Shown here one piece after another: positions 1-64,000 of a stretch of 64,000 bases of DNA. The translations under genes were made by a program, and so were the position numbers. Source of the stretch: Streptomonospora salina (lineage in GTDB: Bacteria; Actinomycetota; Actinomycetes; Streptosporangiales; Streptosporangiaceae); the NCBI RefSeq assembly GCF_014204715.1, contig NZ_JACHLY010000001.1:2511001-2575000 (forward strand), written 5' to 3'. The number at the start of each line of letters is the position of its first letter. The stretch's first letter is position 1. The notes below the pieces were generated by a model, which was given only the letters and a program-made list of their open reading frames with translations, did no database searches and had not been told where the DNA came from.

Positions 1-1245
1 ACGGCCTTCATCCAGGGCGCGAAGAACGCCGTGCTGCCGATGATCGGCGCCGCCCTGCTCGCGGCCAAGGGACGCACGGTGCTGCGCAACGTCCCGATGA
101 TCGAGGACGTCCACCGGGCGCTGGAGCTCGCCGAGCAGATCGGCGCCAAAGTGGAGTTCCACGAGGCCGAACGCACGGTGGTGATCGACGCCTCCCAGCT
201 CAACGACCCCGAGCGCGCCGTCCTGCCGGCGGACGTCGCCTCCCGGTTCCGCGGGTCGGTGCTGTTCGTCCCCGCGCTTATGCACCGCATGGGCCGCGCC
301 AGAATCGAAGGCGTGGGCGGCTGCAACCTCGGCAGCCGCAAACTCGACTTCCACTACCGGGGCTTCGCGCGCCTGGGCGCCGAGGTCACCGAGGACAACG
401 AACGCAACCACATCAACGTCGACGCCGGCAATCTGAGCGGCGGCCACCTCTACCTGGACACCCCCTCCCACACCGGCACCGAGAACCTCATCATGGCCGC
501 CGTGCTGGCCAAGGGCACCACGGTCATCGAACACGCGGCGCTGGAGCCCGAGGTCCTCGACGTCATCGAGTTCCTGTCGCGCATGGGCGCCAAGATCAGC
601 GGCGGCGGCACCGGCTTCATCACCGTCGAAGGGGTCGACGAGCTCACCGCGGTCGAGCACACGATCATGTCCGACCGCATCGACGCGGGCGTCTTCGCGA
701 TGATGGCCGCCGCCACCGGCGGCGAGGTCAGCCTCGTCGGCGCGCACCTGGAGCACCTGGGTGTCGCCCGCTGGAAGCTGGAGCAGATGGGCGTGGAGTT
801 CGCCCAGCAGGGCGCGGTGCTGCACGTGCGCCGCGACGCCGGCTCTCCGCTGCGGCCCATCAACGCCGTCACCTCGCCCTACCCCGGCTTCGCCACGGAC
901 CTCCAGTCGCCGCTGATGGCGCTGGCGACCATGGCCGAGGGCGAGAGCTACCTGCACGAGGCCATTTACGACGGCCGGTTCGCGCTGGCCGACGAACTGA
1001 CCAAGATGGGTGCGAAAATCGAGGTCGACGGCACGCGCGCCATCGTCCACGGCCACACCGCCCTGCGGGGCACCCCCGTCGTCGCCCACGATCTGCGCAC
1101 CGGTGCCGCACTGGTGCTTGCCGGACTGGTCGCCGAGGGGGAGACTGTGATCGCACCCGGTTATCTGGTCGACCGCGGCCACGCTCAGTTCGCCAAGCGC
1201 CTCGCGGCTTTGGGTGCCGACGTAATGCGCGAAGGCACCGAATAA
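1..1245 (+). CDS. murA: UDP-N-acetylglucosamine 1-carboxyvinyltransferase (MurA), 5' end outside window
   Basis: MurA transfers enolpyruvate from PEP to UDP-GlcNAc, the first committed cytoplasmic step of peptidoglycan synthesis. The reading frame is open from base 1: the codons before the first internal GTG encode TAFIQGAKNAVLP, which is the conserved N-terminal GAKNA motif, so the true start lies upstream. The catalytic loop GGCNLGSRKLDFH is present with its Cys codon at 322-324; this is the residue attacked by fosfomycin, and it is Asp in some actinobacteria. The two-domain inside-out barrel repeats are visible to the C-terminus, and the 414 residues seen fit a protein of about 430. It ends 196 bp before a regulator gene, with a hairpin between. 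I cannot tell whether it is the only MurA of the genome. Confidence 0.93.
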   Translation, partial: TAFIQGAKNAVLPMIGAALLAAKGRTVLRNVPMIEDVHRALELAEQIGAKVEFHEAERTVVIDASQLNDPERAVLPADVASRFRGSVLFVPALMHRMGRARIEGVGGCNLGSRKLDFHYRGFARLGAEVTEDNERNHINVDAGNLSGGHLYLDTPSHTGTENLIMAAVLAKGTTVIEHAALEPEVLDVIEFLSRMGAKISGGGTGFITVEGVDELTAVEHTIMSDRIDAGVFAMMAAATGGEVSLVGAHLEHLGVARWKLEQMGVEFAQQGAVLHVRRDAGSPLRPINAVTSPYPGFATDLQSPLMALATMAEGESYLHEAIYDGRFALADELTKMGAKIEVDGTRAIVHGHTALRGTPVVAHDLRTGAALVLAGLVAEGETVIAPGYLVDRGHAQFAKRLAALGADVMREGTE

Positions 1246-1264
1246 TCCCGAAACCGCAGTTCAG

Positions 1265-1294
1265 CCGGGGTGGGAGCAGAGGCTCCCACCCGGG
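1265..1294 (+). terminator. Hairpin downstream of murA
   Basis: A 13-bp near-perfect inverted repeat (CCGGGGTGGGAGC / GCTCCCACCCGGG) with a 4-nt loop starts 20 bp after the murA stop and is followed only by a short CTTTC run. It fits a GC-rich actinobacterial terminator. Confidence 0.6.
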
Positions 1295-1441
1295 CTTTCG
1301 GTGTTCTGTGTGAAACGATCTTCGTTCGCCCCGCACAATGGGTACGATCTCGGCAACCATGCCGTGACAGGGAACAGGTTCGGGAAATCCAGTGGGCGCA
1401 CATAGTGAAGAGCGTGGAATGGTAGCGGGGAGCAGCCCGAG

Positions 1442-2761
1442 GTGAGTGCGCAGCGAACTGGCGATCTGACGATTGGTGTCATCGGTCCCCATGAAGTCGT
1501 CGAGCGCGTCATGCTCATGGGACCGGGGTCCACGGGACCGCTCAACGCCAGACTGATCGCCGCCGCGTATCGAGATGAGCAAGAGGCGACCGACAAGGTG
1601 CTGCGCCTGGGTTCGGCGATCGACGCGTATCTGTTCGCCAGCCCCGTCCCTTACGAGTTCGCACGGAAGGCCGGCGTGCTGACCATGCCCGCCACGTACG
1701 TGCCCCTGGGCGGAGCCAGCCTGCACGAGGCCCTGCTGCGGGCCACTCTGGACGAGCGGCTCGATCCCACCCGGGCCAGTCTCGACGTACTCAGCCGGTC
1801 CGACGTCGTCGAGGCCTACTCCGAGGTCGATCTCCCCGTCGACGGCATCCACGTCCACGAGGAGCTCACCAGCGTCGCCCAGCTGACCTCGTTCCACGAA
1901 GGACTGTGGCGGCGCAAGTCCACCCGGATGGCGATCACCTGCGTGCGCGGGGTCGCCGAGCGGCTGGAGTCCATGGGCGTGCCGGCGATCCGGCTGCGGC
2001 CCACCAACGCCGGAGTGCGCAGCGCGCTGCAGACCGCCGGACTGCTGGGCGCCCACCACCGGTTGGAGGAGGCGCAGCTGGGTGTGGTCATCGTCGACGT
2101 CCCCACCCTGCGCGACTCGTCGCGCCGCTCGACGCCGCGCTACTGGCGCGACGAGCTGCGGCTGTCGCTGCAGCGCCTGCTGCTGCAGGAGGCGCACCGG
2201 ATCAACGCCACGGCGCATCCGGTCGACGACCACACGTTCATGGTCACCGCCACCCGCGGGTCGCTCGTCAGCGCGACCGAGGGCTTCCGCCAACCCCCGT
2301 TCGTCGAACGGATCAAGGCCGAGTTGGGCATCTCCATCGAGGTCGGCATCGGCATGGGCCGCACCACCCAGGACGCCGAGACCCACGCGCGCGCGGCGCT
2401 GAGCCGCGCACAGGCCACGCGGCAGAGCTTCGCGGTCGACCGGGAGGGGCGGTCGCTGGTGCCCGCGCAACGTGCGCCTCAGCGGCAGTCGGCCGAACCT
2501 CTGCGCACCAAGGGCCGCGAGACCCTGCTGCGCCTCTCGGAGAAGATCGCCGAGGAGGACGGCCCGCTGGTGGTCGACGCGGAGAACGCCGGGCGCATGC
2601 TGGGCGTCACCCCGCGCACGGCCCGCCGGCTGCTGCGCACACTGGTCGAGGAGGGGCTGGCCTGGCCGCTGCCGCCCAACCGCACCCTGCAGCCGGGCCG
2701 GCCGCGCCAGCTCTACCGGCTGATCCTGGAGAAGTTGGACAAGGACAAGGCGGGCAAGTAG
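1442..2761 (+). CDS. Transcriptional regulator with degenerate nucleotide-cyclase-like domain and C-terminal HTH
   Basis: A 439-residue protein from a GTG start, with GGGGAG at 1427-1432 as ribosome binding site. The N-terminal ~130 residues begin TIGVIGPHEVVERVM, a pattern seen in regulators with periplasmic-binding or response-type folds. The middle (about residues 230-330) ends in IEVGIGMGRTTQDAETHARAAL, which resembles the SVGIGxGxTxxEAExNARxAL motif of GTP cyclohydrolase III/GGDEF-like domains, but no catalytic GGDEF signature is visible. Residues ~350-425 form a winged helix (AGRMLGVTPRTARRLLRTL) followed by GRPRQLYRL. It probably senses a small molecule and binds DNA. It stands alone between two hairpins, so its targets cannot be read from context. 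Confidence 0.7.
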   Translation: MSAQRTGDLTIGVIGPHEVVERVMLMGPGSTGPLNARLIAAAYRDEQEATDKVLRLGSAIDAYLFASPVPYEFARKAGVLTMPATYVPLGGASLHEALLRATLDERLDPTRASLDVLSRSDVVEAYSEVDLPVDGIHVHEELTSVAQLTSFHEGLWRRKSTRMAITCVRGVAERLESMGVPAIRLRPTNAGVRSALQTAGLLGAHHRLEEAQLGVVIVDVPTLRDSSRRSTPRYWRDELRLSLQRLLLQEAHRINATAHPVDDHTFMVTATRGSLVSATEGFRQPPFVERIKAELGISIEVGIGMGRTTQDAETHARAALSRAQATRQSFAVDREGRSLVPAQRAPQRQSAEPLRTKGRETLLRLSEKIAEEDGPLVVDAENAGRMLGVTPRTARRLLRTLVEEGLAWPLPPNRTLQPGRPRQLYRLILEKLDKDKAGK

Positions 2762-2776
2762 CCGTCCGCACCCCGC

Positions 2777-2809
2777 GGGGCCGGCGCCGATTCCTGCGGT
2801 GCCGGCCCC
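2777..2809. terminator. Bidirectional hairpin between convergent genes
   Basis: GGGGCCGGC and GCCGGCCCC pair around a 15-nt loop in the 117-bp gap between the regulator (ends 2761) and the minus-strand aminotransferase (ends 2879). No U-run follows. Confidence 0.45.
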
Positions 2810-2878
2810 GTCCGCGTCTCCCGGGACATCACATCCAGCGGGCCGCGCTGCGGCCGCCGGTGCGGGCCGGGCGGCGCG

Positions 2879-3964
2879 TCAGTCGCGGTTGCGGTGCGGG
2901 AACTCGCGGGCGGCTTCGAGGAAGGCGTCGTTCTCCTCCGGGGTGCCGATGCTGATCCGCAGGCCCTCGCCGGGGAACGCGCGCACGGCCACCCCCGAGG
3001 CCTCGGCCGCGGCGGCGAAGGACGCGGTGTGCTCGCCCAGCCGCAGCCACACGAAGTTGGCCTCGGTCGAGGGCAGTTCCCAGCCGTCGGCCAGCAGCGC
3101 GTCGCGCACCCGCTCGCGCTCCTTCACAGTGGCGGCGACGCGCTCCAGCAGTTCGTCCTCTGCGGCCAGCGAGGCCACTGCGGCGGCCTGGGCGACGTGG
3201 TTGACCGCGAACGGCACCATCGTCTTGCGCACGGCGGTGGCGATGTGCGGCGGGGCCACCATGAACCCCACCCGCAGCGCGGCGAGCCCGTAGGCCTTGG
3301 AGAACGTGCGCAGGACGGCGACGTTGGGGCGGTCGGCGAAGGCCGCGATCCCGTCGGGGACCTGCGGGTCGCGCACGTACTCGCGGTAGGCCTCGTCCAG
3401 CACCACCAGCACGTGCTCGGGCACCCGGTCCAGAAACGCCGTCAGTTCGGATTCGCGCACGGCGGTGCCGGTGGGGTTGTTCGGGTTGCAGACGAACACG
3501 GCGCGCGTGCGGTCGGTGACGGCCTCGGCCATGGCGTCGAGGTCGTGGGTCTCGCCGCGCAGCGGCACGGCCACCGGGTCGGCTCCCGACAGTCCCGCCA
3601 GCAGGGGGTAGGCCTCGAAGGAGCGCCACGCGTAGACGACCTCGGTGCCGGGTTCGGCGACGGCTTCCAGGATCTGCTGCAGCAGCCCGACCGACCCGGC
3701 GCCCAGGGCGATGCGGTCTTCGTCGACCCCGAAGCGGTCCGCGAGCGCTCCCGTGAGCTCCGTGGCGGCGGTGTCGGGATAGCGGTTGAGGTCGGCAGCC
3801 GACCGGGTCACGGCCTCGATCACGGAGGGCAGCGGGCCGTACGGGCTTTCGTTCGAGGAGAGCTTGACCGAGCGGCCGCTCGGCGAGGCCGCCTTCCGCC
3901 CGGGCTTGTAGGCCGGGATGGTTCCGAGCACGTCCCTCAGATATGGCGAATTCGGCTCAGCCAC
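2879..3964 (-). CDS. hisC: Histidinol-phosphate / aromatic aminotransferase (HisC-Pat family)
   Basis: PLP-dependent fold-type I aminotransferase of 361 residues from a GTG start, with AAGGA a few bases upstream. It starts like HisC/Pat proteins ([15 protein letters not shown], then SSNESPYGP). The substrate-pocket motif CNPNNPTGT and the PLP-lysine block [14 protein letters not shown] are both present, and length is normal. HisC makes histidinol phosphate from imidazole-acetol phosphate; in actinobacteria this subgroup, standing outside the his operon as here, is often the aromatic amino acid aminotransferase Pat. The sequence alone does not decide between them. It diverges from the lipoprotein gene across 114 bp. 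Confidence 0.85.
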
Positions 3965-4078
3965 CGTTGTCCTTCCTCGATACTCTGTGCAATATCCAGG
4001 CTACTTTGGGCGATGATCGCTCGGGAGCAGCCCCTGCGGAGCGCAGCGGCAATATCGCACAGAAGAGGAAACAGCACC

Positions 4079-4804
4079 ATGGAGCACCCCCTTCCGGCAC
4101 GCAGGGCGACGTCATTGGCACTCGCCGTGTTCGCCGTCTCCGCCGCGGCCGCCTGCGGCGGCGGTGGCGGCACCCAGGGCGAGGAGGAGGACGGCGGCGG
4201 CGCGTCCGGCGCCCAAGCCGCCGAGCGCCTGCACGAGGCGCAGATGGCGCAGTTCGGGGACGCCAAGGTCGTGCCCGACCGCAGCGAGCTGGGCGTCTAC
4301 TCCCAGCTGAGCACCACGCGGCGCACCGACCGGTTGCGCGAATCCTCCGACCTGGACAAGCCCCAGTGCATCGACGCGGCCAACCAGTGGGGCGAGCTGC
4401 CCGCGGTGCGGGACGCGCCGACCTCGCTGGCCACCTTCGCGCGCGGCGACGACACCATCACCCACACACTCGTGCAGGTCCCGGAGGAGACCGCCGAGAA
4501 GGCCGTCGCCGCCGAACCGCCCGAGGAGTGCGCGAGCTACGAGGTGACGATGGAGGACGGGTCGACGACGTCCTACCGCCTCGAAGAGATCGACGTCGAA
4601 CAGGTCGCCGACGGTTCGCGCGCCTTCGCCGTGGAGACCGAGATCGACGGCGACACCGTGTGGCTCTACAGCCTCGTCTACCGCAACGGCGGCTACCTGG
4701 GCACCACCACCGTGCTCGGACCGAACGCGGACGAGGACTACCGGGAGACGGTCGCGGCCTTCACCGAGAAGGCCGTGGAGCGCGAGCAGTCCGTGCTCGC
4801 CTAG
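4079..4804 (+). CDS. Putative secreted lipoprotein of unknown function
   Basis: A 241-residue protein with an ATG start preceded by AGAGGAA. Residues 7-26 are a lipoprotein signal: two arginines, the hydrophobic stretch LALAVFAVSAAAAC, with Cys26 as the probable lipidation site. An acidic Gly/Glu linker (residues 27-42) leads to a soluble domain that is rich in acidic residues and has Cys at about residues 97 and 151, possibly a disulphide. No catalytic motif is recognisable. A longer reading frame extends upstream across the aminotransferase gene, but the signal peptide fixes the start here. Likely anchored on the outer face of the membrane. Confidence 0.72.
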   Translation: MEHPLPARRATSLALAVFAVSAAAACGGGGGTQGEEEDGGGASGAQAAERLHEAQMAQFGDAKVVPDRSELGVYSQLSTTRRTDRLRESSDLDKPQCIDAANQWGELPAVRDAPTSLATFARGDDTITHTLVQVPEETAEKAVAAEPPEECASYEVTMEDGSTTSYRLEEIDVEQVADGSRAFAVETEIDGDTVWLYSLVYRNGGYLGTTTVLGPNADEDYRETVAAFTEKAVEREQSVLA

Positions 4805-5337
4805 CCGATCGGGGCGAGCGGGCGGGTGCGGCGCGCCGGCGGGTGCGCGGCGAGGGCACGGACGCGCAGGCCGGCGCCGGGGCGTGGACGTTCGTGCACG
4901 ATGCACCGCACGGCGGGTGGCGCCACCCGCCCGCCGTCCATTAGAGTCCTCTGCATCGAACTCGTGTTCGATTCGGGAGTGGGGGAGTGACCACGGCAGC
5001 GCACGTCCCCGGTCGGACCGCGCCACGGCCCGCCGGGCTCGGGCGCGCCCCCACTCCCGGTTCCCCCGGCTGAGCCGCGGGACCGCCACTGCGAGCGCGG
5101 CCGGTCCGCCGACGCCTGCGACCCGGCGCAACGCCCGCGCGGCCGCGTGGTTTTCACCGTTCCGGAACTCCCGGGCAGACGGGCACGGAACGTCCCATTT
5201 GTACAGAGATAAGGCTGGTGAGAGCTGGCGATTACTCCTGTCGTGCCACAGTGAAAGCACGATGACGTGGTGAAACGCACGGTTCGCGCCCCGCCGGCAG
5301 TTCGCGTGCGCACCAGCGAACCCGGGTCGGTGATCGC
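4805..5337. other. Gap between lipoprotein and sigma factor; contains SOS-box-like palindrome
   Basis: No convincing long gene on either strand. A perfect LexA-type palindrome lies at 4956-4971. It is flanked by two very short reading frames: a 29-codon frame starting GTG at 4986 behind GGGGGAG (plus strand), and a 46-codon frame starting ATG at 4940 (minus strand). Neither has recognisable homology. The last ~130 bp presumably hold the sigma-factor promoter. Confidence 0.5.
4956..4971. promoter_or_regulatory. LexA (SOS) box candidate
   Basis: TCGAAC-TCGT-GTTCGA is a perfect palindrome that matches the Gram-positive LexA consensus CGAACNNNNGTTCG. No known SOS gene stands next to it; only tiny reading frames begin within 40 bp on each side. 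Confidence 0.5.
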
Positions 5338-5856
5338 GTGACGGGAACAGCACACAGGTCCAGGTACGAGGAGTTCTCCGAATACGTCAGCAGCCGCGGC
5401 CCCGCGCTCCTGCGGATGGCCAAGTCGCTGGCCAACAACGGCTCCGACGCCGAAGACCTCCTGCAGGCCGCCCTGATCAAGACGTTCTTCGCCTGGGACC
5501 GGATCGCCAGCCCCAGCGCACGCGACGGGTACGTGCGCCGCGCCATGGTCAACACCCAGATCTCCGAATGGCGCCGCCAGCGCATGGCCGTCTACCCCAC
5601 CGCCGACATCCCCGACCAGCGCGTGGACGATCCGACCTGGAAGACCGACCTCACCGACACCGTCCACCGCGCCATCGCCCGCCTCCCCGACCGGCAGCGG
5701 GCCATGGTGGTGCTGCGCTACTACGAGGACCTCACCGAGGTCCAGATCGCCGATCGCCTGGGCGTGACCCTCGGCACCGTGAAGAGCACGCTCTCCCGCG
5801 CCGTCACCAAACTGCGCCAGGACGCCGACCTCACGATCGACCGCGCCACCACCTGA
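5338..5856 (+). CDS. SigE-family RNA polymerase sigma factor (ECF type)
   Basis: A 172-residue ECF sigma factor. Region 2 spans about residues 10-80 (SLANNGSDAEDLLQAALIKTF, then WDRIASP and RRAMVNTQISEWRR). Region 4 spans about residues 105-165, with ARLPDRQRAMVVLRYYEDLTE and the helix-turn-helix IADRLGVTLGTVKSTLSRAV. This layout fits the actinobacterial SigE-like group, not a full sigma-70. The GTG start has only a weak ribosome binding site. No anti-sigma gene follows; tRNA-Ser comes next, so any partner must be encoded elsewhere. It would direct transcription of an envelope or stress regulon. Confidence 0.88.
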   Translation: MTGTAHRSRYEEFSEYVSSRGPALLRMAKSLANNGSDAEDLLQAALIKTFFAWDRIASPSARDGYVRRAMVNTQISEWRRQRMAVYPTADIPDQRVDDPTWKTDLTDTVHRAIARLPDRQRAMVVLRYYEDLTEVQIADRLGVTLGTVKSTLSRAVTKLRQDADLTIDRATT

Positions 5857-5952
5857 CTGCGGCCGCCACCGCCCCGCCACTGCCCCGCCGCCGAGCCGCC
5901 CGGCGTTCGTTTTGCACAGTGGACCGCGCGGTCGGTAGTGTTGTCTCAGCCA

Positions 5953-6041
5953 GGAGGCTTCGCCTAGTCCGGTCTATGGCGCCGCACTGCTAATGCGGTT
6001 AGGGTTCACGCCCTTCCGGGGTTCAAATCCCCGAGCCTCCG
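5953..6041 (+). tRNA. tRNA-Ser (GCU anticodon)
   Basis: Acceptor strands GGAGGCT/AGCCTCC, D arm GCC...GGC, anticodon stem CCGCA-TGCGG with loop CTGCTAA (anticodon GCT), an extended variable arm as in class II tRNAs, and T loop GTTCAAATC. 89 nt, discriminator G, no encoded CCA. Confidence 0.95.
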
Positions 6042-6048
6042 CAGGTGA

Positions 6049-6087
6049 GAGGGGGTCTACCGTCCCGCGGTAGACCCCCTCGTTTTT
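6049..6087 (+). terminator. Rho-independent terminator of tRNA-Ser
   Basis: A 14-bp perfect stem (GAGGGGGTCTACCG / CGGTAGACCCCCTC) with a 5-nt loop is followed by GTTTTT. It begins 8 bp after the tRNA. Confidence 0.9.
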
Positions 6088-6224
6088 ATGCCGGGGGTGG
6101 GATTCGGGGCGCGGTCCACACCGCTCCGCCCGCCCCATGCGTCATCCGCGGATCGCGGCGCACAGCGCTTTCCGCTGCCGGAACACCCGCCCGCCGCCGG
6201 TCCGCTTCAGGCAGCGGGCTCGGG

Positions 6225-6494
6225 TCATGGCTGCTGCCACCGGTCCCACGCCCGGTCCTGGCCCATGAGCCAGTCGGCGACCGCCTGAGGCCGGGCGTAG
6301 CCCTCCCAGGCGTCGACCAGACCGGCGGCGGCGCCGCCCGGCGGCACCGGATGGCGGCGGGCCAGGCGCCAGTGCCAGTCCCCGCCGGGCACCAGCACGC
6401 CGCGGATGCTCCAGGTGTCGCGGTAGAACCCGGCGAGGTCGCCGGCCGGGTCCCAGGTGTCGGCGGTGATGCGCGGCGGGTGTCGGCGGGTCAT
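6225..6494 (-). CDS. Small hypothetical protein, third gene of an RPYV-type cassette
   Basis: An 89-residue Trp-rich soluble protein (WDPAGDLAGFYRDTW, then LVPGGDWHWRLARRH, then DRAWDRWQQP). It begins with ATG overlapping the TGA of the gene before it (ATGA), so the two are translationally coupled. I do not recognise a family. Its position in a three-gene unit running away from the Scr1-type regulator at 7205 suggests that it is accessory to that locus. Confidence 0.55.
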   Translation of the reverse strand: MTRRHPPRITADTWDPAGDLAGFYRDTWSIRGVLVPGGDWHWRLARRHPVPPGGAAAGLVDAWEGYARPQAVADWLMGQDRAWDRWQQP

Positions 6495-6724
6495 TGCCGC
6501 GGCACCTCCCCCGCGATGTGGGTGCGCGCCATGGTCACCGCCGTGCAGCGGCCGCGGGTCGCATCGACCTCGGCGAGCGCGCGGGCGAGGTAGTGGCGCT
6601 GGACGGGCTGGTCGTCGGGAGTGGCCTGAATGGAGGCGTGCAGCAGCCCGGCGACCTCGGCGAGGCGGGCCTCGTCGCGCAACGACAGGCGGGTCGTGTC
6701 GGTGTCGGTGACCGGGGGCGTCAT
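6491..6724 (-). CDS. Small hypothetical protein, second gene of an RPYV-type cassette
   Basis: A 77-residue, probably helical protein (MTPPVTDTDTTRLSLRDEARLAEVAGLLHASIQ begins it, shown here only to place the start; the rest is LARALAEVDATRGRC...). The ATG lies 2 bp past the stop of the 82-residue upstream gene, and its own stop overlaps the next start by 4 bp. No TM segment or catalytic motif is visible. Function unknown; co-expression with its neighbours is clear from the packing. Confidence 0.55.
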   Translation of the reverse strand: MTPPVTDTDTTRLSLRDEARLAEVAGLLHASIQATPDDQPVQRHYLARALAEVDATRGRCTAVTMARTHIAGEVPRQ

Positions 6725-6726
6725 GG

Positions 6727-6975
6727 TCACACCCCCGCCAGGACGCGCTCGCCCGCGTCCGCCTGGGCGCGCCGGGCCTCCCAGACGAGGACGTAGGGCC
6801 GCACGGGCGAGGGGTCGAGCCCGCCGGCCTCGGCGAGCGGCTCGGACTCGGGCGGCGGCTCTTCCACCGGCCGGTGGGTGACGTAGGGCCGGACACGGGC
6901 CGCGGCGTGACGGCCGCTCGGCGGCGGCATCAGCCGGTCCCGCCACTCCTGGACGATCTCGGACAGCGTGCGCAT
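6727..6975 (-). CDS. Small RPYV-motif protein, first gene of the cassette
   Basis: An 82-residue protein with two copies of an RPYV motif (ARVRPYVTHRP and SPVRPYVLVWEARRAQ) in a proline-rich body. A second, shorter protein with the same signature lies in the tRNA-Arg island at 56956-57144, also as the first gene of a pair. It starts at the head of the minus-strand unit, 229 bp from the divergent regulator at 7205. I recognise it as a recurrent small actinomycete gene but know no function for it. Confidence 0.55.
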   Translation of the reverse strand: MRTLSEIVQEWRDRLMPPPSGRHAAARVRPYVTHRPVEEPPPESEPLAEAGGLDPSPVRPYVLVWEARRAQADAGERVLAGV

Positions 6976-7204
6976 AGCTACCCCCTGCGGGGTCGGGCCG
7001 GATGGGAGATCCGGCGTTGTGCTTCAGGTCCCCCCATCGTCGCGTCCAACCATCGAATCTGCAAGACCAACTTTTAAATTAGTGCGAGAATCGATCACTA
7101 CTGAACCCACAAACGTCCTGGTGATGCACCGAATGTCTGAAAACTTGGAGTGCCCTCTACCATCAGGGGCGCACGCGCACCGCCCCACGAGGAGCACCGA
7201 CCCA

Positions 7205-8056
7205 TTGGCCAGCAGCCCCACACTCCGCCGGCGGCGCCTCTCCTGGCGGCTACGCGAGCTCCGGGAACAGGCCGGACTGACCGCGGACGAGGTCACCGAC
7301 CGTGCCCACCAGCGGGGCGCGCAGCGCTGGTCACCGTCGAAAATCACCCGGATCGAGCGCAACGAGTGGATCCGACCCAAGGTCGAGGACGTCGAGATGC
7401 TCCTGGACATCTACGAGGTCACTGACCAGGACGACCGCGACGCCTGCGTCGCGCTGGCCAAGCAGGCTCGCCGGCGCGGCTGGTGGGTCGGATACTCGGA
7501 TGTCCTCGGCCGGGGCGCACTGACCGGGCTGGAGGTCGAGGCATCGGTCATCCGAACATTCGAGCTGGCCGTAGTCCCCGGACTACTGCAGACCGAGGAG
7601 TACGCCCGAGCGATGATCCGGGGCGGCGGCATCACCGACGAGGACGAGGTCGAGCGCCGCGTGGAAGCGCGGATGATGCGCCAGCAGATCCTGTCTCGGG
7701 CGGATGCCCCGAGATACTGGGCGACGATCGACGAGGCGGCACTGCGGAAGATCCCCGCGGCCGCCCTTCGGGAGCAGGTCAGTCACCTGCTGCAGGTGCA
7801 GCGATCTACCCTGAGAGTGCAGGTACTCCCTGATGCTGCAGGGCTGCACGCGGGAATGATGGGTCCGTTCGTGATCATGGATTTCCCGTCCGACCCGATT
7901 GTGGTCTACATCGAGGGGCACACCTCACAGACTTTCCACGAGGAACCCGAGGATGTGGAGCGATACAACCTGCTCTACACCTACGTGCAGGCGGCCGCGC
8001 TCAGCGTGGACGACTCGACCGCGTTCCTCGAAAGTTTGCTGGAGTCCCACCCGTAA
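7205..8056 (+). CDS. XRE-family regulator with DUF5753 domain (Scr1-type, antitoxin-like)
   Basis: A 283-residue protein. The N-terminal HTH spans residues ~10-70 (LRELREQAGLTADEVTDRA, then SPSKITRIERN), followed by the DUF5753 region (RTFELAVVPGLLQTEEYARAMI, then ERRVEARMMRQQIL). These regulators are regularly followed by a DUF397 gene and some are described as TA-like antitoxins. I chose the TTG at 7205 because GAGGAG at 7189-7194 precedes it and the length then matches the family; an in-frame extension upstream to 6968 has no ribosome binding site. The DUF397 gene follows after 8 bp, forming a two-gene operon. Confidence 0.88.
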   Translation: MASSPTLRRRRLSWRLRELREQAGLTADEVTDRAHQRGAQRWSPSKITRIERNEWIRPKVEDVEMLLDIYEVTDQDDRDACVALAKQARRRGWWVGYSDVLGRGALTGLEVEASVIRTFELAVVPGLLQTEEYARAMIRGGGITDEDEVERRVEARMMRQQILSRADAPRYWATIDEAALRKIPAAALREQVSHLLQVQRSTLRVQVLPDAAGLHAGMMGPFVIMDFPSDPIVVYIEGHTSQTFHEEPEDVERYNLLYTYVQAAALSVDDSTAFLESLLESHP

Positions 8057-8064
8057 GGAAAGCG

Positions 8065-8262
8065 ATGCCGAAGCCGTCCCAGTCCGAGTTGATCTTCCAC
8101 ACGTCCAGCTACAGCGGACCCAAGACCGAGAACTGCGTCGAGGTCGCCGAGGGGCGCGAGACCCTCGTCCGCGACACGCAGCACCGCGAGACCGGCCACC
8201 TCGGTTTCCCTGCCGAGGAGTGGCAGGCATTCCTCGACGAGGTGAAGGCCAGCCGCCTGTAG
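8065..8262 (+). CDS. DUF397 protein
   Basis: A 65-residue protein with the DUF397 layout: FHTSSYSGPKTENCVEVAE, then VRDTQHRETGHLGFPAEEWQAFLDEVK. Start ATG with AAGGAAA overlapping the end of the regulator gene. DUF397 proteins occur beside Scr1-type XRE regulators and have been proposed as the toxin-like or signalling partner; the biochemical role is unsettled. Ends 14 bp before a strong terminator. Confidence 0.88.
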   Translation: MPKPSQSELIFHTSSYSGPKTENCVEVAEGRETLVRDTQHRETGHLGFPAEEWQAFLDEVKASRL

Positions 8263-8275
8263 CTCTGGGTATGAC

Positions 8276-8309
8276 GAAGGCCCCGGCGGACGGATCCGTC
8301 GGGGCCTTC
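8276..8309. terminator. Terminator after DUF397
   Basis: Inverted repeat GAAGGCCCCGGCGGAC / GTCGGGGCCTTC around GGATCC in the gap between the DUF397 gene (plus) and the MFS gene (minus). It can serve both directions. Confidence 0.75.
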
Positions 8310-8398
8310 ATCGTGCTACCTGAAGCACTTCCCGAGCCGAGTGTAGCGCCTGTCGGAAACGGGCCGCCATGCTCGGTGAGCGGTGCCAGTGGCCGGAC

Positions 8399-9595
8399 TC
8401 ACGCCTTGCCAGCGGCGTGCTCGACGGAGGCGGGCGCCGTGGAACGGCTGGCGCGCCGGTCCACGGCGACCGACAGCAGAGCCAGCCCGATGGCCCCGAC
8501 GGGCAGGGCTGCGCCGACCCAGTTGGGGGCGGTGAAACCGAGCCCCAGGGCGATGGCGAGCCCGCCGAGCCATGCACCCAGGGCGTTGCCCAGGTTGAAG
8601 AATCCGATGTTGACCGCCGAGGCGAGGTTCGGGGCGCCGGCGGCCTTGTCCATGACCCGCTTCTGCAAGGGCGGCACCGTGGCGAATCCGAATCCCCCGA
8701 CGAGGAAGATGCACACGGCCGTAGCGAGCTTGCTGTGCGCGCCCCACGTGAAGGCGAACAGGGTGAGGGAGAGCGCGACCAGCGCGACGAACAGCATCGG
8801 CATGAGGGCCTTGTCGGCGAACCGGCCGCCCAGTGCGTTGCCCGCGACGAGTCCCAGGCCGAACAGGACGAGCAGCCAGGTCATCGCGGACTCGCTGTAG
8901 CCGGCGACCTCCATCGCCATCGGCGCCACGTAGGTGATGGAGACGAACACGCCCCCGAACCCGAGCACCGTCATCCCCATCGCCAGCAGCACCTGGGGAT
9001 TGCGGAGCGCGGCGATTTCCGGGCCGAGGCGGGCGCCCTGGGGTTTGGCGGCGCGGGGGACCAGCGCGAGGACGCCGATCAGTCCGATGACGCCCAGTAC
9101 GGCGATGATCCCGAAGGTGACCCGCCAGCTCGTGTGCTGGCTGAGCACGGTCCCGGCCGGGACACCGACCACGTTGGCCAGCGTCAATCCGCTGAACATG
9201 AAGGCGATCGCGCTCGCCCGCTTGGTGGGCGCCACCAGGTCGGCTGCGACGACGGCACCGATGCCGAAGAACGCTCCGTGCGTCAGCGACGCCACGACGC
9301 GCCCGGCGAGCACTGTGCCGAACCCCGGGGCGAAAGCGGTCAGCAGGTTGCCGACGATGAACAGCCCCATCAGGGTCGCGAGCATCCGCTTGCGTTCGAC
9401 CCGGGTGCCGATGGCCGCCGTCAGGGGCGCGCCGACGAACACCCCGATCGCATAGACGGTGGCGATGTATCCGGCTGTCGACACGGTCACGCCGAACTCG
9501 TCGACGACTCCCGGCAGGACACCGGCGACCACGAACTCCGTGGTCCCGATCGCGAAAGCACCGATGGCCAGCGCCCACAGTGCGAGTGGCGGCAT
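8399..9595 (-). CDS. MFS transporter (AraJ/chloramphenicol-efflux type, 12 TM)
   Basis: A 398-residue major facilitator. It opens with PPLALWALAIGAFAIGTTEFV, typical of DHA1 AraJ/Cmx-like drug or sugar efflux pumps, and carries the loop 2-3 motif GTRVERKR and a TM5 motif (GVPAGTVLSQHTSWR). About twelve hydrophobic segments can be counted. I chose the ATG at 9595; a longer frame to 9655 runs into the operator region. Divergent MarR gene at 9747 is its probable repressor. Substrate unknown. Confidence 0.85.
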   Translation of the reverse strand: MPPLALWALAIGAFAIGTTEFVVAGVLPGVVDEFGVTVSTAGYIATVYAIGVFVGAPLTAAIGTRVERKRMLATLMGLFIVGNLLTAFAPGFGTVLAGRVVASLTHGAFFGIGAVVAADLVAPTKRASAIAFMFSGLTLANVVGVPAGTVLSQHTSWRVTFGIIAVLGVIGLIGVLALVPRAAKPQGARLGPEIAALRNPQVLLAMGMTVLGFGGVFVSITYVAPMAMEVAGYSESAMTWLLVLFGLGLVAGNALGGRFADKALMPMLFVALVALSLTLFAFTWGAHSKLATAVCIFLVGGFGFATVPPLQKRVMDKAAGAPNLASAVNIGFFNLGNALGAWLGGLAIALGLGFTAPNWVGAALPVGAIGLALLSVAVDRRASRSTAPASVEHAAGKA

Positions 9596-9640
9596 GAGGG
9601 TCCCCAAAACGTGTACACGATAATTACCGTCCGCCAAAAT

Positions 9641-9665
9641 AATTGCACTGTGCATCTATTGCAAT
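9641..9665. promoter_or_regulatory. Probable MarR operator
   Basis: AATTGCAC at 9641-9648 and the palindrome ATTGCAAT at 9658-9665 lie in an unusually AT-rich stretch of the 151-bp divergent MFS/MarR intergenic region, the usual place for a MarR-type operator. Confidence 0.5.
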
Positions 9666-9746
9666 ATGCGGTAGTTGCCAAGGGCGCTACCCTGGACGGA
9701 GTCCGGCCCGGTACCGAACGGGTCGTGAACGCGCGGGAGACTCGCC

Positions 9747-10205
9747 ATGGAACATTCGGCCGTCGACGAGGCCGTGGGCGCGGCGCCGGCCCAGCGGTGG
9801 TGCGCCCTGTCCCTCCTCCACAGCACCATCGAGGCGCACATCGAGCAGGCGCTGCAGAGCGCCCACGACCTCAGCGTCCGGGAGTTCTCCGTCATCTCCG
9901 CGCTGAGCGAGCGCCCGGACGCGAAGATGCGGATGAGCGAGCTCTCCGAGGCCGTGGTCCTCAGTCAGAGCGCGACCACGCGCGTGGTGGGCCGGCTGGA
10001 GTCGCGCGGGGTGCTCCAACGGGTCATCTGCGACACCGACCGGCGCGGGATCTACACGGCCGTCACCGCGGCGGGCCATCGCCTGCTCGCGCAGGCGCGG
10101 CCCACCAACGACACGGCCCTGGACGAGGTCCTGCGCACCGCCGAGGAGGATCCCCGGCTCGCCTTTCTGGTCGACGCCCTGCGCCGGCAGGACCCTGCGG
10201 CGTGA
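9747..10205 (+). CDS. MarR family transcriptional regulator
   Basis: A 152-residue MarR protein, ATG with GGGAG upstream. Winged-helix core at about residues 45-115: LSVREFSVISALSE, RMSELSEAVVLSQSATTRVVGRLESRG, then the wing DRRGIYTAVTAAGHRLL. N- and C-terminal helices would form the dimer interface. It likely represses the divergent efflux gene and itself through the AT-rich intergenic palindromes, and is released by a small phenolic or drug ligand as in other MarR proteins. Confidence 0.9.
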   Translation: MEHSAVDEAVGAAPAQRWCALSLLHSTIEAHIEQALQSAHDLSVREFSVISALSERPDAKMRMSELSEAVVLSQSATTRVVGRLESRGVLQRVICDTDRRGIYTAVTAAGHRLLAQARPTNDTALDEVLRTAEEDPRLAFLVDALRRQDPAA

Positions 10206-10738
10206 CCGCGGGACCCGGCGGCGGGAGCGCAGGCGGAGGCGACCGGGCTGCCGGGACGCGGCTGCCGCCGCAGCCCGCCCCGAACCGGCCCACCGTGCAC
10301 CGCCCCGCGGGGGCCTGAGGCACCGGCCGGACCTCGTTGAGCAGGCGCCGGGTCTTGTCGGGGGTGGTGCCCCGGTCCTCACCGAGCGCGGGGTTTTTAC
10401 CGGCTCAGTGCCGGAAAACGGTTGAAACCCCGCGCTCGTTTTCGGCGAACCCGACACAACGGGCACACCCTGCGGGCCGCGACCCGCCGTCGTGTGCGGA
10501 GTCCCGCCGAATCCGCAGCGGAGTGCGGTCGGCCCCCTCATCCGCCGCCTCCGGCAGCGCGGAACGCCGGCGAGAAGATAGCGTTTTCCCGGCCGAGTGT
10601 CGCGTGGCTCACATTCCGGATTGCCGCAAGATCAATTCCGAACGGGAACAACCAGGCGTAGCCCCGGAATCACCCTTCGTCTCCGACCTACTCAAGTCGC
10701 TTCCTGCCGCACACGTTCCCTGTTCCGCGGGGCGGCCG
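10206..10738. other. Non-coding gap with a long hairpin
   Basis: No gene recognised. The only structure is the hairpin at 10384-10437; the remainder looks like decayed sequence upstream of the acyltransferase remnant. Confidence 0.45.
10384..10437. terminator. Long hairpin (terminator-like)
   Basis: Arms GAGCGCGGGGTTT and AAACCCCGCGCTC (13 bp, perfect) enclose a second small stem, CCGGC/GCCGG. A GTTTTC run follows. It stands 179 bp beyond the marR stop. Confidence 0.55.
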
Positions 10739-10998
10739 GTGAAATACGTTTTTCGGCCGATGGTGTGGCTCGGCGAGGTGTCCTTCGGGTTCTACCTGAT
10801 CCAGGGTGTCAGCATCTTCTATGCCAGCTCACTGCTGAACGGTGCGACGTTCGGCCTCGTCGGGGGGCTGGCGGTGATCGCGGGCTACTTCGCCGCCACC
10901 ATGCTGGGGGATGGCTGCTGTACCGGTTCGTCGAGATGCCGGCCATGCGGTACATCGCCAAGAGCCGTTCCGAGCGCACCGCTGCCTCCAGGGTGTGA
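10739..10998 (+). pseudogene. Acyltransferase-3 C-terminal remnant with frameshift
   Basis: The frame from 10739 encodes MVWLGEVSFGFYLIQGVS followed by two membrane segments (YASSLLNG, LVGGLAVIAGYFAAT), the end of an integral-membrane acyltransferase-3 protein. At about 10905-10910 (run of G) the homology jumps to another frame, which reads WLLYRFVEMPAMRYIAKS, the expected C-terminal tail. The N-terminal ~300 residues are missing. So this is a truncated and frameshifted relic. Family proteins O-acylate sugars or antibiotics. Confidence 0.65.
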
Positions 10999-11001
10999 CC
11001 G

Positions 11002-11037
11002 CGGGCGTGTTCGGGGCTCCGGCCCCGAACACGCCCG
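11002..11037. terminator. Hairpin between acyltransferase relic and LLM oxidoreductase
   Basis: CGGGCGTGTTCGGGGC pairs with GCCCCGAACACGCCCG (perfect, small loop) in the gap between convergent units. Confidence 0.6.
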
Positions 11038-11060
11038 GCGCAAGCGACGGCCGCGGGAGC

Positions 11061-12029
11061 TCAGGAAGGCCCCTTCGCCAGGCCGAACGCCTCTGCCAAG
11101 AGTTCGTACATGCGTATACGCTCCACGGGCCCGCGGGTGACGGTGTTGATCATGATCTCGTCGGCGGAGAACTCCTCGGCGAGGGCGATGAGGGTGCCGC
11201 GGACGTTCTGCGGTGTGCCGACGACCAATGCGGGACGGCGCAGCCGAGCCTGCCGGCGTTCCTCCGCGGTCCAGGCCGCGCTCCGGGCCTCCTGCACCGA
11301 CGGGATCGGCAGGTCCCTGCCCACGTCTTTGCGCACCCGCCACAGCAGCACCGCCTGCGCCAGCTCGTCGGCCTTCTCCGCGGTGTCGGCGGTGACCACC
11401 CGTACGGTCAGCACGCTTCCACGGGAGCGTTCGCCGGTGGCCTGCAGGCAGCTCTGCCGATACGCGTTGAGGCTGCTCTCGGCGGCTTCGGGGGCGAGGA
11501 AGTGCGCGAACGCGAATCCGCTCCCGAGCAGGCCGGCGATCTGTGCCGAGTCCCCGCCGCTGCCCAGCAGCCACAGCTTCGGCGGGACCGCTGGAGCTAC
11601 GGCCAGCCGCCGATCCGGTGCGCCGCCGGATCCCCCCTCCAGCAACCGGAGAAGATCGGCGAGCTGCTCCGGGAACCGGTGCGCGGACGCGCCCGCTCGC
11701 CCGATGCCCATGTCGACACGTCCGGGGTACAGGTTCGCCAGCGTCGCGAAGATCTCCGCGACCTTCTCCGCCGGGTACCTCGGCAGCAGGACGCCACCGG
11801 TCCCGATCCGGATACCGCTCGTGCGCGCGAGCATGGCAGCGGCCAGGACTTCCGGGGCGACGCTGGCGAATCCGGGAGAGGCGTGGTGCTCGGCGACCCA
11901 GTAGCGGTGGTAGCCGAGCCGCTCGGCGTGGCGCACCGCGTCGACCGTCGATGCGAGCGCCTCGGCGGCGGTGGCGCCCGCTCCGATGGGCGACTGGTCC
12001 AGGATCGAGAGCGAATACGGGGATGTCAT
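11061..12029 (-). CDS. LLM-class flavin-dependent oxidoreductase
   Basis: A 322-residue luciferase-like TIM-barrel monooxygenase, of the MsnO8-like subgroup that starts SLSILDQSPIGAGATAAEAL. Further family marks are GYHRYWVAEHHASPGFASVAPE, GTGGVLLPRYPAEKVAE and RVDMGIGRAG. It should use reduced FMN/F420 to oxidise a small substrate. I prefer the ATG at 12029 (AGGGG upstream) to one at 12053 that would overlap the preceding gene. It is the last gene of a minus-strand group with the 168-residue protein, downstream of the hydrolase/MFS pair. Confidence 0.85.
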   Translation of the reverse strand: MTSPYSLSILDQSPIGAGATAAEALASTVDAVRHAERLGYHRYWVAEHHASPGFASVAPEVLAAAMLARTSGIRIGTGGVLLPRYPAEKVAEIFATLANLYPGRVDMGIGRAGASAHRFPEQLADLLRLLEGGSGGAPDRRLAVAPAVPPKLWLLGSGGDSAQIAGLLGSGFAFAHFLAPEAAESSLNAYRQSCLQATGERSRGSVLTVRVVTADTAEKADELAQAVLLWRVRKDVGRDLPIPSVQEARSAAWTAEERRQARLRRPALVVGTPQNVRGTLIALAEEFSADEIMINTVTRGPVERIRMYELLAEAFGLAKGPS

Positions 12030-12045
12030 GTCCGACCCCTGCCTC

Positions 12046-12552
12046 TCATACATCGCCGACGATGGCGGGAACGATGCGGTAGTCGCGCTGGAACACCAGG
12101 TTGTGCAGGTCGCCCGCGGCGATGGCGCGCATCATCGGGATCTCGCCTCGGGCCTGCTCGTCGGTGAACACGTTCAGCGGCCACTCGCTGACCGTGGCGC
12201 CGCGCAGATGGGGGTGGTGGAAGCCCGCGCCGTAGTGGGCGATGAGCGATACCGGCCGAATCCCCGCCTTCTGCTGCTCGGGCCAGGTCAGCGCCCAGGT
12301 GGCGGCCATTCCGCCGTCGGAGGTGCGCCGGGGACCGTTCGCCTCGACCCGTCCGCTGTCCAGCAGCATGCCGTGGTCGAGTTCCGTGAGCACCATCCGG
12401 GCGTGCGGGTCCAGCAGCTTCGCCGCCGCCTCGAACAGCTCCTCCTTCTCCCCGCGTTGGCGGGCGCCACCGTGAGTGCCGTCCCGCAGGTCGCCGAAGT
12501 GCCGCTTGAGCGTGTCGATATACGCCCGGTCGGGGGCTGTGGAACCGGTCAT
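12046..12552 (-). CDS. Conserved-looking hypothetical protein (168 aa)
   Basis: Start ATG with GAGGAG upstream; the gene ends 16 bp before the LLM oxidoreductase start, so the two are probably co-transcribed. The protein is soluble, with a helical N-terminus (YIDTLKRHFGDLRDG), a sequence LDPHARMVLTELDHGMLLDSG, and a C-terminal half with several His and Trp residues (SLIAHYGAGFHHPHLRG). The size and pattern could suit an NTF2/SnoaL-like or cupin fold, but I recognise no diagnostic motif and give no function. Confidence 0.65.
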   Translation of the reverse strand: MTGSTAPDRAYIDTLKRHFGDLRDGTHGGARQRGEKEELFEAAAKLLDPHARMVLTELDHGMLLDSGRVEANGPRRTSDGGMAATWALTWPEQQKAGIRPVSLIAHYGAGFHHPHLRGATVSEWPLNVFTDEQARGEIPMMRAIAAGDLHNLVFQRDYRIVPAIVGDV

Positions 12553-12679
12553 GTCTACTCCTCGGGAATGTCGGTATCGGACGCTGGGATCGCGGCTCCG
12601 GGCGGAGCCGGGTAGGGCCGCTCTGCCGGCGGCGTGGCCGGCGAGGCGGCCGCCGAGCCGTCGCGGGGGCTCCGGATGC

Positions 12680-13540
12680 TCATCGGTGTGCGCCTTCCGC
12701 CGATCCGGCGAACAGCGCGTGCAGCGCGGCTGCCAGCCGGCTCCTCAGCCGGGCGACGCTGCCGCTGGGAGCGAGGAATACGCCGTGGCCGGTCGCGGGC
12801 AGGACGTGCAGGTCGACTGCGGCGCCCCAGGTCCGCAGGAGCCGGGCGTAGCCGGTCACGTCGCCCAGCACCGGGTCGTCGGCACCCACCGCGAGGATCG
12901 CTGTGGCCACCCCGGTGAGGTGGTCCGTGTCCAGCGGGGTGGAGTGCAGCGTCCGGTCACGCCGGACCACGGTCGGCGACGACCCCCGGTACCCGCGCCA
13001 CGAGGCGCGCAGCCACTCGGCGCCGGGAAACGCGTCGGATCCCCGGTAGGACTCGGCTCGGCACTCGGGGTCGAGAGGCGGATAGGCCAGCACCTGCGCA
13101 TCGAGGCGCTCACCTCCGTCGCGCGCCGCGAGCGCGGCGGCGGCCGCGATCGTGCCGCCCGCGCTGTCTCCGCCCACCGCTATGGGCGCGGGCGTGCCGT
13201 CCTGCTCCGCCCGACCGCGGACCCATGCGAGAGCGGCCAGGACGTCGTCCACGGGGGCGGGGTGGGAGTGGTGCGGAGCGAGCCGGTAGTCGACGCTGAC
13301 CACGACGCACTCGGCGAGCTGCGCGAACTCGGCGGTCGCATGGTGCCATCCTTTGGCCGACCCGCCGTGCCAACTCCCGCCGTGCGCCCAGACCAGCCAG
13401 CCGACGGGGGTGCGACGCGGCATGTGCACGCGCGCCGGCACCGGCCCGTCCGCCCCGGCGATCTCGACGGTTTCCCAGCCGCCGCCCCCGACCGGCATGG
13501 CCCGGTCGGGGGTGCGGCCGCCGGGGTGTCCCTGCGTCAC
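12680..13540 (-). CDS. Alpha/beta hydrolase (HSL/arylesterase family)
   Basis: A 286-residue esterase-type hydrolase. The oxyanion-hole motif is seen as WAHGGSWHGG, the nucleophile elbow as GGDSAGG, and DPVLGDVTGY plus TGHGVF supply the acid and histidine. Translation starts at GTG 13540, which overlaps the TGA of the MFS gene (GTGA), so it is translationally coupled to the transporter. Pairing a hydrolase with an efflux pump suggests detoxification of an ester-type compound. Length is a little short of the 300-320 usual in the family. Confidence 0.85.
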   Translation of the reverse strand: MTQGHPGGRTPDRAMPVGGGGWETVEIAGADGPVPARVHMPRRTPVGWLVWAHGGSWHGGSAKGWHHATAEFAQLAECVVVSVDYRLAPHHSHPAPVDDVLAALAWVRGRAEQDGTPAPIAVGGDSAGGTIAAAAALAARDGGERLDAQVLAYPPLDPECRAESYRGSDAFPGAEWLRASWRGYRGSSPTVVRRDRTLHSTPLDTDHLTGVATAILAVGADDPVLGDVTGYARLLRTWGAAVDLHVLPATGHGVFLAPSGSVARLRSRLAAALHALFAGSAEGAHR

Positions 13541-14973
13541 GCGGCGGCCTTCTGCTTGCCGCGCAGGAAGAACGCACTCGCCAAGACGCCGAGGAGGACG
13601 ATCGTCGCGTTGGCGGCGATCGCGACGCTCAGGCCGTCCAGGATCGCGACGACCCCGGCGCCGACCATCGCCGAGTTCGCGATCGCGCTCATGATCGGCG
13701 TTCCCATGGTGATTCCGACCTGCTGGGTCATGGTGGCGAGCCCGGTGGCCAGCCCCTGTTCGTGGTCCGGCAGGCCGGAGGTGGCGGTGACCATGAACCC
13801 GACGATCACGAACATGTTGCCCACTCCGCCCACGAACGTGCCGAGCAGCAGCAGCCACATCGTCGCCTGGTCGGTCCCCAGCGCGAGCAGGGCGAAGGTC
13901 GCGGCGGCCTGGACGATGCCGCCGATCAGCAGGGTGCTCTTCGCAGACGTCCATCCGATGACCCGGGGGGCGAACACACCGCCGAGAACCGTTCCCAACC
14001 CGAGTACCGCGAAGGACAGGCCCGCCGCCATCGGGGTGAAGCCCAACACGTTCTGCAGGTAGAGCGTGAGCAGGAAGACCAGTGAAGTCTCGGTCAGGAA
14101 CGCGACGAGGCCGGCGATGTTTCCCCAGGCGACCGTTCGCCGGCCCAGCACCTGAAGGGGCACGAGGGGTGCGGCGACCTTGCGTTCCACGGCGTAGAAG
14201 GCCGCGAGCAGCACAGCCCCGAGCGCGAGTGAACCCAGCGCGACGGTCGATCCCCACCCCGCTTCACCGGCCTGGGTGAGGCCGAAGACGACGGCCAGCA
14301 GTCCGCCGGTCACCAGCAGCGCGCCCGGCATGTCCAGCTTGGGCCGGTCGTTCATGCGGGAATCGTTGATCACGAGAGGCGCGACGATCAGCACGACCAC
14401 GACGACGGGGACGTTGATGAAGAACGCCCAGCGCCAGGACAGCAGGTCGGTCAGCAGCCCGCCGAGGATCGCGCCGCTGGTGAAACCGGCCGACATCAGG
14501 GCGCCGTTGAGGCCGAGTGCCTTGTCCCGGAGCGGTCCCTCCGGGAAAGACGTGGTCAGCAGCGAGAGGCCCGCCGGAGTCATGGCCGCGGTCGCCAGCC
14601 CTTGGAAGACGCGGGCGGCGATGAGGACCTCAGGGGTGGGCGCGAAGCCGCCGACGAGGGAGGAGATCCCCAGGACGGCCAGGGCGCCCAGGAACAGCCG
14701 CTTGCGGCCGAAGAGGTCGGCGACCCGCCCGAACAGCAGCGTGAACCCGGCCGCGCACAGCGCGAAGGACGTCGTGATCCATTGGAGGTTCGCCAGGGTG
14801 AACCCGAGGCCCTCGCCGATGATCGGCAGTGCCACGTTCAGGATGGAGAAGTCCACGGCGAGCATGAACTGCGCGGAAAGCAGCACCACCAGGATGACCT
14901 TCATCCTGGGTGTCATCCGCGTGGGGGGTGGTTGCTGGACGCTCGTCGCGTCCGTCTCGGCGTTCACCGACAT
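13537..14973 (-). CDS. MFS transporter, DHA2 (EmrB/QacA) family, 14 TM
   Basis: A 478-residue drug:H+ antiporter-type transporter. The first TM contains AQFMLAVDFSILNVALP, with the DHA2 marker D(F)SI(L)NVALP, then motif A as GRVADLFGRKRLF. The length and hydrophobic profile fit 14 TM helices. It is the first gene of a minus-strand unit with the alpha/beta hydrolase (4-bp overlap). The XRE/MmyB-like regulator gene starts divergently 237 bp away and probably controls it. Confidence 0.9.
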   Translation of the reverse strand: MSVNAETDATSVQQPPPTRMTPRMKVILVVLLSAQFMLAVDFSILNVALPIIGEGLGFTLANLQWITTSFALCAAGFTLLFGRVADLFGRKRLFLGALAVLGISSLVGGFAPTPEVLIAARVFQGLATAAMTPAGLSLLTTSFPEGPLRDKALGLNGALMSAGFTSGAILGGLLTDLLSWRWAFFINVPVVVVVLIVAPLVINDSRMNDRPKLDMPGALLVTGGLLAVVFGLTQAGEAGWGSTVALGSLALGAVLLAAFYAVERKVAAPLVPLQVLGRRTVAWGNIAGLVAFLTETSLVFLLTLYLQNVLGFTPMAAGLSFAVLGLGTVLGGVFAPRVIGWTSAKSTLLIGGIVQAAATFALLALGTDQATMWLLLLGTFVGGVGNMFVIVGFMVTATSGLPDHEQGLATGLATMTQQVGITMGTPIMSAIANSAMVGAGVVAILDGLSVAIAANATIVLLGVLASAFFLRGKQKAAA

Positions 14974-15209
14974 GGCGGCGGTGGTCCTTTCTTCGTCCGT
15001 TCTTGGCAGGAGAAACCCTGCGGGACGATCCGCCGACGAGCCAGAACCCCGTTCCGAGCAGTGCGCGCGAGGGTAGTCATGACAGGACCAGGCTGTGCCG
15101 CCGATCGCGGGATGAGCCGACGCTCCGAGAACGTTGGCGACTGAAGAGGCTCGGGTCGTCCGGGCCGGACCGGCTTCACACCCCCATCGCCAGGACCGGG
15201 AGATCTCGG

Positions 15210-16115
15210 ATGCCGTCAGAACTCGGCGACTTCCTCAAAGGCCGGCGGGCGGCCCTGCGCCCCGAAGACGTCGGATTGGCGGCGTACGGCGAGCGGCGCC
15301 GCGTTCCGGGACTGCGCCGGGAAGAGCTGTGCATGCTCGCCGGGGTGAGCGTCACGCACTACACGCGGCTGGAGCAGGGCCGCACCAACAGCGCGTCCCC
15401 GGACCTCCTCAACGCGATCGCCCGAGCCCTGCGGCTGAACGAGGACGAGAGCGCCCACCTGAGGAACCTGGCCTCTCCGCCTCCCGCCGTCCGGCCCGCG
15501 CCGTCCCGCCCCGAGCAGGCCAGCCCTTCGGCCCGGCAGCTGATCAGCGCCATGGCGGACGTGCCGGCGCTGGTGCTCGACCGGCGCAACGATGTGCTCG
15601 CCTGGAACTCCCTCGGGCACGCGCTGCTCGCCGGCCATCTGGAGTTCGGATGCGTGAAGGTGTCCGCGCAGCGGCCGAACCTGACACGTCTGCTCTTTCT
15701 GGACGAACACTTCCAGGACCTGTACGTCAACTGGGCCGAGGAGGCCACCCTCGCCGTCGCGTCGCTGCGGCTGATCGCCGGACGCCACCCCGACGACCGG
15801 CGGCTCGCCGAGCTCGTCGGCCAGCTCACCATGCAGAGCCACGCCTTCGCGGAACGGTGGAACCGCCATCCGGTCCGCACCTGCACCTCCGGCGCCAAAC
15901 GCATGCACCACCCCAGCGTCGGGCGGATGGAGCTCGCCTTCGAGACACTGCAGATCCCCGGCAGCCCCGGGCAGCGCATCATCGCCTACAGCGCCGAGCC
16001 GGCCAGCGGGTCCGAGGCCGCCCTGCGGCTTCTCGCCTCCACCGTGGCAGACGCCGCACAGGACGGGCGGACGCGCGACGGGTCCAGGAATCCGGAAGCG
16101 GCCCGGCGGCGGTGA
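15210..16115 (+). CDS. XRE-family regulator with MmyB-like ligand-binding domain
   Basis: A 301-residue protein. HTH at residues ~5-75 with the family marks LGDFLKGRRAALRPEDVG, RRVPGLRREELCMLAGVS and YTRLEQGR. The C-terminal MmyB-like (PAS-fold) domain covers ~100-280, including DVPALVLDRRNDVLAWN and VASLRLIAGRHPDD. The start ATG at 15210 is at the usual position for the family. Divergent from the MFS/hydrolase unit; regulators of this family commonly control adjacent efflux or oxidoreductase genes. Confidence 0.9.
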   Translation: MPSELGDFLKGRRAALRPEDVGLAAYGERRRVPGLRREELCMLAGVSVTHYTRLEQGRTNSASPDLLNAIARALRLNEDESAHLRNLASPPPAVRPAPSRPEQASPSARQLISAMADVPALVLDRRNDVLAWNSLGHALLAGHLEFGCVKVSAQRPNLTRLLFLDEHFQDLYVNWAEEATLAVASLRLIAGRHPDDRRLAELVGQLTMQSHAFAERWNRHPVRTCTSGAKRMHHPSVGRMELAFETLQIPGSPGQRIIAYSAEPASGSEAALRLLASTVADAAQDGRTRDGSRNPEAARRR

Positions 16116-16149
16116 CGGCGGATCGTCGGGCCTGCCGACGGGCCCGGGA

Positions 16150-16830
16150 CTACACGGGCTGCGGACGGGGGTCGGGAAGGCTGTCGAAGCAGTAGGCGGC
16201 CGACACCAGTGTGGCGTGGTGGTGCCAACCGGGGAATGTGCGCCCTTCGAAGTCCAGGAGCCCGAACCGCCCTGCGAGGTCGTCGACGGTCCGCACCGCC
16301 TGGCCGTGGACCCCGCCGAGCCGGAGCAGGTCGGCAGGGGGGTGCGCCATGTTCGTCAGCCACGCGCTCGGCGGCCGGGCCGCTTGCGCGTCCGGATCGG
16401 CGATCAGCCGGAAGCTGCCGGAGACCGGTGATCCCTCGCGGGTGCCGGTGACCCGGACCGGTGCCGACGCCAAGCGCCTCGGGCCCTCGGCCGCGCCCGA
16501 GGCGGCCGGGCGCGGCCGGACGCGGACAGGCTCGGCGAGCACGTCGGCCGCCGACCGCCCCGCCGACGCGCTGTACGTCCGGGGACGGAGCCGGGCAGGA
16601 GCGTGGTCGAAGAACGGGCTTCGGTCGGGCACCGCGACCAGGAAGTCGGCGCCCCTCTCCGCGAGACCGGTGACCAGGCCGCGGGCGTCGGTGGGCGTGC
16701 ACACCTTGGCGACCACCGGCACGCCGGCCGTCGCACCGCTCTCCGCCAAGGCGTCGGTGAGTTGCAGCATGCACGACCACAGGGGAAGGTGGTCGACGTC
16801 CTCGGGAATCCGTGCCCGGGACCGGAGGCC
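16150..16830 (-). pseudogene. IS701-like transposase gene, C-terminal part (split by IS4-type element)
   Basis: Read on the minus strand this continues exactly from 18321-18864: removing 16831-18333 (1503 bp, 501 codons) restores one 403-residue frame (WIQDGGLRS + RARIPEDVDH). The C-terminal part has the IS701-like order, and the place where the family reads VVADAGYG reads VVAKVCTPTD instead. Near the end are LLRLGGVHGQAVRTVDDLAG and HHATLVSAAYCF. Lacking the second acidic residue, the uninterrupted ancestor was probably already catalytically dead. Confidence 0.75.
16818..16830. repeat. Left 13-bp target-site duplication of the IS4-family element
   Basis: GGGACCGGAGGCC here is repeated exactly at 18321-18333, directly outside the other inverted repeat. 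IS4-family elements are known for 10-13 bp duplications. Confidence 0.92.
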
Positions 16831-18320
16831 AACACCGTTGTTTTAGGGTGTTTTCGCTGGTGGGGTGAGGCGCCAGATGTGGACGCGATGTCGGGTTCTA
16901 CCCGAGGCGGGTGTGGCGCGCTTGCGGGTGAGGAACCGGAAGGAGCGCCGGGTGACCTCACGGGGTGCGGACCGCCGGCGCCGCCGGGGCAGCAGGTCGT
17001 CCCAGAGCTCGTCGAAGGCCCACACGTCCAGTACGGCCAGGTCCTCAGGGGGAAAAACGCCCACCGGTCCGGTTGACCGAGCGGCGGGCGGTGTTGAGCG
17101 CGGTGGTGAAGCTGATGCGGTCGGGATCGAGCTGTGCGTACCCGGCGGCGCGGGTGATCAGGTCCGAGACCGCCTGATAGACCAGCAGCAGCGCCCAGGC
17201 CTCCTGACGGATGAGGTCGGGACTCTGGGAGCGGAACCGCACCGTCGTTCCGCCGCGCAGTTCGGTCTTGACCGCGTCGTAGAGGATCTCCGATTCCCAG
17301 CGGGCCGCGTACAGCCCCGGGAAGTCGGCGATGGGGTGGAGCACCGGGTCGATCAGGCTGGTGACCAGGGTGATCGTCTCCCCGGCCGTGGTGTGGCCGC
17401 CGTGTGCGGTGACGGTGTCGGTGTAGACGGTGTACTCGACCACACGCACCAGCGGACCGCCCTTGGACAGGTGCGCGGTGTAGGAGCCGTCGGCCAGGAC
17501 CTCGACGGGGGCCAGGGCGAACTGGGCGCCGGCGCGCATGATGACCTGGGCGCCGGTGGCGGTGATCGTGCAGTACAGGTCGCTGCCGCAAAACCCCGAG
17601 TCGAAGACCGTGAGCATGTCGGGCGCGAACGAGGCCGCCATGCGCTCGCACAGGGCTTTCTCGCTGGTGGTGTAGGCGTCGAAGGACGCGTCGATGAGGC
17701 AGCGGGTGCCGATCTCGCAGTGGGCGACCAGACGCAGTTGAGGGAAGGCCCCCTCAGAGGGGCCGCCGAACGCGGCCCGGTTCGCGGTGGTGTCGGGGGT
17801 GTCCAGGCAGGTGCCGTCCACCGCAGTCAGGCGGTAGCCGCGCCACCATGCTCCCGGGGTGTCGCTCTCGGCCAGGGGCCCGGCGGTGCGGGCGAAGAGC
17901 AGCGTGAGGGGTTCGGTGCCCAGCCGCTGCCGGGCCCGGCTCACGCTGGAGGCCTCGGGCGCGCCCGAGGCCGGCACGGCCAACTCCCGGGCCCCGCCGC
18001 TGAACGCGCAGCCGTCAGCCAGCCTGCGCCAGACCTCTTTGTAGGAGAGGTTGCGCCACAGCCACAGCGCCAGGACCAAGTACAGGGTCAGCCGTGCGGG
18101 CAGCTCGCGCCGCCGTTGCTGGAGGGCGCCGCCCCGGGTGGCCACCTCCTCGACCAGGTGCGGGTCGAAGGTCTGGGTCAGCACCCCGAAAGAGGCGCGG
18201 TCAGCCGCGTTCGTCACGCCATCGAGTATCCCGCGGGTAGAGGCGGCCGCGAACCCTCGGTGCCAGGCTCGCACCACCCCGAGGCCCTTACCAGCGAAGA
18301 TGCCCTAAAACAACGGTGTT
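16831..18320 (-). mobile_element. IS4-family insertion sequence (1490 bp)
   Basis: Both ends read inward AACACCGTTGTTTTAGGG (18 identical bases) and remain similar for another ~12 bp (TTCGCTGG shared). The element is bounded by a perfect 13-bp direct repeat, so both ends are exact. It carries one transposase gene on the minus strand and lies inside an IS701-like transposase gene. The perfect duplication suggests a fairly recent insertion. Confidence 0.93.
17045..18277 (-). CDS. IS4-family transposase (C-terminal tail out of frame)
   Basis: A 410-residue DDE transposase. N-terminal domain residues 20-120 (FGVLTQTFDPHLVEEVA, LTLYLVLALWLWRNLSYKEVWRRL). The catalytic Asp residues are in LTAVDGTCLDTPDT and MLTVFDSGFCGS, and the Y-R-E-K signature is YAARWESEILYDAVK. 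It stops at RTGGRFSP, but another frame continues at once as VFPPEDLAVLDVWAFDELW down to 16843, which is a normal tail for the family. The shift falls at the run TTTTTCCCCC (about 17051-17060 on the plus strand as GGGGGAAAAA). Either a one-base mutation or +1 frameshifting; the catalytic core is intact. Confidence 0.88.
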   Translation of the reverse strand: MVRAWHRGFAAASTRGILDGVTNAADRASFGVLTQTFDPHLVEEVATRGGALQQRRRELPARLTLYLVLALWLWRNLSYKEVWRRLADGCAFSGGARELAVPASGAPEASSVSRARQRLGTEPLTLLFARTAGPLAESDTPGAWWRGYRLTAVDGTCLDTPDTTANRAAFGGPSEGAFPQLRLVAHCEIGTRCLIDASFDAYTTSEKALCERMAASFAPDMLTVFDSGFCGSDLYCTITATGAQVIMRAGAQFALAPVEVLADGSYTAHLSKGGPLVRVVEYTVYTDTVTAHGGHTTAGETITLVTSLIDPVLHPIADFPGLYAARWESEILYDAVKTELRGGTTVRFRSQSPDLIRQEAWALLLVYQAVSDLITRAAGYAQLDPDRISFTTALNTARRSVNRTGGRFSP

Positions 18321-18333
18321 GGGACCGGAGGCC
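18321..18333. repeat. Right 13-bp target-site duplication of the IS4-family element
   Basis: GGGACCGGAGGCC, identical to 16818-16830. Confidence 0.92.
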
Positions 18334-18864
18334 GCCGTCCTGGATCCACTCGCGGGGAAGAACCAGGCGCCAGTCGACGGGAATGGTGCGGCCGGCGGCC
18401 GCGAGGAACAGGCCGATCCCGATCTGGCAGTTCATTGTCCGTTCCTTAACCGGAACGAAAGCTTTGTGTACGCCTACCGACATCGCTCCGCGTTTCGGCA
18501 TGAAAACCGGAGCGAAAACCCAGGCGCGGACACTCTCGACCCGTTCGATCCACCGGACGATCTCGTTCCGGACACCGCCCCAGTCCCACGGGCTGTCGTT
18601 CACGAAATGGCGCAGGGAGTGCCGCGCCGTCGCGGACAGCCCGAGCGACTCCCCGATTCGGTTGATCGACTTCCTGCCTTCGGTGGTGAGGACCCCGCGC
18701 AGGTAGGAGGCGGCCGACATGCGCTGCTCGATACACGGGAGACCACGGAACACCTGGTCGACGAATACCGTGAAGCGCTCTTCGTCCGCCTCCGAGCTAC
18801 CGCTGAACGGTCGGATACCGTGCACATCCGGTTGGCGATACTGAAAGATCATCAATTCACTCAT
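18321..18864 (-). pseudogene. IS701-like transposase gene, N-terminal part (split by IS4-type element)
   Basis: The N-terminal ~180 residues of an IS701-like protein: FTVFVDQVFRGLPCIEQR, YLRGVLTTEGRKSINRIGE and, at the family's first catalytic position, FAPVFMPKRGAMSVGVH, followed by MNCQIGIGLFLAAAGR and PVDWRLVLPREW. Active IS701 transposases read VDDTGFPKKG there, so the DD is replaced. With 16150-16830 it forms a 403-residue frame. Similar transposase-like proteins without the triad occur as ordinary genes in actinomycetes, so this may be a domesticated protein and not a mobile element; I see no inverted repeats around the composite. Confidence 0.75.
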
Positions 18865-19390
18865 TCAGTCATTTCGTTCGCAATCCGACGCCGGACATTA
18901 ACACCCGGACACCGATCGAACAAGAAGGAAAACCACCGCATTCGACCTGCTACCCACCGTGAAAAATCGAGGCCAGGGCCCCGTGAACAAGAATCCGCCC
19001 GACACCGCGGAACCAAACCCCCTGATCGCACGACATGCGCGGCGAATTCCGTCCGTTCGGCGGCCGGCAGGCTGATTCCGAGCGCCGAAGGACCGGCGCC
19101 CCGCACGCGACCGGCGGTTCCGCTCCGGGCGACCGCCGCGGAGCGGAACCGCATGTGCGACATATCACCCGGCGATCGATCATTCAGCTCGATCGCACCC
19201 CGCCCCTGATCGGGACATCCGATGTGCGGTCCCGCATCGCCGCGCGGATCGGCGCCGCAGCGCCGGACGGCCAGGCTCCGAACACGTCCGCAGCGACCCG
19301 CGGCGGCACGGTCCCGGACGTGAACGGCGATCGGGTGCCGAGCGCCCTGGCGGCGGAAAAAGACGTGGCCGGACGGCACCGGGCGTCGGC
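18865..19390. other. Non-coding gap
   Basis: 526 bp between the IS701-like gene start and the NADAR gene. Short frames exist but none has a ribosome binding site or recognisable sequence. The stretch up to about 18970 is lower in GC than its surroundings. Confidence 0.4.
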
Positions 19391-19747
19391 ATGATGGTGG
19401 CGATGAAGCGAGCAGAGCCCGGGTCCGTCGCCGAGCTGCGCGAACGGGCCGCCCGGGGCGAACGCGTGAAGTACCTGTTCTTCTGGGGCCACCGGCCCCG
19501 GCGCGACGGGTCGCCGGGGGCGGAATGCCTGAGCCAGTGGTGGAGCGGCGGGTTCGACGTCGACGGCGTGCACTACCCCGCCGCGGAGCATTGGATGATG
19601 GCCGAGAAGGCCCGCCTGTTCGGCGACGCCGCCGCCGAACAGCGGATCCTGGACGCCGCGAGTCCGGGCGCTGCCAAGAGCGCGGGCCGGGAGGTGCGCG
19701 GCTTCGCGCTCATGCGTGCCCGCGCAGAGCTGGGTCCGGCGCCCTAG
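19391..19747 (+). pseudogene. NADAR/YbiA-family protein with internal deletion
   Basis: The 118-residue product starts like NADAR (DUF1768) proteins: YLFFWGHRPRRDGSPGAECLSQWW, then YPAAEHWMMAEKARLFGD, normally involved in N-glycosidic cleavage of ADP-ribose or riboflavin intermediates. After SAGREVRGF it jumps straight to ALMRARAEL, which in full-length relatives follows a second ...LLGF about 60-70 residues later. The lost segment includes the conserved GN..KF and D(R)IWGIG motifs. The frame is kept, so a short protein could be made, but activity is unlikely. No clear ribosome binding site. Confidence 0.7.
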
Positions 19748-19823
19748 AACCTCGGCCGCGGCCCCTGTTCGAACCCGGACTCGGGCGGGGGCCCGGGAGG
19801 GGGCCTCCGCCGCCCGGCCGGTC

Positions 19824-20126
19824 TCAGCCAGCGGCCGTGCACAGGCGCACGGAGCCGGTTCCCTCCATGATCTGCCAGGATCCCGCCAGCATCCGCGCGA
19901 GCGGCACGAACTCGCGCTCAGCCGGGGTCGTGATCTCGCTGTCGGAGTCGAGCGCCGCGAAAACGCACCATCCCTTGCCCGCGACCGTGCAGGACCACGG
20001 CGCCAGCTCCGCCGGCAACTCCTCGGGCGGGGCGGAATCGGGCTCCAACTCCAGCGCGATGCCGCGCCGGTCGGCTTCGCGCTGCATGACGCGGGCGGCG
20101 TGCTCGCCCACTGCCAGGTGCGTCAC
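19824..20126 (-). CDS. Hypothetical protein (100 aa)
   Basis: Starts GTG with AAGGAG 7 bp upstream. Soluble, with an N-terminal helix (GEHAARVMQREADRRG) and a central strand-rich part with two Cys (WSCTVAGKGWCVFAALDSDSE). No family recognised. It stands alone between the broken NADAR gene (convergent) and a TetR gene transcribed in the same direction 166 bp upstream. Confidence 0.55.
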   Translation of the reverse strand: MTHLAVGEHAARVMQREADRRGIALELEPDSAPPEELPAELAPWSCTVAGKGWCVFAALDSDSEITTPAEREFVPLARMLAGSWQIMEGTGSVRLCTAAG

Positions 20127-20292
20127 TGGTCACTCCTTCGAGCGTCGCGCCACGGCTCCGGCGTCCCCGGCACTCGTGCGCTCGCACCGGCGGGCACGTC
20201 CGGTCGTGGCACGACGATAGCCGTTCCCCCGGCCCGCCGGTCCCGCCGCACCCGTCGCGCGGGGCGGCGCGAGGCGCGGGGCGGATATGCGG

Positions 20293-20868
20293 TCACCCGG
20301 GGGGTGCGGCGTCGGCGAGGAGGCGGGCCGCCAGGTCGCGGGCCGTGCGCACGCGCAGTTCCCCTTCGTCGATGCCGCGGTGGGCGATGGCGCCTTCCAA
20401 CAGCAGGAAGACGTGTTCGGCCAGGTCCTCGGCATCGGCCCCGGGCGCGTCCTCGGCGATCAGTTCGGCGATGCGGGCTCGGACCGCCTCTTTGTGCTCG
20501 CGGATCGTCTTCCACCCCGCATGCCCGGCCGGGAGTTCCGCGGCCGCGTTGATGAAGGCGCAGCCGCGGCCGACTTCCAGCTCCGGGTGGGAGAGGTAGG
20601 CGTCCATCAGCGCGAGCGTGCGGGGCGGCGGCGCCGCGTCCAAGCGCTCGTCGAGGTGGGCCCACCAGTTCTCGTGCCGGCGCCGCAGGTAGTGCACGAC
20701 CAGCTCGTCCTTCGAGCCGAAGCGGTCGTAGAGGGTCTTCTTCGTCACGCCGGCCGTGTCCGACACCAGTGCCACCCCGACCGCGTTGATGCCCTCGCGG
20801 TAGAACAGGCCGCCCGCGGCGTCGAGGATGCGGCGCCCGGCCGGCGTCGTGTCCGCTCGTGTCTCCAT
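20293..20868 (-). CDS. TetR family transcriptional regulator
   Basis: A 191-residue TetR protein. HTH at residues ~10-57 (RRILDAAGGLFYREGINAVGV, then AGVTKKTLYDRFGSKDELV). The ligand-binding part carries RGCAFINAAAELP, typical of the TetR_C subgroup of small repressors that control oxidoreductase or efflux genes. It diverges from an MFS gene across 92 bp that holds two palindromes, so it likely represses that gene and itself. Confidence 0.92.
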   Translation of the reverse strand: METRADTTPAGRRILDAAGGLFYREGINAVGVALVSDTAGVTKKTLYDRFGSKDELVVHYLRRRHENWWAHLDERLDAAPPPRTLALMDAYLSHPELEVGRGCAFINAAAELPAGHAGWKTIREHKEAVRARIAELIAEDAPGADAEDLAEHVFLLLEGAIAHRGIDEGELRVRTARDLAARLLADAAPPG

Positions 20869-20879
20869 GCCGTGATTAT

Positions 20880-20893
20880 ACCCACCGGTGGGT
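20880..20893. promoter_or_regulatory. TetR operator candidate 1
   Basis: Perfect 14-bp palindrome ACCCACCGGTGGGT just upstream of the tetR start, inside the divergent promoter region. Confidence 0.6.
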
Positions 20894-20930
20894 TGACCTC
20901 ACCCGGAACGACGCACATCCTGGAAACTAA

Positions 20931-20940
20931 ACCGATCGGT
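20931..20940. promoter_or_regulatory. TetR operator candidate 2
   Basis: Palindrome ACCGATCGGT, flanked by TAA and ATAC, 20 bp upstream of the MFS start. It shares the ACCG/CGGT half-sites with the 20880 palindrome. Confidence 0.55.
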
Positions 20941-20960
20941 ATACATTAGGGAGGGTGTTC

Positions 20961-22238
20961 ATGACACGGCATCGCACCGGCGGCGCCGGCCCGGCGACAC
21001 GGGCTCCGTCCGGCGCAACGGCGACCGCCGCTGTGCCCGCCGTGCGGCTGGCCGCCGCCGGAATCTCGCTCATCGCGGCCTGCTACGGCCTCGCACGCTT
21101 CGCCTACGGCCTGTTCGTACCGGTCCTCAGCGCGGAATTCGGCCTCAGCGCCGCCGCGGCGGGCACCATCGCCTCGGCGAGCTACACCGGCTACTGCGTC
21201 GCGGTCCTCGCCGCGTCCGCCGCCACCCCCCGCTGGGGGCCGCGCGCGGTGGCGGTCGCAGCGGGAACCGCCGCGACGTCGGGAACCGCGCTCATCGCCG
21301 CGGCCCCCGCCGCCCCGGTCCTCGCCGCCGGAGTGGTCTTCACCGGAATCAGCAGCGGCGCGGCGTCGCCGCCGCTGGCCGGGGCGGTCGCGCGCTGGGT
21401 GGCGCCGGAGCGGTCCGCCCGCGTGCAGAGCGTCGTCAACGCCGGCACCGGCCTCGGAGTCATGGTGTCCGGCCCCGTCGCGCTGCTCTTCGCCCAGGAG
21501 TGGCGGCTGTCCTGGGCGGCGTTCGCCTGCGCCGCAGCCGCCGCGACACTGTGGGCGGCAGCCGTGATTCCGGCGCACCGTCCCGGCGGCGCCGACAGCG
21601 ACGGCCCGCGGCACTCCCCCGCCCTGCTGCCCTCCGGGGCGCTGCGCCTGCTCGCCGCCGCAGGCGCCATGGGCGCGGCCAGCTCCGCGGTGTGGACCTT
21701 CGGCCGCGACGTCGCCGTCGCCCAAGGCGCGAGCACCACCGCCTCCACCGTCATGTGGATCGCCCTGGGCGCATTCGGCCTGTTGGGGAGCCTGACCGGC
21801 GACATCGCCGCGCGCGCGGGACTGCGCAAGGCGTGGGCCGGCGGGATGCTCGGGCTGGCGGCCGCCACCTTCGGGCTGGTGCTGGCGTCGGGCGCCGCGC
21901 CCGGCATCCACGTCGCCGGAGGCCTGTTCGGCGCCGTCTACATCGCGCTGACCGGGGTGCTGCTGCTGTGGGGCACGCGGGTCTACAGCACCGTACCCGC
22001 CTTCGGCGTCGGCGCCGCGTTCCTGGCGATCGCGGTGGGCCAGGCCGCGGCGTCGCCGCTCGTCGGACTGCTCAGCGACGCCTTCGGCCCGACACTCGCC
22101 TTCGCGGCCGCCGCCGCGCTGTCGCTCGCCGGCGCCGCGCTCGGACCCGCGGACCGCACCCGGCGCCCCCTCGGCGGCCCGGCAGGCGAATCCCGGCCGC
22201 CTGCCGCACAGCAAGGACCGGTGCCCTGCGGGCGGTGA
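20961..22238 (+). CDS. MFS transporter (YbfB/YjiJ-like)
   Basis: A 425-residue, Ala-rich 12-TM transporter. Its first TM region contains ISLIAACYGLARFAYGLFVPVL, with the YGLARFAYG motif of the YbfB/YjiJ group, then SASYTGYCVAVLAA in TM2. I chose the ATG at 20961 because AGGGAGG lies 7 bp upstream; a GTG at 20955 overlaps that site. Regulated most probably by the divergent TetR. Substrate unknown. Confidence 0.85.
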   Translation: MTRHRTGGAGPATRAPSGATATAAVPAVRLAAAGISLIAACYGLARFAYGLFVPVLSAEFGLSAAAAGTIASASYTGYCVAVLAASAATPRWGPRAVAVAAGTAATSGTALIAAAPAAPVLAAGVVFTGISSGAASPPLAGAVARWVAPERSARVQSVVNAGTGLGVMVSGPVALLFAQEWRLSWAAFACAAAAATLWAAAVIPAHRPGGADSDGPRHSPALLPSGALRLLAAAGAMGAASSAVWTFGRDVAVAQGASTTASTVMWIALGAFGLLGSLTGDIAARAGLRKAWAGGMLGLAAATFGLVLASGAAPGIHVAGGLFGAVYIALTGVLLLWGTRVYSTVPAFGVGAAFLAIAVGQAAASPLVGLLSDAFGPTLAFAAAAALSLAGAALGPADRTRRPLGGPAGESRPPAAQQGPVPCGR

Positions 22239-22278
22239 ATGCGGACCCGCTTCGCCGTCGTGCCGTTCCGGGCACCGC

Positions 22279-23094
22279 CTATCCCGAACGCAGCAGCCGG
22301 GCCGTGTCGCGCCCGAACGACCACAGCAGCAGCGCCAGCGCGCCTGCGGCCACGGCCGCGGCCACCGGGTACGGCAGCACTCCCGGGGCGAGGGCGACCA
22401 GCGCGAGCCCCTGCAGCGCGGCGACGACCCGGCGCGCGTCGGACGGCGGGAGCGGCGCGCGCAGGCGCGGAACCAGCCGCCCCGCAGCGGCGAACACGTA
22501 GCGCATGAGGCCGATCGCGAGCACCCACCAGCCCAGCACCGCAGCGGCCGCGTGCACACTGAGCACCAGCAGGAGCAGCGCGTCGGCCTCCATGTCGAAC
22601 CCGGCACCGAGCTCGGAGGCCGTCCGGGTGCGGCGCGCCACCGCACCGTCGACGGTGTCCAGCGCCAGCGCCGCCGCGGCGAGACCGGCCGGCCACCAGC
22701 TCGGCGACGCGCCGGGGACGACCAGTCCGTCGGCCACCAGGGCGGCGACGCCCGCGATCAGTCCGGTGCGCGCCAGCGTCACCGCGTCCGCCGGACTCGC
22801 GGGACCCGCCCGATGGCGGTGCTGGGCGGCGGTGTAGGCGAACCAGGTGGCGGCGATGCACACCGCCCCCGCTATCCACCCGGCCGCGCCCATCCCCGTT
22901 CCGGCGGACAGCGCGGCCAGCAGCGCGAACGACGCGACAGCGGCCACGGTCTGGGCCCGGGTGCGCCGCAGCGGTCCGTGCGCGGGGGGCGCCGGCGCGG
23001 ATCCGGCGGGCTCGGCCGCTGCGCGAGCGCGCGGGTCCGCACCCGCCGCCCAGGCACCGCCGCGCCGCCGGTATCGGTCCCCCGCAGTCCGCAT
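22279..23094 (-). CDS. CDP-alcohol phosphatidyltransferase family membrane protein
   Basis: A 271-residue membrane protein with the CDP-alcohol phosphotransferase signature in LALDTVDGAVARRTRTASEL followed by GAGFDMEADA (DxxDGxxAR...G...D...D). Six or so hydrophobic segments. It would join a CDP-activated lipid or polyol to an alcohol acceptor at the cytoplasmic membrane face. The ATG at 23094 has GGAAGG upstream. It diverges from the dehydrogenase at 23199 and, with the PTPS/GT/MT/YbhN genes, appears to belong to one glycolipid-like pathway. Confidence 0.85.
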   Translation of the reverse strand: MRTAGDRYRRRGGAWAAGADPRARAAAEPAGSAPAPPAHGPLRRTRAQTVAAVASFALLAALSAGTGMGAAGWIAGAVCIAATWFAYTAAQHRHRAGPASPADAVTLARTGLIAGVAALVADGLVVPGASPSWWPAGLAAAALALDTVDGAVARRTRTASELGAGFDMEADALLLLVLSVHAAAAVLGWWVLAIGLMRYVFAAAGRLVPRLRAPLPPSDARRVVAALQGLALVALAPGVLPYPVAAAVAAGALALLLWSFGRDTARLLRSG

Positions 23095-23198
23095 CAGTGC
23101 AGCCTTCCCCGCTGAGCACCGCGCCCCGCCGCCCTGTCCAGGGCCGCGCGTACCGGGTATCGTACCCGGCGTCGCCCCGACACCGGCCGGGAGGAAGC

Positions 23199-24185
23199 GT
23201 GGCGCGCTCGGCATCGGCTTTCTGGATCACCGAACCCGGCGCCGGCGCGATCCGGCACGCCGAACTCCCGCCGCCCGGTCCCGGCGACGTCGTGGTGCGC
23301 ACCCGCTACTCGGCGGTCAGCCGCGGCACCGAGGCGCTGGTCTGGCGCGGCGGCGTCCCCGAGAGCCAGTACCGGGCCATGCGGGCGCCCTTCCAGGAAG
23401 GCGGATTCCCCGGCCCGGTGAAGTACGGCTACCTCAGCGTCGGCCGCGTCGAGGAAGGGCCGGCCCACCTGCTGGGACGCACCGTGTTCTGCCTCTACCC
23501 GCACCAGACCCGCTACACGGTTCCGGCCGAGGCGGTCACGCCGGTACCCGACGACGTACCCGCCGGGCGCGCGGTACTGGCCGGGACCCTGGAAACCGCC
23601 GTCAACGCGGTGTGGGACGCCGCACCGCTGGTCGGAGACCGGATCGCGGTCGTCGGAGGCGGGATGGTCGGCTGCGCGGTCGCGGGCGTACTGGCCGGGC
23701 TGCCCGGCGCGCGCGTGCAACTGGTCGACACCGACCCCGACCGCGCCGCCACCGCGGCGGCGCTCGGCGTCGGCTTCGCGTCCCCGGAAGACGCCGCACC
23801 GGGCTGCGACGCCGTGGTGCACGCCAGCGCGACCGAGGCGGGGCTGGCCCGATCGCTGGAGCTGCTGGCGCCGGAGGGCACGGTGGTGGAGCTGAGCTGG
23901 TACGGCGACCGCCGTGTCAGCCTCCCGCTGGGCGAGCGCTTCCACGCGCAGCGCCTGACCGTGCGCGCCAGCCAGGTCGGAACCGTCTCCCCCTCCGCCG
24001 GCGGCAGGCGCGGCTACGCCGACCGCATGGACCTGGCCCTGCGGCTGCTCGCCGACCCCCGGTTCGACGCGCTCGTCACCGGCGAGAGCCCGTTCGCCGA
24101 CCTCCCGGAGACCCTGCCCCGCCTCGCCGGCGGCGACCCGCCCGCGCTGTGCCACCGCATCGCCTACCCGGACGCACCGGGCTGA
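23199..24185 (+). CDS. Zinc-binding-type alcohol dehydrogenase (MDR superfamily)
   Basis: A 328-residue medium-chain dehydrogenase/reductase from a GTG start behind GGGAGGAAG. The N-terminal GroES-like domain has YSAVSRGTEALVWRGGVPESQ and the Rossmann domain has IAVVGGGMVGCAVAGVLA, then VDTDPDRAATAAALG. The structural-zinc Cys cluster of classical ADHs is missing. This subtype is found with PTPS-like, glycosyltransferase and methyltransferase genes, as it is here. It should reduce a keto group of an unidentified sugar or polyol intermediate with NAD(P)H. Confidence 0.85.
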   Translation: MARSASAFWITEPGAGAIRHAELPPPGPGDVVVRTRYSAVSRGTEALVWRGGVPESQYRAMRAPFQEGGFPGPVKYGYLSVGRVEEGPAHLLGRTVFCLYPHQTRYTVPAEAVTPVPDDVPAGRAVLAGTLETAVNAVWDAAPLVGDRIAVVGGGMVGCAVAGVLAGLPGARVQLVDTDPDRAATAAALGVGFASPEDAAPGCDAVVHASATEAGLARSLELLAPEGTVVELSWYGDRRVSLPLGERFHAQRLTVRASQVGTVSPSAGGRRGYADRMDLALRLLADPRFDALVTGESPFADLPETLPRLAGGDPPALCHRIAYPDAPG

Positions 24186-24223
24186 AGCGGCGCCGTGCGG
24201 TGCGGGGATGCGACAATGGGAGT

Positions 24224-25045
24224 GTGGACCTGCGCGAAGCATGTCGCGCGGCGGGCGTCGGTGTCGTCGCCGCCGACGAGCACACCGGTCCGCCCCGCGT
24301 GCACCGGGCCGTGCCGGCCCTGTCCGCACGGCTGGTCGTCAGCCTGGGCGCCCCGGTGGAAATGCGCTACGACGGGCGCGAACGCACCATGCAAGCCGTG
24401 GTCGCCGGGCTGATGCGGCCCGGAGTGCCCACTCCGGCCCTCACGCTGCTGCCACGGCAGCCGACGGTGTACGTCGAACTGTCCCCCGCGGCGATGCAGC
24501 GCCTCACCGGCGTTCCGCCCGGCGACGTGGACGCCGGCGGCGTCAGCGCCGACACCCTCCTGCCGTGGCTGGACCGGCTGAGCGAGGAACTGGCCGACCA
24601 CCCGATCGGCCGGCGCGAACCGCTCATGCGGGCCCGGCTCCTCCAGCGCCTGGACCGGGCCGGCGATGCCGGCGTGTCCGACGACGCCCTCGCGGCGCTG
24701 GAGATCGTCGGAGCGAGCGGCGGCCGGGTCTCCGTCGAGGAGCTGGCGCGGCGGACGCACCTCAGCCCCCGTCGCCTGCGGTACGTGATGCGGCGTGCGC
24801 TGGGGATCGGGCCGAAGTTCGCGTCGCGCGTCGCGCGGTTGTCGGCCGCGATCGGCCGGGTCGGCGACGGGCCCGGATCCTGGGCCCGGATCGCGGCGGA
24901 GAGCGCCTACCACGACCAGAGCCATCTCGTGCGGGACTTCACCGAACTCATGCGCACGACGCCGACCGCATGGCTGGCGGAAGAAGGCCGAAATCTCCAA
25001 GCCCGGCGGCGCCCGCCCCCGCGATCATCGGGGCATGGACAGTGA
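24224..25045 (+). CDS. AraC-family transcriptional regulator
   Basis: A 273-residue protein from GTG 24224. The C-terminal AraC DNA-binding region is clear: SVEELARRTHLSPRRLRYVMRRALGIGPK, then AAESAYHDQSHLVRDFTELM and TPTAWL. The N-terminal part is sensory, like the DUF6597-type AraC group. Its end overlaps the VOC gene by 11 bp, so the two are co-expressed. The pair sits between the dehydrogenase and PTPS genes, and looks like a later insertion into the cluster. Confidence 0.85.
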   Translation: MDLREACRAAGVGVVAADEHTGPPRVHRAVPALSARLVVSLGAPVEMRYDGRERTMQAVVAGLMRPGVPTPALTLLPRQPTVYVELSPAAMQRLTGVPPGDVDAGGVSADTLLPWLDRLSEELADHPIGRREPLMRARLLQRLDRAGDAGVSDDALAALEIVGASGGRVSVEELARRTHLSPRRLRYVMRRALGIGPKFASRVARLSAAIGRVGDGPGSWARIAAESAYHDQSHLVRDFTELMRTTPTAWLAEEGRNLQARRRPPPRSSGHGQ

Positions 25046-25421
25046 ACTCCACCCGAAACTGCTCGTATCCGACGCCGACGCGGCCATCGCCTTCTACACC
25101 GAGGCGCTCGGAGCCGCACTGAACTTCCGCGCGGCCGATGACCACGACGTCGTCAACCACGCCGAACTCACCCTGGGATCGTCCGTTTTCGCTCTGGCGC
25201 AGAGCGTCCCCGAGTGGGGCTGGCACGATCCCCGTTCCGTAGGCGGCTCACCCGTACTCGTCACCGCCCACGTGCCCGACCCGGATTCGACGGCGGACCG
25301 CATGGTGCGGCTGGGGGCCGAACTCGTCATCCCGATCGACAACCGCCCCTACGGCAAGCGCCAGGGCAGGGTGCGGGACCCGTTCGGACACCTGTGGGTG
25401 ATCAGCGGCGAACTCCGCTGA
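25035..25421 (+). CDS. VOC-family (glyoxalase/bleomycin-resistance fold) protein
   Basis: A 128-residue protein with two beta-alpha-beta-beta-beta halves: [19 protein letters not shown] and [15 protein letters not shown], closing with [15 protein letters not shown]. PhnB-like VOC proteins bind a metal and a small molecule. Typical partner of AraC-family regulators; overlaps the AraC gene by 11 bp. Substrate unknown. Confidence 0.85.
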
Positions 25422-25521
25422 CCGGCGGGAACGGAGCGCGGCGGAACCCGGCCCGCCGGCGTTCTCCCGCCGGACCCGGGTCCGGCGCTGCCGCGCGGCA
25501 TACCCGACGCGTTTCCCGGGG

Positions 25522-25932
25522 ATGAGACCACCCGTGTTCAGCGTCACCGTCCGCGACCACGCCATGGTCGCCCACAGTTTCCGCGGCGAAGTCTTCGGAC
25601 CGGCGCAAGCGCTGCACGGCGCCACGTTCACGGTGGACGCCTCGTTCCACCGGTCCGAGCTGGACGCCGACAACGTCGTCGTCGACATCGGCCGGGCCGC
25701 CGCCGAACTCGGCGACGTCCTCAGCGGTCTGAACTACCGCAACCTCGACGACGAGCCCGCCTTCGCCGGAACCAACACCACGACGGAGTTCCTCGCCAAG
25801 GTCGTCGCCGACCGGCTGGCCGAACGCGCATCCGACGGCCGCCTCGGCGAGGGTGCCCGCGGTCTGGAGCGGATCTCGGTGACGCTGCACGAGTCGCACG
25901 TCGCCGGAGCCTCCTACGAGCGCGCGCTGTGA
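25522..25932 (+). CDS. 6-pyruvoyl-tetrahydropterin synthase-like (PTPS/QueD) protein
   Basis: A 136-residue PTPS-fold protein ([85 protein letters not shown]). Classical PTPS/QueD use three zinc histidines (H...HGH) and a catalytic Cys. Here the second motif is LHGATF, so the third His is gone and no Cys is present in the protein. The Glu-His of LHESH at the C-terminal active-site position is kept. It may catalyse a different aldol-type reaction or bind a pterin. The GTG of the glycosyltransferase overlaps its stop. Confidence 0.85.
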
Positions 25933-27050
25933 CCGCTGCGAGCCCCGCCCGCGGGCAGACCGGCCACCCGGCCACGGTGCACGCGGTGCTGCCCGGCGGA
26001 GTCGACGACGCCACCCGCCCCAGCGGCGGCGACGTCTACGACCGCCGCATGTGCCGCGGTCTCGCGGCGGCGGGCCGCCCGGTCGCCGAGATCGCCGTAC
26101 CGGGCGCCTGGCCCCGGCCCGCCCCCGCCGCCCGCGCCCGGCTCGCACGATCCCTGGCGGCGCTTCCCGACGGCGCCCTGGTGCTCGGCGACGGCCTGGT
26201 GTGCTGCGCGGTCCCCGGGATCATCGCCGCACACGCCCGCCGCCTGCGCCTGGCCGTCCTGGTCCACCTGCCGTTGGCGGCCGAAACCGGACTGAGCGAC
26301 CAGGAGGCGGCCGACCTCGACTCCCGGGAGCGCGCCGCCGTCCGGGCCGCCGGCGCGGTCGTCGCCACGAGCCCGTGGGCGGCACGGTGGCTGGCCGACC
26401 GCCACGGCCTGGAGGACGGGCGGACGCACACCGTCGAGCCCGGTGCCGACCCCGCGCCGCTCGCGACGGGCACCGACGGCGCCACGCGGCTGCTGTGCGT
26501 CGCGTCGCTGACACCGCGCAAGGGCCACGACGTGCTCGCGGAGGCTCTGGCGTCGCTCACCGACCTGGAGTGGACCTGCACGTGCGCCGGCCCCGCCGAT
26601 CGCGCACCCGGGCACGCCGCCGACGTGCGGCGCCGGCTGGTGCGGAACGGCATCGCCGACCGGGTGCACCTGGCCGGACCGCTCGCCGGCGCCGAACTGG
26701 AGGCCGCGTACGCGGCCGCCGACCTGGCCGTCCTCCCGTCGCGCTGGGAAACCTACGGCATGGCCGTCACCGAGGCGCTGGCGCGCGGCGTCCCGGTGCT
26801 GACCACCGACGCGGGAGCGCTGCCGTCCACACTGGCGCCGCCGCCCGGCGGGGAGGCGCCGGGCATGACGGTGCCCGCCGGCGACCCGGCCGCGCTCGCG
26901 TCGGCGCTGCGCGACTGGTTCGGGGCGGAGCAGCTGCGCGACCGGCTGCGCAGGGCGGCGCGGAGGAGCCGGCGGCGGCTGCGTCCGTGGCCGGAGGCGG
27001 CCGCGCGTATGGAGTCCGTGCTGGGCGCGCTGGAGCGGGAGCCGCGGTGA
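25929..27050 (+). CDS. GT4-family glycosyltransferase
   Basis: A 373-residue GT-B glycosyltransferase starting at a GTG that overlaps the PTPS stop (GTGA). The donor-binding half holds [38 protein letters not shown] and the E-x7-E region [21 protein letters not shown]. The N-terminal half includes [16 protein letters not shown] and [17 protein letters not shown]. It should transfer a sugar from an NDP- or lipid-linked donor to the cluster's product at the membrane face. Next gene overlaps by 4 bp. Confidence 0.9.
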
Positions 27051-27910
27051 ACGCCCACGGGAGCGGCGCTTTCGCGCCGGACTGGCTGGCGCTGCGGGAA
27101 CGCGCCGACGCCGCCGCCCGCTCGGCGGAGCTCCTCGAACCGCTGGAGGCCGCCCTGCGCACCCGGTCGGCCGGCGAACCGCGGATCGTCGTCGACCTCG
27201 GCTGCGGCACCGGCGCGATGGGGCGCTGGCTCGCGCCGCGCCTGTCCGGCCCCCAGCACTGGGTCCTGCAGGACCGCGACCCGGCACTGCTCGTCCGCGC
27301 CCGCGACGGCCTGCCCCACCGCAGCGCCGACGGCGGCCCCGTCACCGCCCGGATCCGCCGCGGCGACCTGGCGCACCTGAGATCCGCCGACCTCGCCGGC
27401 GCCTCGCTGGTCACGGCCTCGGCGCTGCTGGACCTGCTGACCGGAGAGCAGGCGGCCGGGCTCGCGCGGGCGTGCGCGGCCGCCGGGTGCCCGGCCCTGC
27501 TGACGCTGTCCGTTCAGGGCCGGGTGGAGCTGGATCCCCCGCATCCGCTGGACGGCGCGATCGCCGCCGCGTTCGACGACCACCAGCGCCGCGGCTCACC
27601 GGCCGGGCGCCTGCTCGGCCCGGACGCACCGGCGGCCGCGGCCGCCGCGTTCGAGCGGTGCGGCGCACGCGTGCAGGACCGCCCCAGCCCGTGGCGGCTG
27701 GGCGCCGGCGACGCCGCGCTCACCGCCGAGTGGCTGCGGGGCCGGGTCGCCGCCGCCGTCGAGCAGCGCCCCGGACTCGCCGGAGCCGCCGGTGCGTACC
27801 TGGACCGGAGGCTGGAGCAGTGCGCCGCGGGGAGGCTGCGCGCCCTGGTCGGCCACCGCGACCTCCTCGCGATCCCCGCCGGTGCCGACGCCGCCGCGCA
27901 CCGCCGGTAG
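27047..27910 (+). CDS. Class I SAM-dependent methyltransferase
   Basis: A 287-residue protein; SAM-binding motif I is IVVDLGCGTGAMGRWLA, followed by WVLQDRDPALLVRAR (motif II) and SLVTASALLDLLT (motif III region). Starts GTG overlapping the glycosyltransferase TGA (GTGA), so expression is coupled. It probably methylates the same intermediate handled by the dehydrogenase and glycosyltransferase. Confidence 0.85.
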   Translation: MNAHGSGAFAPDWLALRERADAAARSAELLEPLEAALRTRSAGEPRIVVDLGCGTGAMGRWLAPRLSGPQHWVLQDRDPALLVRARDGLPHRSADGGPVTARIRRGDLAHLRSADLAGASLVTASALLDLLTGEQAAGLARACAAAGCPALLTLSVQGRVELDPPHPLDGAIAAAFDDHQRRGSPAGRLLGPDAPAAAAAAFERCGARVQDRPSPWRLGAGDAALTAEWLRGRVAAAVEQRPGLAGAAGAYLDRRLEQCAAGRLRALVGHRDLLAIPAGADAAAHRR

Positions 27911-27995
27911 ACGGGCGGCGGCGAGGCGCGGACGGCGGCGCGCAGGGGTAGGAGAAGAGGGAGGACGACGCGGCTGGTCCGCGGTGGGGAGGACG

Positions 27996-29075
27996 ATGCG
28001 TGCAGTCGGGCCGTGGGTGCGGGTACTGCTGGGAGCCGCCGTGCTGGGGCTGCTGGTGCGGACGTTGGGCGCGGGGCCGGTGCTGGACGGTCTGGCGACG
28101 ATCGACGGTCCGGCTCTGCTCGCCGCGGTGGGGATCGGCGCGGCGACGACGCTCGCCGCGGCGGGGCGGTGGGTCGTCGTGGCCCGCGGCATGGGGCTGC
28201 GACTCGGTCCGGCGCGGGCCGTGGCCGACTACTACCGGGCGCTGCTGCTCAACGCGGTGCTGCCGGCGGGCGTCCTCGGCGACGTGCACCGCGCGTTCGA
28301 GCACGGCCGCCGCGCCCGCGCCGCCGACTCCGCGGAAACGGGTGGATCCGGCGGCGCCGGCGGGCGGGCGGTGCGCGCGGTGGTCCTGGAGCGCACCGCC
28401 GGGCAGGCGGTGCTGATCCCCGCCGCGGCGGCCGTGCTGCTCGTGCGGCCGGACCTGCTCACCGCCGCCGCGCGGGCGCTGCCCTCGGCCGGGGCGGTGG
28501 GACCGGCGGCGGCCGTGCTCCTGGCGGCGGTCGGCGCGGCGGCGGCGTGGCTGCTGCGGTCCGCGGGCGGGCGCCGCCGGCTGCGGCGCGCGCGGGTGTG
28601 GGCGTCGGAGGCGCGTTCGGCGGTGCTGACCGGCCGGAGGCTGTCGGCGGTGGTACTGCTGTCGCTGGCCGGGCTCGCCGGGCACCTGTCGCTGTTCGTC
28701 GTCGCGGCGCGGGCGGCGGGGGCCGACGCGCCGGTCGTGGTGCTGCTTCCGCCGCTACTGCTGGCGCTGGTGGCGATGAGCGTCCCCGTGGGTGTCGGCG
28801 GGTGGGGGCCGCGGGAGTCCGCTGCCGCGCTCGGGTTCGCCGCCGTCGGCCTCGGTGCCGCGACCGGGCTGAGCGCCGCGGTGGTCTACGGGGTGCTCGC
28901 CCTGGTCGCGAGCCTTCCGGGGGTGCTCGTGCTGCTGCCGCTGCCCAGGCCGCTGCGCCGGAGCGCCGAGGGGCGTCCGCAGGATCGTGCGGAGACCGAC
29001 GGCACGGCCGCCGCGCGCCCGCGCCCGGTCGGGACGCCGACGGAGGACGGCACGGCCGCCGGCCGGACGGGCTGA
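27996..29075 (+). CDS. YbhN/lysylphosphatidylglycerol-synthase-like membrane protein (flippase-like)
   Basis: A 359-residue integral membrane protein, mostly Ala/Leu/Val with ~8 TM segments; start ATG behind GGGGAGGA. The family marker region is YYRALLLNAVLPAGVLGDVHRAFEH, with MSVPVGVGGWGPRESAAALGF near the C-terminal end. YbhN-type proteins are thought to move or flip lipids. As the last gene of the cluster it may export the glycolipid-like product. The C-terminal 40 residues are hydrophilic and low-complexity. Confidence 0.82.
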   Translation: MRAVGPWVRVLLGAAVLGLLVRTLGAGPVLDGLATIDGPALLAAVGIGAATTLAAAGRWVVVARGMGLRLGPARAVADYYRALLLNAVLPAGVLGDVHRAFEHGRRARAADSAETGGSGGAGGRAVRAVVLERTAGQAVLIPAAAAVLLVRPDLLTAAARALPSAGAVGPAAAVLLAAVGAAAAWLLRSAGGRRRLRRARVWASEARSAVLTGRRLSAVVLLSLAGLAGHLSLFVVAARAAGADAPVVVLLPPLLLALVAMSVPVGVGGWGPRESAAALGFAAVGLGAATGLSAAVVYGVLALVASLPGVLVLLPLPRPLRRSAEGRPQDRAETDGTAAARPRPVGTPTEDGTAAGRTG

Positions 29076-29094
29076 CGGCCTGTGCCGACCGGGG

Positions 29095-29727
29095 TCACAC
29101 GCGCCGGATGCGGGCCAGCCACGCCGCCTGGTCGACTTTGCCGCCGCGCTCGGCTCCCAGCGCGGCCGCCATGCCGTCGTCCACGACGGTGCAGCGGTAC
29201 CGGGCGGCGCGCAGGTCCTCCAGGTCCCAGCCGGTGCCGAACGCGTCGCGGATGTCGCTCTCTCCGACCCGCGGGCCGACACCCGGTTCGGCGTCGGAGA
29301 GCGCCAGGACGTGCACCAGCCCGCCGGGGCGGCAGGCGGCGTGCAGGGCGGCGACGTAGGCCGCGCGGTCGTCGCCGCCGAAGACGTGGAAGAGCGCGCT
29401 GTCGACCACGGTGTCGTAGCGGCGGTCGTCCTCGCCGAGAGCGAAGGCGTCGGCGACCGCGAACTCCGCTTCCGCTCCCTGCTCGGCGGCGTTGGCGCGG
29501 GCCGCCTCGACGCCGCGGGTCGAGAAGTCCACGCCCCGCACGGTATAGCCCCGGAGCGCGAGGTGGACGGTGTTCTCGCCGGTGCCGCAGCCGGGGTCGA
29601 GGACCGATCCGCTGATCCAACCGTCCCGTTCCAGAGCCGCGACCTCGGGTTGGGGCTCCCCGATCACCCAGGGCGCCGTGTCGTTGTCGTAGAGGGAGTC
29701 GAACAGCGACTCCGACGGTGTCGTCAT
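29095..29727 (-). CDS. Class I SAM-dependent methyltransferase
   Basis: A 210-residue methyltransferase. SAM motifs: GSVLDPGCGTGENTVHLA, RGVDFSTRGVEAARANA and YDTVVDSALFHVFGGDDR. The N-terminus (SLYDNDTAPWVIGEPQPEV) resembles the small-molecule/thiopurine-like methyltransferase subgroup. I chose ATG 29727 with GAAAGGG upstream. Convergent with the YbhN-like gene, so not part of that operon; its substrate is unknown. Confidence 0.87.
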   Translation of the reverse strand: MTTPSESLFDSLYDNDTAPWVIGEPQPEVAALERDGWISGSVLDPGCGTGENTVHLALRGYTVRGVDFSTRGVEAARANAAEQGAEAEFAVADAFALGEDDRRYDTVVDSALFHVFGGDDRAAYVAALHAACRPGGLVHVLALSDAEPGVGPRVGESDIRDAFGTGWDLEDLRAARYRCTVVDDGMAAALGAERGGKVDQAAWLARIRRV

Positions 29728-30042
29728 GGTGGGCCCTTTCGAGGTCGATCCGGTACCGGCGGGTGCGGACTCCGCGCGGGGCCGCGGCGTTCGCGCGCGG
29801 CCGCCGGAGCGGTCGGAGCCCGCCCCGATCGTCACTCTGCTACCTCAAGTCTGGTCGAGGTCAACCGGATTCCCCGCGCAGCGGCCCGGTGGGCGCCGCG
29901 GCCCGGATCGCCGGGCGGCCGGCGCCCGAGCGCACCGGTTCTGTGACGTGGACCCCATTCATACCTACCGGTCGGTATTCTTCTCTGCGACTATGGCATC
30001 CGACATACGACGCACCGGTGCCCCGCACGTAGGAGGACCCCC
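29728..30042. other. Divergent promoter region before the acyl-CoA ligase
   Basis: 315 bp with no gene. The functional element seen is the near-palindrome at 29961-29978. AGGAGG at about 30031 is the ribosome binding site of the ligase. Confidence 0.5.
29961..29978. promoter_or_regulatory. TetR-type (fatty-acid regulator-like) operator candidate
   Basis: ATACCTACCGGTCGGTAT pairs with its own reverse complement at 16 of 18 positions. It lies 65 bp upstream of the acyl-CoA ligase start, a usual place for a FadR/KstR-like TetR repressor. No such regulator gene is nearby. Confidence 0.5.
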
Positions 30043-31584
30043 ATGCTCAATCTGGCGATCGTGCTGGAGGACAGCGCCCAGAAGTACCCGGACCGCACGG
30101 CCCTGGTCCACGGCGACATCCGCATGCCCTACTCCATGCTCGACGGGCTCGCCGGCCAGGTGGCCAACCTGCTGGTGGAGCGCGGCGTCCGCCCCGGAGA
30201 CAAGATCGCCCTGGCCTGCCCGAACCTGCCGTACTTCCCGATCGTCTACTTCGGCGCGCTCAAAGCGGGCGCGGTGGTGGTGCCGGTGAACGTGCTGTCG
30301 CAGTCCCAGGAGCTCGCCTACTACCTCGACGACGCCGAAGCCAAGGCGTTCTTCTGCTTCGAGGGCACGCCCGAGCTTCCGCTGGGCGAACGCGGCAAGG
30401 AGGCCTTCGACGCCGCGCCCGGCACCGAGCACTTCTTCGTCCTGCCGGGCGCCGCCCTGGCCACCGAGTCCTCCATCGAGGGGGCCCAGACGCTGTGGGC
30501 CGCGCTGGAGGGGGTCTCCGACCGTTTCGAGTCGGTGCAGACCGCCGCCGACGACACCGCCGTCATCCTCTACACCAGCGGCACCACCGGCCGCCCCAAG
30601 GGCGCCGAGCTGAGCCACCAGAACATGCTGATGAACGCGATGGTCAACGACGAACTCGTCCCCGGCTACGACGGCGAGGACTCCACGATGGCGGTCCTGC
30701 CGCTGTTCCACTCCTTCGGCCAGTCCTCGATCATGAACGCGGCACTGCGCCGGGGCGCCAAGCTCGTGCTGATGCCCCGCTTCGAGCCGGTCGAGGCGCT
30801 GAAGCTGATGCGCGACGAACACGTCACCCTGTTCGCGGGCGTGCCCACCATGTACTGGGCGCTGCTGTCGGCGGTGCGCGCCGGCGGCCTGGAGGTTCCC
30901 TCCAGTCTGCGTTCGGCGGTCTCGGGCGGGTCCGCCGCGCCGATGGAGGTGCTCAAGGAGTTCCGGGAGCTCTTCGGCGTGGAGATCCTCGAAGGCTACG
31001 GGCTCTCCGAGACCGCGCCGACGGCCAGCTTCAACCAGCTGCACCGCCCCACCAAACCGGGCTCGATCGGGTTCCCCGTGTGGGGTGTGCAGATGAAGCT
31101 CGTCGACGGCGACTGGAACACGGTCGAAGGCGAAGGCCCGGGAGAGATCGCCATCCGCGGCCACAACGTCATGAAGGGCTACTACAAGCGCCCCGAGGCC
31201 ACGGCCGAAGTGATGCGCGACGGGTGGTTCCGCACCGGCGACATCGCCCGGCGCGACGACGAGGGCTACTACTTCATCGTCGACCGCGCCAAGGACCTGA
31301 TCATCCGCGGCGGCTACAACGTCTACCCGCGCGAGGTCGAAGAGGTGCTCATCGCGCACCCGTCGGTCTCGCTGGCCGCCGTGGTGGGCGTGCAGCACGA
31401 CACCCACGGCGAGGAGGTCGCGGCGTTCGTCGTGGCCGAAGAGGGCACCGAGCCCACGGAGCAGGAGCTGATCGACCACTGCCGCGAGCAGCTTGCCGCG
31501 TTCAAGTACCCGCGCTCGGTGGAGTTCCGCGACGCCCTGCCGATGAACGCCACCGGCAAGATCCTCAAGCGCGAACTGAAGTAG
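30043..31584 (+). CDS. Long-chain fatty-acid-CoA ligase (AMP-binding family)
   Basis: A 513-residue ANL-superfamily enzyme. P-loop-like motif AVILYTSGTTGRPKGAELSH near residue 175, the A5 motif EGYGLSETAPT, A7 WFRTGDIARRDDEGY, A8 KDLIIRGGYNVYPREVEE, and the catalytic lysine in NATGKILKREL. It activates a fatty or other carboxylic acid as acyl-AMP and transfers it to CoA in the cytoplasm. ATG with an excellent AGGAGG site. Single-gene unit; the upstream palindrome suggests fatty-acid-responsive control. Chain-length preference cannot be read. Confidence 0.93.
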   Translation: MLNLAIVLEDSAQKYPDRTALVHGDIRMPYSMLDGLAGQVANLLVERGVRPGDKIALACPNLPYFPIVYFGALKAGAVVVPVNVLSQSQELAYYLDDAEAKAFFCFEGTPELPLGERGKEAFDAAPGTEHFFVLPGAALATESSIEGAQTLWAALEGVSDRFESVQTAADDTAVILYTSGTTGRPKGAELSHQNMLMNAMVNDELVPGYDGEDSTMAVLPLFHSFGQSSIMNAALRRGAKLVLMPRFEPVEALKLMRDEHVTLFAGVPTMYWALLSAVRAGGLEVPSSLRSAVSGGSAAPMEVLKEFRELFGVEILEGYGLSETAPTASFNQLHRPTKPGSIGFPVWGVQMKLVDGDWNTVEGEGPGEIAIRGHNVMKGYYKRPEATAEVMRDGWFRTGDIARRDDEGYYFIVDRAKDLIIRGGYNVYPREVEEVLIAHPSVSLAAVVGVQHDTHGEEVAAFVVAEEGTEPTEQELIDHCREQLAAFKYPRSVEFRDALPMNATGKILKRELK

Positions 31585-32011
31585 CGCGGGCCGGCCCCGC
31601 GCGCGGCGCCCGAGGAGCGCTCCGGCGCCGCGCGGCGCGGCCGCCGAGAACCGGTCCCGGACCTCGACGGCCCGGGACCGGCCACGCGACCGGTGTGCGG
31701 CGCGCCCTCCCCTCATCGGCGCCCGCCGCCGGTCCGTCCGCCCCCGCGGTCCATCGTCCAGCGGACCGGTCGCGGGGTTCTTCGGAGACGATCTCGTGCG
31801 CGCAAGTCCATATTCGCGGCCGTCGACGTGTCAAGGGCGGCGCCAGCCGCGACGCGCGGCACGGCGCGCCGTCCGGGCCGCCGCCTCCTCCCGGGCGCCC
31901 TCGGGGCGACGGTGCACGAACTTGACAACACGCACCGCGTTCGCGAATCCTCACGGATCACGCGAAGCCGTACAGAACGGCACGCTCCCCGCTCCCCCTC
32001 GGAGGTCTTCC
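31585..32011. other. Non-coding gap
   Basis: 427 bp between the acyl-CoA ligase and the next gene. A GC-rich stretch after the ligase is the probable terminator region and GGAGG at 32001-32005 is the ribosome binding site of the next gene. Nothing else recognised. Confidence 0.4.
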
Positions 32012-32845
32012 GTGTACGACATGCTGCTCGTCCTGACGGGCGCCGGCATCAGCCTGGTGACCAGCGTCGTGGTGACGTGGGTCCAGGGCCGGCAGGCCCG
32101 CAAGGGCGAGAACCGCGTCGCCGCCCGCGAATCGACGCGCGAGCTGACCGGGCTGTTCATCGCCGAACGCGAGGGCGCCGCGGAGAACGGCGGAACCGAA
32201 CCGACGCCCGCTCTGGCCGAGGCCGAGATGATGTCGGTGGCGATCACCGACCGCCGCACCCGCGAGCGGATGCGGGCGGTCATCCGCCTGCTTCGCGAAC
32301 TGCGGCTGCCCGAACTCCAGGAACTCAGCGGCGCCAACCCCGCGGTCCTCCGGCCGCTGCTGTGCGACCACGCGCTGGAGGTGCTGGGCTCCCACTTCCG
32401 CAACGAGCGGCTGCCCGCCCTTCCGCAGAGCGTGCAGAAGATGCTCGACGTCGAAGACGAGGCGCTGAACATCCACGCCGGCGGCGCACCGCGCAACGTC
32501 GCCTCCGCGATCAAGACCTCGGACGCGACCGCCGGTACGGGCGCGGGCGCCGATGCGGGCTCCGCGCGCCCGTCCGGCTCCTCGGGCAAATCCTCTCCGG
32601 CCAAGGGCTCCGGTTCCTCGTCCAAAGGCTCCGGTTCCTCGTCCAAGGGCGCCGGGGCGTCCTCAGCGGGCACGTCCGGCTCCGCGACCGACAGCGGCGA
32701 AGCGCCGGCCCCGCGCGGACGCATCCGCCGCAAGCAGGGGTCCGGCGAGGAGTCCGACGCGTCGGCGCGCCGCTCCAAGACCGACAAGGGCGCCGACGCC
32801 GACGCCGAGGAGCACACGTCCTTCTGGAAGGACGACGACGCCTGA
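32012..32845 (+). CDS. Membrane-anchored hypothetical protein with Ser/Gly/Lys-rich tail
   Basis: A 277-residue protein from GTG 32012. Residues 4-22 are one TM helix (MLLVLTGAGISLVTSVVVTW), then RQARKGENR, so the rest is likely cytoplasmic. Residues 45-160 are a helical domain with RERMRAVIRLLRELRLPELQ. From ~175 the protein is disordered, with two near-identical copies of KGSGSSSKG encoded by a repeated 21-bp unit (around 32604-32650), and ends in an acidic tail. It could be a phage-shock or scaffold-like protein; no family recognised. Confidence 0.65.
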   Translation: MYDMLLVLTGAGISLVTSVVVTWVQGRQARKGENRVAARESTRELTGLFIAEREGAAENGGTEPTPALAEAEMMSVAITDRRTRERMRAVIRLLRELRLPELQELSGANPAVLRPLLCDHALEVLGSHFRNERLPALPQSVQKMLDVEDEALNIHAGGAPRNVASAIKTSDATAGTGAGADAGSARPSGSSGKSSPAKGSGSSSKGSGSSSKGAGASSAGTSGSATDSGEAPAPRGRIRRKQGSGEESDASARRSKTDKGADADAEEHTSFWKDDDA

Positions 32846-32884
32846 CATGTAGTGCTCCCGCGCGAAAAGCGCCACGCACACAGG

Positions 32885-32924
32885 CGGGCGGCCCCGGTGC
32901 AGACAGGTGCACCGGGGCCGCCCG
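32885..32924. terminator. Bidirectional terminator
   Basis: Perfect 17-bp stem (CGGGCGGCCCCGGTGCA / TGCACCGGGGCCGCCCG) with a 6-nt loop, then TTT, between two convergent genes. Confidence 0.9.
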
Positions 32925-32981
32925 TTTCATGTGTCGGGGGTGTCGGGGGTGCGGCCGGGGCCGCTCGGGTCGGTCAGCGGA

Positions 32982-34100
32982 TCAGGCCAGCGTCAGGTTC
33001 CACTGCTGCAGGATCGGGTTGACCTCCTGGTAGTAGGTCGTGCCGCCCCAGGTGCAGTCGCCCGAGCCGCCGGAAGTGACGCCCTGGGCCTGGTCGCCGC
33101 TGATGAACGAGCCGCCGGAGTCGCCGGGCTCGGCGCAGACGCTGGTGCGCGTGAGCCCGTAGACGGTGCCCTGGGGGTAGCGCACCGTCTGGTTGCGGGC
33201 CTCGATGGTGCCGCAGTGCCAGCCGGTGGTCGAGCCCGAGCGGCAGATCGACGAGCCCACGGCGGCCTGGCTGGAGCCGTTGACGGCCACAGTGCCACCG
33301 GAGTAGTCGTTGACGCGCGGGGTGGGGTTCCACCCGCTGGTGCGGACGTAGGCCATGTCGCGGGTCGGGAAGGTCGAGCCCGCGAAGGTGCCGCTGCCGC
33401 CGTCGGCGCCGGAGACGGAGGCGCCGCCGCTGCCGCAGTGGCCCGCGGTCACGAATCCGGTGGTGACGGCGAAGCCGACGGAGCACCGGGAGCCGCCGTT
33501 GATGTAGTAGGCGTTGCCGCCGACGATGTCGGCGAAGGTCTCGGGCTTCTCGGAGCTCTCCTTCACCTTGACGGCCGACCTGTCGACGCCGGCGTCGGCG
33601 AGGAACTCCTTGCCGTCCTTCGCCTGGCCCCGGTCGACGGTCATGACCACACGGTCGGACTCGACGTCGGCGTACCAGCCGGTCACGCCGGATCCGGCGT
33701 CCTCGGCATCGGCGTTGAGGTTCTCCACGACCTTGTCGAGGGCGTCCTGGCCGTGGGTGACGACCTCGGCTTCGGCACCGGCGTTCTCGACGGTGCCGAC
33801 CGCATCGGAGTCGGTGACCGAGACGGTCAGTTCGCCGGATTCCGCGTCGAAGACGGCGCCTCCGAAGTCGGAGCCGAGGTCGGCGCGCAGCTCGTTCTCG
33901 ACGGAACGGGCCTGGCTCTCATCCTTGAGCAGCTGTCCGGCCTGGGACTCGGTGAGCCCGAGGTCGCGCTGCATGGCGTCGAGCTGCTCCGGCGCCGCCG
34001 TCGGTGCGGGATCTGCCGCCACGGCGGTGGTAGCCGCTGCGATCAGCCCTGCGGACAGGGCGATGCCGCCGAGTGCCTTGAAGTGGGGGGATTTTCGCAC
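32982..34100 (-). CDS. Secreted S1-family serine protease (streptogrisin/alpha-lytic type)
   Basis: A 372-residue pre-pro-protease. GTG 34100 follows AGGAGAGG. Signal peptide residues 1-29 (LIAAATTAVAA). Pro-region ~30-190 contains the alpha-lytic pro-domain pattern (GLTESQAGQLL, GAVFDAESGELTVSV). The mature protease probably begins near residue 192 (IVGGNAYYING) with the triad His221 (VTAGHCGSG), Asp248 (TRDMAYV) and Ser328 (EPGDSGGSF); six Cys can form three disulphides. Like SGPA/SGPB and alpha-lytic protease it would fold outside the cell with its pro-region and then be autoprocessed. Transcribed alone. Confidence 0.95.
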   Translation of the reverse strand: MRKSPHFKALGGIALSAGLIAAATTAVAADPAPTAAPEQLDAMQRDLGLTESQAGQLLKDESQARSVENELRADLGSDFGGAVFDAESGELTVSVTDSDAVGTVENAGAEAEVVTHGQDALDKVVENLNADAEDAGSGVTGWYADVESDRVVMTVDRGQAKDGKEFLADAGVDRSAVKVKESSEKPETFADIVGGNAYYINGGSRCSVGFAVTTGFVTAGHCGSGGASVSGADGGSGTFAGSTFPTRDMAYVRTSGWNPTPRVNDYSGGTVAVNGSSQAAVGSSICRSGSTTGWHCGTIEARNQTVRYPQGTVYGLTRTSVCAEPGDSGGSFISGDQAQGVTSGGSGDCTWGGTTYYQEVNPILQQWNLTLA

Positions 34101-34749
34101 GTGCCTCTCCTTGAGCGGGAACGAAAGGGCGCTACGCCCGGCTCGGGACCGGGCGCGTATCCCCGGCGGGCTGGACCTTGTGGGTCCGTCCCGCCGATTC
34201 ACCGACGCGTTCGGTGAATGGAACGAAACGATAAGTGAAGATCACGGCGCGCAACAGACTTGACACAGAGCGGTGGTTTTCGGCAGTCGCGCGCGTGCTG
34301 CGAGGTGCCGGCCGGACCGGCCGTCCCGCACGGCTCGCCTGACGTCGGAATTCACAAATGCGAAATGACGACCGGAACACTCATGATCACCGACACAAGG
34401 GATGATCTTGGCCGGATTCGGTCAATTTTTCCGCGCCCCTCAAGACGGACGGGGACGAATCAACCGACGTGCGAGACGCCCCGCGCCGCGAAGGGACGCT
34501 CGTTGGACGGAAGGGCCGGACTGCACGTGCGCTCCGGACGTATCCACGCCCTCGGCGTTCGCACTCCGGGCAGCGGACCTCAGCGGCACGGCGCAGGCCG
34601 ACGCAGGCCGGCGGGCCGTCGGGCCGCGGACCGCCGGGGAGTCGGGGAGCCGGGGAGCCCGAGGCAGTCGGAGACGGTCTGAACGCATCCGGCCGCGCTT
34701 TCGGGAAACAGGTACCAGTGACGGACTACCGATCCGAAGGGGGGCCGTC
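34101..34749. other. Non-coding gap
   Basis: 649 bp between divergent units. The part near 34190-34420 is less GC-rich and holds a TTGACA-like box at 34260-34265 (either direction possible). No reading frame here has a ribosome binding site or known motif. AAGGGGGG just before 34750 serves the next gene. Confidence 0.4.
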
Positions 34750-35019
34750 ATGGAGGTCACCGGTATCTTCACCGCGATCATCATCGGGCTGATCATCGGC
34801 GTACTCGCCCGCATCATCCTGCCCGGCAAACAGAACATCCAGGTCTGGCTGACGATCCTCGTCGGAATCGTGGCCGCCCTGGTCGGCACGGCGATCGCCG
34901 GCTTCGCCGGTTACGCGGACACCCCCGGCATCGACTGGTGGGAGCTGATCACCCAGGTCGTCCTGGCCGTGGCCGGAGTCGGCCTGGTGTCGGGCATGCG
35001 CAGCGGCAAGGGCTCCTGA
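34750..35019 (+). CDS. GlsB/YeaQ/YmgE-family small membrane protein
   Basis: An 89-residue protein with three hydrophobic segments (IFTAIIIGLIIGVLARIIL, WLTILVGIVAALVGTAIAGF, ITQVVLAVAGVGLV) and the family pattern G(L)IIGxLAR.ILPG. Transglycosylase-associated/GlsB proteins are small stress-related membrane proteins of unclear biochemistry. ATG preceded by AAGGGGGG. Stands alone. Confidence 0.88.
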   Translation: MEVTGIFTAIIIGLIIGVLARIILPGKQNIQVWLTILVGIVAALVGTAIAGFAGYADTPGIDWWELITQVVLAVAGVGLVSGMRSGKGS

Positions 35020-35143
35020 CCGCAGCTCGTACCCGCGAGTGCGGCGCGAGTGGGCCACGGCGCGGCCCGGATGCGCCCCTGCCCGATGGAGGCCGGACGG
35101 GGGCGCAGTGCGGCCGCGCCGACGACGAATCCGCCCGCCCTCA

Positions 35144-35208
35144 GCGTTGATCTTGTAGCTATCGTCATAGAAACCGGTTTCTAGTGACGGTAGCTACAAG
35201 ATCAACGC
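35144..35208. repeat. 65-bp imperfect palindrome
   Basis: Arms GCGTTGATCTTGTAGCTA (35144-35161) and TAGCTACAAGATCAACGC (35191-35208) are exact 18-bp complements. The inner part continues with one bulge to GAAACCGGTTTC at the centre. It is less GC-rich than the surroundings and ends directly at a 13-bp tandem repeat. Confidence 0.85.
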
Positions 35209-35259
35209 GGTTTCGCGGCCCGGTTTCGCGGCCCGGTTTCGAGGCCCGGTTTCGCGGCC
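35208..35259. repeat. Four tandem 13-bp repeats
   Basis: CGGTTTCGCGGCC occurs four times in a row; the third copy has one change (CGAGG). It abuts the 65-bp palindrome. Confidence 0.9.
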
Positions 35260-35585
35260 CGACGGCCGGTCGTCCTCCTGCCAGGACCCGCCCACCCCCG
35301 ACCCGGGGCCGCCGACCGGAGGCCGATCGCACCCCGCCCTTGGTTACGGTCATGGAAACCATGGCTGTCGGTGGAGCAGAAAACACCACCCAATTTTCCG
35401 GCATACGTGACGAACACCCCCAAGTCACTCGCGCCGCATCGCCGCCGATCTCGTAGGATCCCCCTACCGCTGCGGTCACCCGGTGCGCCTCGGCCGGACC
35501 CCCTCATCACGCTGCTTTTCAGCGGGTCCGCCTTCGCCTGCCCGGAACCGGCGCAACCCCGCCCTCGGCACGAAGAGACCCCTCA

Positions 35586-37184
35586 ATGCCCGACGACGCC
35601 CCCGGCTCCGATTCCGACGGCGCAGCTTCCGCCCCGCCGGAGGACTCCGGATCCGGCGGAACCGATTCGGCCGATACCCCGTCTACCCGGTCCGCGGCCG
35701 ACGGGGCCGCCGACTCCGACGGGGCCGACACGGAAGACGAGCCCACCGGTACCGGCGGCGAGGCGTCGACCGGCGGCGACGCGGACGACGGCAAGGCGGC
35801 CGCCGACCCCGGCGGCGCACGGGGAGACGCCCACGGCGCTCCCGCGGAACCGGACGGTTCCACCGACCCCACCGGTTCCGCCGACTCCGCGGCCACCGCC
35901 GGTAGCGGCCGGCGCAGGCGCCGGGCACTCGGGTGGACGGCCGCGGCCCTGGTCCTCGTGCTCCTCGCCGGAGTCGGCACCGCCTACGGGTACTACCGCT
36001 CGCTGCAGGGCGACATCGTCCGCCACGATCTGGACACCGCCCTCGACGAAGCGGACCGCCCGGCCAGAATCGGCGACGACCTGAACATCCTGTTCATCGG
36101 CTCCGACGGCCGCGAGGGCGGCAACGCCGCCTACGGCGGGCGCGACTTCGTCGGCGAACGCTCCGACGCGCTGATGCTGGCCCATATCTCCACCGACGGC
36201 CGCGTCACCGTGGTCAACATCCCGCGCGACTCCCTGGTCGATCTGCCGGAATGCGATCCCTACGGCGAGACCGAGGGCACACCCGCCCACCACGGGATGA
36301 TCAACGCGGCGCTGTTCCACGGCGGACCACCGTGCGTCGTCAAGACCGTCGAGTCGCTCACCGGCATCCGCGTCGACCACTTCGCGCACCTGACCTTCGT
36401 CGGATTCCGCGAGATGATCGACGCGATCGGCGGCGTGAACATGTGCATCCCGCAGCCGCTGCACGACGATCGGGCCAAGCTCGACCTCGACGCCGGCCGG
36501 CAGCGGCTGGACGGTGAGGAGGCGCTGTCGTTCGTCCGTGCGCGCTACGACATCGGCAACGGCGGCGACATCGGGCGCATCGACCGCCAGCAGATGTTCC
36601 TCGGCGCGCTGGCCGACGAGACCGCGGGAAGCGACCTGCTCACCCGCCCGAGCCAGGCGACCGGCATGCTCCGCGCGCTCTCCGAGCACACCGGAACCGA
36701 CGACGGCTTCACCCTGCCCACGATGGTCTCGATCGCCTCGACACTGGCCGGGACCGACCTGTCCGACATCGCGTTCTACACGGTGCCCTGGCAGCGTGCG
36801 CCGTCCGACGCCAACCGCGTCGTCTGGGACGAGGACGCCGCGGCGCGGCTGTTCTCCGCCGTCCGGCACGACCGGCCGGTGCAGGACCGGCTGCTGGTGA
36901 CCGGCGAACAGGACTCGGGGGACTCGGGGGACTCCGGGGACTCCGGGGACTCCGGCGGCGACGGCACCGCGAGCGGGGCGAACGACGGCGACGCCGGGGA
37001 GGCGGACGCCGCCTCGCCGACGAACAGAGCGGGGTCCGGCACGGGCACCGCCGGCGCTTCGCCGGACGCCGGCGGCGCACCGGCCAAGCCGATCACGGGA
37101 CGCGACGCGACCTCCAACCCGTGCGCCAACGGTCTGGGGCAGGGCACGCAGAGCGATGAAGAGAACGGTCCGGCGCAGCCGTGA
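35586..37184 (+). CDS. LytR-CpsA-Psr (LCP) family protein
   Basis: A 532-residue LCP protein. Residues 1-110 are a disordered Asp/Ser/Gly-rich cytoplasmic tail; one TM helix at ~118-136 (WTAAALVLVLLAGVGTAYGY). The extracellular LCP domain (~155-440) has ILFIGSDGREGG, RSDALMLAHI, VVNIPRDSLVDLP, GFREMIDAIGGVNMCIP and GEEALSFVRARYD...GRIDRQQMF, which carry the pyrophosphate-binding Arg/Asp residues. LCP enzymes attach undecaprenyl-linked glycopolymers to peptidoglycan. The C-terminal 100 residues are low-complexity with a (GDS)n run (about 36917-36955). Next gene is an L,D-transpeptidase, so this is an envelope locus. Confidence 0.92.
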   Translation: MPDDAPGSDSDGAASAPPEDSGSGGTDSADTPSTRSAADGAADSDGADTEDEPTGTGGEASTGGDADDGKAAADPGGARGDAHGAPAEPDGSTDPTGSADSAATAGSGRRRRRALGWTAAALVLVLLAGVGTAYGYYRSLQGDIVRHDLDTALDEADRPARIGDDLNILFIGSDGREGGNAAYGGRDFVGERSDALMLAHISTDGRVTVVNIPRDSLVDLPECDPYGETEGTPAHHGMINAALFHGGPPCVVKTVESLTGIRVDHFAHLTFVGFREMIDAIGGVNMCIPQPLHDDRAKLDLDAGRQRLDGEEALSFVRARYDIGNGGDIGRIDRQQMFLGALADETAGSDLLTRPSQATGMLRALSEHTGTDDGFTLPTMVSIASTLAGTDLSDIAFYTVPWQRAPSDANRVVWDEDAAARLFSAVRHDRPVQDRLLVTGEQDSGDSGDSGDSGDSGGDGTASGANDGDAGEADAASPTNRAGSGTGTAGASPDAGGAPAKPITGRDATSNPCANGLGQGTQSDEENGPAQP

Positions 37185-37288
37185 CGGCGACACACCGGGT
37201 GCGGGCGCGGTTCCGGCCCGCCGGCACGGCCGCCCCGATCAGCGCCGTCGCTGATCGCGATGGGTTTTACGAGGAAAATCTGTGATTT

Positions 37289-37315
37289 GTGCGAACCAGG
37301 TACCGGGGTTCGCAC
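37289..37315 (+). promoter_or_regulatory. Hairpin in the leader of the L,D-transpeptidase gene
   Basis: GTGCGAACC and GGTTCGCAC form a perfect 9-bp stem with a 9-nt loop (AGGTACCGG), about 135 bp before the GTG start. It may be a leader-RNA structure or a dyad operator. I could not match it to a known riboswitch. Confidence 0.4.
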
Positions 37316-37449
37316 GTCCCACGTAGCGGGTAACGAACACCCGCACTGCACTGCGGCCGACACACCCCCCGTCGCCAAGCCCCGGTGGCATTCCCTCCTG
37401 CCACGCCCGGGACCGTGCCTGCACCCCGACGACCTGGAGGACTCCCGAA

Positions 37450-38712
37450 GTGACATCCCGCTTTCCACGCCGGCCCGCGGCCGGGCTGGGCGCCGCGGCC
37501 GTCGCCGTCCTGATGGCGACATCGGCATGCAGTACCGACGAGGGCGACCTGGCCAACGAAGAGCCCTCCGTCGACGCTGCCGAGGTCGCCATCACCCCTG
37601 AGGACGGCGGCGCCGAGATCCGCCCCGACTCCCCCGTCGTCGTGAGCGCGGACAAGGGCGAGATCACCGATGTGCAGGTCGAGCAGCAGCTCTCCGAAGG
37701 CGAGACCGACGAGAGCATGACCGGCAGCTTCAACGACGACAAGTCCGAGTGGGTCAGCGACTGGACGCTGCATCCCGGCAGCGATGTCACCGTCACCGCT
37801 GTCGCCGAGAACAGCGAGGGCGAGAGCAGCGAGGCCATCAGCGAGTTCTCCACCGAACCGCCGGTCGAGGGGCAGCGCCTGGAGATCGAGTCGATCAAGC
37901 TCGAACCCGACAGCACCGTCGGCGTCGGCATGCCGATCATCGTCGATTTCGACATGCCGGTCGAGAACAAGGCCCAGGTCGAGGCCGCGATGGAGGTCTC
38001 CTCCGAGAAGCCCGCCATGGGCGCCTGGAACTGGTTCGGCGACAAGCGGGCGGTGTTCCGCACCGAGGAGTACTGGGAGCCCGACCAGAAGGTCGACGTC
38101 GACCTGAACCTCGCCGGTGTGGCCGCGTCCGAAGGCGTGTGGGGCATCGAGAACCGCAGTTTCGGGTTCGAGGTCGGGCGCTCGCAGATCACGACGATCG
38201 ACGAGAACGAGCACCACATGACCGTCGAGCGCGACGGCGAGACCGTCAAGGAGTTCCCGGTCAGCCTCGGCGACGCCTCGCAGCGGAAGTACACCACCAC
38301 GACGGGCACCCATCTGACCATGGGCTTCCACACCGACTACCGGATGAGCAACGACACGCTCGGCGTGGACGAGGACGCCCCGGAGTACTACGAGGTGTTC
38401 GTCGACTACGCGATCCGCATCTCCAACTCCGGCGAGTTCCTCCACGAGTTGAACGACAACCCGATGCTGGGCGAGGCCAACACCAGCCACGGCTGCGTGA
38501 ACATGAGCCGCGCCGACTCGCGGTGGTACTACGAGGAGAGCCTGCTCGGTGACCCCGTCGACATCACCGGCACCGACCGCGAGCTGGAGGTGACCAACGG
38601 CTGGGGCTTCTGGCAGCGCTCCGCCGACGAGTGGATCTCCAACAGCGCCACGGGCGAGGCCGACGACACCTCCGAGCCCGGCACCCCGGGTTCCCCGCAC
38701 CACGAGCAGTGA
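37450..38712 (+). CDS. L,D-transpeptidase lipoprotein (Ig-like + YkuD)
   Basis: A 420-residue lipoprotein from GTG 37450. Signal with lipobox ATSAC (Cys27). Residues ~40-240 form the two Ig-like domains typical of mycobacterial/actinobacterial Ldt proteins. The YkuD catalytic domain spans ~245-390: TGTHLTMGFHTDY, His332 in GEFLHELND, and the signature SHGCVNMSRAD with nucleophile Cys349. It makes 3-3 (Dap-Dap) cross-links in peptidoglycan outside the membrane, and these enzymes are the target of carbapenems. Downstream of the LCP gene in the same direction, 265 bp apart. Confidence 0.94.
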   Translation: MTSRFPRRPAAGLGAAAVAVLMATSACSTDEGDLANEEPSVDAAEVAITPEDGGAEIRPDSPVVVSADKGEITDVQVEQQLSEGETDESMTGSFNDDKSEWVSDWTLHPGSDVTVTAVAENSEGESSEAISEFSTEPPVEGQRLEIESIKLEPDSTVGVGMPIIVDFDMPVENKAQVEAAMEVSSEKPAMGAWNWFGDKRAVFRTEEYWEPDQKVDVDLNLAGVAASEGVWGIENRSFGFEVGRSQITTIDENEHHMTVERDGETVKEFPVSLGDASQRKYTTTTGTHLTMGFHTDYRMSNDTLGVDEDAPEYYEVFVDYAIRISNSGEFLHELNDNPMLGEANTSHGCVNMSRADSRWYYEESLLGDPVDITGTDRELEVTNGWGFWQRSADEWISNSATGEADDTSEPGTPGSPHHEQ

Positions 38713-39197
38713 GGCCTCCGGCCCTTCGGGTGTGAGCCGCACCGGCGCCTGATCGGTCGGGTGTCCGCCCGGACGCGGCAGCCGACATGAAACGGGGCCC
38801 GTCCCCACCGGATCCGGTGGGGACGGGCCCCGTTTCGTGTGCCGGGGCGCTCCCAGGCCCCCTCGTTCCCGGGAGCGCCCCGCAGCGTCGCACCCCGTCC
38901 GGTCCGGCACGGACGCGCTGCACCGAATCCGGTTTCGCACACTCCGCCTGCCGCGGGTCGAACCGACGGCGGGACGGTGCGGAATGCGAAGGCGCGGGGT
39001 GCGGCGAGGCCCCGGAAGCGGGGATCCGGCCCGGAGTTCCGACCTGGGAACCCCCACAGTTCCCAGGGCGGCGCATCCGGCCGGTCCCCGGCGTTCCCGG
39101 GGCCGGGGTGCACCGCGGCTCCGGCGGATCAGCCGCGGTGCACGGTCTCGGAGTCGGCGCGGCGCTCGGCGGCCGGGCGCCGCGCCGACCGGCCGGC
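38713..39197. other. Gap after L,D-transpeptidase
   Basis: 485 bp between convergent genes. The terminator at 38789-38836 is the only structure; the remaining ~350 bp show no supported gene. Confidence 0.5.
38789..38836. terminator. Strong terminator (22-bp perfect stem)
   Basis: GAAACGGGGCCCGTCCCCAC... pairs over 22 bp with its complement around GATC. TTTC follows in plus direction and the reverse is symmetric, so it can serve both strands. Confidence 0.9.
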
Positions 39198-40688
39198 TTA
39201 CAGCACCGGCGTGTTGACGCCCTCGGCGACGTCCAGAGCGCCGGTGGCGCCGGCGCCGCCGGCGGCGGCCTCGGCGACATCGCCCGTCGCGTCGCCGACG
39301 TCGGCCCGCTCGGTCACCTCGTCCACGGGGGAGGCCTGCTCGTCGACGTTCTCCGCGGCGTCGGCGATGCGGTCGCCACCGGGGACGGCGGACTCGACGG
39401 CCCCGGTGTCGAGGCCCTCGACGGAGGCCGGGGTCTGCGGCAGCTGCTCCTGGACGGCCCCGGTGGAGGGCGCCGGCAGCTCCTCGGCCGCTTCGCCGAC
39501 CTGCTCGGTGGTGTTGGGCAGCACCGCGCCCGCGGCGTCCTCGACCGTCTCGCCGACCGCCGTACCGGCTTCACCGGCGATCTCGGCGGGCCGGTTCTGC
39601 ACGGCGGGACCCGACTGGGGCACCTCGTTGCTCAGCGGCAGGGTCTCGGCGCCGCCGGCGGGAACCATCGAGGTGAGGTCGCCGCCGCCGACCAGGCCGA
39701 GCACGTCGCCGGTGGGCAGCATGCCCAGAGGGTCGCCCTGCTGCGGCACGGTTTCGTCGGCGGGCAGGGTCGTCGCGGCGCCGCCGACCTGCTCGGCCTG
39801 CGGAACGGTCTCGCCGCGCAGCGGCAGAGTGCCGGCCCCGCCCAGCAGCCCTTCCACAGCACCGGTCGGCAGAATGCCCACCGGACCAGCCTGCGGAACC
39901 GTCTCGCCGCGCAGCGGCAGAGTGCCGGCCCCGCCCAGCAGCCCTTCCACAGCACCGGTCGGCAGAATGCCCACCGGACCAGCCTGCGGAACCGTCTCGC
40001 CGCGCAGCGGCAGAGTGCCGGCCCCGCCCAGCAGCCCTTCCACAGCACCGGTCGGCAGAATGCCCACCGGACCAGCCTGCGGAACCGTCTCGCCGCGCAG
40101 CGGCAGAGTGCCGGCCCCGCCCAGCAGCCCTTCCACAGCACCGGTCGGCAGAATGCCCACCGGACCAGCCTGCGGAACCGTCTCGCCGCGCAGCGGCAGA
40201 GTGCCGGCCCCGCCCGGCAGGCTGGGCACCGTGCCGTTCGACACCGGCAGGTCCTGACCGGACAGCAGGTCGCCGCCCGGCAGCGTCGAGGCGGCGCCGC
40301 CGACCGGGTTCGCCTGGTGGACCGCGTTGCTCAGGCCGACGGTGTCGCGGGTCCCGTCGACGGTGTCGTGGACGGTGCCGAGGCCGGACTGCGCCTGCGG
40401 GCCGACACCGGACATGTCGCCGGCCGGGGTGCCCAGGTTGGCGGTTCCGGGCGCGGGCTGCACGGTGCGCAGGTCGGCGTCCTTCAGGCCGGAGACCAGC
40501 GAGTTCGCGCCTCCGCCCAGGCCGGCGGGCAGCCCTGCGGTGACCGGGGAGGAGGTCGGCACGGAGTCAGTTGCGCTCAGCGCACCCAGGTCGTCGGCTC
40601 CGGCGGCACCTGCGCCGAGAGCGGCGACGCCTGCGGCACCGGCCGCCACGAGAACGGCCTTGGCGGACTGGCGAGCGAACTGGAACAT
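39198..40688 (-). CDS. Secreted low-complexity protein with four identical 31-residue repeats
   Basis: A 496-residue protein; ATG after GGAAGGA. Signal peptide ~1-32 (AVLVAAGAAGVAALGAGAAGA). The body is Gly/Ala/Pro/Val-rich with few aromatic residues. Four exact copies of the 31-residue unit containing GTLPLRGETVPQAGPVG and ILPTGAVEGLLGGA lie in the middle, flanked by partial units (GETVPQAEQVGG, DETVPQQGDPLG, SNEVPQSGP) that suggest older repeats. No LPXTG anchor, TM helix or catalytic motif at the C-terminus. Likely an extracellular or wall-associated structural protein; I know no characterised homologue. Confidence 0.75.
   Translation of the reverse strand: MFQFARQSAKAVLVAAGAAGVAALGAGAAGADDLGALSATDSVPTSSPVTAGLPAGLGGGANSLVSGLKDADLRTVQPAPGTANLGTPAGDMSGVGPQAQSGLGTVHDTVDGTRDTVGLSNAVHQANPVGGAASTLPGGDLLSGQDLPVSNGTVPSLPGGAGTLPLRGETVPQAGPVGILPTGAVEGLLGGAGTLPLRGETVPQAGPVGILPTGAVEGLLGGAGTLPLRGETVPQAGPVGILPTGAVEGLLGGAGTLPLRGETVPQAGPVGILPTGAVEGLLGGAGTLPLRGETVPQAEQVGGAATTLPADETVPQQGDPLGMLPTGDVLGLVGGGDLTSMVPAGGAETLPLSNEVPQSGPAVQNRPAEIAGEAGTAVGETVEDAAGAVLPNTTEQVGEAAEELPAPSTGAVQEQLPQTPASVEGLDTGAVESAVPGGDRIADAAENVDEQASPVDEVTERADVGDATGDVAEAAAGGAGATGALDVAEGVNTPVL
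39831..40202. repeat. Four identical 93-bp tandem repeats
   Basis: The unit starting GCCGGCCCCGCCCAGCAGCC recurs at 39831, 39924, 40017 and 40110 without a base change, with partial copies on both sides. It encodes the 31-residue repeats of the secreted protein. Confidence 0.95.
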
Positions 40689-41067
40689 GGAACGTCCTTC
40701 CGGATCGTCTGAATTTCGGTTGCTTCGGGGATGGACTCTGATGTGTCCGTATTTCCGCTAGCGGGCCCTGGCCAGGGGCGCCACAGCGGTTCTGGGATGA
40801 CTTCGGGGACTTCTCCCGGGCTCTCCGCGTCCGTGCGTGGCAGGCACGGACGATGGATGCCGGGACCAACCTGAGGATCTGGCGGACCTCGGGCTGACGT
40901 GAGCCTCGTGGCGGAGGCGAGCGGACTCGCTGCCGATCACGGACACGGGGCTCACGTCAGCCCCCAGTGGGCGATGCCGCTGGACCGATGGGCCGGGTGC
41001 CAGTCAGGGTTCGCGCGCAGTCGCGCCGCGCTGTGCGGGGCGAACGCCGCGTCCCGGGCGTGCGGTC
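40689..41067. other. Gap between two secreted-protein genes
   Basis: 379 bp on the 5' side of the repeat-protein gene and the 3' side of the next minus-strand gene. It holds the inverted repeat at 40891-40963; no gene supported. Confidence 0.45.
40891..40963. repeat. 15-bp perfect inverted repeat, 43-nt loop
   Basis: GGGCTGACGTGAGCC (40891-40905) and GGCTCACGTCAGCCC (40949-40963) are exact complements. The site lies about 200 bp before the repeat-protein start and about 105 bp after the upstream gene's stop. It can be a terminator or a leader structure. Confidence 0.7.
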
Positions 41068-42198
41068 CTAGTCGGGAGAGAAGGTCGGCTTCTCGCCGAG
41101 GTCCCGCGGGACGTCGGCGAGAGCCTGGCGGGCGCACTGGAGCGAGCCCGCGGCCGGGGCGGCCGATGCCGCCGCCGGAAGGTACCCGGCGCACATGCCG
41201 CCGGACTGGGGGGTGTTCGCGCCGGAGCCGACCGCGGAGGCCGCCTCGGGGACGTCGGCGGCGTCGGCACGCGGCGCGGAGTCGCCGTCGGCGACGTTTC
41301 CGGCGGTGGAGCCGCCGTAGGCGGCGAATCCGGCGGTGTCGCCGACGGGAGCGGAACCGGGGAACGCTTGGGGGCTTTGCCCGGCTTCCGGCGCGGAAGC
41401 GGTCCCGCGCGCCGCCGGTGCGCCGGGGTCCTGCCCGCGGTCGGCGCCGGATCCGGTGTCGTCGTCGCCGGCGCCCGGGTCGGCGAGGACCGAGGCGCCG
41501 TCGAGGCCGGCCGGGGCGAACCCGGTCGTACCCAGTCCCGGGAAGCCGTCGGCGGTGCCGGCGGCGGCTCCCGGCACGGCCGCGGCCGCACCGGAGGCAG
41601 CCGGGGAGGCCACGGAGGCGGGCACGGTCCGGCCGACGTCGCCGACGGCCGCCACGGTGCCGCTGATCCGCCCCGTCGCCGACGTGTGCCCGTCGGACTC
41701 GGGCGACGTGTCGGAGGCGGCGGCCTCGGAGCCGCCGCCGGTCTCCCGGGAACCGACCGCCTCGGTCGCGACCGCGTCGACGCCGTCGTGCACGGCGGTG
41801 CCGACGCCGCCCTCGGGCGGGTCGGGCCGGGTGCCGCCGGAGCCGTCGGCGTCGGAAGGGGCGGCGGATCCGGCCGTCTCGGCCGACCCGCTCCCGGCGG
41901 ATGCGCCGGTGCCGGCGGCCGCGTCGACGCTCTCTGCCGCCCCCGCTGTCTCTTCGACCGGGTCCTGGCCGCTCTGAGCGGCGCTTTCCCCGGTCCCGGC
42001 CACCGCGGAACCGGCCACTCCGGCGACGGCGGTGTCGTCGGCCGCCGCGTACGCAGCACCGGCGAACCAGGCGCCCGAGAGCAGCCCGGCGACCACCAGC
42101 CACCGGCGCGCTGAGGGCCACGCCCCCGGGGAGCGCCGGTCCGCGCGCACAGCCGCTGCGACGCGTACTCCGCGTCGCGAACGGTCTGTGCGCTGCAT
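41068..42198 (-). CDS. Secreted low-complexity hypothetical protein
   Basis: A 376-residue protein from ATG 42198 (AAAGGGAA upstream). N-terminus has many Arg, then a signal-like helix WLVVAGLLSGAWFAGAAYAA (about residues 29-48). The rest is Ala/Gly/Ser/Asp-rich and presumably disordered, with a small C-terminal segment holding two Cys (SGGMCAGYLPAA, SLQCARQALADVP) that could be a folded or cross-linked end. It resembles the neighbouring repeat protein in style, composition and orientation, though not in sequence. Function unknown; probably a surface or extracellular matrix protein. Confidence 0.65.
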   Translation of the reverse strand: MQRTDRSRRGVRVAAAVRADRRSPGAWPSARRWLVVAGLLSGAWFAGAAYAAADDTAVAGVAGSAVAGTGESAAQSGQDPVEETAGAAESVDAAAGTGASAGSGSAETAGSAAPSDADGSGGTRPDPPEGGVGTAVHDGVDAVATEAVGSRETGGGSEAAASDTSPESDGHTSATGRISGTVAAVGDVGRTVPASVASPAASGAAAAVPGAAAGTADGFPGLGTTGFAPAGLDGASVLADPGAGDDDTGSGADRGQDPGAPAARGTASAPEAGQSPQAFPGSAPVGDTAGFAAYGGSTAGNVADGDSAPRADAADVPEAASAVGSGANTPQSGGMCAGYLPAAASAAPAAGSLQCARQALADVPRDLGEKPTFSPD

Positions 42199-42727
42199 GG
42201 CGATTCCCTTTCGCGAGGCCGCTACAGAAGTCGTGGCGGTGCGGGCTGTCCGGGCGGATGCCGCCCCACCGCTCCCCTGATTACGGAAGCGGTTCCCCAC
42301 ACCGACCGGTAACCCGAAACCCGGGACCGGTCCGATTGGGAGTGACCGTAGCACGATCACTACAGAACGCAACCGTCCAATCACACGATCCGCGCGTCCG
42401 GCGCCCCCGGATATCCGCTTTTCGACCGGTTCGCCCGAGCGGTGGTTCCGGGCGTTCGGCCGGCCATGCACGGGCGCGTCGCCGCGGCCGCCCGCAAGCG
42501 GCGGTGCGTGCACCCGCGGCGCCGTCCCGAGCGGAGCGCGCCCCTCGGTCGCCCGTGCCTTATCCTGCCGAGGACCGGGCTTTACGTACCCCGGCGATCC
42601 GGGGGCGCCGGTCGACCGCGCCGCTCCGGCGCGGCGGCGGGGAACTCCCTCATCTTCCCGGTCGTGCCGATTCCGGCCACGGCGATCGCCCTCCGCGATA
42701 ACGTATGCACCCGGAGGTGTGCATCCG
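42199..42727. other. Non-coding divergent region
   Basis: 529 bp between the secreted protein and the sensor kinase. The stretch 42280-42420 is lower in GC and probably carries the secreted-protein promoter. CCGGAGG at 42711-42717 is the ribosome binding site of the kinase. Confidence 0.45.
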
Positions 42728-44470
42728 ATGCCCGACATCCCGGAACACTCACTGCTCCCCAAAATGCGGCTCGACGAGCTCATCTCCGAACTCCACATCC
42801 GGTTGGAGTCCGCACTGTCGACCCGCGACCGCGTGCACTCCCTGCTGGAAGCCGTCCTGTCCATCGGCAGCGATCTCGACCTCGCCACCGTGCTGCGCCG
42901 GCTGACCGAGGCCGCGGCGACCCTGGTCGATGCGCGCTACGCGGGACTGGGCGTACTCGACGACGAGGGCAACTTCGCCGAATTCATCCCGGTCGGGCTC
43001 ACATCCGAGCAGTCCGCCGGCATCCACGTCTTCCCCCTCGGCGCGGGCATCCTGTCGGTCCCCACGCGCGACCGTGCCGCGCTGCGGCTTCGCGACGTCT
43101 CCGAACACCCGGAGTTCCACGGGATGCCGCCGGGCCACCCGCAGATGCGCTCGTTCCTCGGCGTGCCGATCCAGGTGCGCGACGAGGTGTTCGGCAACCT
43201 CTACCTCGCCGAGAAGAGCAACGACGGGGAGTTCGACGAAGAGGACGAATCCATCGTCACCGCCCTGGCCACGGCGGCGGGCGTGGCCATCGAGAACGCG
43301 CGGCTCTACGAGGAGACCCGGCTGCGCGAGCGGTGGCTGGCCGCCTCCACCGAGATCACCACGCGGCTGCTCTCCGGCGCCGACAGCGGCGAGGTGCTCG
43401 GCTACCTCGCCCAGCAGTCCCGCGAGATGTCCGACGCCGACGTCGCGATCGTGCTGCTGCCCGACTCCCGCGACCGCGACCTCGTCGCCGAGTTCGCCGA
43501 CGGGCCCGTGGCCGACCAGGTGATCGGCACGACCATCGGCATGTCCGATACCAAATGCGGCTGGGTCTACCGCAACGGCGAGCCCGCCACCGTCTCCGAC
43601 CTGCGCCGGGCCAACTGCCCCATGCTCACCCACCGCGGCTTCGGCCCGGGGCTGCTGGTACCGATCGGCACGCCCGACCACACCCGCGGTGTGCTGCTGC
43701 TGGGCAAGATGAGCGCCAGATCCCCGTTCAACGAGGCCACACGCCGGATGATCGACTCCTTCTCCGCGCAGGCCGCGGTGGCGCTGGAACTGGCCGAGGC
43801 GCGCCGCGACGCCGAGCGCCTGGTGGTACTGGAGGAACGCGACCGCATCGCCAAGGACCTGCACGACGTGGTGATCCAGCGGCTGTTCGCCTCGGCCATG
43901 ACGCTGATGAGCACGGTGCGCCTGATCGGCGACGCCGAAGCCGTCGACCGGGTGCAGCGCACCATCGACGACCTGGACGAGACCATCCGCGAGATCCGCT
44001 CCACCGTGTTCGCGCTCCAACTGCCGTCACAGCCGCAGCACACGTCGCTGCGCGACCGCATCCTGAGCGCGTCCGAGAGCGCGGCGCGCTCGCTGGGCTG
44101 CCAGCCGGGCGTACGCCTGGAGGGGTCCATCGACACCTCCGTGCCCGAGGACGTCGGCGAGCAACTGCTGGCCGTGCTCGGTGAGGCGCTGTCCAACGTC
44201 GCCCGCCACGCCGACGCGTCCGAGGTGCACGTTTCGGTGCAGGCCGACGAACGGCTCACCCTACAGGTCGACGACAACGGCCGCGGCATCCCCCGGAACG
44301 GCCGCCGCAGCGGGCTGCGCAACCTGGACGAGCGGGCGGTGTCGCTGGGCGGCGAGTTCAGCACCGAGGCGCCGCCCGCCGGCGGCACGGCGCTGCGCTG
44401 GAGCGTACCGCTGCACGGTGGCCGGGACGGCGACGGCGACGAGGACGAAAACGGACACGTGCCCACCTGA
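42728..44470 (+). CDS. DevS/DosS-like sensor histidine kinase (two GAF domains)
   Basis: A 580-residue soluble kinase. GAF-A spans residues ~45-195, GAF-B ~210-360, then HisKA_3 with phospho-acceptor His379 (RIAKDLHDVVIQRLFAS) and a HATPase (LGEALSNVARHADASE, VDDNGRGIP, GLRNLDERA). GAF-A has PPGHPQMRSFLGVPIQVRD, which matches the DevS/DosT heme-GAF; His137 aligns with the proximal heme ligand (His149 of DevS), so redox or O2/NO/CO sensing is possible. I took ATG 42728 (spacing to GGAGG 10). The partner response regulator is convergent at 44538-45215. Confidence 0.92.
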   Translation: MPDIPEHSLLPKMRLDELISELHIRLESALSTRDRVHSLLEAVLSIGSDLDLATVLRRLTEAAATLVDARYAGLGVLDDEGNFAEFIPVGLTSEQSAGIHVFPLGAGILSVPTRDRAALRLRDVSEHPEFHGMPPGHPQMRSFLGVPIQVRDEVFGNLYLAEKSNDGEFDEEDESIVTALATAAGVAIENARLYEETRLRERWLAASTEITTRLLSGADSGEVLGYLAQQSREMSDADVAIVLLPDSRDRDLVAEFADGPVADQVIGTTIGMSDTKCGWVYRNGEPATVSDLRRANCPMLTHRGFGPGLLVPIGTPDHTRGVLLLGKMSARSPFNEATRRMIDSFSAQAAVALELAEARRDAERLVVLEERDRIAKDLHDVVIQRLFASAMTLMSTVRLIGDAEAVDRVQRTIDDLDETIREIRSTVFALQLPSQPQHTSLRDRILSASESAARSLGCQPGVRLEGSIDTSVPEDVGEQLLAVLGEALSNVARHADASEVHVSVQADERLTLQVDDNGRGIPRNGRRSGLRNLDERAVSLGGEFSTEAPPAGGTALRWSVPLHGGRDGDGDEDENGHVPT

Positions 44471-44537
44471 TCCGGCCCCTGTTCGCCCCCGTTCGCCCCG
44501 GATCGCTCTGGATCGCCCCGGCAGGCGCCGGCGGCCG

Positions 44538-45215
44538 TCAGCGCCGCTTGCTGCGCAGCTCCGCGACGAGGATCGCCGCCTGGGTGCGGCGTTTGAGATC
44601 GAGTTTGGACAGCAGGCTGGACACGTAGTTCTTCACGGTCTTCTCGGCCAGGTAGAGCCGTTCGCCGATCTGGCGGTTGGTCAGCCCTTCGCCGATCAGA
44701 TCGAGGATCTGGCGCTCCTGGGGGCTCAACTCCGCCAACGGGTCCGGCTCCGGCGCGCTCTCCCGCAACCGCTCCAGCATGCGCCCGGCGCTGGCGGGGT
44801 CCAGCAGCGATCCGCCGGCGGCCACGGTGCGCACGGCGCCGACGAGATCGGCCCCGTGGATCTGCTTGAGGACATAGCCGGCCGCGCCGGCCATGACCGC
44901 GTCGTAGAGCGCGTCGTCGTCGGCGAAGGACGTCAGCATCAGGCACGCGATCGCCGGGTGGTCGGAACGGATCTCGCGGCACACGCTCACTCCGGACCCG
45001 CCCGGCAGCCGCACGTCCAGGATCGCCACATCGGGCGCCGCGAGCGGGATGCGGGCCAGGGCCTGCTCGGCGGTGCCGGCCTCGCCCACGACCTCCACGT
45101 CCGGTTCGCTCTCCAGCATCGCGGCCACACCCCGCCGGACGACCTCGTGGTCGTCGACGAGGAAGACGCGAATGGACTCGGCCCCCGACCCTGCGTCGGC
45201 ACCTGCGGTCGTCAT
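44538..45215 (-). CDS. NarL/DevR-family response regulator
   Basis: A 225-residue response regulator. Receiver domain residues ~15-135: VFLVDDHEVVRRG, phospho-acceptor Asp67 in VAILDVRLPGGSG, and MLTSFADDDA, then AGYVLKQI. LuxR-type HTH at ~160-220 (LSPQERQILDLIGEGLTNRQIGERLYLAEKTV starts it). High similarity in pattern to DevR/DosR. Encoded tail-to-tail with the GAF kinase (67 bp between stops), which is unusual, since such pairs mostly share an operon, but it still makes them the evident partners. Confidence 0.92.
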   Translation of the reverse strand: MTTAGADAGSGAESIRVFLVDDHEVVRRGVAAMLESEPDVEVVGEAGTAEQALARIPLAAPDVAILDVRLPGGSGVSVCREIRSDHPAIACLMLTSFADDDALYDAVMAGAAGYVLKQIHGADLVGAVRTVAAGGSLLDPASAGRMLERLRESAPEPDPLAELSPQERQILDLIGEGLTNRQIGERLYLAEKTVKNYVSSLLSKLDLKRRTQAAILVAELRSKRR

Positions 45216-45417
45216 CGGCGCCTCGTTTCGCTAGCGACACTTGCCCGGATACGACCGTAGCCGCCCGCGGCGCCGCAAGCACCGCCGAAAGCCACGAAAC
45301 GTACGGGCCGAAGGTCCCGAACGCCTGCCGTCGGCCGGCGCCGCGCGGACGGAGGTCCCGGGTGGTGCGGCCCAGCGTGCTCCCCGGGATCTCCGCCCGC
45401 ATCCGTGCATGCGCTCC

Positions 45418-46878
45418 TCAGGCGAGCCGGGGGGCGGGACGTGCGGTCTCGAAGGCGTGGCAGGCCGCCATGACGAGGGCGTCGCCGTGGCGCGGACCGA
45501 CGACCTGCAGGCCCACCGGCAGGCCCGCCTCGGTGAAGCCGCAGGGAACGCTGGCGGCGGGCTGCTGGGTCATGTTGAAGGGGTAGGAGAAACCCGCCCA
45601 GCTCGTCCAGCGCCGCTCACCGGAACCGGGCGGGACCTCCAGTCCCGCGTCGAAAGCGGTGATGGGCATGGTCGGGGTCAGCAGCAGGTCGTACTCCCGG
45701 TGGAAGCGCCCCATCGTCTCGCCCATCGCCATCCGGGTGGCCATGGCGGTCAGGTAGTCCTGCGCGGAGTAGGTCTGCCCTTCCGCGACGATCTCCCGCA
45801 GTCCGGGGTCGAGCCGGTCGCGCTGGGCGTCGGTGAGGTGCTCGGTCGCCTTGGCGGCACCCGCGTACCACAGGATCTGGAAGTGCTCCCGCGACGGGGG
45901 GATCGGCGGGTCGGTCTCTTCGACGACCGCGCCCAGCTCCTCGAAGGCCCGGGCGGCCTCGGCGACGATGCGCGCCACCTCGGGGTCGACGGACAGGTGT
46001 CCCAGCGCCGGGCTGTAGGCGATGCGCAACCCGCGCGCCGGCATGTCCAGGGACTCGGTGAAGGAGTAGGAGGGAGACGGCAGCCGTCCCCAGTCGCGGG
46101 CGTCGGGGCCGGTGATGACGTCGAGCATGAGCGCGGCGTCGGCGACCGTGCGGGTCATCGGACCCGAGTGGGCGAGGCTGCCGAAGGCGCTGGCCGGGTA
46201 GTGCGGAACCAGCCCCCATGTGGGCTTGATCGCGAAGACGCCGGTGAAGGCGGCGGGGATGCGCACCGATCCGCCGCCGTCGGTACCGGTGGACAGCGGC
46301 CCCATGCCTGCCGCGACCGCGGCCGCGGCGCCGCCGCTGGAGCCGCCGGGGGTCTTGCTGAGGTCCCAGGGGTTGCGGGTGACGCCGTAGAGCGGGCTGT
46401 CGGTGACGCCCTTCCAGGCGATCTCGGGGGTGGTGGTTTTGCCGACGAACAGCGCGGCGTGCTCGCGCAGCCGCGCCACCACCGGGGAGTCCTCGGTCCA
46501 GGACTGCTCCGCGGCGACGTTGAGGGATCCGCGCAGGGTGGGCCAGCCGCGGGTGAGCATGATGTCCTTGATCGAGGCGGGCACCCCGTCGAGGCGGCCG
46601 GCGGGCTCGCCGCGGTTCCAGCGCTCCTCGGATTCGCGTGCGGCGGCGCGGACCCCGTCCGGGTCGACGAGGCAGAAGGCGTTGAGCGCGGGGTTGTCGC
46701 GCTCGACGCGCTCCAGTACGGCGTCGGCGGCGTCGACGGGGGAGAGGTCGCCGCGGGCGTAGGCGCCGAGCAACTCGGTGGCCGACATCCAGGCCGGGGA
46801 ATCGGCGGGCGCGGAGGTGTCCGCGTCCTGCTGCTCCCGGGCGCCTCCCTGGTCCAGCCCCTCGAACTTGGTACTCAC
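45418..46878 (-). CDS. Amidase (amidase-signature family)
   Basis: A 486-residue amidase with the Ser-cisSer-Lys triad: Lys104 (VPASIKDIML), cis-Ser180 (TPGGSSGGAA) and nucleophile Ser204 (GTDGGGSVRIP). It hydrolyses a C-N amide bond in the cytoplasm; AS-family members act on amides, carbamates or allophanate, and the sequence does not show which. No GatCAB-type context. Transcribed after the 2-hydroxyacid dehydrogenase (82-bp gap), in a unit that has an ATTGTCAACAAT operator upstream, so it belongs to the GntR-controlled catabolic block. Confidence 0.9.
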   Translation of the reverse strand: MSTKFEGLDQGGAREQQDADTSAPADSPAWMSATELLGAYARGDLSPVDAADAVLERVERDNPALNAFCLVDPDGVRAAARESEERWNRGEPAGRLDGVPASIKDIMLTRGWPTLRGSLNVAAEQSWTEDSPVVARLREHAALFVGKTTTPEIAWKGVTDSPLYGVTRNPWDLSKTPGGSSGGAAAAVAAGMGPLSTGTDGGGSVRIPAAFTGVFAIKPTWGLVPHYPASAFGSLAHSGPMTRTVADAALMLDVITGPDARDWGRLPSPSYSFTESLDMPARGLRIAYSPALGHLSVDPEVARIVAEAARAFEELGAVVEETDPPIPPSREHFQILWYAGAAKATEHLTDAQRDRLDPGLREIVAEGQTYSAQDYLTAMATRMAMGETMGRFHREYDLLLTPTMPITAFDAGLEVPPGSGERRWTSWAGFSYPFNMTQQPAASVPCGFTEAGLPVGLQVVGPRHGDALVMAACHAFETARPAPRLA

Positions 46879-46960
46879 ACTCGGTCCTTCCTGGTGTCGG
46901 CACGGGGTGGGCTCGGCGCGCGCCCCCGGCCTCAGGGCCGAGGGCGCGGGCGGGGCGGGG

Positions 46961-47968
46961 TCAGGGACCGGACACGTAGCCGCGGTGCTTGTCGACGACG
47001 TTGCGCAGTGCGGTCCCGTCGAGGTAGCGGTCCAGGTTGCCGGCGAACAGGTCGACCAGCTCGTCGCGCCAGCCGACGACGTCGCCGGACATGTGCGGGG
47101 AGACCAGGGCGCCGGGGGCGCTCCACAGCGGGGAGTCCTCGGGCAGCGGCTCGGTTCGGGCGACGTCCAGTGCCGCCGCGGCGAGTTCGCCGGCGTGCAG
47201 CGCGCGCACGAGCGCCTTCTCGTCGACCAGCTGGCCGCGGCCGACGTTGATCAGCCGGGCGGTGGGGCGCATGCGGGCGAGGAAGCCGGTGTCGGCGAGG
47301 TCGCGGGTGGCGCCGGTCAGCGGCGCGGCCAGCACCACGTAGTCGGCGCGCGGCAGCGCCCCGTCCAGGCCGGGGGCCGAGGTCTGCAGGGAGGCCTCGA
47401 CCACGGTGCCGAAGTCGGAGTCCGCGGTGCGCGCGGTGCGGCCGGCCCCTTCGACGGTCATGCCCGCGGCGCGCAGCCGGCGGGCGATGGCGCGGCCGAT
47501 GGGTCCGGTACCGACGACCAGGGCGTGCTTGCCGCCGACGCGTTCGGTCTCGCGGTGGCGCCATTCGCGGCGGCGCTGGTGGTCGAGTGTGGCCGCCAGG
47601 TCTTTCGCGAAGGCGATGACCAGGCCGAGGACGTATTCGGCGATGGGTTCGTCGAATACGCCGCGGGAGTTGGTGACGACGACGTCGCTGCCGACCAGGT
47701 CATCGAACATGAGGTTGTCGACGCCGGCGGTGGCGGCGTGCACCCAGCGCAGGCTGTCGGCCCCGGGCCAGGCGGCCTGCACCGCCTCGGAGAACAGGTC
47801 CCACACGAACAGCGCGTCGGCGCCGGGCAGGACGTCGTGCAACTGATCGGCGGTGGCGTAGCGGACGGCGGCCAGCCGCGGGTCGGCCTCGATGCGCTCC
47901 CTGCCGGGCGGGAGGTCGCCTCCGTGGAGGACGGCGAGGCGGGTCTGCGGCTGGTGTGCGGGTGTCAC
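46961..47968 (-). CDS. D-isomer-specific 2-hydroxyacid dehydrogenase
   Basis: About 335 residues. The NAD-binding motif is LVVGTGPIGRAIARRLRAAG. Substrate and catalytic regions are WVHAATAGVDNLMF, VVTNSRGVFDEPIAEYVLG, LAAPLTGATRDL (Arg) and LVSPHMSGDV (His). It should interconvert a 2-oxo and a D-2-hydroxy acid. Start uncertain: GTG at 47968 has a CGGAG nine bases upstream and is preferred, with 47989 or 48034 possible. First gene of the unit that ends with the amidase. An ATTGTCAACAAT box lies at 48092-48103, 124 bp upstream. Confidence 0.87.
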   Translation of the reverse strand: MTPAHQPQTRLAVLHGGDLPPGRERIEADPRLAAVRYATADQLHDVLPGADALFVWDLFSEAVQAAWPGADSLRWVHAATAGVDNLMFDDLVGSDVVVTNSRGVFDEPIAEYVLGLVIAFAKDLAATLDHQRRREWRHRETERVGGKHALVVGTGPIGRAIARRLRAAGMTVEGAGRTARTADSDFGTVVEASLQTSAPGLDGALPRADYVVLAAPLTGATRDLADTGFLARMRPTARLINVGRGQLVDEKALVRALHAGELAAAALDVARTEPLPEDSPLWSAPGALVSPHMSGDVVGWRDELVDLFAGNLDRYLDGTALRNVVDKHRGYVSGP

Positions 47969-48091
47969 TGCGTGCGGCTCCGGGTTCACAGACGTGGGCG
48001 GCCGATGCTGTCCTGCTCTTCCTCCCCCGATCACTGCCGTCCGATAGCGAGGTACCGCGAAGCGGTAGAAACGCTAGACAGGGTTCGTAGG

Positions 48092-48103
48092 ATTGTCAAC
48101 AAT
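48092..48103. promoter_or_regulatory. GntR/FCD operator 1
   Basis: ATTGTCAACAAT within the longer match CGTAGGATTGTCAACAAT (from 48086), oriented toward the 2-hydroxyacid dehydrogenase/amidase unit. Confidence 0.8.
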
Positions 48104-48230
48104 GTTCGGGCGAGCCGCACCGCCCCCGGGGCGCGTCCCCGTCCGGTCGCCGCAGCCTCCGGGAGGACCCGCGCGGACGCCGCTCTCCTGAGCCCGCGCA
48201 CGTTGCCGTTCCGGGCTTCGCACTCGTATG

Positions 48231-48242
48231 ATTGTTGACAAT
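48231..48242. promoter_or_regulatory. GntR/FCD operator 2
   Basis: ATTGTTGACAAT within CGTATGATTGTTGACAAT (from 48225), upstream of the DUF3830 unit. It is the reverse complement of the core of box 1. Confidence 0.8.
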
Positions 48243-48538
48243 CAGCACCGTTGATCCCGGTGCCACCCGTCTCCCCTGGCACCGGGAATCCAGGGGTTGA
48301 GCGTCGACAACCACACGCCTCGCGACACCGACACACCGGCAGCACCCCGCAGGCGGCTCCGGTCCAGCCCTACCGCCCGCCGGCACGACCGGTCCGGCAT
48401 CGGCCGCGCCCCCTCCCCCGGGAGGCCCGGCGCCCCGACTCCGCGCCGACCGGCCCGGCCCCGCCCCGCCACCGCCCGGTACACGCACGACCCGCGGCGG
48501 AGCACGACGGTGCCCGGTTAGAAAGGCCCATTCCGCCG

Positions 48539-49033
48539 ATGCCCCGCTATATGACCATCAGCCTGGAGAAGCGCGGCGTCTCCTGCGTGGCCGAACTCCT
48601 CGACGAGGACGCCCCCCGCACCTGCGACACGGTCTGGGAAGCGCTCCCCCAGGGCGGCGACGTCTACCACGCCAAGTACGCCCGCAACGAGGTCTACGCC
48701 ATGGTCCCCCGGTTCGCCGCAGAGGAACCCGGCCAGGAGAACCCCACGGTCACGCCCATCCCCGGCGACGTCGTCTACTTCTCCTTCCCCGGCGGCATGC
48801 TCGACCGCCGGTTCAAAGAGGAGAAGGGGATCGACCACCTGCCCGGCGTCATCGACCTCGCCGTCTTCTACGGCCGCAACAACCTGCTGCTCAACGGCGA
48901 CGTCGGCTGGGTGCCGGGAAACGTCTACGCCACCATCGTCGACGGTCTGGGCCCTATGGCCGAAGCCTGCAACGACGTCTGGCGCGCCGGCGCGATCGGC
49001 GAACGCCTCCTGTACCGGCGGTTGGACGAGTAG
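48539..49033 (+). CDS. DUF3830 family protein (cyclophilin-like)
   Basis: A 164-residue protein with the DUF3830 layout: MTISLEKRGVSCVAELLDEDAP, DTVWEALPQGGDVYHAKYARNEVY, GDVVYFSFPGG and VIDLAVFYGRNN, LNGDVGWVPGNVYA. DUF3830 proteins have a cyclophilin-like beta barrel and occur in catabolic clusters with amidases or racemases; no activity is established. It may bind or process the substrate. First gene of a four-gene run (DUF3830, two racemase-fold genes, gntR) behind an ATTGTTGACAAT operator. Confidence 0.85.
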   Translation: MPRYMTISLEKRGVSCVAELLDEDAPRTCDTVWEALPQGGDVYHAKYARNEVYAMVPRFAAEEPGQENPTVTPIPGDVVYFSFPGGMLDRRFKEEKGIDHLPGVIDLAVFYGRNNLLLNGDVGWVPGNVYATIVDGLGPMAEACNDVWRAGAIGERLLYRRLDE

Positions 49034-49108
49034 CTCCGCCGCACAGCGGGGCCGCGGCCCCGCACCCGACCAGAACCGCTGACCCGCAGAGAAGGAGGTG
49101 AGTGACCG

Positions 49109-49975
49109 ATGCGGACCGATCGAACCGCCGGAGCACCGGTGAGCGGCGGCGACCGGGAAGAGCCGGCCCTCCACCCGGCCCCCGGCCCCGCTGAGGACGC
49201 ACACGCGGCCCCGACCGACGTGGTGGAGATCTCCGCCCTGGCCGAGACCCCGTGGCAGTCCGGCGTGGGGATCGTGGCGCCCTACGACTTCGCGCTGGAC
49301 CGCGAACTGTGGCGCTGGGCCCCCGACGACGTCTCGCTGTACGTCACGCGGCTGCCGTTCGTCCCGGTCCCGGTTACCGTGGACCAGGCCGCGGCGCTGA
49401 GCGACGGCGACGACGTCGCCCGCGCCACCCGCGACCTGCTGGCCCCCGAGCCGCTGGTGGTGGGCTACGCGTGCGCCTCGGGCAGTTTCGTCCACGGCGC
49501 CGAGGGCCGGCGCCGGCTGCACCAGAGCATCCTGGACGCCGGCGCACCCGCGGCGGTCACCACCTCCGGAGCGGCGATCCAGGCACTGGAAGCGCTGTCC
49601 GTGCGCCGCATCGCGGTCGTCACGCCCTACGTCGACAGCGTCACCGACCGGCTGCTGGAGTACCTGGCCGAGCACGGCGTGGAGACCGCCTCCAGCGTCG
49701 GCCTGGGCCTGCTGGGCCACATCTGGAGAACCACCTACGCCGAGGTCGTCCAGGCGGTGCGCGACGCCGACCGGCCCGACGCCGAAGCGGTGTTCATCAG
49801 CTGCACCAACGTGCTCACCTACGACATCATCGCGCCGCTGGAGCGCACGCTCGGCAAACCGGTGATCGCCGCCAACCAGGTCACCATGTGGGCCGCGCTG
49901 CAGGCGATGGGCCGCCGACCCGTCGCCCACGGACAGCACCTCGTCGACGCCACCGCGGAACGCACCGCCGCATGA
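49109..49975 (+). CDS. Maleate isomerase / Asp-Glu racemase superfamily protein (1)
   Basis: A 288-residue protein with an excellent AAGGAGGT site. The first ~40 residues are a disordered extension. The two catalytic Cys of the fold are present: GYACASGSFVHG and AVFISCTNVLTYDI. This pattern is closest to maleate cis-trans isomerase and arylmalonate-decarboxylase-like enzymes, which act through Cys on 2-substituted or unsaturated dicarboxylates. It begins the racemase pair; the next gene starts within 50 bp. Confidence 0.87.
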   Translation: MRTDRTAGAPVSGGDREEPALHPAPGPAEDAHAAPTDVVEISALAETPWQSGVGIVAPYDFALDRELWRWAPDDVSLYVTRLPFVPVPVTVDQAAALSDGDDVARATRDLLAPEPLVVGYACASGSFVHGAEGRRRLHQSILDAGAPAAVTTSGAAIQALEALSVRRIAVVTPYVDSVTDRLLEYLAEHGVETASSVGLGLLGHIWRTTYAEVVQAVRDADRPDAEAVFISCTNVLTYDIIAPLERTLGKPVIAANQVTMWAALQAMGRRPVAHGQHLVDATAERTAA

Positions 49976-50019
49976 CGGCGGCGGACCCCCGAACCCCTCG
50001 AAAGGGGAGGTACACGCAG

Positions 50020-50763
50020 ATGACCGGTGTCGGGTTCCTCTACCCCGGCTACAGCGCCGAGGACGACTACCCGGTGTTCGAGCGGAAGCTGGGCGGCGGC
50101 GTCCGGCTGCACGTCGTCCACACCCTCATGCGCGAGGACGCCCACCGGGTGGACGCCCTCCTGGACGTGGGCGGCTCCGACGTCCTGGGCGAGGGCGCGC
50201 GCGAGCTGCGTGACCTCGGGGTCGACGCCGCCGTGTGGGCCTGCACCAGCGGCAGCTTCGTCTTCGGCCCGGACGGCGCCCGCGCCCAGGCCGAGGCGGT
50301 CGGGCGGGAGGCGGGCGCACCGGCCTCCAGCACCTCGTTCGCGTTCGTCAACGCACTGCGGGCGCTGGGAATCGACCGGGTGGCGGTCGCCGCGAGCTAC
50401 CCGGACGACGTCGCCGAACGCTTCGTGGAGTTCCTCGGCGCCGCCGGCATCGGGGTTGCGGCCTGGTCGGGGCGCGGGATCGCCACCGCGGCCGAGGTCG
50501 GCACCCTGCCCGGCGAGGACGTGCTCGACTGGGTGGCGGCGGGCGACGCCCCCGGCGCCGAGGCCGTCCTGGTGCCCGACACCGCGCTGCACAGCGCGGC
50601 CGTTCTGGACGCTTTGGAGGATCGGCTCGGCAAGACCGTGCTGACCGCCAACCAGGTCAGCGTGTGGGAGGGGCTGCGCCTTGCGGGTGCGGCCGCTCCC
50701 CGCGACGGGCTGGGCACACTGTTCCGTGCGGGCACCCCGGTGTCCGCACCGCCCCGGCGCTGA
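50020..50763 (+). CDS. Maleate isomerase / Asp-Glu racemase superfamily protein (2), second Cys missing
   Basis: A 247-residue paralogue of the preceding enzyme. The first catalytic Cys is kept (VWACTSGSFVFG), but the place of the second reads EAVLVPDTALHSAA, with Asp where the first paralogue has SCTN. So it either uses a single-Cys mechanism or acts only in complex with its neighbour. Start ATG 50020 (AAAGGGGAGG upstream); another ATG at 49972 overlaps the previous stop and would add 16 residues. The close tandem of a two-Cys and a one-Cys copy suggests a hetero-oligomer. Confidence 0.85.
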   Translation: MTGVGFLYPGYSAEDDYPVFERKLGGGVRLHVVHTLMREDAHRVDALLDVGGSDVLGEGARELRDLGVDAAVWACTSGSFVFGPDGARAQAEAVGREAGAPASSTSFAFVNALRALGIDRVAVAASYPDDVAERFVEFLGAAGIGVAAWSGRGIATAAEVGTLPGEDVLDWVAAGDAPGAEAVLVPDTALHSAAVLDALEDRLGKTVLTANQVSVWEGLRLAGAAAPRDGLGTLFRAGTPVSAPPRR

Positions 50764-50844
50764 CACCATGAGTGCCCGTTGCGGCGCCGCGGCGGACACC
50801 GCCGTCCACGGCACGTATAGGAGGACGAGAGGAGAACGGCTGCC

Positions 50845-51552
50845 ATGAGCTCCAACGGCGGACTCGAACCCGTGCCGCGACGGTCCACCGCCGCGCTGAT
50901 CGCCGACCAGCTCCGTTCGGCGATCATGTACGGCCACTTGGCGCCCGGCGACCAGCTGGGCGAGACCGACATCGCCGCTCGGCTCGGGGTCAGCCGCGGC
51001 CCCTTGCGCGAGGCGATGCAGCGGCTGGTCCAGGAAGGGCTGCTGCGCAGCGAGCGGCACCGCGGCCTGTTCGTCCGCGAGCTCGAAGCCGCGGACGTAC
51101 GCGACATCTACGTAGCGCGTCTGGCGGTCGAGCGCGCCTCGTGCGAACTCGTCATGCGCGGCAACCGGGGCGAAGCGCTGGCCCGCCTGACGGCCTCGCT
51201 GGACCGGCTGGTCGAGGCCGCCGAGACCGGCGACCGCACCGAGATGAGCGACGCCGATCAGGCGTTCCACCAGACACTGGTGAGCTGCTCGGGCAATCGC
51301 CGACTGGAGCGCATGGCCCAGACCCTGCTGGTGGAGACCCGCATGTGCCTGACGGTGATGCAGGACGTCTACCCGCAAGCCTCCGAACTGGTCGACGAGC
51401 ACCAGAAGCTGCTCGACGCCATAACCGACGGCGACGAGGCGCAGCTGCTCGCCCTCATCGAATCGCACATGCTCGACACCGTCGAACGCATCAACGGCAC
51501 CGGACCCGCCGACCCCCCGGCGGTCGAGGACCCGTCGACCACCCGCAACTGA
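50845..51552 (+). CDS. GntR family regulator with FCD domain
   Basis: A 235-residue regulator. Winged helix at residues ~12-80 (AALIADQLRSAIMYGHLAPG, TDIAARLGVSRGPLREAMQRL) and an all-helical FCD ligand domain to ~220 (SDADQAFHQTLVSCSGNRRLERM, DEHQKLLDAITDGDEAQL), whose Asp/His residues bind metal or acid ligands. The FCD subfamily usually recognises TTGT...ACAA-type sites, the type found three times in this block at 48092, 48231 and 53426. It is therefore the likely repressor of the whole block. Confidence 0.92.
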   Translation: MSSNGGLEPVPRRSTAALIADQLRSAIMYGHLAPGDQLGETDIAARLGVSRGPLREAMQRLVQEGLLRSERHRGLFVRELEAADVRDIYVARLAVERASCELVMRGNRGEALARLTASLDRLVEAAETGDRTEMSDADQAFHQTLVSCSGNRRLERMAQTLLVETRMCLTVMQDVYPQASELVDEHQKLLDAITDGDEAQLLALIESHMLDTVERINGTGPADPPAVEDPSTTRN

Positions 51553-51738
51553 CCCGCGCACGGGTCCGGGCGGCGGCGCGCGCCGGCCCGCGGTGCCCCT
51601 TCCCCGGGGGCGCCGCGGGCCGGTGCGCCCGGTTCGGCGACCGGCGCCGAGGACGCCCGTCCGCCCTCCCACGCACAGCGGACGGGCGCCCGGCCGCGCC
51701 GCTGCGGGGTGTGCGGCCGGAGCCGCCCCGCAGCGGAG

Positions 51739-53208
51739 TCAGACTCCGCCGACGCCGATGTACTTCGTTTCGAGGAACTCGTCGATGCCGACGCGGCCGC
51801 CCTCGCGCCCCAGCCCGGAGTGCTTGACACCGCCGAAGGGCGCTGCGGGGTTGGAGACCACACCCTGGTTCAGCCCGACCATACCGGTCTCCAGCTCCTC
51901 CGACACGCGCAGCGCGCGGTTGAGGTCGCGGGTGTAGACGTAGCTGACCAGACCGAACTCGGTGTCGTTGGCAGCGGTCAGCGCTTCGGCCTCCGTGTCG
52001 AACGCGATGATCGGAGCGACGGGGCCGAAGATCTCGGTCGAGGACAGGTCGCTGGACTGAGGCACGTCGGCGAGGACCGTGGGCCGGTAGAAGTAGCCGT
52101 CGCCGTCTCCGGCGGAGCCGCCGACGAGCACACGGGCGCCCCGGTCGACGGCGTCGTCGACCAGGCTCTGCACCTTTTCCCGCGCTTTGGCGTCGATCAG
52201 CGGGCCGACCTCCGAGCCCTCCTCGGTACCGCGGCCGAGCCGGAGCGCGCCCATGCGCTCGCTGAGTTTGCGGGCGAACTCGGCGGCGACGCCCGACTGC
52301 ACGTACAGGCGGTTGGCGGCGGTGCACGCCTCGCCGATGTTGCGCATCTTGGCTTGCATGGCGCCGTCGACGGCGTCGTCGAGGTCGGCGTCGTCGAACA
52401 CCAGGAAGGGGGCGTTGCCGCCCAGCTCCATGGAGGTGCGCAGCACCTGCTCGGAGCTCTGCTCCAGCAGTTTGCGGCCGACGGGGGTCGAGCCGGTGAA
52501 GGAGACCTTGCGGATGCGCCCGTCACGCAGCAGCGGCTCGGTGATGCCGCCGGCGTCGGAGCTGGGCACGACGCTGAGGACGCCGTCGGGCAGGCCGGCT
52601 TCGCGCAGGATGCCGGCGAGCGCGAGCGCGCACAGCGGGGTCTGCTGGGCGGGCTTGAGGATCATGGTGCAGCCGGCGGCGACGGCCGGGCCGATCTTGC
52701 GGGCCCCCATGGCCATGGGGAAGTTCCACGGCGTGATCAGCATGGAGGGCCCCACGGGCTGGCGCATGATCAGAAAGCGCGCCTGGCCGTTGGGCGCGAC
52801 GGAGTAGCCGCCTTCGATGCGCACTGCCTCTTCGGAGAACCAGCGCAGGAAGTCGGCGGCGTAGGCGATCTCGCCCTTGGCTTCGGAGTAGGGCTTGCCC
52901 ATCTCCAGGGTCATGAGCAGCGCGAGGTCGTCCTGGCGCTGCATGAGCAGGTCGTAGGCGCGGCGCAGGATCTCGCCCCGCTCGCGCGGCGCGTACTTCG
53001 CCCACGCGGGCTGGGTCGCGGCGGCGGTTTCGAGCGCGGCGAAACCGTCTTCGGTTCCGGCGTCGGCGACCTCGCAGAGCACGGACCCGGTGGAGGGGTC
53101 CTCGACCTTGAGCGTCGCGCCGCTCTCCGCGTCGCGCCACACGCCGCCGATGAAGAGCTGCTTGGGCACGCGCTCGACGACCTGCGTCTCCCGTTCGGCC
53201 AAGGTCAT
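51739..53208 (-). CDS. gabD: NAD(P)-dependent succinate-semialdehyde dehydrogenase-like ALDH
   Basis: A 489-residue aldehyde dehydrogenase of the SSADH (GabD) type. WNFPMAMGARKIGPAVAAGC, FTGSTPVGRKLLE, general base Glu261 in MELGGNAPFLVFDDADLD, and catalytic Cys295 in GEACTAANR. It oxidises a short-chain semialdehyde to the acid in the cytoplasm. I took ATG 53208 with AAGGGG nine bases before. Divergent from the aminotransferase at 53458, sharing the 249-bp region with a GntR box. GabD function is inferred from the family and the gabT-like neighbour. Confidence 0.9.
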   Translation of the reverse strand: MTLAERETQVVERVPKQLFIGGVWRDAESGATLKVEDPSTGSVLCEVADAGTEDGFAALETAAATQPAWAKYAPRERGEILRRAYDLLMQRQDDLALLMTLEMGKPYSEAKGEIAYAADFLRWFSEEAVRIEGGYSVAPNGQARFLIMRQPVGPSMLITPWNFPMAMGARKIGPAVAAGCTMILKPAQQTPLCALALAGILREAGLPDGVLSVVPSSDAGGITEPLLRDGRIRKVSFTGSTPVGRKLLEQSSEQVLRTSMELGGNAPFLVFDDADLDDAVDGAMQAKMRNIGEACTAANRLYVQSGVAAEFARKLSERMGALRLGRGTEEGSEVGPLIDAKAREKVQSLVDDAVDRGARVLVGGSAGDGDGYFYRPTVLADVPQSSDLSSTEIFGPVAPIIAFDTEAEALTAANDTEFGLVSYVYTRDLNRALRVSEELETGMVGLNQGVVSNPAAPFGGVKHSGLGREGGRVGIDEFLETKYIGVGGV

Positions 53209-53425
53209 TGCGTACATCCCCTTCTGGGCTGGGTGGGTGACGGTGCGCTCGCCGGACACGCGAAAGGCCCCGGCGGTCGCCCCGCCGGACGCCTTCCCCG
53301 CAGTGCGCGCAGGCTAACCGCCGCCGTCGGTGTGTTCGTGCGAGCGGCGATGCCCGGACCCGCCCGGGGGGTGTGTGTACGGACCTGGACACCGCGTCAT
53401 GTGGGATGATTCCATAGCTCTGTCG

Positions 53426-53437
53426 ATTGTCAACAAT
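53426..53437. promoter_or_regulatory. GntR/FCD operator 3
   Basis: ATTGTCAACAAT; on the minus strand it is part of CGTAGGATTGTTGACAAT (53426-53443), the same 18-bp motif as box 1. It lies 20 bp before the aminotransferase start, between divergent gabT- and gabD-like genes. Confidence 0.8.
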
Positions 53438-53457
53438 CCTACGGAAGAGGTCTGAGC

Positions 53458-54723
53458 ATGGCTGAGCAGTCGGCCGCGCTTTCCCCCCTGCTCAAGCAGG
53501 CCACGCCCGTCCATGCGGCGCGCGGAGAAGGCGTCTACATCTACGACGAGGACGACCGCCGCTATCTCGACTTCACCGCCGGAATCGGCGTCACCAGCAC
53601 CGGCCACTGCCACCCCCGGGTCGTCGACGCCGCGCAGCGCCAGGTCGCCACCCTCGTGCACGGCCAGTACACCACGGTGATGCACCGGCCGCTGCTCCAG
53701 CTCACCGAACGGTTGGGAAGCGTGCTGCCCCAGGGCCTGGACCGGCTCTTCTACGTCAACTCCGGCAGCGAAGCCGTCGAGGCCGCGCTGCGGCTGGCGC
53801 GCCAGGCGACGGGGCGCCAGAACGCGATCGTCTTCCAGGGCGGCTTCCACGGACGCACGATGGCGGCCGCATCGCTGACCACCTCGGGCACCAAGATCCG
53901 CGCGGGCATCGGCCCGCTGATGCCCGGCGTGGTGGTCTCCCCGTTCCCCTACGCCTACCGGCTGCGCATGAGCGAGGAGGAAGCCACCGACTACGCGCTG
54001 CGCGAGCTGGACTACCAGCTGGCCACCGTCAGCTCCCCGCAGGACACCGCGGCGATCTTCGTCGAACCCGTGCTGGGCGAAGGCGGCTACGTCCCCGCTC
54101 CGGAGGCGTTCCTGCGCGGCCTGCGCGAGCGGGCCGACCGGCACGGCATCCTGCTCGTCGTCGACGAGGTCCAGACCGGCTTCGGGCGCACCGGAAGCTT
54201 CTGGGGCCACGACCCCTCCGGGATCCGCCCCGACATCCTCATCACCGCCAAGGGCTTGGCCAGCGGCTTCCCGCTGTCGGCGATCGCAGCGCCCGAATCG
54301 CTGATGGAGCAGGCCTGGCCCGGCTCGCAGGGCGGCACCTACGGCGGCAACGCGGTCGCGTGCGCGGCGGCACTGGCCACCCTGGACGTCATCGAGGACG
54401 AAGGGCTGGTCGCCAACGCCGCCGGGATGGGCACGCGCCTCCAGCAGGGCCTGTCCGGCGTCGCCGCCGACCACCCGGTCATCGGCGACGTGCGCGGCCG
54501 GGGGCTGATGATGGGCAACGAGTTCACCGGCCCCGACGGATCCCCGGACGCCGCCACCGCCGCCCGTGCCCACAAGGCCGCGGCGGACCAGGGGCTCCTG
54601 CTGCTCACCTGCGGCCCGCACGGCAACGTCGTCCGCATGATCCCGCCGCTCATCGTCACCGCCGACCAGATCGACGAGGCGGTCGACCTCTGGTCCCAGG
54701 CGATGAAGGAAGCCGCGGGCTGA
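53458..54723 (+). CDS. gabT: Class III aminotransferase (4-aminobutyrate aminotransferase-like)
   Basis: A 421-residue PLP enzyme. FTAGIGVTSTGHCHP at the N-terminus, YVNSGSEAVEAALRLAR (phosphate cup), LLVVDEVQTGFGRTG and the PLP Lys265 in ILITAKGLASGFPLSA. These are the marks of GABA/ornithine-type omega-aminotransferases, which give a semialdehyde that the neighbouring ALDH can oxidise. ATG behind GGAAGAGG. The GntR operator overlaps its promoter. The true amino donor is not certain. Confidence 0.92.
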   Translation: MAEQSAALSPLLKQATPVHAARGEGVYIYDEDDRRYLDFTAGIGVTSTGHCHPRVVDAAQRQVATLVHGQYTTVMHRPLLQLTERLGSVLPQGLDRLFYVNSGSEAVEAALRLARQATGRQNAIVFQGGFHGRTMAAASLTTSGTKIRAGIGPLMPGVVVSPFPYAYRLRMSEEEATDYALRELDYQLATVSSPQDTAAIFVEPVLGEGGYVPAPEAFLRGLRERADRHGILLVVDEVQTGFGRTGSFWGHDPSGIRPDILITAKGLASGFPLSAIAAPESLMEQAWPGSQGGTYGGNAVACAAALATLDVIEDEGLVANAAGMGTRLQQGLSGVAADHPVIGDVRGRGLMMGNEFTGPDGSPDAATAARAHKAAADQGLLLLTCGPHGNVVRMIPPLIVTADQIDEAVDLWSQAMKEAAG

Positions 54724-54937
54724 GGGTTCCCCACCGGCGAATCCCCACCGCACACGGCTTACACTACCCACCCGGGTCGGCCCCCGCAGTCCTCGGTCGA
54801 CGGGGGCCGACCTGGGATCTCGCTCACACACGGCGCTCCCCGGCGGATCATGCGGCAAAACCGCGCTTCCTCCCGTGGTAGAGTCATAAACGTCTTCCGC
54901 AGGGAACACCCCGGCGGGAGCCGCACAACCGAATCCG

Positions 54938-55010
54938 GCGCTCGTAGCTCAATGGATAGAGCATCTGACTACGGATCAGAAGGTTGGGGGTTCGAATCCT
55001 CCCGAGCGCG
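54938..55010 (+). tRNA. tRNA-Arg (ACG anticodon)
   Basis: Acceptor GCGCTCG/CGAGCGC, D arm GCTC..GAGC, anticodon stem TCTGA-TCAGA with loop CTACGGA (anticodon ACG at 54971-54973), T arm GGGGGTTCGAATCCTCC. 73 nt, discriminator G. Its 3' half is the attachment site of the island that follows. Confidence 0.95.
54977..55009 (+). repeat. attL: tRNA-Arg 3' end
   Basis: The 33 bp from CAGAAGG to CGAGCGC recur at 62056-62088 with a single C-to-T difference. Here they complete the functional tRNA. Confidence 0.9.
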
Positions 55011-55030
55011 CAGAGCTGAGACAGCTAAGA

Positions 55031-55070
55031 GAAGGCCCGACCTGCACAGACAGGCCGGGCCTTCTTCTTT
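55031..55070 (+). terminator. Terminator after tRNA-Arg
   Basis: GAAGGCCCG / CGGGCCTTC with an inner CCTG/CAGG stem, followed by TTCTTT. Confidence 0.85.
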
Positions 55071-55106
55071 GTGCGGGGACGTGCGGGAGGCTCCTGAGGG
55101 GCCGCG

Positions 55107-55126
55107 TCGCACATTCATCGCACATG
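55107..55126 (+). repeat. 20-bp island-end repeat, left copy
   Basis: TCGCACATTCATCGCACATG, found again exactly at 61931-61950. It lies 97 bp inside attL; the right copy ends 105 bp inside attR. The placing fits integrase arm-type binding sites. The unit is itself an internal double of TCGCACAT. Confidence 0.7.
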
Positions 55127-55129
55127 CTT

Positions 55130-55264
55130 CTACTCGGCGGTGCGAGCCGAGTCCCCCTCGTCGGCCGCAGCCGTCGCCTTGACCCGAGCGGCGTCCATCG
55201 CTTCGGCCACCTCGTCTAGGCGGTCCGGGAACAGGTGCCCGTACCGGTCGAGGGTCATGGTCGC
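55130..55264 (-). pseudogene. Tyrosine integrase C-terminal remnant
   Basis: The last ~44 codons read ATMTLDRYGHLFPDRLDEVAEAMDAARV, the well-known end of actinobacterial tyrosine recombinases (with the active-site Tyr in LDRYGHLF), then a hydrophilic tail and stop. Upstream of ~55264 the homology ends and the methyltransferase 3' end begins at 55284. So the whole catalytic domain except the Tyr segment is gone. Confidence 0.8.
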
Positions 55265-55283
55265 AGGGCGGCTCCGCACAGGT

Positions 55284-56411
55284 TCAAGCGACGCCATCAC
55301 CGCCGAGCGCGACCCGCCCCCTGTGCGTCCACGACGGACCGTGCGGGGTCCCCAGCCACACCCGGTGCGCCCCTGCTGCATCGACGCTGAGCCCGTAGTC
55401 GGTGACGCCCGGCCGGTCGTCACCGACCCATCGCCGGTGGGCCTCGATCAACTCGTCCCACAACCGTCGCGGCCCGCCCTGCTCAACGCGCCCATCACCG
55501 TGCAGCCGCGCCCACGACGGTCCGGTCGTCGCCGACAACCATACGTACTGGTCACCACCGGGCTCATAGACCCGGATCCCTCCCCGCCACCCGGGTACCG
55601 TCAACGCGAGCGCGGGACCGGTGTCCTCGTCGAGCACTACCTCGCGAGGGTCACCCTTGAAACGCGTTGCCACGTCAGGGGCGCCGTCGAGGTCGTGGGG
55701 TGCCCCACCCTGCCAGCGGTGAGCGCGCAGCATCATGAACGACGTGTGCCCGACGAACCTCCCTGCCGCCACGCCATCCTCGACCGTAAGCCGGGTAAGA
55801 AATCCACCGGGAAGCTCGGCAGACGGTTTCCACGGCGCCACGATCACCGCGCCCTCGGCCGCTTGGGCGATCCACGGGGATGGGATGCGCGTCACCGAGC
55901 ACGTCGCTATGACCCGGTCGTAGGGGGCGCCTGGTGCGTATCCGTGCTGGCCGTCGCCGGTGACCACCGCCGCAAGGGCGTCCACAGTGTTCAGATTGGC
56001 ACGGGCCCGGTCGGCTACCACGGGATCGACCTCGCTGGTGGTGACCGATCCGGACCCACCGACCAACTCGGTCAGTACCGCGGCGTTATAGCCGGTTCCC
56101 GTTCCAATCTCCAGCACCCGGTCTCCGGGACGCGCGTCCAACGCTTCCAACATCTCCGCCATGACCGCCGGCGAGGACGACGACGAGGACGGCCGCCCTA
56201 TACCGCCGCTCCGACCATCGTCGACCTGAGTGACGATGGATTCGTCGGAGTACACGAGGTCGGCCCACTCCTGGGGGTTATCGGTTCGGTCCAAGGGCGG
56301 GCCGAGCGCAACGGGCCAGATGCGGTCGGGGATGAAGCGTGCTCGATCGACCGCGGCGAATGCGCGCCGGATGGCAGTCACTGCTTGCCGGTTCCCTTGC
56401 ATCGGGGGCAC
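55284..56411 (-). CDS. Protein-L-isoaspartate O-methyltransferase-like protein
   Basis: About 375 residues. SAM motif I is DRVLEIGTGTGYNAAVLTEL, preceded by the PCMT-type lead GIGRPSSSSSSPAVMAEMLEAL; the post-motif region is YDRVIATCSVTRIPSPWIAQA. The C-terminal 170 residues are an extra domain, rich in Trp and Gly (WAGFS-free, RVYEPGGDQYVWLSA, GPSWARLHGDGR), as in the actinomycete PCMT-like proteins linked to modified peptides or FxLD-type systems. I chose GTG 56411 behind AAAGGAGG; GTG 56381 would overlap the upstream stop. It ends 19 bp from the integrase stub. No precursor peptide was found. Confidence 0.8.
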   Translation of the reverse strand: MPPMQGNRQAVTAIRRAFAAVDRARFIPDRIWPVALGPPLDRTDNPQEWADLVYSDESIVTQVDDGRSGGIGRPSSSSSSPAVMAEMLEALDARPGDRVLEIGTGTGYNAAVLTELVGGSGSVTTSEVDPVVADRARANLNTVDALAAVVTGDGQHGYAPGAPYDRVIATCSVTRIPSPWIAQAAEGAVIVAPWKPSAELPGGFLTRLTVEDGVAAGRFVGHTSFMMLRAHRWQGGAPHDLDGAPDVATRFKGDPREVVLDEDTGPALALTVPGWRGGIRVYEPGGDQYVWLSATTGPSWARLHGDGRVEQGGPRRLWDELIEAHRRWVGDDRPGVTDYGLSVDAAGAHRVWLGTPHGPSWTHRGRVALGGDGVA

Positions 56412-56506
56412 GTCACCGCCTCCTTTGACTTCCATCGTTCACCTTGACGTCCATCGGTCTCTACGAAGACGACTCCGGTACCGCCGCAGGTGCTGCACTG
56501 TGCCAT
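56378..56506 (-). CDS. Tiny double CxxC zinc-ribbon-like protein (42 aa)
   Basis: Below usual gene-calling size but convincing: CSTCGGTGVVF near the start and CPRCKGTGKQ at the end, the CxxCxGxG pairs of DnaJ-type zinc fingers, 27 residues apart. ATG at 56506; the stop overlaps the first possible methyltransferase GTG by 4 bp and its coding sequence carries that gene's ribosome binding site. Coupled translation with the methyltransferase is therefore likely. Function unknown. Confidence 0.65.
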   Translation of the reverse strand: MAQCSTCGGTGVVFVETDGRQGERWKSKEAVTCPRCKGTGKQ

Positions 56507-56659
56507 CACTGCTGCCCTTTCAGTGTTGACGGTAATTCGTGGGCCGAGCTCATCCGCATCAGGCCGGAGTTCGCAGAAGCAGGCGTGCGGCCCAATCCGG
56601 GGAGGGGATACCGGACCGCACGCCCCAACGCGTGGTCGGTGGGAAGGCCGTTATCAGGG

Positions 56660-56959
56660 CTACCGGCCGCGCGGGCTCGGCCTACGCACGGGGCGGGAAA
56701 TCCTGCCAGTAGACGCCGTCGCCGACTTCGACGAGTTGGTCGGCGATCCAGGGCGCGGAGATCGGCCGCCGGCTCGTGCGGGCGGGTCTTCCATCTGCTG
56801 GACGAGTCGTTTGACGTCGGGTTCGATCAGCGTCGGTGCGTGGTCGGCGTCGCGGTCGAGGGCCGTCGCGATCCACAGGTGTTCGGTGCGGCGGATGGAC
56901 CACCGTTCGCCGTAGCGCGAACGCAGCAGCGCGAGCAAGGCGTCGTTCGGGGCGTTCAT
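56660..56959 (-). CDS. Small hypothetical protein of the second RPYV cassette (possible frameshift)
   Basis: A 99-residue protein whose first ~62 residues look genuine (RYGERWSIRRTEHLWIATALD, then EPDVKRLVQQMEDPPARAG). It then turns into a Pro/Arg/Ser-rich stretch. In another frame the same DNA reads PISAPWIADQLVEVGDGVYW, then QDFPP and a stop at ~56682, which is more protein-like. So the 3' part may be frameshifted near 56765-56775. ATG overlaps the RPYV gene's stop (ATGA). Confidence 0.5.
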   Translation of the reverse strand: MNAPNDALLALLRSRYGERWSIRRTEHLWIATALDRDADHAPTLIEPDVKRLVQQMEDPPARAGGRSPRPGSPTNSSKSATASTGRISRPVRRPSPRGR

Positions 56960-57144
56960 GCGAGCGCCCCCGTACCGGCCAGGGCGACGGCGGCCGCGCG
57001 GCGGCGTTCCTCGCGGCGGACCCGTTCGGCCGATTCGCGTTCGCGCATGCGCCGCTCGTGAGCGAGCACGTAGGGCCGGACGTAGGAGGGCCGAGCGTAC
57101 CGAGGGCGGCTGTCGGACGGAGAAAGCGGCGTTAGCCTTGTCAT
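56956..57144 (-). CDS. Small RPYV-motif protein, second copy
   Basis: A 62-residue protein with PSYVRPYVLAHERRMRERESA followed by a basic helix (RVRREERRRAAAVAL). It shares the VRPYVLxxE signature with the 82-residue protein at 6727-6975 and likewise heads a coupled small-gene pair. ATG at 57144 has AGGTGG upstream. Function unknown. Confidence 0.55.
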   Translation of the reverse strand: MTRLTPLSPSDSRPRYARPSYVRPYVLAHERRMRERESAERVRREERRRAAAVALAGTGALA

Positions 57145-57220
57145 CGTTCCACCTGTCTTAGTCAGGTTGGGACCACGCCCCCGGAGTGTTCGCCGCACTC
57201 GCGGGGGTCACTTGTAGGAG

Positions 57221-57382
57221 CTACGCGGCGGCAGCCATGCCGATACCGGCGCAGGGGACGATGCGCACCACGGCCGAGGTGCCGGACGCGGGACCGACCA
57301 CGACGAGCCGACGGGGACGCACGGTCGTACGCCCTCGTCCGCGGCAGGAACGGCACTGGTAAACACGTCGCGTGTCACTCAT
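57221..57382 (-). CDS. Tiny Cys-motif protein (53 aa)
   Basis: Starts ATG 57382 and reads SDTRRVYQCRSCRGRGRTTV, then a short beta-type stretch and IVPCAGIG before the stop. The CRSC-GRG pair and a late Cys resemble half of a zinc ribbon. The ribosome binding site is poor. It would be the first gene of the minus-strand part of the island, head-to-head with the aminotransferase gene. Existence is plausible, not certain. Confidence 0.42.
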   Translation of the reverse strand: MSDTRRVYQCRSCRGRGRTTVRPRRLVVVGPASGTSAVVRIVPCAGIGMAAAA

Positions 57383-57499
57383 GGATCAAGCATCCAGGGG
57401 AGTCGGGGACCTTTCCCATGTCCCGACGCTGCCTCAGTGCTGAACTTTCACTGCACTTAGACCCTGTGCTCGCGGCAAAGCCGCTGCCAAACTGTGGCT

Positions 57500-58279
57500 A
57501 TGGCACAACTCAACGGGGCGCCGGCCACTCTCAGCGAGCTACAGACACTCGCGCTGGTCAACTACGGGCACTTCACGTCCATGCGCGTGGACGACCAGCA
57601 CGTTCGGGGACTTTCACACCATCTGGACCGACTCGTCAAGGACTGCCGGAAGGTGTTCGGTGCCGAACTTGACCGCGAGCGTGTGCAGCGCTTCGTTCGG
57701 GAGGCTGTAGCGGACGAGGGCGGCCCGTTCGTCGTTCGGGTCACCATCTTCGACCCCGCGTTGGAAATGGGGCACCCCGGGAGCGACGCTGAACCGCACG
57801 TGCTCGTGACCACTAGACCGGCCGCAGCACTCCCGCCATCACCGATGCGCGCCCAGAGCGCCGTCTACACCCGCGATATGCCGTTGGTGAAGCACATCGG
57901 ATTGTTCGGTCAGCTCCGCCACCGCCGCACCGCGCAGCGCAGTGGATTCGATGACGCGGTGTTCACCGACTCATCCGGATTCGTCTCCGAAGGCGCGACC
58001 TGGAACATAGCTTTCTTCGACGGCGAAAACGTCGTGTGGCCCGATGCGGAAGTTCTTCCCGGCGTCACGATGCGGCTACTCCAGCAGGTACACGAGCAGA
58101 CGATCACCGCGCCCGTGAACCTGACGAACCTCGACGGCATACAAGCGGCATTCGCCACCAACACGAGCGTCGGCGTCCGCCCGGTGACCGCTATCGACGG
58201 GACCGAGTTCCCGAGCGATCACCCTGTATTCACCGAATTGCGCAAGGAATACGAGGAGATCCCCCCGGAACGACTCTGA
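57500..58279 (+). CDS. Class IV aminotransferase-fold protein (aminodeoxychorismate lyase-like)
   Basis: A 259-residue protein of PLP fold type IV. YGHFTSMRVDDQHVRGLSHHLDRL at the N-terminus (residues 22-45), catalytic Lys131 in PLVKHIGLFGQLRHRR, Glu in GFVSEGATWNIAF, and the phosphate-binding FATNTSVGVRPV near the end. BCAT, D-amino-acid transaminase and ADC lyase share this fold; the reaction here is unknown. ATG 57500 was chosen by family; no Shine-Dalgarno is visible, so it could be leaderless. First gene of the island's plus-strand unit, 26 bp before the XRE-FGE gene. Confidence 0.85.
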   Translation: MAQLNGAPATLSELQTLALVNYGHFTSMRVDDQHVRGLSHHLDRLVKDCRKVFGAELDRERVQRFVREAVADEGGPFVVRVTIFDPALEMGHPGSDAEPHVLVTTRPAAALPPSPMRAQSAVYTRDMPLVKHIGLFGQLRHRRTAQRSGFDDAVFTDSSGFVSEGATWNIAFFDGENVVWPDAEVLPGVTMRLLQQVHEQTITAPVNLTNLDGIQAAFATNTSVGVRPVTAIDGTEFPSDHPVFTELRKEYEEIPPERL

Positions 58280-58305
58280 CCGATCCCTTACCCCCTGGAG
58301 GATCG

Positions 58306-59289
58306 ATGGCCACCCCGACCATCAAGATATGGTCCGGCCGTGAGGTCCGCGCACTTCGCGAGGCAAAGAGGATGAGCATTCGCGCATTTGCGGGCCACCT
58401 CGGCGTGAGCGAACGCATGGTGTCGAAGTGGGAGAAACACGGCGAGGAGATTCACCCTCGTCCGGTGAATCAGCAAGCCTTGGACACCTCGCTAGCGGCA
58501 TCCGGTGCAGACGTTGCAGCTCGATTCGAAAACTTGATAGGCCCGCTCGACGCCAAGCCCCAGACCGACGCGGAGCCCAAGGAACCGGCCCGCGCGGACT
58601 CCGCTCCCCTGCCGGTGAACGAGCCCCATCAAGTGCGGCACCCGGTAGACGGAAAGCTCATGGCCTTGGTGGAGGCCGGTGTCTACCTCGCAGGTGATAA
58701 CAACGAGCCGGTGTTCCTACCTTCGTTCTATATCGACGTCTTCCCGACGACCAATGCCGATTACTCGCGATTCATCGCCGCAACGGATCATCCGACACCG
58801 CAGCACTGGGACGACGGAAAACCGCCGGCCGAATCGAACGACCATCCCGTCGTGTTCGTCACATGGAAGGACGCGGCGGCATACGCGAGCTGGTCGGCGA
58901 AGGCCTTACCCACGGCTCAGCAGTGGGAGAAGGCCGCACGCGGCGCCCGAGGCGACGTCTACCCATGGGGCAGCCAGCGCACCCCCGCCAAGTGCAACGT
59001 CAGGGAGAGCGGACTCCGCGCCACGACGCCCGTCAACCGCTACCACAGCGGCGTCAGCCCCTACGGCATCTACGACATGTGCGGCAACACCTGGGAATGG
59101 TGCTCCACGGAGTCCGAGCCGGACCGCTACGAACTCAAGGGAAGCGCTTTTACAAGTCCATTTTTCCGAGCCACGCCTTCAGCGTTTAATGATGCTACCG
59201 TAACCATGAAGGATGACGATACGGGCTTCAGATGCACGACACCGGAAGAGACGATGAAGGAACTTCTGCGGCGAACAAAAAGCTCGTAG
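58306..59289 (+). CDS. XRE HTH - FGE-sulfatase-domain fusion protein
   Basis: A 327-residue protein; GGAGG lies before the ATG. Residues ~5-70 are an XRE helix-turn-helix (REVRALREAKRMSIRAFAGHLG, SERMVSKWEKHG). After a linker, residues ~110-320 are a formylglycine-generating-enzyme/SUMF1 fold: VEAGVYLAGDNNEPVFLPSF, FPTTNADYSRFIAAT, VVFVTWKDAAAYASW, LPTAQQWEKAARGARGDVYPWG, YDMCGNTWEWCSTESE and DDDTGFRC. The fold's usual tail RGGSW..R.A is ELKGSAF..SPFFRA. It may act as a ligand-sensing regulator, and not as an oxidase. The ATPase follows 54 bp later. Confidence 0.85.
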   Translation: MATPTIKIWSGREVRALREAKRMSIRAFAGHLGVSERMVSKWEKHGEEIHPRPVNQQALDTSLAASGADVAARFENLIGPLDAKPQTDAEPKEPARADSAPLPVNEPHQVRHPVDGKLMALVEAGVYLAGDNNEPVFLPSFYIDVFPTTNADYSRFIAATDHPTPQHWDDGKPPAESNDHPVVFVTWKDAAAYASWSAKALPTAQQWEKAARGARGDVYPWGSQRTPAKCNVRESGLRATTPVNRYHSGVSPYGIYDMCGNTWEWCSTESEPDRYELKGSAFTSPFFRATPSAFNDATVTMKDDDTGFRCTTPEETMKELLRRTKSS

Positions 59290-59343
59290 TTCAAGACCCA
59301 ATTTACAGGTAAGCCGCAACTGACTTGCGCAGGACATGATCAG

Positions 59344-61083
59344 ATGATCAACAATATTCGATTTCGCAACTTCAGGGCATTTGAAACTTTCTCAGTAACC
59401 TTGAGAAAGAAAAACTGCCTAGTTGGAGTCAACAGCGCAGGGAAGAGTACCGTACTCACTTCCCTTCGGTTAGCCGACGCATGCCTAAGATCCGCTCGCA
59501 CTAGGACCGCGTCTCAATACCCGCGGGGAGACATCCAGGTCTACGGAAGCCCAATTCCCGTTCGAGATTTTGAAACCTTAAACGAAAGCGTCCGCCACAA
59601 TTTCTTGAATAATGATACAAACTTTGAAGTAAGGTGGTCTTCCGGTGCAATATTCCGGGCAGCGTGGCCTCCTCAGAAAGAAGATTCTCAAGCACGACAG
59701 GAACCTTTTTTCTGCCTATACGACTCAAACGGCACCAATGTGCGGTCGTTTAAGAAATTCGTCGACTCGCATGACACGATAGGGATAGTTCCGACACTTT
59801 CCCCGATTGAACACGAAGAGGGTATTCTAAGTGAAAAATACGTAAGGGCAAACCACTCTTCGAGACTTAGCAGTCGCCACTTCAGGAATCAACTTTATCA
59901 ACTTGTAAACAATGGAAAATGGGAGGGATTTGTAGAGTTCTGCACACCGTGGATCCCAGAGCTTGAGCTAAGAGAACCGGTGCTCAACTATTCGGGATCC
60001 GATGTCACCATTGATGTCTATTACCGTGAACAGGGCAGTAGGTTTGAGAAAGAATTAGTGTGGGCTGGGGATGGTATCCAAATATGGCTCCAGATCCTTT
60101 TGCATGTATACAGAAATTTCGAGTCTTCTACCCTGGTTTTCGATGAGCCCGAAGTGTTTCTCCATGCAGATCTTCAAAGACGACTTGTCAGGTTAATAGA
60201 TAACTTGAGCAGCCAAGTCCTGTTGGCAAGTCACTCAAGTGAGATCCTTGCTGAGACGGACACTCGCGCCATAATTTGGATTGACAAAAACCAAAAGAAG
60301 GGCATTCGTACACCCACAGACGACGTTCTCTCCGACTTGACGGCATCGCTAGGAACAGCCTACAACCTCAGCTTAGCACGAGCTCTACGCGCGCAAGCAG
60401 TCCTCTTTGTCGAAGGCAATGATTCGCGCATTCTACGAATTCTATCCCGGAAGATGCAACACGTAAACCTTGAACGAGAAACATCGTTGGCTGTAATTCC
60501 AATGGGCGGCTATTCAAATTGGCCTAACACTGAGCATTTCAAATGGCTTATCGATGATTTTCTTCAGCGTTCCATTAAAAGTATGATTCTATTGGATCGC
60601 GACTACAGAACAGATGACCAAGTATCCAGTACTTCGGAACAGCTAAATCAAATATTTGACAGTGTTCATATCTGGCACTGCAAAGAGATCGAGAATTACC
60701 TCATTATCCCTGAGGTCATCTCGAGAGTTTCAGGGGCAGACTTTGACGACATACGTGAATATATAGACTCAGAATCAGAAGGCATGAAATCCCGAGTTTT
60801 CGCTCGGATGTTGGAGCAAAAGACATTAAATGAGAAATCCGCATCGAACCACGCGGTGTCCATCTCAGAAGAATTTCATAGATCATTCCCACATGCCTGG
60901 AGTGATCCTACGTACCGTGTATCCGTTTGCCCTCCCAAGGATCTATTGTCAGGAATCAACAAACACCTTCAGAGCAACCGGAAAAAGACGGTATCCTTTG
61001 AAAAAATTGCTCACAATATTCGAGCGAAAGAAATTCCGCTTGAGATGCGAAACGTACTCCAGCAGATTGAAGATCTTTCTTAG
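59344..61083 (+). CDS. AAA (ABC-type) ATPase with TOPRIM/DUF4435-like C-terminus, OLD/PARIS-like
   Basis: A 579-residue protein that is strikingly AT-rich compared with its neighbours. Residues 1-310 are an SMC/ABC-type ATPase: NIRFRNFRAF, Walker A GVNSAGKST (28-36), Walker B STLVFDEPEVFLHADLQRRL (262-281) and switch LASHSSEIL (His297). Residues ~350-460 look TOPRIM-like: AVLFVEGNDSRIL (Glu357), MILLDRDYR (Asp418, Asp420), then WHCKEIENYLIIPEVI, a pattern of DUF4435. OLD-family nucleases and PARIS (AriA-AriB) combine such parts in anti-phage defence; here they are fused in one chain. Only a shadow of an operon with XRE-FGE can be inferred. Its stop lies at the start of an otherwise non-coding right end. 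Confidence 0.87.
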   Translation: MINNIRFRNFRAFETFSVTLRKKNCLVGVNSAGKSTVLTSLRLADACLRSARTRTASQYPRGDIQVYGSPIPVRDFETLNESVRHNFLNNDTNFEVRWSSGAIFRAAWPPQKEDSQARQEPFFCLYDSNGTNVRSFKKFVDSHDTIGIVPTLSPIEHEEGILSEKYVRANHSSRLSSRHFRNQLYQLVNNGKWEGFVEFCTPWIPELELREPVLNYSGSDVTIDVYYREQGSRFEKELVWAGDGIQIWLQILLHVYRNFESSTLVFDEPEVFLHADLQRRLVRLIDNLSSQVLLASHSSEILAETDTRAIIWIDKNQKKGIRTPTDDVLSDLTASLGTAYNLSLARALRAQAVLFVEGNDSRILRILSRKMQHVNLERETSLAVIPMGGYSNWPNTEHFKWLIDDFLQRSIKSMILLDRDYRTDDQVSSTSEQLNQIFDSVHIWHCKEIENYLIIPEVISRVSGADFDDIREYIDSESEGMKSRVFARMLEQKTLNEKSASNHAVSISEEFHRSFPHAWSDPTYRVSVCPPKDLLSGINKHLQSNRKKTVSFEKIAHNIRAKEIPLEMRNVLQQIEDLS

Positions 61084-61255
61084 TGTTCTTGGAATATCCA
61101 CTCCGACCACGCCATTTTCCGCGATCTGCCGAATTGAGCCGTATGAGATCAAGGCGACGGCGCTCCGCGCCGTCGCGCCCGGCTTGCCGTCCGCCGCTCG
61201 GGCTGCGGGCTGCCGCCCGGTCCCGAGCGGCGGACGGCCGCTGCATGGCGTGGGG
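61084..61255. other. Two consecutive hairpins after the ATPase gene
   Basis: Hairpin 1, 61153-61178: GGCGACGGCG / CGCCGTCGCGCC. Hairpin 2, 61186-61238: GCCGTCCGCCGCTCGGG and CCCGAGCGGCGGACGGC, perfect 17-bp stem. GC content returns abruptly to the chromosomal level here. They probably terminate the ATPase unit. Confidence 0.65.
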
Positions 61256-61459
61256 TTAGCGGCGTGGAGACCGACGGTCCCACTCCGCCAAAGCCTTCAC
61301 AACAGCGGGGATGTCGGGACGCTCGGCCCGTTTAAGGGCCACAAGGCTCACCACAAGTCGCACTGACAGGCGAAGCATTTGGAGTACCACCACAGCAACT
61401 AGAACATGCGTCAGGTGGTGCGATCCACTATCGACGGCGGCCCAGAGGAATCCAGACAT
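61256..61459 (-). CDS. Small membrane protein (67 aa)
   Basis: From ATG 61459 (AAAGG upstream) it reads a short amphipathic start, then one TM helix (HVLVAVVVLQMLRLSVRLVVSLV) and a polar tail RPDIPAVVKALAEWDRRSP. It looks like a genuine short membrane protein, but no family is recognised. Convergent with the ATPase gene, inside the island. Confidence 0.45.
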   Translation of the reverse strand: MSGFLWAAVDSGSHHLTHVLVAVVVLQMLRLSVRLVVSLVALKRAERPDIPAVVKALAEWDRRSPRR

Positions 61460-62055
61460 GACGGACTGCACCTTTCGCAAGGATGCAGTCCCGAGATCAA
61501 ATTTGGCGACGCTTGCGCCAGGCGCACCGGGATCTACATAGCAAGCCGTTGGGGCTCACCGAAGCTGTCGGATCTAAGAAGTAGCGTCTCGCGAGTGTAG
61601 CGCACCTTCCCCTCGCTGCCTCGCCCGCGCTTCCTGGGCATAGGCGCCGGAACCTCCAGGGGTCACTGGCGTTCTGGTCCCGAGGCACTCGATCGCGCGA
61701 CTCTGCCTGTCTCGGGTGCCGGCACCGGCGCGACCGAGCGCCTCAGACCGTGGCCGTGGTTGCTCGCGGCTGGGGTTGCTGGGGCGGCGGCACCGTCGGC
61801 GGTCAGCTCGACGCCGACTATGGTCGGCCTATCGGGTAACCGCCCATGTCGACGTTGCATACTGCCGAATGAGCACCGACCGTCGCGTACCGAAAGCGCT
61901 GGTGAGCCCCAGGCTGGCCGCCTGCCCGCATCGCACATTCATCGCACATGGCGTCAGGACGCGGCCGGAAGCGCCGGGAACCGGCGAGCACTCCCCGCCC
62001 ACGTCAGCACGCCTCCCGCCGCTCCCCCGCTGCTCACACACCTCAGCCGTTACAA
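61460..62055. other. Right end of the island, non-coding
   Basis: No supported gene. Contains the second 20-bp repeat (61931-61950) and runs up to attR. Confidence 0.5.
61931..61950 (+). repeat. 20-bp island-end repeat, right copy
   Basis: TCGCACATTCATCGCACATG, identical and in the same orientation as 55107-55126. Confidence 0.7.
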
Positions 62056-62088
62056 CAGAAGGTTGGGGGTTCGAATCCTCTCGAGCGC
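62056..62088 (+). repeat. attR: duplicate of the tRNA-Arg 3' end
   Basis: CAGAAGGTTGGGGGTTCGAA... through CGAGCGC matches 54977-55009 with one change (62081 T for C). Not preceded by the rest of a tRNA, so it is a scar of integration. Confidence 0.9.
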
Positions 62089-62360
62089 ACTCCAGGTCAC
62101 AGACCCGAGCGAAGGCCCTGAGCAGGGAGAACCCGGCTCAGGGCCTTCGTCGTGGTGTACGCCTGCATACGGCCGGAGCCGGCCGGCTACCGCTGTCTGT
62201 GTCGAATCCCGTCCGCGCCCAGACCACCCGCCGGCTTCAGGCCCCAGCGGGCACGGGTACTACGCGCCGCTTACGCCGACCCGCGCGGGTGAGCACACCC
62301 GGCGTGCTCAGCTCGTGGACTCGCGGCGCTCATCCGCCGCAGCCGCCTCACGGTCGCCGG
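62089..62360. other. Non-coding gap with terminator
   Basis: Terminator at 62111-62148 as listed; the remaining ~210 bp to the TetR relic show nothing. Confidence 0.45.
62111..62148 (+). terminator. Terminator just beyond attR
   Basis: GAAGGCCCTGAGC / GCTCAGGGCCTTC, perfect 13-bp stem, 12-nt loop. It lies 23 bp after attR and was probably the terminator of tRNA-Arg before the island inserted. Confidence 0.75.
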
Positions 62361-62596
62361 CTACGCAGCGCCAGTTCGACGAACCGTCGCGGCGCTTCCG
62401 CCTCCTGTCCGGGGGGAGTTGGCGATGACCCCGGCATTCTCCTTGAGGATCAGCAGCACATCATGGACAGTCACGTCATCTCGCAGGGCGCCGTCGGCTT
62501 GTGCGTGTGTCATCAACAGCGCGAGGGCGTCGAGGATCGGTTGGCGGACCGACGGCTCGGATGGGGCGGACAGGATCTGCGCGATGGATCCGGCTA
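62361..62596 (-). pseudogene. TetR-family regulator, C-terminal fragment
   Basis: About 78 codons from the IS edge: GSIAQILSAPSEPSVRQP, LALLMTHAQADGALRDDVTVHD and VLLILKENAGVIANSP, the C-terminal half of a TetR regulator. Its upstream part is interrupted at 62596 by the IS5-family element. Beyond the element the same frame continues only for ~25 codons of unrelated sequence, so the N-terminal DNA-binding domain was lost as well. Confidence 0.75.
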
Positions 62597-63630
62597 GGCC
62601 CTGTTTAAGAAGCCCTGGTTGATCGGGCTTGCCCGGCATGTCGGGACTGCGCACAAGCGAGGTCTCCGGTAAATGGAGCAACGACCAAGCAGCCCATCTA
62701 CACGGAGACCTCGGTGGCCAGGGTACCGATCGGAGGACGTAAAGACCTGACCGACAAGCAGTGGCGGGCCCTGAAACCGCTGCTGCCCCCGCGACCCGCA
62801 GGCGGGAGGCCGCCGACATGGACGCGGCGCCAACTGCTGGACGGCATCCGCTGGCGCACCCGCGCCGGTGTGCCCTGGCGCGACGTGCCCGAACGCTACG
62901 GCCATTGGCAGTCGGTCTACCATCTGCTGCGGAGCTGGCAGCGCGCCGGGATCTGGGCGCTGATCGCGGCCAAGCTGCGGGCCTGGACCGATGCCGCCGG
63001 GCTCATCGGCTGGACGGTCGCGGTCGACTCCACCACCTGCCGTGCCCACCCCCACGCCGCCGGGGCGCGCCGCCGTCCCGGCCGCCAGGCCGAGCCGCCC
63101 GGCGACGAACCCGGCGACCACGCGCTGGGGCGTTCGCGCGGCGGGTTCTCCACCAAGCTCCACCTGGCCGGAGAGCAGCACCGCAAACCGCTGTCGGTGG
63201 TATTGACGGCGGGCCAGCGCGGTGACAGCCCGCAGTTCGCGCGGGTTCTGGAGCGCATCCGTGTGGCCCGCTCCGGGCCGGGGCGCCCGCGTATTCGGCC
63301 CGAGCGGGTGTTGGCCGACAAGGCCTACTCCTCGCGGGCCAACCGGGCCTACCTGCGGCGGCGCAAGATCCCGGCGACCATCGCCGAGCCCCGCGACCAG
63401 CGGTGCCATCGCAAGGCGAAGGGGTCGGCGGGCGGCCGGCCGCCGAGGGTGGACCGACAGGCGTATAAGCAGCGCCACGTGGTGGAGTGCGGGATCGGGC
63501 GGCTCAAGCAGTTCCGTGCTGTGGCCACCCGCTTCGACAAGCTCGCCCTGCGCTACGAGGCCACGATCCAGGTCGCCGTGATCGACATCTGGCTGCGCGA
63601 CCTCGCAGCGACACCTTCTTAAACAGGGCC
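62597..63630 (+). mobile_element. IS5-family insertion sequence (IS427-like, 1034 bp)
   Basis: Terminal inverted repeats GGCCCTGTTTAAGAAG at both ends, flanked by the dinucleotide TA on each side (62595-62596 and 63631-63632), the expected short duplication. One transposase gene. It breaks the TetR fragment. Confidence 0.92.
62714..63622 (+). CDS. IS5-family transposase
   Basis: A 302-residue DDE transposase that fills the element. N-terminal LTDKQWRALKPLLPP and RQLLDGIRWRTRAGVPWRDVPERYG (DUF4096-type), catalytic Asp in WTVAVDSTTCRAH and ERVLADKAYSSR, Glu in HVVECGIGRLKQFR. Intact, so the element may be active. ATG start assigned from the ARVPIGGRKDLT beginning, with GTG/ATG choice open. Confidence 0.93.
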   Translation: MARVPIGGRKDLTDKQWRALKPLLPPRPAGGRPPTWTRRQLLDGIRWRTRAGVPWRDVPERYGHWQSVYHLLRSWQRAGIWALIAAKLRAWTDAAGLIGWTVAVDSTTCRAHPHAAGARRRPGRQAEPPGDEPGDHALGRSRGGFSTKLHLAGEQHRKPLSVVLTAGQRGDSPQFARVLERIRVARSGPGRPRIRPERVLADKAYSSRANRAYLRRRKIPATIAEPRDQRCHRKAKGSAGGRPPRVDRQAYKQRHVVECGIGRLKQFRAVATRFDKLALRYEATIQVAVIDIWLRDLAATPS

Positions 63631-63693
63631 TAGGCCGGGACTCGCCGCTCGAAGTCGGCCTCGATCCGCCTCCGAGCGAAAGAGAGGCAGGCG

Positions 63694-63957
63694 ATGAGCA
63701 CGATGGTCAGCGGATGGCTGTATATCGCCGCAGGAGTCACGTGGGCAGTAGCCGCGGCCCTGCACTACGTCGGTGGATCGCTTGCGCCCGGTGTGCTGAT
63801 GACCTTCGCGGCCCTGATGTTCCTCGCCGGAGGGGCGGTGTGGCTGGTGCGCTACTCCCGTGACCGGAGACAGCGGTCCGACCACGCCTCCCCTCCGCCG
63901 AGGGGCATGCGGAATGCGGATGAGCCCCGGACATACGGTCGATTCCGGTATCGGTGA
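63694..63957 (+). CDS. Small two-TM membrane protein (87 aa)
   Basis: ATG behind GAGAGGCAGG. Two hydrophobic helices: GWLYIAAGVTWAVAAALHYV (residues ~7-26) and LMTFAALMFLAGGAVWLV (~35-52), then a basic, polar tail ending in RFRYR. No family recognised. It stands alone next to the IS5-family element, just before the window end. Confidence 0.6.
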   Translation: MSTMVSGWLYIAAGVTWAVAAALHYVGGSLAPGVLMTFAALMFLAGGAVWLVRYSRDRRQRSDHASPPPRGMRNADEPRTYGRFRYR

Positions 63958-64000
63958 CGAATGCGGCCCGCGCTCGCACCGGGACCGGCGATTCTTCCAG

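Follow-up and report, generated by a model that had tools for sequence, protein, structure and literature searches.

The interval between positions 54977 and 62088 of the window, the whole 64,000-nucleotide stretch of Streptomonospora salina DNA that was analysed, is by its sequence the decayed remnant of an actinomycete integrative and conjugative element (AICE) of the pSAM2 type, beside a tRNA-Arg gene. With a probability of roughly 0.7, it combines an autoregulated enzyme-plus-receptor pair with a later-inserted, independent PARIS/OLD-like cargo gene. The pair consists of PLP4, a PLP class IV aminotransferase-like enzyme, and XRE-FGE, a protein joining an XRE helix-turn-helix (HTH) to an FGE-fold domain; the cargo gene encodes a single-chain ATPase-TOPRIM protein. 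No description of the pair was found in open-licence papers, and it is a widely shared unit, apparently new to the literature.

The integration target is a tRNA-Arg(ACG) gene (54938–55011, plus strand), identified by ARAGORN and by Rfam RF00005 (70.4 bits), the sole credible one of three Rfam matches. As the first-pass annotation stated, a 33-nt att-like repeat of this gene (54977–55009) recurs directly at 62056–62088, where 32 of the 33 bases are identical, and a second direct-repeat pair of 25 bp begins at 55102 and 61926 (96% identity). On the minus strand, a stretch at about 55130–55297 may be what is left of a tyrosine integrase, whose C-terminus it presumably resembles; its matches to two PHROG integrase families are weak (E 0.068 and 0.15), and none was found in Pfam. 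Of the anatomy proposed earlier, the cargo genes with their directions and gaps and the opposed small genes were confirmed, while the integrase stub is weakly supported. The opposed genes, all on the minus strand, begin with a PCMT-like methyltransferase (55284–56435), nearest to TIGR04188 (ATP-grasp peptide maturase methyltransferase) at 279 of the 380 bits of the cut-off. Relatives of it occur in 7/80 XRE-FGE loci and no match was found in the AICE loci L040–L044, so the methyltransferase is not a fixed part of the element. It is followed by a 43-aa CxxC protein (56378–56509; DnaJ_CXXCXGXG-like, under the cut-off) and by two ORFs of the AICE backbone, the 99-aa orf99 (56660–56959), 62–78% identical to ORFs in L040, L042, and L053, and the 62-aa RPYV ORF (56956–57144), with 60–77% identity over 30–61 residues in the same three loci. 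A 53-aa CxxC ORF (57221–57382), divergently oriented from PLP4, has counterparts in L040–L044 and L053 at 48–62% identity.

The relatives in L040–L044 possess the functional AICE gene set, as does L053, in which the excisionase was not called; L053 is an AICE of another species of the genus (G128), located at the same tRNA-Arg and carrying the same orf99 and RPYV genes. Positions 56630–59180 (about 2.6 kb) match the L040 AICE at 75% DNA identity, and there is a further match at the right end, a conserved element with a GC hairpin (61126–61240, plus strand) that in L040 and L042 lies directly 3' of XRE-FGE. The att repeats, the cargo, and the backbone genes of known AICEs are thus all present in the window, the truncated integrase expected of a decayed AICE being represented by the weak remnant. 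No integrase, excisionase, RepSA-type initiator, or FtsK/TraB gene of a functional AICE was found between the att sites, and a tblastn search of positions 50000–81000, in which the L040 and L053 integrase, excisionase, RepSA, and transfer proteins served as queries, returned only the C-terminal part, frameshifted, of an FtsK-like AICE transfer gene on the minus strand (63920–64000 in the window, continuing to 64146), 74–82% and 57% identical to the L040/L053 transfer proteins in two frames. The integrase body, RepSA, the FtsK-type transfer gene, and a GntR gene would have been lost from between the repeats, and PLP4 with XRE-FGE would be the accessory unit retained by the decayed element. Decayed AICEs with a partial integrase, cargo, and repeats are known from PMC9513070. 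The island resembles them and the pSAM2-type AICEs in sitting at a tRNA gene and in having direct repeats, cargo, and what may be part of an integrase, and it shares backbone genes with the L040 and L053 AICEs, but it differs in having no intact mobility gene that could be seen and in carrying a foreign ATPase and a methyltransferase. The variable zone at the tRNA is larger than was noted in the first-pass annotation: the transfer-gene piece lies beyond the distal repeat, and the gene order is again that of G080, a genome from the same genus, from about 68.47 kb in window coordinates, outside the window. The terminator beside the tRNA matches the distal flanks of other islands, which, together with the transfer-gene debris past the distal repeat, indicates that the integration history is not simple.

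On the plus strand, PLP4 (57500–58279) is separated by 26 bp from XRE-FGE (58306–59289), and XRE-FGE by 54 bp from the ATPase gene (59344–61083). These three genes had been taken for one operon. If it were a defence operon, XRE-FGE would sense infection and control the ATPase-TOPRIM nuclease with the assistance of PLP4. Their common strand and short gaps suit this idea, as does the ATPase lying ahead of the hairpin with which the XRE-FGE unit ends in L040 and L042, but the ATPase is absent from all 80 XRE-FGE loci and from all 10 further full-length ones. It was detected in 3/345 genomes of the order, and in the two loci other than that of the window, one with an integrase fragment as neighbour (L050) and one with transposases and an integrase (L051), neither PLP4 nor XRE-FGE was present within about 9 kb. 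The three-gene order is thus not conserved in the loci searched, and since the three genes do not co-occur there, the trio was rejected as a conserved unit; as an account of this locus it is improbable. The conserved unit is PLP4 with XRE-FGE, found in 58/80 XRE-FGE loci, with PLP4 directly upstream in 57 of the 58 (L068 is the exception). The remaining 22 comprise 13 FGE proteins from other phyla and 9 actinobacterial loci; partial XRE-FGE relatives found within the bacterial family, in G060 (HTH only), G106, G137, and G142, have no PLP4 in the surrounding sequence that was covered. The pair, which by these comparisons recurs across actinobacteria, occurs in Streptomyces, Nocardia, Micromonospora, Thermomonospora, and further genera, on chromosomes, on AICEs (in L040–L044 within elements carrying integrase, RepSA, and FtsK-like genes), and on two linear Streptomyces plasmids.

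By sequence comparison, the ATPase entered later, between XRE-FGE and the right end of the element. It is an AT-rich insertion (GC 0.456) that separates the two, and the bases directly 3' of the XRE-FGE stop codon in L040 recur at 61126, past the ATPase; in several related elements the hairpin that follows the ATPase here comes directly after XRE-FGE. The probable recombination junction is the tail of the XRE-FGE gene (59131–59289, plus strand; GC3 0.51 versus 0.79), which is AT-rich like the ATPase, so that the two may have arrived jointly, already neighbours in their source element, a point in favour of the one-operon idea. The strand of the ATPase gene, the 54-bp gap, and its position before the hairpin make co-transcription with the pair plausible at this locus. 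The likeness of the protein to OLD and PARIS, noted earlier, was borne out. It combines AAA_21 (4.4e-23, 83.3 bits) with DUF4435 (6.7e-5; 23.2 bits, under the cut-off of 27) and an OLD-like TOPRIM match (0.017, under the Pfam cut-off), the PADLOC profiles AriA, AriAB, and Old score 76.3, 75.4, and 72.4 bits, and the best PDB sequence match is GajA (2.6e-10). GxNxAGKST, DEPxVFLH, E357, and D418-x-D420, which we take to be the Walker A and B motifs and the TOPRIM acidic residues of the OLD/ATPase-TOPRIM superfamily, are invariant among three aligned homologues; a structure model built from the three-sequence alignment has a mean pLDDT of 52.5. According to PMC9122126, detection of PARIS counts single-protein fusions of AAA_21 and DUF4435. 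The ATPase shares with such AriAB fusions the domain order and the PADLOC scores, but its DUF4435 match is under the cut-off and the Old profile does nearly as well; with OLD-family nucleases and GajA it shares an ABC-type ATPase followed by TOPRIM, yet no helicase-sized ORF adjoins it in the ORF list, so no GajB-like partner was seen. The protein is PARIS/OLD-like, with a putative anti-phage role; a PARIS-type response would consist of tRNA cleavage and growth arrest once an anti-restriction protein is sensed.

PLP4 matches Aminotran_4 (5.6e-36, 124.9 bits) and belongs to the NF006734/PRK09266 family (343.5 bits, cut-off 202). Its fold-IV profile and its active-site Lys and Glu are those of a class IV PLP aminotransferase or lyase; K131, E164, T220, and N221 are kept in 68/68 aligned rows, and in an alignment with solved BCATs K131 falls in the region of the lysine that we take to be catalytic. 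XRE-FGE comprises the HTH (HTH_31, 1.8e-6; residues about 10–48) and the FGE-fold domain (FGE-sulfatase, 1.5e-34; about 108–312). In structure searches its fold matches ToxD, FGE, and SUMF2, and its best PDB sequence match is SUMF2, presumably a non-catalytic paralogue of FGE. The catalytic Cys pair of FGE is C-x4-C near the C-terminus; it was found in 0/74 XRE-FGE rows, two Cys at another spacing occurring in 3/74, and the FGE domain is therefore read as a sensor and not as a catalyst. Like SUMF2 and other non-catalytic FGE-fold proteins it lacks the pair, and it differs from them in following an XRE HTH in the same chain and in having a putative cognate operator. A catalytic role, with XRE-FGE modifying a small cargo peptide as a genuine formylglycine-generating or EgtB-type enzyme, would agree with the Pfam and fold matches and with the RiPP-type methyltransferase relative nearby, in the window and in the 7/80 loci. 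The missing Cys pair and the SUMF2 match speak against it, the ORFs called, all of at least 45 aa, included no small one that the loci share, and we consider this role very doubtful. In a phage collection there were two weak matches to XRE-FGE and one to the ATPase.

Upstream of PLP4 lies a direct repeat with an 11-bp period, CTGAACTTTCACTG(A/C)ACTT, which in the window is the putative operator CTGAACTTTCACTGCACTT (57440–57458, plus strand), recognized by motif counts in upstream regions and a genome scan. At up to 5 mismatches the motif is present in 50/71 upstream regions against 0.35 expected, having been derived from the same loci in which it was counted, and 21/71 fall short of it; at up to 4 mismatches, 45 matches fall in the 200-bp upstream regions, with no other match in 1.46 Mb. 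Among the actinobacterial loci with a lone XRE-FGE gene, the repeat is kept without PLP4 in 4/9 and absent from 5/9, mostly partial genes. Position 6 of the second unit is C in 40/41 rows in which XRE-FGE residue 41 is lysine (L046 is the exception) versus 3/22 of the others; the 64 rows of the tree include same-genome and near-identical rows. The three that keep C (L060, L083, and L087) are all R41, so that R41 alone does not set the operator. Among 55 loci, residue 41, located in helix 36–48 of the structure model, the recognition helix, shows the top covariation with operator bases among 199 variable columns and scores above all 208 PLP4 columns. This set leaves out L041, L044, L045, L048, L100, L102, L109, and L117 as same-genome or near-identical, and also L113 and L129, together with L049, L074, L092, L093, L110, and L111, in which no clear unit was seen. 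Columns 15, 294, 32, and 233, outside the helix, are also high, a pattern expected from shared ancestry, and an independent-pairs test on the tree yielded three well-supported pairs, too few to reach significance. Across the aligned loci, the bases of the putative operator vary together with the recognition helix of XRE-FGE, and the operator stands at its own promoter, as in XRE autoregulators; XRE-FGE very probably autoregulates this promoter. GntR proteins are disfavoured as binders, because the operator is common to loci with quite different divergent genes, and a reversed operator in the Streptomyces clade was dropped, the repeat there reading GAAGTT in the same orientation.

In the preferred reading, XRE-FGE would bind the divergent promoter at its repeats of 11-bp period, autoregulating PLP4-xre-fge and perhaps also regulating divergent element genes. 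Its catalytically dead FGE-fold domain would bind a small ligand made, consumed, or presented by PLP4, which would make the pair an enzyme-plus-receptor switch. The ATPase-TOPRIM protein would be independent, PARIS/OLD-like abortive-defence cargo, which may now be transcribed from the promoter of the pair. MocR regulators have an HTH fused to an aminotransferase fold, and the pair might instead be a split counterpart, in which PLP-loaded PLP4 binds XRE-FGE as a co-sensor and makes no ligand. The almost invariable position of PLP4 directly upstream and its fully conserved PLP-site residues fit this, but active-site conservation suits catalysis equally, and in the four lone XRE-FGE loci noted above the operator persists where PLP4 is missing. 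The pair is like MocR/GntR-aminotransferase regulators in coupling HTH control to a PLP protein and unlike them in its XRE-type HTH, its FGE-fold sensor, and a class IV PLP protein encoded by a separate gene; we regard a split regulator as rather unlikely. A toxin-antitoxin-like addiction unit maintaining mobile elements, with PLP4 as metabolic poison or relief and XRE-FGE as autorepressor, would accord with the operator at the pair's own promoter, its presence on AICEs and plasmids, and the resemblance of the HTH, weak and far under the cut-off, to MqsA- and HipB-type antitoxins. PLP4 has no toxin-family match in Pfam, NCBIfam, or PADLOC, however, and 36/67 loci (three same-genome rows having been removed beforehand) show neither a tRNA gene nor an integrase, transfer, or RepSA gene in the sequence covered, which leaves such a unit a slim prospect.

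The enzyme-plus-receptor reading corrects the view of XRE-FGE as serving the adjoining nuclease: its earlier assignment as a regulator holds, but control of or sensing for the nuclease is not supported, since the promoter of the pair holds the one site of the putative operator in the 5.6-Mb genome when up to 3 mismatches are allowed. We put forward only tentatively that the pair is an actinobacteria-wide mobile signalling cassette, in which PLP4 would make a diffusible amino-acid-derived signal, the dead FGE domain would be its receptor, and the HTH, reading the 11-bp-period repeats, would switch the cassette and divergent AICE or plasmid genes, all within one operon that senses element carriage or transfer. 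If the reading is true, the FGE fold would serve as a sensor for transcription. The pair comes with a ready putative operator and natural variants of the recognition helix, which makes the regulator function of XRE-FGE easily testable.

The island begins at a tRNA-Arg(ACG) gene (54938-55011), whose 3' end is, as the first-pass annotation described, repeated on both sides (54977-55009 and 62056-62088) with one mismatch between the copies; a second repeat pair, of 25 bp, lies at 55102 and 61926. Between the tRNA-derived repeats are four tiny minus-strand ORFs, a gene for a PCMT-like methyltransferase (nearest to TIGR04188, an ATP-grasp peptide maturase methyltransferase family, but at 279 bits under its cut-off of 380), and three plus-strand genes. 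These encode a PLP class IV enzyme (PLP4, 57500-58279), a fusion of an XRE HTH with an FGE fold (XRE-FGE, 58306-59289) and a single-chain ATPase-TOPRIM (59344-61083), separated, as had been read, by gaps of 26 and 54 bp. The integrase stub also placed here retains a weak PHROG match (best integrase E 0.068), while Pfam gave no match.

The three plus-strand genes had been proposed to form one defence operon, and the search for their co-occurrence argues against such a conserved unit, since within the genomes and loci searched the ATPase is absent from the other XRE-FGE loci and PLP4 and XRE-FGE are absent from the other ATPase loci. At E 1e-20, the threshold applied to the family, order and phylum genome sets, the ATPase was matched in three of 200 family genomes, the window's own among them, in three of 345 genomes of the order, and in one of 396 sampled across the phylum, that of the window. 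XRE-FGE was matched in 15 of the 200 family genomes: the window's own, ten with full-length and four with partial relatives. In the 20-kb stretches taken for the ten full-length genes (L040-L049), PLP4 lies directly upstream of XRE-FGE in all ten, and no stretch contains the ATPase; the stretch with one partial relative (L052) lacks PLP4, and those of the two other ATPase genes (L050 and L051) contain neither PLP4 nor XRE-FGE. The scanned neighbours of these ATPase genes include an integrase fragment in L050, and two transposases and one integrase in L051. At least 554 stretches in a named genome collection encode XRE-FGE relatives. Among the best 80 of these, PLP4 was matched in 58 (directly upstream in 57, the exception being L068), methyltransferase relatives in seven, and the ATPase in none; the 22 without PLP4 comprise 13 FGE proteins of other phyla and nine actinobacterial loci.

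The ATPase appears instead as a late arrival. At the DNA level the window at 56630-59180 shares about 75% identity with the actinomycete integrative and conjugative element (AICE) of L040, the similarity stopping near the end of XRE-FGE. In L040 a conserved stretch that contains a GC hairpin directly follows the XRE-FGE stop codon; this stretch recurs in the window at 61126-61240 (87%), behind the ATPase, and therefore an insertion of about 1.9 kb has taken place where XRE-FGE ends. The GC content of the ATPase gene is 0.456 vs. 0.712 for the window, and GC3 in the last 159 bases of XRE-FGE is 0.51 vs. 0.79 before them. We infer a junction within XRE-FGE and a donor in which an XRE-FGE tail adjoined the ATPase; no such donor was found among the genomes searched. 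By a strict pattern the hairpin stretch follows four of 64 XRE-FGE genes (L040, L042, L043 and L044), and it is also present in L053 (80%). Elements at different tRNA sites keep it behind XRE-FGE; it may be a terminator, an origin or a transfer locus, and Rfam gave no match to it.

In the ATPase, the P-loop, Walker B, and TOPRIM E357 and D418/D420 are invariant in three homologues, and the best PDB match is GajA. PADLOC, with 127 families listed, scored AriA at 76.3, AriAB at 75.4 and Old at 72.4 bits. Single-protein AAA_21+DUF4435 fusions are counted as PARIS in PMC9122126, but the DUF4435 match of this protein is under the Pfam cut-off. It is filed as an ATPase-TOPRIM that is PARIS-like, membership of PARIS being a candidate assignment only.

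In L040, Pfam recognizes integrase, HTH_17 excisionase-like, RepSA, FtsK-like (22.4 bits, below the cut-off of 24) and GntR proteins, and L041-L044 contain integrase, RepSA, transfer and GntR homologues in the same order. Such an element (L053) occupies the same tRNA-Arg in G128, a genome of the window's genus, and carries the window's tiny orf99, RPYV and 53-aa genes. In the place of PLP4-XRE-FGE, L053:7851-9777 encodes a 426-aa protein without a Pfam match and a HAD hydrolase, perhaps an equivalent pair of regulator and enzyme. Integrase, excisionase, RepSA, transfer and GntR genes were not found between the window's repeats. Just past the distal repeat lies a transposase-like element (62594-63636), which we take to be IS5-like, with four other genome copies at 100% and one at 85% among the matches listed. 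To its right, extending past the window end, is a frameshifted C-terminal piece of a transfer gene (63920-64146, minus strand), which may be debris either of the window's element or of a second one. The distal flanks of L053 and L054 contain matches to the terminator that adjoins the window's tRNA, and synteny with G080, of the same genus, picks up again only near 68.47 kb; because of these two features and the debris outside the repeats, a second element or a rearrangement at the tRNA-Arg locus is likely. AICEs in tandem at tRNA-Arg, as well as pcmt cargo, are described in PMC3218068, and decayed AICEs with a partial integrase, cargo and direct repeats in PMC9513070.

The DNA upstream of PLP4 was compared in the window and 70 loci, 71 regions that include three same-genome pairs (L041/L057, L045/L059 and L048/L061). 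A direct repeat with a period of 11 bp, CTGAACTTTCACTGAACTT or a near variant, starts in most cases 59-81 bp ahead of the start codon. It occurs at ≤5 mismatches in 50 of the 71 regions vs. 0.35 expected from dinucleotide shuffles, and at ≤4 mismatches gives 45 matches within them (with repeated scoring of tandem arrays) but not one in the remainder of 1.46 Mb; as the motif was spotted by eye in the same regions later counted, these figures are descriptive and no independent discovery. The window's one site (57440-57458), also the only one in the whole genome at ≤3 mismatches, is flanked by PLP4 and the divergent 53-aa gene. Between that gene and this putative operator, at 57400-57425, is an imperfect palindrome, GTCGGGGAC...GTCCCGAC, with a CCCATGTC stretch common to close relatives.

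Both repeat units usually vary together: four near-identical Nocardia loci have CTGACGTT in both, a Streptomyces clade has GAAGTT and L112 has GCAATT. With near-identical rows included, the sixth base of the second unit is C in 40 of 41 tree rows with K41 of XRE-FGE and in three of 22 without it. R41 with N35 accompanies GAC(G/T) in two separate clades (the L098 group; L103, L108 and L120), and R41 without N35 (L060, L083 and L087) accompanies the common C. When 199 variable XRE-FGE columns in 55 rows were scanned against the operator bases, column 41 ranked first (corrected mutual information 0.53, z 16.0), followed by column 32 (z 10.5); columns 33-46 stood above the remaining ones (p 0.0045), and the non-helix columns 15, 294 and 233 were also high. 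The best of 208 PLP4 columns reached 0.43 (z 8.7). A structure model of XRE-FGE (mean pLDDT 84.3) places residue 41 within a predicted HTH helix, 36-48. The independent-pairs test yielded three supported pairs only, too few for significance. The repeat is retained in four of nine lone XRE-FGE loci without PLP4 (L094, L097, L105 and L107). XRE-FGE is thus very probably the operator binder and an autoregulator. The lone genes of L094 and L107 have chromosomal neighbours in common.

Within reach of 67 loci were an integrase in 22, a transfer gene in six, a RepSA-type gene in five and a tRNA gene in 19, and none of these in 36; two of the 67 are linear plasmids. In one, a linear Streptomyces plasmid (L138:11223-11597), PLP4-XRE-FGE is followed, beyond one small gene, by a same-strand gene for a Fic-family toxin. 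In six loci (L048, L061, L062, L064, L072 and L088) the pair lies near, and divergent from, an AdoMet-synthetase-cluster gene, a possible regulatory target, which in most of them adjoins an APH-like kinase cluster gene. Plasmid records label the two proteins merely as aminotransferase class IV and SUMF1/EgtB/PvdO family, and a literature search of mainly open-licence papers, judged in part from listings, found no description of the pair, a family name or the operator.

By fold, the FGE part resembles ToxD, FGE and SUMF2; its best sequence match in the PDB is SUMF2. The catalytic pair of FGE, C-x4-C, occurs in none of 74 rows, three of which have two cysteines in other spacing, and K131, E164, T220 and N221 of PLP4 are kept in all 68 rows. 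The residues thus point to a probably active enzyme encoded beside a regulator whose FGE-fold domain is catalytically dead and would sense a product or substrate of PLP4.
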